Positions 1 to 9,623 of a stretch of DNA of 9,623 nucleotides are shown here, in pieces. How positions within the stretch are numbered: the stretch's first letter is position 1; each line of letters opens with the position of its first letter. Source of the DNA: Candidatus Tectimicrobiota bacterium (GTDB taxonomy: Bacteria > JACPSX01); contig JACPSX010000195.1 in NCBI GenBank assembly GCA_016193065.1, positions 1 to 9,623 of the forward strand. Reading direction: 5' to 3'. Made by a program: the position numbers and the translations under genes. The notes below the pieces were generated by a model, which worked only from the letters and a program-made list of their open reading frames with translations, was not told the origin of the DNA and made no database searches.

Positions 1-28
1 CCTTCACGGGGATTTGAAAAACCGGTCT

Positions 29-81
29 GGGGGCCGGAAGCGGCATTATAGGAAAAGTCCGGCCCCCTGGCAAATATTTTT
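29..81 (+). terminator. Possible rho-independent terminator upstream of selB
   Basis: A perfect 9-bp inverted repeat, GGGGGCCGG at 29-37 and CCGGCCCCC at 59-67, encloses a 21-base loop. About 8 bases after the stem comes a T-rich stretch (ATTTTT, 76-81). This could end transcription of a gene lying before the window. The large loop and the gap before the T-run are not ideal, so it may only be a GC-rich hairpin. Confidence 0.3.
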
Positions 82-210
82 CCCCGGGGTTGACCCCGAT
101 CCAAAGGACCCAAGAGCAGACCGGAAACTTGGCATCCATCCTTGGCCTGGGGGCGGATACTGCCAATGAGATCATAGCATGGAAATTTTGGATCGGGGTT
201 GACTCCCCGG
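82..210. repeat. Inverted pair of about 24-bp hairpin-forming repeats
   Basis: The segment 82-105, read on the minus strand, matches 187-210 on the plus strand at 19 of 24 positions, including a perfect 13-base core TTTGGATCGGGGT. Each copy can also fold on itself: CGGGG-TTGA-CCCCG at 85-98 and CGGGG-TTGACT-CCCCG at 194-209. The 81 bases between them hold no gene that I can recognise. The right copy contains the -35 box of the proposed selB promoter. This could be a pair of operator sites, a small mobile-element remnant, or the ends of a structured leader. Confidence 0.5.
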
Positions 211-228
211 CCGGGATCCCCCCATAAT
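199..228 (+). promoter_or_regulatory. Probable sigma70-type promoter of selB
   Basis: TTGACT (199-204, five of six matches to the -35 consensus) and CATAAT (223-228, five of six to the -10 consensus) are separated by 18 bases. The transcript would start near 235, leaving about 25 bases before the selB GTG. The -35 box lies in the loop of the hairpin at 194-209, so a protein binding that symmetric site could block the promoter. Confidence 0.5.
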
Positions 229-259
229 CCGGTCGGGTTCACTGACGAAAGGAAGAACT

Positions 260-2179
260 GTGAAGCAGGTCATCCTGGGCACCGCAGGCCACATTGATCA
301 CGGCAAAACCTCGCTGATCAAGGCCCTGACGGGAATCGATACGGATCGCCTCAAGGAAGAGAAAGAGCGAGGAATCACGATTGATCTGGGCTTTGCCTTT
401 ATGGACCTGCCCGGGGGAGTTCAACTGGGGATCGTCGATGTCCCCGGCCACGAGCGCTTCGTGAAGAACATGCTGGCAGGTGTCGGGGGAATCGACTTCG
501 TCCTCCTGGTCATTGCGGCCGATGAAGGGGTGATGCCCCAGACCCGGGAGCATCTGGCCATCTGCGAGCTCCTGCGGATCAAGGACGGACTGGTGGCGCT
601 CACGAAAACCGACATGGTGGAGGAGAGCTGGCTCGATTTGGTCCGGGAGGACGTGAGCTTGTTTCTGGAGAAGACCTTCCTGGCGGGAAAGCCCATTGTC
701 CCGGTGTCGTCCAGGACGGGGCAGGGGCTCGAGGATCTGAAGGTCGAGATGGCCCGGATTGCAGCCAAGGTCCAGGAGAGGGAAGCCGCGGGGCCTTGCC
801 GTCTCCCCATTGACCGGGTCTTCACCATGCGGGGGTTCGGAACCGTCGTTACGGGGACAATGACGGCAGGCTCCGTGAATCTCGGAGAAGTCGTGGAGAT
901 CCTGCCGAAGGGGATTCAGGCCAAGGTCCGGGGACTGCAGGTTCACAACCGCTCCGTGGAGGTGGCTTCCGCCGGGCAGCGCGTGGCCGTGAACCTGCAA
1001 GGGATTGAGAAGGAGGAGTTGGAGAGGGGAGACGTTCTGGTGAGCCCCGGCTCCATGATCCCCGCTTCCATCCTGGAATCCCGGTTCTCACTTCTCGGCA
1101 GCAGCCCGCACCCCCTGAAAAACCGCAGCAGGGTCCGCTTTCACCTGGGGGCGAGCGAGCTGATTGCCCGCGTGGTCCTGCTCGACACGGGTGAACTGGC
1201 CCCTGGCTCCGAGGGCTTCGTGCGGATTCATCTGGAGGGTCAGGCCGTGGCCCGACCCGGGGACCGCTATGTGATTCGCAGCTTCTCTCCCGTGGAGACC
1301 ATCGGGGGCGGGGAAATCCTGGCCCTGGGCGCCGGCCGCAGGCGCCGTTCCTCTCCGGAGCTTCTCAGCGAAATGGAGGTCCTGCGCGCCGGAAGCAATC
1401 GGGAGCGGCTGCGGATCTACCTGCGGCAGGCAGGTCCCAACGGTCTTGCTCTTACGGAAATCGGAGCCCGGACCCCGTTTCATGGTCCCGCACTGCAGGC
1501 GCTCCTCGGAGAGCTTCAAGGTGCAGGGGAAATTCGGATCCTGGAGGACGCGGGGAGGCGCGTCCTGGAGAGCGGCGTGTGCGGGACAATTTCCGCGCAG
1601 ATCCTGACCCGGGTCGAAGACTATCACCGGCTGGCCCCGCTGAAACCGGGAATCCCGAAAGGTGAGCTTCGCACCCGGTTCCCCCAACTGGAGGACCGAA
1701 TCTTTCTCTGGTTTCTCGATTCCCTGGGCAGAGAGGGGAAGCTGGTGGTGGAAAGGGAAATTGTCCGGCTCCCCTCGCACCGGGTGACCCTGGCCGATGA
1801 CCTGCAGCAGGTGAAAGAGCGGATCGAAGAGGCTTTCCGGAAAGGGGGAGTGCAGCCTCCGAATCTGGAAGAGGTGTATCAGACCCTGGGGCTCAAGCAT
1901 CCTCGGGAGCGGGAACTCGTGAACGTCCTGGTCAACGAGAAGCGGCTGGTCCGGGTCAAGGAGCAAATCATCTTTCACAGCGAAGCGCTGCAGAGAGCCG
2001 AAGAGGCTCTGCTCGCGTATCTGAAAGAGCACCGGGAAATCACCGCAGCCCAGTTCCGCGACCTCCTGAACATTTCCCGCAAGCATGCCATCCCCTTGCT
2101 CGAATACTTCGACAACCGGCGCATCACCATGCGGGTTGGGGACAGCCGGGTCCTGCTCGGTAAGGGAAAGTCAGCGTAG
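260..2179 (+). CDS. selB: Selenocysteine-specific translation elongation factor SelB
   Basis: SelB is the GTPase that delivers Sec-tRNA(Sec) to ribosomes paused at UGA and binds the SECIS hairpin in the mRNA. The 639-residue product has the G1 loop AGHIDHGKT (9-17), the switch region RGITIDLGF (37-45), DVPGH (60-64) and TKTD (115-118). Beta-barrel domains follow, then from roughly residue 375 the tandem winged helices that bind SECIS RNA. The last of these carries the family-typical stretch [20 protein letters not shown] near the C-terminus. Length is close to known SelB proteins (about 615-635). The GTG start is supported by AAAGGA at 248-253, six bases upstream. It is the machinery needed to read the TGA in selD at the far end of the window. 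The minus-strand gene at 2207-2485 converges on it, with only 27 bases between stops. Confidence 0.96.
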
Positions 2180-2206
2180 ACGAAAAAGGCTGTATTGGGG
2201 AAGACT

Positions 2207-2485
2207 TCACTTCTTTGATTTAGGTGGTGTGGATTTTCTCGGAGACGGGTTTACCTTGGAGGCATCGACCGAGAGGTTGTTTTCCTGATCAAACCTCTGG
2301 ATACCTAATTTTACTATTGGGACAATAGCGGCGGGTGAAATCTGATCTTCACTCGGACCGACGTTAGCTGCCGCTATTCCGAATTCGACGTAGAGTCCCC
2401 AAATCCCCTCATGAATTCCCTGCTTTTTGACTAAGGCTTCCACGACTTCTTTATGACTGAACACGTATTGTTTAACTTCAGCCAT
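2207..2485 (-). CDS. Small conserved hypothetical protein, third gene of the hicAB operon
   Basis: This is a 92-residue protein beginning MAEVKQYVFSHKEVVEALVK. I know similar hypothetical proteins from other bacteria only as uncharacterised, and cannot assign a domain or function. The first 75 residues look like a compact fold: a helix rich in K and V, then hydrophobic strands containing GIWGLYVEFGIAAANVGP. The tail (about 77-92) is basic and proline/lysine-rich, ending KSTPPKSKK. There is no signal peptide or membrane segment. GGAGG lies about seven bases before the ATG. The start is only 19 bases after the hicB stop on the same strand, so it is probably co-transcribed with hicAB. It could be an accessory part of that module or a passenger. 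Base composition is AT-richer than selB. Confidence 0.75.
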   Translation of the reverse strand: MAEVKQYVFSHKEVVEALVKKQGIHEGIWGLYVEFGIAAANVGPSEDQISPAAIVPIVKLGIQRFDQENNLSVDASKVNPSPRKSTPPKSKK

Positions 2486-2504
2486 TAGGCGCCTCCAATT
2501 TAGC

Positions 2505-3038
2505 TTAGTTGCGGACTATTCTCAAATGGGGCGGATTCTTTGAAGACACCCCCGTCCCTGCCGTTTGACTTATCTTCATGGGTTGCACCAACTTTTGATA
2601 TTCGACTATCTCTGCTTTAGTCGATATTGACATTACGTAAACGAAGCGTTGACTAAATTGTTGAGCCATTCGAATGTATAAGTCTTCTGCTCCCACTCTT
2701 GCGGCTACTGCGGTAACAATAAATTGATTTAAGCTCGTGCCATCTCTCTCGGCCATTCTAATGGCCTGTTGATGAAGGCTGCGAGGCAACCTCAGAGCGA
2801 TCTTGCCGCTAGCTTGGCTTGTTGAAGGAGGGGGGATCTCATGTCCTTGCTCTAGTTCGGCCTCTATCCAAGCCTTTGCCACCTCTTCTAGATTTTCAAA
2901 GGTTTCATCGGGCGTCTTTCCAACTGCGTAGCAGCCGGGGAATTCCAATATCTCTGCAGAAAATCCCCCTTCGCTTTCAGGGATGAGAATTCGCGCATAA
3001 GGTTCTCTTAGATATTCTTCAGGTGTCTTATCCACCAT
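2505..3038 (-). CDS. hicB: HicB family antitoxin with ribbon-helix-helix domain
   Basis: HicB binds and neutralises the HicA RNase and represses its own operon. The 177-residue protein has the HicB-like N-terminal domain at about 13-70 (YARILIPESEGGFSAEILEF, then PGCYAVGKTPDETFENL and an acidic helix AWIEAELEQG). A ribbon-helix-helix/Arc-like DNA-binding segment follows at about 77-118 (SGKIALRLPRSLHQQAI, then RDGTSLNQFIVTAVAARV). Residues 120-177 form an extra tail beyond the usual HicB end, of unknown role. The ATG overlaps the end of hicA by 11 bases, with AAGGAGGAAG just upstream, which is the usual hicA-hicB arrangement and suggests coupled translation. The likely operator is the palindrome at 3326-3347. 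Confidence 0.88.
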   Translation of the reverse strand: MVDKTPEEYLREPYARILIPESEGGFSAEILEFPGCYAVGKTPDETFENLEEVAKAWIEAELEQGHEIPPPSTSQASGKIALRLPRSLHQQAIRMAERDGTSLNQFIVTAVAARVGAEDLYIRMAQQFSQRFVYVMSISTKAEIVEYQKLVQPMKISQTAGTGVSSKNPPHLRIVRN

Positions 3039-3327
3039 TTTCTTCCTCCTTACCCAGAATTTTTTCCCAGGTATCGAGGTCCTGCTCCAGTTGGTTCAAA
3101 ATATTTCGAGCAGTTGATTTAGGCATCGAACCTGGATGGTTCGGGATGCTAAGTGAACGAGTTCCTGGAAGCGAACTGACGTACATAGGATGTTTTGTGC
3201 TCTTGGGCAGCCTACTTCTTCCTAGCGACTCTGCCAGACTTACCAGTTCCCTATTCCTAATGTTCGCTAGACGATTGCGTAATTCCTGTAGCTGCTGCGT
3301 GAGTTCGCCGATCTTTTTAAGGTCCAT
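3028..3327 (-). CDS. hicA: HicA family toxin (mRNA interferase)
   Basis: HicA toxins are small double-stranded-RNA-binding-fold ribonucleases that cut mRNA when not bound by HicB. From the ATG at 3327 the product is 99 residues. A charged, probably helical or coiled-coil stretch spans about 3-35. The HicA core follows: LPKSTKHPMYVSS with the presumed catalytic histidine H46, then SLSIPNHPGSMPKSTARNIL, matching the family pattern of strand, IPxH, K-S/G-T and the final helix. No ribosome site stands out before this ATG. An in-frame TTG at 3375 would add 16 residues and cannot be excluded. The ATG sits in the palindrome 3326-3347. It lies directly ahead of hicB, which it overlaps. The N-terminal helical extension is longer than in the shortest HicA proteins. 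Confidence 0.82.
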   Translation of the reverse strand: MDLKKIGELTQQLQELRNRLANIRNRELVSLAESLGRSRLPKSTKHPMYVSSLPGTRSLSIPNHPGSMPKSTARNILNQLEQDLDTWEKILGKEEENGG

Positions 3328-3347
3328 GATATCGTATCTGATATCAT
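3326..3347. promoter_or_regulatory. Palindromic operator over the hicA start codon
   Basis: Perfect 8-bp arms ATGATATC (3326-3333) and GATATCAT (3340-3347) flank a 6-base spacer. A third GATATC lies 22 bases further upstream of hicA at 3368-3373. The site spans the hicA ATG and lies downstream of the likely promoter, where a HicB ribbon-helix-helix dimer could block transcription. Binding by HicB is inferred from known HicAB autoregulation. Confidence 0.5.
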
Positions 3348-3401
3348 CTTGCCATAGAATCGGTCGGGATATCAAGAGACTTTAGGGCTTGCAATAGAAA
3401 A

Positions 3402-3430
3402 ATTAAATCATAGGCCAATGTTTATGTAAA
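3402..3430 (-). promoter_or_regulatory. Probable sigma70-type promoter of the hicA-hicB-hypothetical operon
   Basis: On the minus strand, TTTACA (3430-3425) and TTTAAT (3407-3402) are separated by 17 bases; each box matches the consensus at five of six positions. Transcription would start near 3395, giving a leader of about 68 bases to the hicA ATG that includes all three GATATC sites. Confidence 0.5.
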
Positions 3431-3466
3431 GTCCTATGTTGCTTAGAATTAGGCAGTTCTTCCATT

Positions 3467-3487
3467 TCATTTCGGCCAGAGAAATGA
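3467..3487. other. Small hairpin in the gap between the XRE gene and hicA
   Basis: TCATTTC (3467-3473) and GAAATGA (3481-3487) form a 7-bp stem with a 7-base loop. No T-run follows on either strand, so it is a poor intrinsic terminator. I see nothing else in the rest of 3431-3554: no open frame that looks like a protein and no tRNA-like fold. Confidence 0.25.
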
Positions 3488-3554
3488 CAAGTCGCGTGGT
3501 TGTTATGTAGTTTTTCCAGGTTCCTGATCGAGTATTCCGGAAACGGTGGTGGCT

Positions 3555-3941
3555 TCACCGCGCTTTATACCGCTCGTTGATGAAGTCGGTTAGCTTCTCA
3601 ATTTCTTCCCTGCTCAAGGATTTATTCTGTAGTGTCCTGAGCAGCACCGGGATTCCTGGAGTCTTGGCGGCGAAAGAAGCCACATCAGGGGGGAGAGCAC
3701 TCTTCTTATGGGAGACCGCCAGGTCGAACAACCGCTGGCGCTCCTGGGAGCTTTTGGGGAAGCCGAGGGTGTCAGCGATTCGAGTCAAGGTTTTGGGATC
3801 CTGAGGAGGGTGAATTCGTCCGTGTTCAATGTTGCTCAGGTTCGACGGTTGCATTTCGATGGCTTCGGCGAAGGCCCGAAGCCCGAATCCTGCCTTGAGA
3901 CGGGATTCCCTCAGAAACTCTCCAAACCTCTTCGCCGCCAT
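3555..3941 (-). CDS. XRE-family helix-turn-helix transcriptional regulator
   Basis: This 128-residue protein has a Cro/C1-type helix-turn-helix over about residues 7-62 (FGEFLRESRLKAGFGLRAFA, then MQPSNLSNIEHGR in the recognition region). A C-terminal segment (68-128, ERQRLFDLAVSHKK, LLRTLQNKSLSREEIEKL) is helical and probably serves for dimerisation or partner binding. The ATG at 3941 is preceded by GGGAGG at good spacing. The frame is open to a TTG at 3989, but that codon lies inside the operator, so it was not used. Similar regulators often accompany toxin or protease partners, but no such partner is seen directly downstream. The protein probably represses its own promoter through the palindrome 3989-4013. 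It may be an antitoxin-like orphan; its target is unknown. Confidence 0.88.
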   Translation of the reverse strand: MAAKRFGEFLRESRLKAGFGLRAFAEAIEMQPSNLSNIEHGRIHPPQDPKTLTRIADTLGFPKSSQERQRLFDLAVSHKKSALPPDVASFAAKTPGIPVLLRTLQNKSLSREEIEKLTDFINERYKAR

Positions 3942-3988
3942 GGGAGCCTCCCTTCTCTGACTGTCCTCCGCCCTTATCCTTGCGTACA

Positions 3989-4013
3989 ATTGTTATATAC
4001 CACATATAACAAT
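3989..4013. promoter_or_regulatory. Operator palindrome of the XRE regulator
   Basis: Perfect 10-bp arms ATTGTTATAT (3989-3998) and ATATAACAAT (4004-4013) surround a 5-base centre ACCAC. It overlaps the -10 box of the minus-strand promoter of the regulator gene and lies between the boxes of a possible divergent promoter. This is a typical position for autorepression by a Cro/C1-type dimer. Its use by this protein is inferred from proximity. Confidence 0.65.
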
Positions 4014-4018
4014 ATAAA
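3990..4018 (+). promoter_or_regulatory. Possible divergent promoter towards nfi
   Basis: On the plus strand, TTGTTA (3990-3995, four of six) and TATAAA (4013-4018, five of six) are 17 bases apart and wrap the same palindrome. The next plus-strand gene, nfi, starts at 4196, so its leader would be about 170 bases. In AT-rich DNA such boxes can arise by chance. Apart from two minor inverted repeats, I see nothing else in 4040-4195. Confidence 0.3.
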
Positions 4019-4038
4019 ACTGAAATATCTTGAGTCAA
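4011..4038 (-). promoter_or_regulatory. Sigma70-type promoter of the XRE regulator gene
   Basis: On the minus strand, TTGACT (4038-4033) and TATATT (4016-4011) are 16 bases apart; each matches the consensus at five of six positions. Transcription would start near 4004, leaving about 60 bases before the ATG at 3941. The -10 box runs into the palindrome 3989-4013. Confidence 0.6.
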
Positions 4039-4195
4039 GGGCTCTTGTCTAGGAGAATAGCCCGTTGGGCAAAGCGGAGCGACATCTCCACCTTTTCGAG
4101 GTTCGGCTTACGGTTCAATTGTGCTGTTCGCTCCCTGATACCCTTTGTATTTCCGAGACCCAAATGTCTTCGAATCCCGTTGCGGAGTCGAACCC

Positions 4196-4873
4196 GTGAA
4201 TTATCTCAGGCTTCATTCCTGGAACGTGAGCCCCAAAGAGGCAGTTCAGATCCAGCGCCGTCTCGCTCCTTTGGTCAAAACTTCCGGACGGAAGAAGACC
4301 CTCCATACCATCGCGGGGATCGACGTCTCCTATAACCGGAAGGACCCGCTCCTGCACGCCGGGGTCGTCGTCTTGAGCTGCGAGGATCTGGAAGTGCTGG
4401 AGGTGTCCTGCGCTTCCGGCACTGTGACCTTCCCTTACGTTCCAGGTCTTCTCTCTTTCCGAGAAATCCCCGTGGTCCTGAAAGCCTGGCGCAAGCTCAA
4501 AGTCCGCCCCGATTGCATCCTGTGCGACGGCCAGGGCCTGGCCCATCCGAGACGCTTCGGCCTGGCCTGCCATCTGGGGCTGGTCTTGGACCTGCCTTCC
4601 GTGGGCTGTGCCAAGAGCCGGCTGCTCGGTACGTATGAGGAACCCGGATTTTCGCGGGGCAGCCGCAGCCCTCTGTGGGACCGCGGCGAGGAAATCGGGG
4701 CCGTGCTGCGCACCCAGGACGGCGTTGCCCCTGTTTTTGTGTCCGTGGGGCACAAAATCACTCTGGATCGAGCTATCGATCTGGTGCTCTCCACCTGCCG
4801 CCGCTACCGCCTGCCGGAGCCCATCCGGGAGGCCCACCGGCGCGTCAACGAGCGGCGCAGGCTTGAGTTATAA
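4196..4873 (+). CDS. nfi: Endonuclease V (deoxyinosine 3' endonuclease)
   Basis: Endonuclease V nicks DNA at the second phosphodiester bond 3' of deoxyinosine and some other deaminated or mismatched bases, starting repair in the cytoplasm. The 225-residue product, counted from the GTG at 4196, has the metal-binding acidic residue in GIDVSY (D43), the strand FPYVPGLLSFRE (E90), CDGQGLAHPRR (D111, H117) and VGCAKSRLLGTYEEP. These equal the catalytic set of the family (D43, E89, D110, H116 in the Thermotoga enzyme). The C-terminal YRLPEPIREAHRRVNE is also typical. GGAG eight bases upstream supports this GTG; an upstream TTG at 4145 would add 17 unconserved residues. Length matches the family (about 220-230). 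It precedes the importer genes on the same strand by 96 bases, with no obvious link to selenium. Confidence 0.93.
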   Translation: MNYLRLHSWNVSPKEAVQIQRRLAPLVKTSGRKKTLHTIAGIDVSYNRKDPLLHAGVVVLSCEDLEVLEVSCASGTVTFPYVPGLLSFREIPVVLKAWRKLKVRPDCILCDGQGLAHPRRFGLACHLGLVLDLPSVGCAKSRLLGTYEEPGFSRGSRSPLWDRGEEIGAVLRTQDGVAPVFVSVGHKITLDRAIDLVLSTCRRYRLPEPIREAHRRVNERRRLEL

Positions 4874-4969
4874 AAATTTTGAATCAACCTATAAAAAGCC
4901 CTTATCGATCGGGAATCCGTATGGTAAATTAGCGCACTCATATAACCCGATCCTGAAGGGGGGGGTCTG

Positions 4970-5748
4970 ATGAGGGGGAAAATTGGCTTCTGTCTGATCG
5001 TTTTCTTGTTGAGTTTCCTGTTTGCGTCGCCGAGTTCTGCTGATACTCCCAAGGTCCTGCGGGTCTCCGCCATCCCTGATGAAGTTCCCAGCGAGCTGCA
5101 GCGCATCTATCAGCCCGTCGCCAAGTATCTGGAGGAGCGCGTCGGAATTCCGGTGAATTTCGTGCCGGTCACGGACTACGCGGCCACTGTGGAGGGCCTT
5201 GTCGCCGGCAAGCTGGATCTGGTCTGGTACGGAGGGTTCACCCACGTTCTGGCCCGGATCAAGAGCGGCGGCACCTCGTACGCCATTGCCATGCGTCAGG
5301 AGGATGCGGAGTTCCACAGCAAGTTCATCGCCAACGTCAACTCGGGGATTAATTCCCTGGCCGACTTGAAGGGGAGAAACTTCAGCTTCGGCGGGGTGGT
5401 ATCTACGTCGCCACGGCCAAGGTGGTGGAGTCGGGCTCCGTGGAGGCCGGGGCCTTAAACGAGCTTATTTGGGCCAAACTCGTGGAGACCAAGAAAGTGG
5501 ATACGAGCAAGGTCCGAGTGATCTGGACGACTCCGGCCTACGTGGACTACAACTGGACCGTACGGGGGGACCTGGACAAGAACTTGGTCGAGAAGCTGCG
5601 CGCGGCTCTTGTGCGCCTCGATTATAAGAATCCCAACGACCGCAAGCTCCTGGATCTGCATCGCACCAAGCGCTACATCCCCGTGACTTCCGAGTCGATT
5701 TTCGAGGGGATCGAGAAGGCGGGCAGATCTTCAGGTCTTATCAAATAG
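4970..5748 (+). pseudogene. Broken periplasmic binding protein of a PhnD-like (putative selenate) ABC importer
   Basis: The first part (from the ATG at 4970, after a G-rich ribosome site) has a signal peptide of about 24 residues (cleavage near SSA/D). The mature start follows with LRVSAIPDEVPSEL, YQPVAKYLEERVGIPV, FVPVTDYAATVEGL and LDLVWYGGFT, typical of phosphonate-type binding proteins and resembling the putative selenate subgroup. This frame stays family-like to FGGVVSTS (ending at 5410), then turns to unrelated residues and stops at 5458. The second part is in another frame: ATAKVVESGSVEAGALNE starts at 5410, then WTTPAYVDYNWTVRGDLD and the normal C-terminus, ending at 5748. About 30 residues usually found between STS and ATA are absent, so an internal deletion (length 3n+1) changed the frame. 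The whole encodes about 259 residues against the usual 290-310. It is either a true pseudogene or a sequence or assembly fault. Confidence 0.82.
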
Positions 5749-5764
5749 GAGCCCGCAGACTTTC

Positions 5765-6595
5765 ATGGCGCCATCGATCGAGATTGAAAACCTGGTCAAA
5801 GTGTTTGACGGGCGGGTGGCGGCCCTGGACTCTCTGTCCCTCCAGGTGGAGGAAGGAGAGAAGGTCGCCTTAATCGGGCCCAGCGGAGCCGGAAAAACCA
5901 CCCTGTTCCGCCTCCTGAACTGCATCCTGACGCCGACGAGAGGAACCCTGCGCCTGCAGGGCTGCGATGTTACGCGGCTCTCGGAAAAGTCCCTGCGGGA
6001 GCTGCGCGCCCGCATCGGGACCATCTACCAGCAGCACAACCTGGTCCCTCAGCTCCGGGTCGCTCACAACGTCTTGGCCGGCAAACTAGGGCGGCTGTCG
6101 ACGGCCCGGGCTCTGTGGAATTTCTGGGACCCGCGCCCCGACGGCGATGTGGTGCGGGCCCTCACGCAGGTGGGAATTGCCGGAAAATACTGGGAGCGCA
6201 CCGCGGCTCTGAGCGGGGGGCAGCAGCAGCGGGTCGCCGTGGCCCGGGCCCTGGTGCAAAACCCGGACATTCTCCTGGCCGATGAGCCGGTCTCCTCCGT
6301 CGATCCCGCCCTCGCCCAGGAAATTGTCTCCCTTTTGGCGGACCTGGCCCAGGAGGGCGGAAAAACTCTGGTCGTGAGCCTGCACAGCGTTGAGCTGGCC
6401 CTGGCCCATTTTCCCCGCATTGTGGGGCTGCGGGGCGGGAAGCTCTATTTCGATCTTCCTCCGGATCAGATCACAGCCGAACTCCTAAGCGGCCTCTTCA
6501 CCCGCTGCGAGGCTGAACGCGGAGTTCCTGAAAGGGTTCTCCGTGGCGCCGTTTCCCCAGTCTTCCCCCTGGATTCTCCCTACGACAAAGCCTAA
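5765..6595 (+). CDS. Phosphonate-type (PhnC-like) ABC importer ATPase, putative selenate transport
   Basis: This cytoplasmic ATP-binding subunit powers the importer formed with the two permeases downstream. In the 276-residue protein I see Walker A GPSGAGKTT (38-46), the Q-loop IYQQHNLV (87-94), the signature LSGGQQQRV (149-157), Walker B ILLADEP (169-175), the D-loop SSVDP (177-181) and the switch histidine H207. It is therefore predicted to be catalytically intact. The general layout is PhnC-like. A role in selenium uptake is inferred from the neighbouring selD and from the type of binding protein. The ATG follows the binding-protein stop by 16 bases, with AGGAG at 5747-5751, a rather long 13 bases upstream. 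Its last 53 bases overlap the first permease gene. The extra C-terminal residues after about 250 look unstructured. Confidence 0.9.
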   Translation: MAPSIEIENLVKVFDGRVAALDSLSLQVEEGEKVALIGPSGAGKTTLFRLLNCILTPTRGTLRLQGCDVTRLSEKSLRELRARIGTIYQQHNLVPQLRVAHNVLAGKLGRLSTARALWNFWDPRPDGDVVRALTQVGIAGKYWERTAALSGGQQQRVAVARALVQNPDILLADEPVSSVDPALAQEIVSLLADLAQEGGKTLVVSLHSVELALAHFPRIVGLRGGKLYFDLPPDQITAELLSGLFTRCEAERGVPERVLRGAVSPVFPLDSPYDKA

Positions 6596-7415
6596 GAGCT
6601 CCCCTCTCTCTTTCACCGGGTGGTTTGTTCTTGTCGCGGCCCTGGTGGGAAGCTACCACCTGGCTGAGATCTCCCCCGGCAAGCTTCTTCACACCCAGGG
6701 CGGGAGCAGCCTCTGGGGCCTTCTCGCCGAATTTTTCCCGCCGGATCTTTCCGCGGAGTTTCTTTTGTACTTAATTGTTCCGACGGTAAAGACGATCCAG
6801 ATTTCTATCATGGGGACCGCTCTCGCCATCTTGATCGGCTTGCCCCTGGGAATTCTCGCCACCAGCACTCTCACGTTTGCCGGGATCCTCTTTGAAGGTG
6901 GAAGCCTGAGTCGCTCTTCCCGCCGCAGGCTGTGGATGCTTCCCTACCTCTTGGCCCGGGGAGGGCTCAGCTTGCTGCGTTCGATTCCCGAGATTGTCTG
7001 GGGCTTGCTGTTCGTGCGGATTGTGGGGCTGGGGCCCTTTGCCGGCGTTCTTGCCATTGGACTTGCCTACGGGGGGATGCTGGGAAAGGTGTACGCGGAA
7101 ATTCTGGAGGGGGTGAAGCAGAGCCCCGTGGAGGCGGTGCGGGCAGTGGGGGCCCGCAGATTCCCACTGGTGGTGTACGGGCTCTTTCCACAAGCCTTCC
7201 CGAACTTTGTGGCCTACAGTTTGTACCGCTGGGAGTGCGCGATCCGCTCCGCGGCGATCCTGGGTCTCGTGGGTGCCGGCGGGTTGGGACAGGAAATTGA
7301 AGTGTCCATGAAGATGCTGAACTATCCCCAAGCTCTGACGATCATCCTGGTCTCCTTCATTTTGGTGACCCTCGTGGATCGGGTCAGTTCCTGGATCCGG
7401 CGCACTTTGCTCTAA
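6543..7415 (+). CDS. Phosphonate-type (PhnE-like) ABC importer permease 1, putative selenate transport
   Basis: This is an inner-membrane channel subunit of 290 residues. Hydrophobic segments appear near 25-42, 86-116, 150-178, 208-226 and 262-282. The cytoplasmic coupling (EAA-type) loop is seen at about 184-220, with VEAVRAVGARRFPLVVYGLF. After it comes YRWECAIRSAAILGLVGAGG, the C-terminal signature of PhnE-type permeases. The GTG start at 6543 has GAAAGGG six bases upstream and overlaps the ATPase gene by 53 bases. No later ATG or GTG before the first membrane segment gives a better start. The GTG is thus the best choice, though the first 20 residues look poorly conserved. It is a paralogue of the next gene, with which it probably forms a heterodimer. 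Confidence 0.9.
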   Translation: MAPFPQSSPWILPTTKPKSSPLSFTGWFVLVAALVGSYHLAEISPGKLLHTQGGSSLWGLLAEFFPPDLSAEFLLYLIVPTVKTIQISIMGTALAILIGLPLGILATSTLTFAGILFEGGSLSRSSRRRLWMLPYLLARGGLSLLRSIPEIVWGLLFVRIVGLGPFAGVLAIGLAYGGMLGKVYAEILEGVKQSPVEAVRAVGARRFPLVVYGLFPQAFPNFVAYSLYRWECAIRSAAILGLVGAGGLGQEIEVSMKMLNYPQALTIILVSFILVTLVDRVSSWIRRTLL

Positions 7416-7427
7416 GGAGGTTTGCCG

Positions 7428-8288
7428 TTGACCGCCCCAAATGCTTCTCCCGTTCAATCGAGGCCCCTGTGGGGGGCCGGCAAGACGGTGGTCCTCCTGG
7501 TAGGCGCCGCGATTCTGTGGAGCTACCTGGGAACCGGATCGAACCTCTTGCTCCCGTTCCAGGCGGACGGGCGCCATCAAGTCGCCCTGTTTTTCAGCCA
7601 GCTCTTCCCTCCGAACCTCTCGGCCTCCCTCTTGACGCGTGCGCTCCGGGGGAGCTTGGAAACGCTGGCCGTCTCCATCATGGGGACTCTCCTGGCGGTC
7701 CTTATTGGGTTTCCTTTGGGGGCGCTGTCAGCCTACACGGTGATGGGAAATCGGCGCTTTTCCGAGGCGGAAGGCTCCTCTGCGGTCGCGCGTCTGTGGC
7801 GCCGCTTGATTTACGATGGCTCCACTCTCCTGCTGAACTTCCTGCGCTCGGTGCCGGAGCTCTTCTGGGCCCTGATCTTTATCGTTGCCGTGGGGCTGGG
7901 ACCTTTTCCAGGGGTCCTGGCCCTGGGATTTCACACCGGGGGAGTTCTGGGAAAGCTTTATTCAGAGAGCCTGGAGGCCCTGGATTCTCGACCTCTGGAA
8001 GCCCTCCAGGCGACTGGGGCGAGCACGTTGAAAGTTTTTCTTTTCGGCATGGTTCCCCTGGCGCTTCCCCAGCTCTTGTCCTATACGCTCTATCGCTGGG
8101 AGGTGAATATCCGGACCGCCGCGGTTTTGGGCGTCGTCGGCGCGGGGGGATTGGGCCAGGACATTCTGGTGGCCATGGGGCTCCTGCACTATCAAGACCT
8201 GGCGACTTTTCTCATCGCCACGCTCGCCATTGTCATTGCCGTCGATTTTCTTAGCACTTTTTTGCGCTTGCGCCTGATCCCGTCCTGA
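7428..8288 (+). CDS. Phosphonate-type (PhnE-like) ABC importer permease 2, putative selenate transport
   Basis: The second channel subunit has 286 residues. Hydrophobic segments lie near 20-44, 79-103, 144-169, 200-222 and 258-280. The coupling loop reads LEALQATGASTLKVFLFGMV (about 190-209), followed by YRWEVNIRTAAVLGVVGAGG (222-241), closely parallel to permease 1. I chose TTG at 7428 because AAGGAGG (7414-7420) lies seven bases before it; a TTG at 7422 is only one base from that site. The Shine-Dalgarno sequence overlaps the stop codon of permease 1, so translation is probably coupled. Two distinct permeases per cluster occur in several phosphonate-type importers. selD follows after 117 bases, probably in the same transcript since no clear terminator lies between. 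Confidence 0.9.
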   Translation: MTAPNASPVQSRPLWGAGKTVVLLVGAAILWSYLGTGSNLLLPFQADGRHQVALFFSQLFPPNLSASLLTRALRGSLETLAVSIMGTLLAVLIGFPLGALSAYTVMGNRRFSEAEGSSAVARLWRRLIYDGSTLLLNFLRSVPELFWALIFIVAVGLGPFPGVLALGFHTGGVLGKLYSESLEALDSRPLEALQATGASTLKVFLFGMVPLALPQLLSYTLYRWEVNIRTAAVLGVVGAGGLGQDILVAMGLLHYQDLATFLIATLAIVIAVDFLSTFLRLRLIPS

Positions 8289-8405
8289 ACATCAGGGACC
8301 TGCAAAGGAAGGTGCTTTCTTTCCCGTGCGGAACGAGTAAAATCAGGGCGGGGATTCAGCAGTCCAGCGCAAACGTCTTGTTCCTCAGGAAGGGGGTGAC
8401 CGGTC

Positions 8406-9452
8406 ATGGCCGAGAGCAATTACCGTCTTACGGAAACGGTGCGCTGCGCGGGTTGAGCAGGCAAACTGGGTCCGGGGGACCTGGAAGCCGCCGTTTCTTC
8501 GTTGCACCCTAAGAGAGATGCGAAGCTCCTGGTTGGAATGGAGACCGGGGACGATGCCGGAGTCTACCAGGTGGCCGATAGCCTGGCCCTGGTGCAGACT
8601 CTCGACTTTATCACTCCGATTGTCGATGATCCCTACGATTACGGCCGGATTGCCGCCGCCAATTCGTTGAGCGACGTCTACGCCATGGGGGGAAAGCCGG
8701 TCACCGCCATGAACATTGTCGGATTCCCCCAGGACAGTCTCCCCGCAGAGGTGCTGAGGGATCTCCTGCGCGGGGGGCTGGAGAAGATCGAGGAATCGGG
8801 AGCCACGCTGGTGGGCGGGCACACGGTGGACGATGTGGAGTTCAAGTACGGCCTCTCGGTCACCGGGGTCATCGATCCCCACCACGTGGTGCGAAATGTC
8901 GGAGCCCGGCCGGGAGACCGCATGGTTCTCACCAAGCCTCTGGGAATGGGGATTATCACCACGGCCAACAAGCGCCGCAAAGCGCCGGCGGAACTTGTCC
9001 GGAGAGCCGTAGAGGTGATGGCCGCGTTGAACCGCGCGGCCAGCGAGGTCATGGTGGAAGTGGGCGCCCATGCGGCTACGGATGTGACGGGGTTCGGCCT
9101 TCTGGGTCACGCTCTCATCATGGCTCGGGGGAGCGGTGTCGGCATAGCCTTTCAGGCCAGTGCCATTCCCTATCTCAAGGGGGCTCTGGAACTCTCGGTG
9201 CAAAACCTGATCCCAGGAGGAAGCTTTCGAAACCGGGAGTTTGTCGGAGAGAAGGCGCAGGTCGATCCGAGCATCCCCGAGGCTCTGGCCATGATCTTTT
9301 TTGACGCCCAGACTTCCGGGGGATTGCTGATTGCGGTGGCTCCCGAGAAGGTGGAGATGCTGCTGGAGCGGTTGCGAAAATCCGGAGTTTCCACGGCCGC
9401 CGTCATCGGCCGCGTGATTGAAGGGGAGCCCAGGTTGATCCTGGAACCGTGA
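8406..9452 (+). CDS. selD: Selenophosphate synthetase SelD, a selenoprotein with Sec at residue 17
   Basis: SelD makes selenophosphate from selenide and ATP, the selenium donor for Sec-tRNA(Sec). From the ATG at 8406, with GGAAGGGGG nine bases upstream, the product has 348 residues if the TGA at 8454-8456 is read as selenocysteine. The N-terminus then reads RCAG-U-AGKLGPGDL, with U17 and K20 aligning to the catalytic Cys17 and Lys20 of E. coli SelD. E. coli Cys19 is Gly here. METGDDAGVY (45-54), the metal/ATP-binding QTLDFITPIVDDPYDYGRIA region, NSLSDVYAMGGKP (86-98) and GGHTVDD are typical. The C-terminal part has TDVTGFGLLGH and DAQTSGGLLIAV. Conventional calling would stop at the TGA or begin at 8502, losing the active site. 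The codon is followed by a SECIS-like hairpin. Its product and SelB from this window would support its own translation. Confidence 0.95.
8466..8484 (+). promoter_or_regulatory. Bacterial SECIS element in selD mRNA
   Basis: Directly after the in-frame TGA (8454-8456), bases 8466-8473 pair with 8477-8484. These are CTGGGTCC and GGACCTGG, with eight pairs including two G-U, and the apical loop is GGG. The loop begins 17 bases after the TGA, within the roughly 16-37 bases described for bacterial SECIS elements, and has G in its first positions as required for SelB binding. The hairpin lies in coding sequence, as is normal in bacteria. Confidence 0.8.
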
Positions 9453-9453
9453 G

Positions 9454-9543
9454 GGGGGCCTGGCTCTGGAAGACATGGCTGTGGGTGCTCTGGTCTACGA
9501 GCAAGCCCGAAAGATAGGGCTGGGAACTCTCCTGCCGTTTTAA
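9454..9543 (+). pseudogene. C-terminal remnant of an ornithine cyclodeaminase/mu-crystallin family gene
   Basis: Immediately after the selD stop, one frame reads GGLALEDMAVGALVY, then EQARKIGLGTLLPF and a TAA at 9541-9543. From memory this closely follows the end of ornithine cyclodeaminase/alanine dehydrogenase family proteins (G-x-A-x-x-D-x-A-x-A-x-L-V-Y-x-x-A-x-x-x-G-x-G-T). The frame has a stop at 9436 and no start or ribosome site before the matching segment. So only about the last 30 of some 320-330 codons seem to remain, and it is probably not expressed. The match is short and rests on pattern recognition. If wrong, this is simply the beginning of non-coding sequence. Confidence 0.45.
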
Positions 9544-9623
9544 TTTCGATCTGCGACTCCACCTCCGGAGACAATCGCTATCCCAACCAGAGTATGGCGG
9601 ATGCTCAGGATTCCCTCTGTCCT
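9544..9623 (+). other. Unassigned end of window
   Basis: These 80 bases are GC-rich. More than one plus-strand frame stays open to the window edge, for example one reading ICDSTSGDNRYPNQSMADAQ. I recognise no family, promoter, terminator or RNA gene. It might be the start of another gene or further remnant sequence; the window is too short to tell. Confidence 0.3.

Follow-up and report, generated by a model that had tools for sequence, protein, structure and literature searches.

In many species, selenophosphate synthetase (SelD or SPS) is made as a selenoprotein, and in prokaryotes Cys forms are common (PMC4561486). Among bacterial selenoprotein families, SelD ranks in the top two by abundance (PMC1794560). 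Sec-containing SelD has long been known, and the gene described here, selD1, is almost certainly another such gene. Of more interest are the occurrence of two Sec-selD genes in one assembly, the different neighbours of these genes (an ABC transporter operon versus a TauE/SafE-type permease), and the two preferred offsets of their SECIS hairpins (+17 and +33). SelD1 resembles the described Sec-SelD/SPS2 proteins in its family match, catalytic UGA, downstream hairpin within the gene and accompanying SelB, and it is 50-57% identical to UGA-containing SelD proteins of several phyla. Nothing essential differs in SelD1 itself; the host assembly yielded neither selA nor selC. SelD1 has Gly (GUAGK) in place of the second Cys of the E. 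coli-type GCGCK motif.

The window, by which we mean the whole stretch of 9,623 nucleotides that was analysed, is contig C175 of a draft assembly (G000; 2.9 Mb in 294 contigs, 86% complete) from an organism with no relative below the domain level among the genomes searched. As in selA-selB-selD-selC clusters such as that of locus L132 (genome G054), selB precedes selD on the same strand, but in the window the two genes are separated by about 6.2 kb that includes an ABC transporter, and the contig lacks selA and selC. The features discussed below are as follows.

260..2179, + strand: selB, Sec-specific elongation factor, 639 aa, with C-terminal SelB winged-helix domains (TIGR00475, 373 bits; PF09106, PF09107)
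4970..5748, + strand: putative selenate/phosphonate-type ABC substrate-binding protein gene, broken (TIGR04553 in two halves, 1-123 and 148-266)
5765..6595, + strand: ABC transporter ATPase (PhnC-like), same operon (TIGR02315, 252 bits, just below its cut-off)
6543..7415, + strand: ABC transporter permease 1 (PhnE-like; TIGR01097, 231 bits)
7422..8288, + strand: ABC transporter permease 2 (PhnE-like; TIGR01097, 239 bits)
8406..9452, + strand: selD1, selenophosphate synthetase (selenide, water dikinase), 348 aa with predicted UGA-encoded Sec17 (TIGR00476)
8454..8456, + strand: in-frame TGA, codon 17, at the catalytic Cys/Sec position (RCAG-U-AGKLGPGDL; from the reading frame and homologue alignment)
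8466..8484, + strand: bacterial SECIS-like hairpin, 8-bp stem, GGG loop at 8474-8476 (from folding and homologue comparison)

An in-frame UGA at the catalytic position of SelD1

Translation of the selD1 frame from the ATG at 8406 revealed the TGA of codon 17 as the sole internal stop, followed by 331 open codons and a TGA stop at 9450-9452. With Cys at residue 17, the protein matched the TIGR00476 selD profile at 388 bits (cut-off 125) over residues 7-315, and the shorter form that begins with TTG at 8502, from which the N-terminus is missing, scored 362 bits. The higher score obtained with the N-terminus indicates that this part of the protein is family-like, and the claim of the first-pass annotation that the frame resembles the family on both sides of the TGA is borne out by a match that spans it. 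The frame and the homologue alignment together confirmed the placement of the TGA at the catalytic residue of SelD, and the Lys that follows the Cys or Sec in this family (G-U/C-x-x-K) is present. It had also been anticipated that ordinary gene prediction would truncate selD at 8502, and the ORF caller indeed placed the start there. The annotation is corrected accordingly, as the automatic call would drop 32 residues of SelD1, the catalytic one among them.

For comparison, 80 loci from one contig scan together with 59 whole genomes yielded 114 aligned selD sites, a sample that includes the selD1 of the window and some loci that were fetched twice. The catalytic codon was TGA at 99 of these sites and TGC or TGT at the other 15, and no further codon occurred. 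The frequency of TGA at related sites argues that Sec-SelD, as predicted from sequence, is common across phyla. The close homologues of selD1 carry TGA at the catalytic codon, and the closest of them (L090/L130, 57% identical) has a hairpin at the same offset as that of selD1.

A SECIS-like hairpin at a preferred distance from the UGA

Bacterial SECIS elements are stem-loops located soon after the UGA, with a G within the first two bases of the loop and a spacing of about 16-37 nt. The hairpin at 8466-8484 (CUGGGUCC-GGG-GGACCUGG) fits this description, as it has eight pairs, two of them G-U, and a GGG loop at an offset of 17 nt from the TGA. The hairpin alone has a folding energy of -9.7 kcal/mol. 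As a single sequence it shows no excess over chance in dinucleotide shuffles (folding z of only -0.39), and it is not significant by itself against a synonymous-codon shuffle (p 0.086).

The homologues provide the stronger evidence. Hairpins with a stem of at least 6 bp and a 3-nt G loop were counted in 91 distinct TGA selD sequences and 15 Cys loci. In the TGA sequences, qualifying hairpins occurred only at offsets of 17 nt (20 sequences), 20 nt (9), 27 nt (7) and 33 nt (38) after the UGA, with some sequences having two, and at these offsets none of the 15 Cys loci had one. A synonymous-codon null (300 draws, pooled codon usage) gave means of 1.8, 1.4, 4.0 and 3.9 at offsets 17, 20, 27 and 33, with maxima of 6, 5, 9 and 9, such that the observed counts at 17, 20 and 33 lie above every draw and the count at 27 does not; the sequences are related, and the counts therefore do not represent independent events. 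By form, the 8466-8484 hairpin is a good candidate bacterial SECIS that is unconvincing alone and significant across homologues. Thus, the stem and loop proposed by the first-pass annotation are present at a spacing that is enriched among homologues, but the single hairpin does not carry the claim.

Most selD hairpins fall at one of two offsets from the UGA, 17 or 33 nt, and a smaller group stands at 20 nt. Each of the two selD paralogues of the host assembly has one of the main offsets (selD1 +17, selD2 +33). Two fixed distances for the SelD SECIS could sharpen the prediction of selenoproteins.

Further UGA-containing genes in the host assembly

The search of the assembly revealed a second selD and a set of thiol-redox genes with in-frame UGA codons.

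L129 3855-5742 (contig C120): selD2 locus with an upstream TauE/SafE-type permease
L144-L150 (contigs C184, C245, C145, C254, C287, C239 and C104): seven UGA-containing peroxiredoxin/thioredoxin-like genes

SelD2 is 50% identical to SelD1, has an in-frame UGA in the motif GAGUGCK and is followed by a 9-bp hairpin at offset 33; its contig is assigned to the same organism by binning only, and contamination of the bin is possible. Among the loci fetched, SelD2 is closest to a SelD of Methylomirabilis (62.6%). Seven of the 11 AhpC/TSA-family matches in the assembly contain an in-frame TGA, which in translation falls at the active-site Cys in all seven (TWUPSC, HTUDSC, TWUHSC, FGUIFC, TGUPYC, LTUPYC and FTGGUT), and each has a G-loop hairpin of 7-8 pairs located 17-27 nt downstream. 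The molybdopterin oxidoreductases of the assembly had no in-frame TGA, and hence no Sec formate dehydrogenase was found; the single CMD/AhpD match likewise lacks a TGA. The assembly thus contains further selenoprotein candidates, namely the seven thiol-redox genes and the second UGA-containing selD. Taken with their SECIS-like hairpins, these genes make it very probable that the organism decodes Sec; by its predicted gene content it is selenoprotein-rich. This adds a selenoprotein-rich draft genome whose lineage shares no more than its domain with the genomes searched.

Sec machinery and the reading of the selD1 UGA

SelB is encoded in the window, as the first-pass annotation stated, and the same annotation held that a genome lacking selA and selC would refute a Sec-containing SelD. 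In the 86% complete, 294-contig assembly, neither selA (PF03841) nor selC (RF01852) was found, and SepSecS was not found there either. The eight best-scoring tRNA-Sec candidates from RF01852 were identified by ARAGORN as ordinary Trp, Ser, Leu, Tyr, Gly and Thr tRNAs, and a search of the assembly with a tRNA-Sec loop pattern did not find selC. A custom model built from seven tRNA-Sec genes reached no more than 43 bits in the assembly, versus 81-96 bits in three control genomes. YbbB (TIGR03167), which marks the selenouridine trait, had no match in the incomplete assembly, and an Rfam scan of the window returned chance matches only. No recognisable part of selA or selC lies in the 259 nt upstream of selB or in the 171 nt downstream of selD1, which leaves contig ends that cut exactly at these genes as a possibility only.

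The genome search therefore had a mixed outcome, with selA and selC missing from the draft and further genes with active-site UGA codons present. In form the objection from their absence applies, yet we judge missing sequence to be a better explanation than a stop codon, given the other selenoprotein genes and the fragmented state of the draft. Most likely, the missing selA and selC are assembly gaps. Since the two genes cluster with selB and selD in some relatives, a single gap could have deprived the draft of two or more of these genes.

One alternative is that selA and selC have truly been lost and that the UGA terminates translation, making selD1, and perhaps the transporter beside it, a dying gene. 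The failure to find selA, selC and SepSecS agrees with this, and the broken binding-protein gene of the same operon could hint at a decaying locus. Against it, SelB is full length, selD1 has no other lesion and the assembly is an 86% complete draft in 294 contigs; moreover, nine genes of the assembly have a UGA exactly at the active-site Cys together with a hairpin at SECIS spacing, a pattern that decay cannot produce. We regard such a loss as very unlikely. A still smaller chance is given to a sequencing or assembly error that turned a TGC or TGT at 8454 into TGA in an ordinary Cys-SelD gene. Cys forms do occur in the family, as the 15 sites above attest, but the hairpin is present and stands at a SECIS offset used by TGA homologues only, the close homologues have TGA, and the assembly has eight further UGA genes. 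It is equally improbable that UGA has been generally reassigned as a sense codon (e.g., Trp or Gly) in this organism. While the in-frame TGAs in several genes might suggest so, the frames of the 639-codon selB, the ATPase and the permeases are open under table 11 with no internal TGA, selD1 itself terminates at TGA, and the internal TGAs in the matched domains occur at active-site Cys positions only. Neither decay nor general reassignment can account for the confinement of UGA to catalytic thiols.

The explanation that we favour with near certainty is that the selD1 UGA is read as Sec17, and that selA and selC are present in the organism and missing from the draft. The UGA at 8454 would be decoded by SelB with Sec-tRNA(Sec), helped by the hairpin at 8466-8484, to give a 348-residue SelD1 predicted to convert selenide and ATP to selenophosphate for Sec synthesis. 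The claim of the first-pass annotation that selD is a selenoprotein gene is thus supported by where the TGA falls in the gene, the restriction of homologues to TGA or Cys codons, the enrichment of the hairpin, SelB and the eight other genes with an active-site UGA. The feedback that it proposed, in which SelD would need selenium for its own synthesis, would follow logically from Sec-SelD in general.

Neighbouring transporters and other genes

The genes upstream of selD1 are ordered binding protein-ATPase-permease-permease, and 117 bp separate the end of permease 2 from selD1, which is probably cotranscribed with this PhnCDE-like transporter. The operon shares gene content and order with TIGR04553/phosphonate PhnCDE transporters, but its binding-protein gene is broken and its substrate is putative. 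The halves of that gene lie in different frames, and model positions 124-147 (about 24) are missing near 5398-5416, which may be a genuine lesion or an error of assembly. Genome G047 has an intact orthologous operon with the same order, at a distance of about 130 kb from the selD gene there. The ABC genes near selD in locus L010 encode, by appearance, an amino-acid-type transporter and do not correspond to the operon of the window. The binding protein resembles TIGR04553, a model named "putative selenate ABC transporter substrate-binding protein", and the transporter may import a selenium oxyanion.

The gene preceding selD2 is named a TauE/SafE-type permease from its sequence character, and in eight other loci a homologue of this permease immediately precedes selD. 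One tentative and rather unlikely idea is that the two Sec-SelD proteins, each coupled to its own transporter (the PhnCDE-like importer and the TauE/SafE permease), represent two dedicated routes of selenium supply. If so, the ABC system would be devoted to selenium import; a 2022 review described dedicated selenium importers as unidentified (PMC9312934). A search of the literature for phosphonate-type transporters linked to selD returned nothing relevant. The links between transporters and selD are leads, and the operon beside selD1 is a candidate for selenium uptake that can be put to the test.

Between selB and the ABC operon, the window also encodes a HicB-like antitoxin-type gene (2505-3038, - strand) with a small ORF beside it (3028-3375, - strand) and a helix-turn-helix regulator (3555-3941, - strand), and Endonuclease V (nfi, 4202-4873) lies upstream of the operon.
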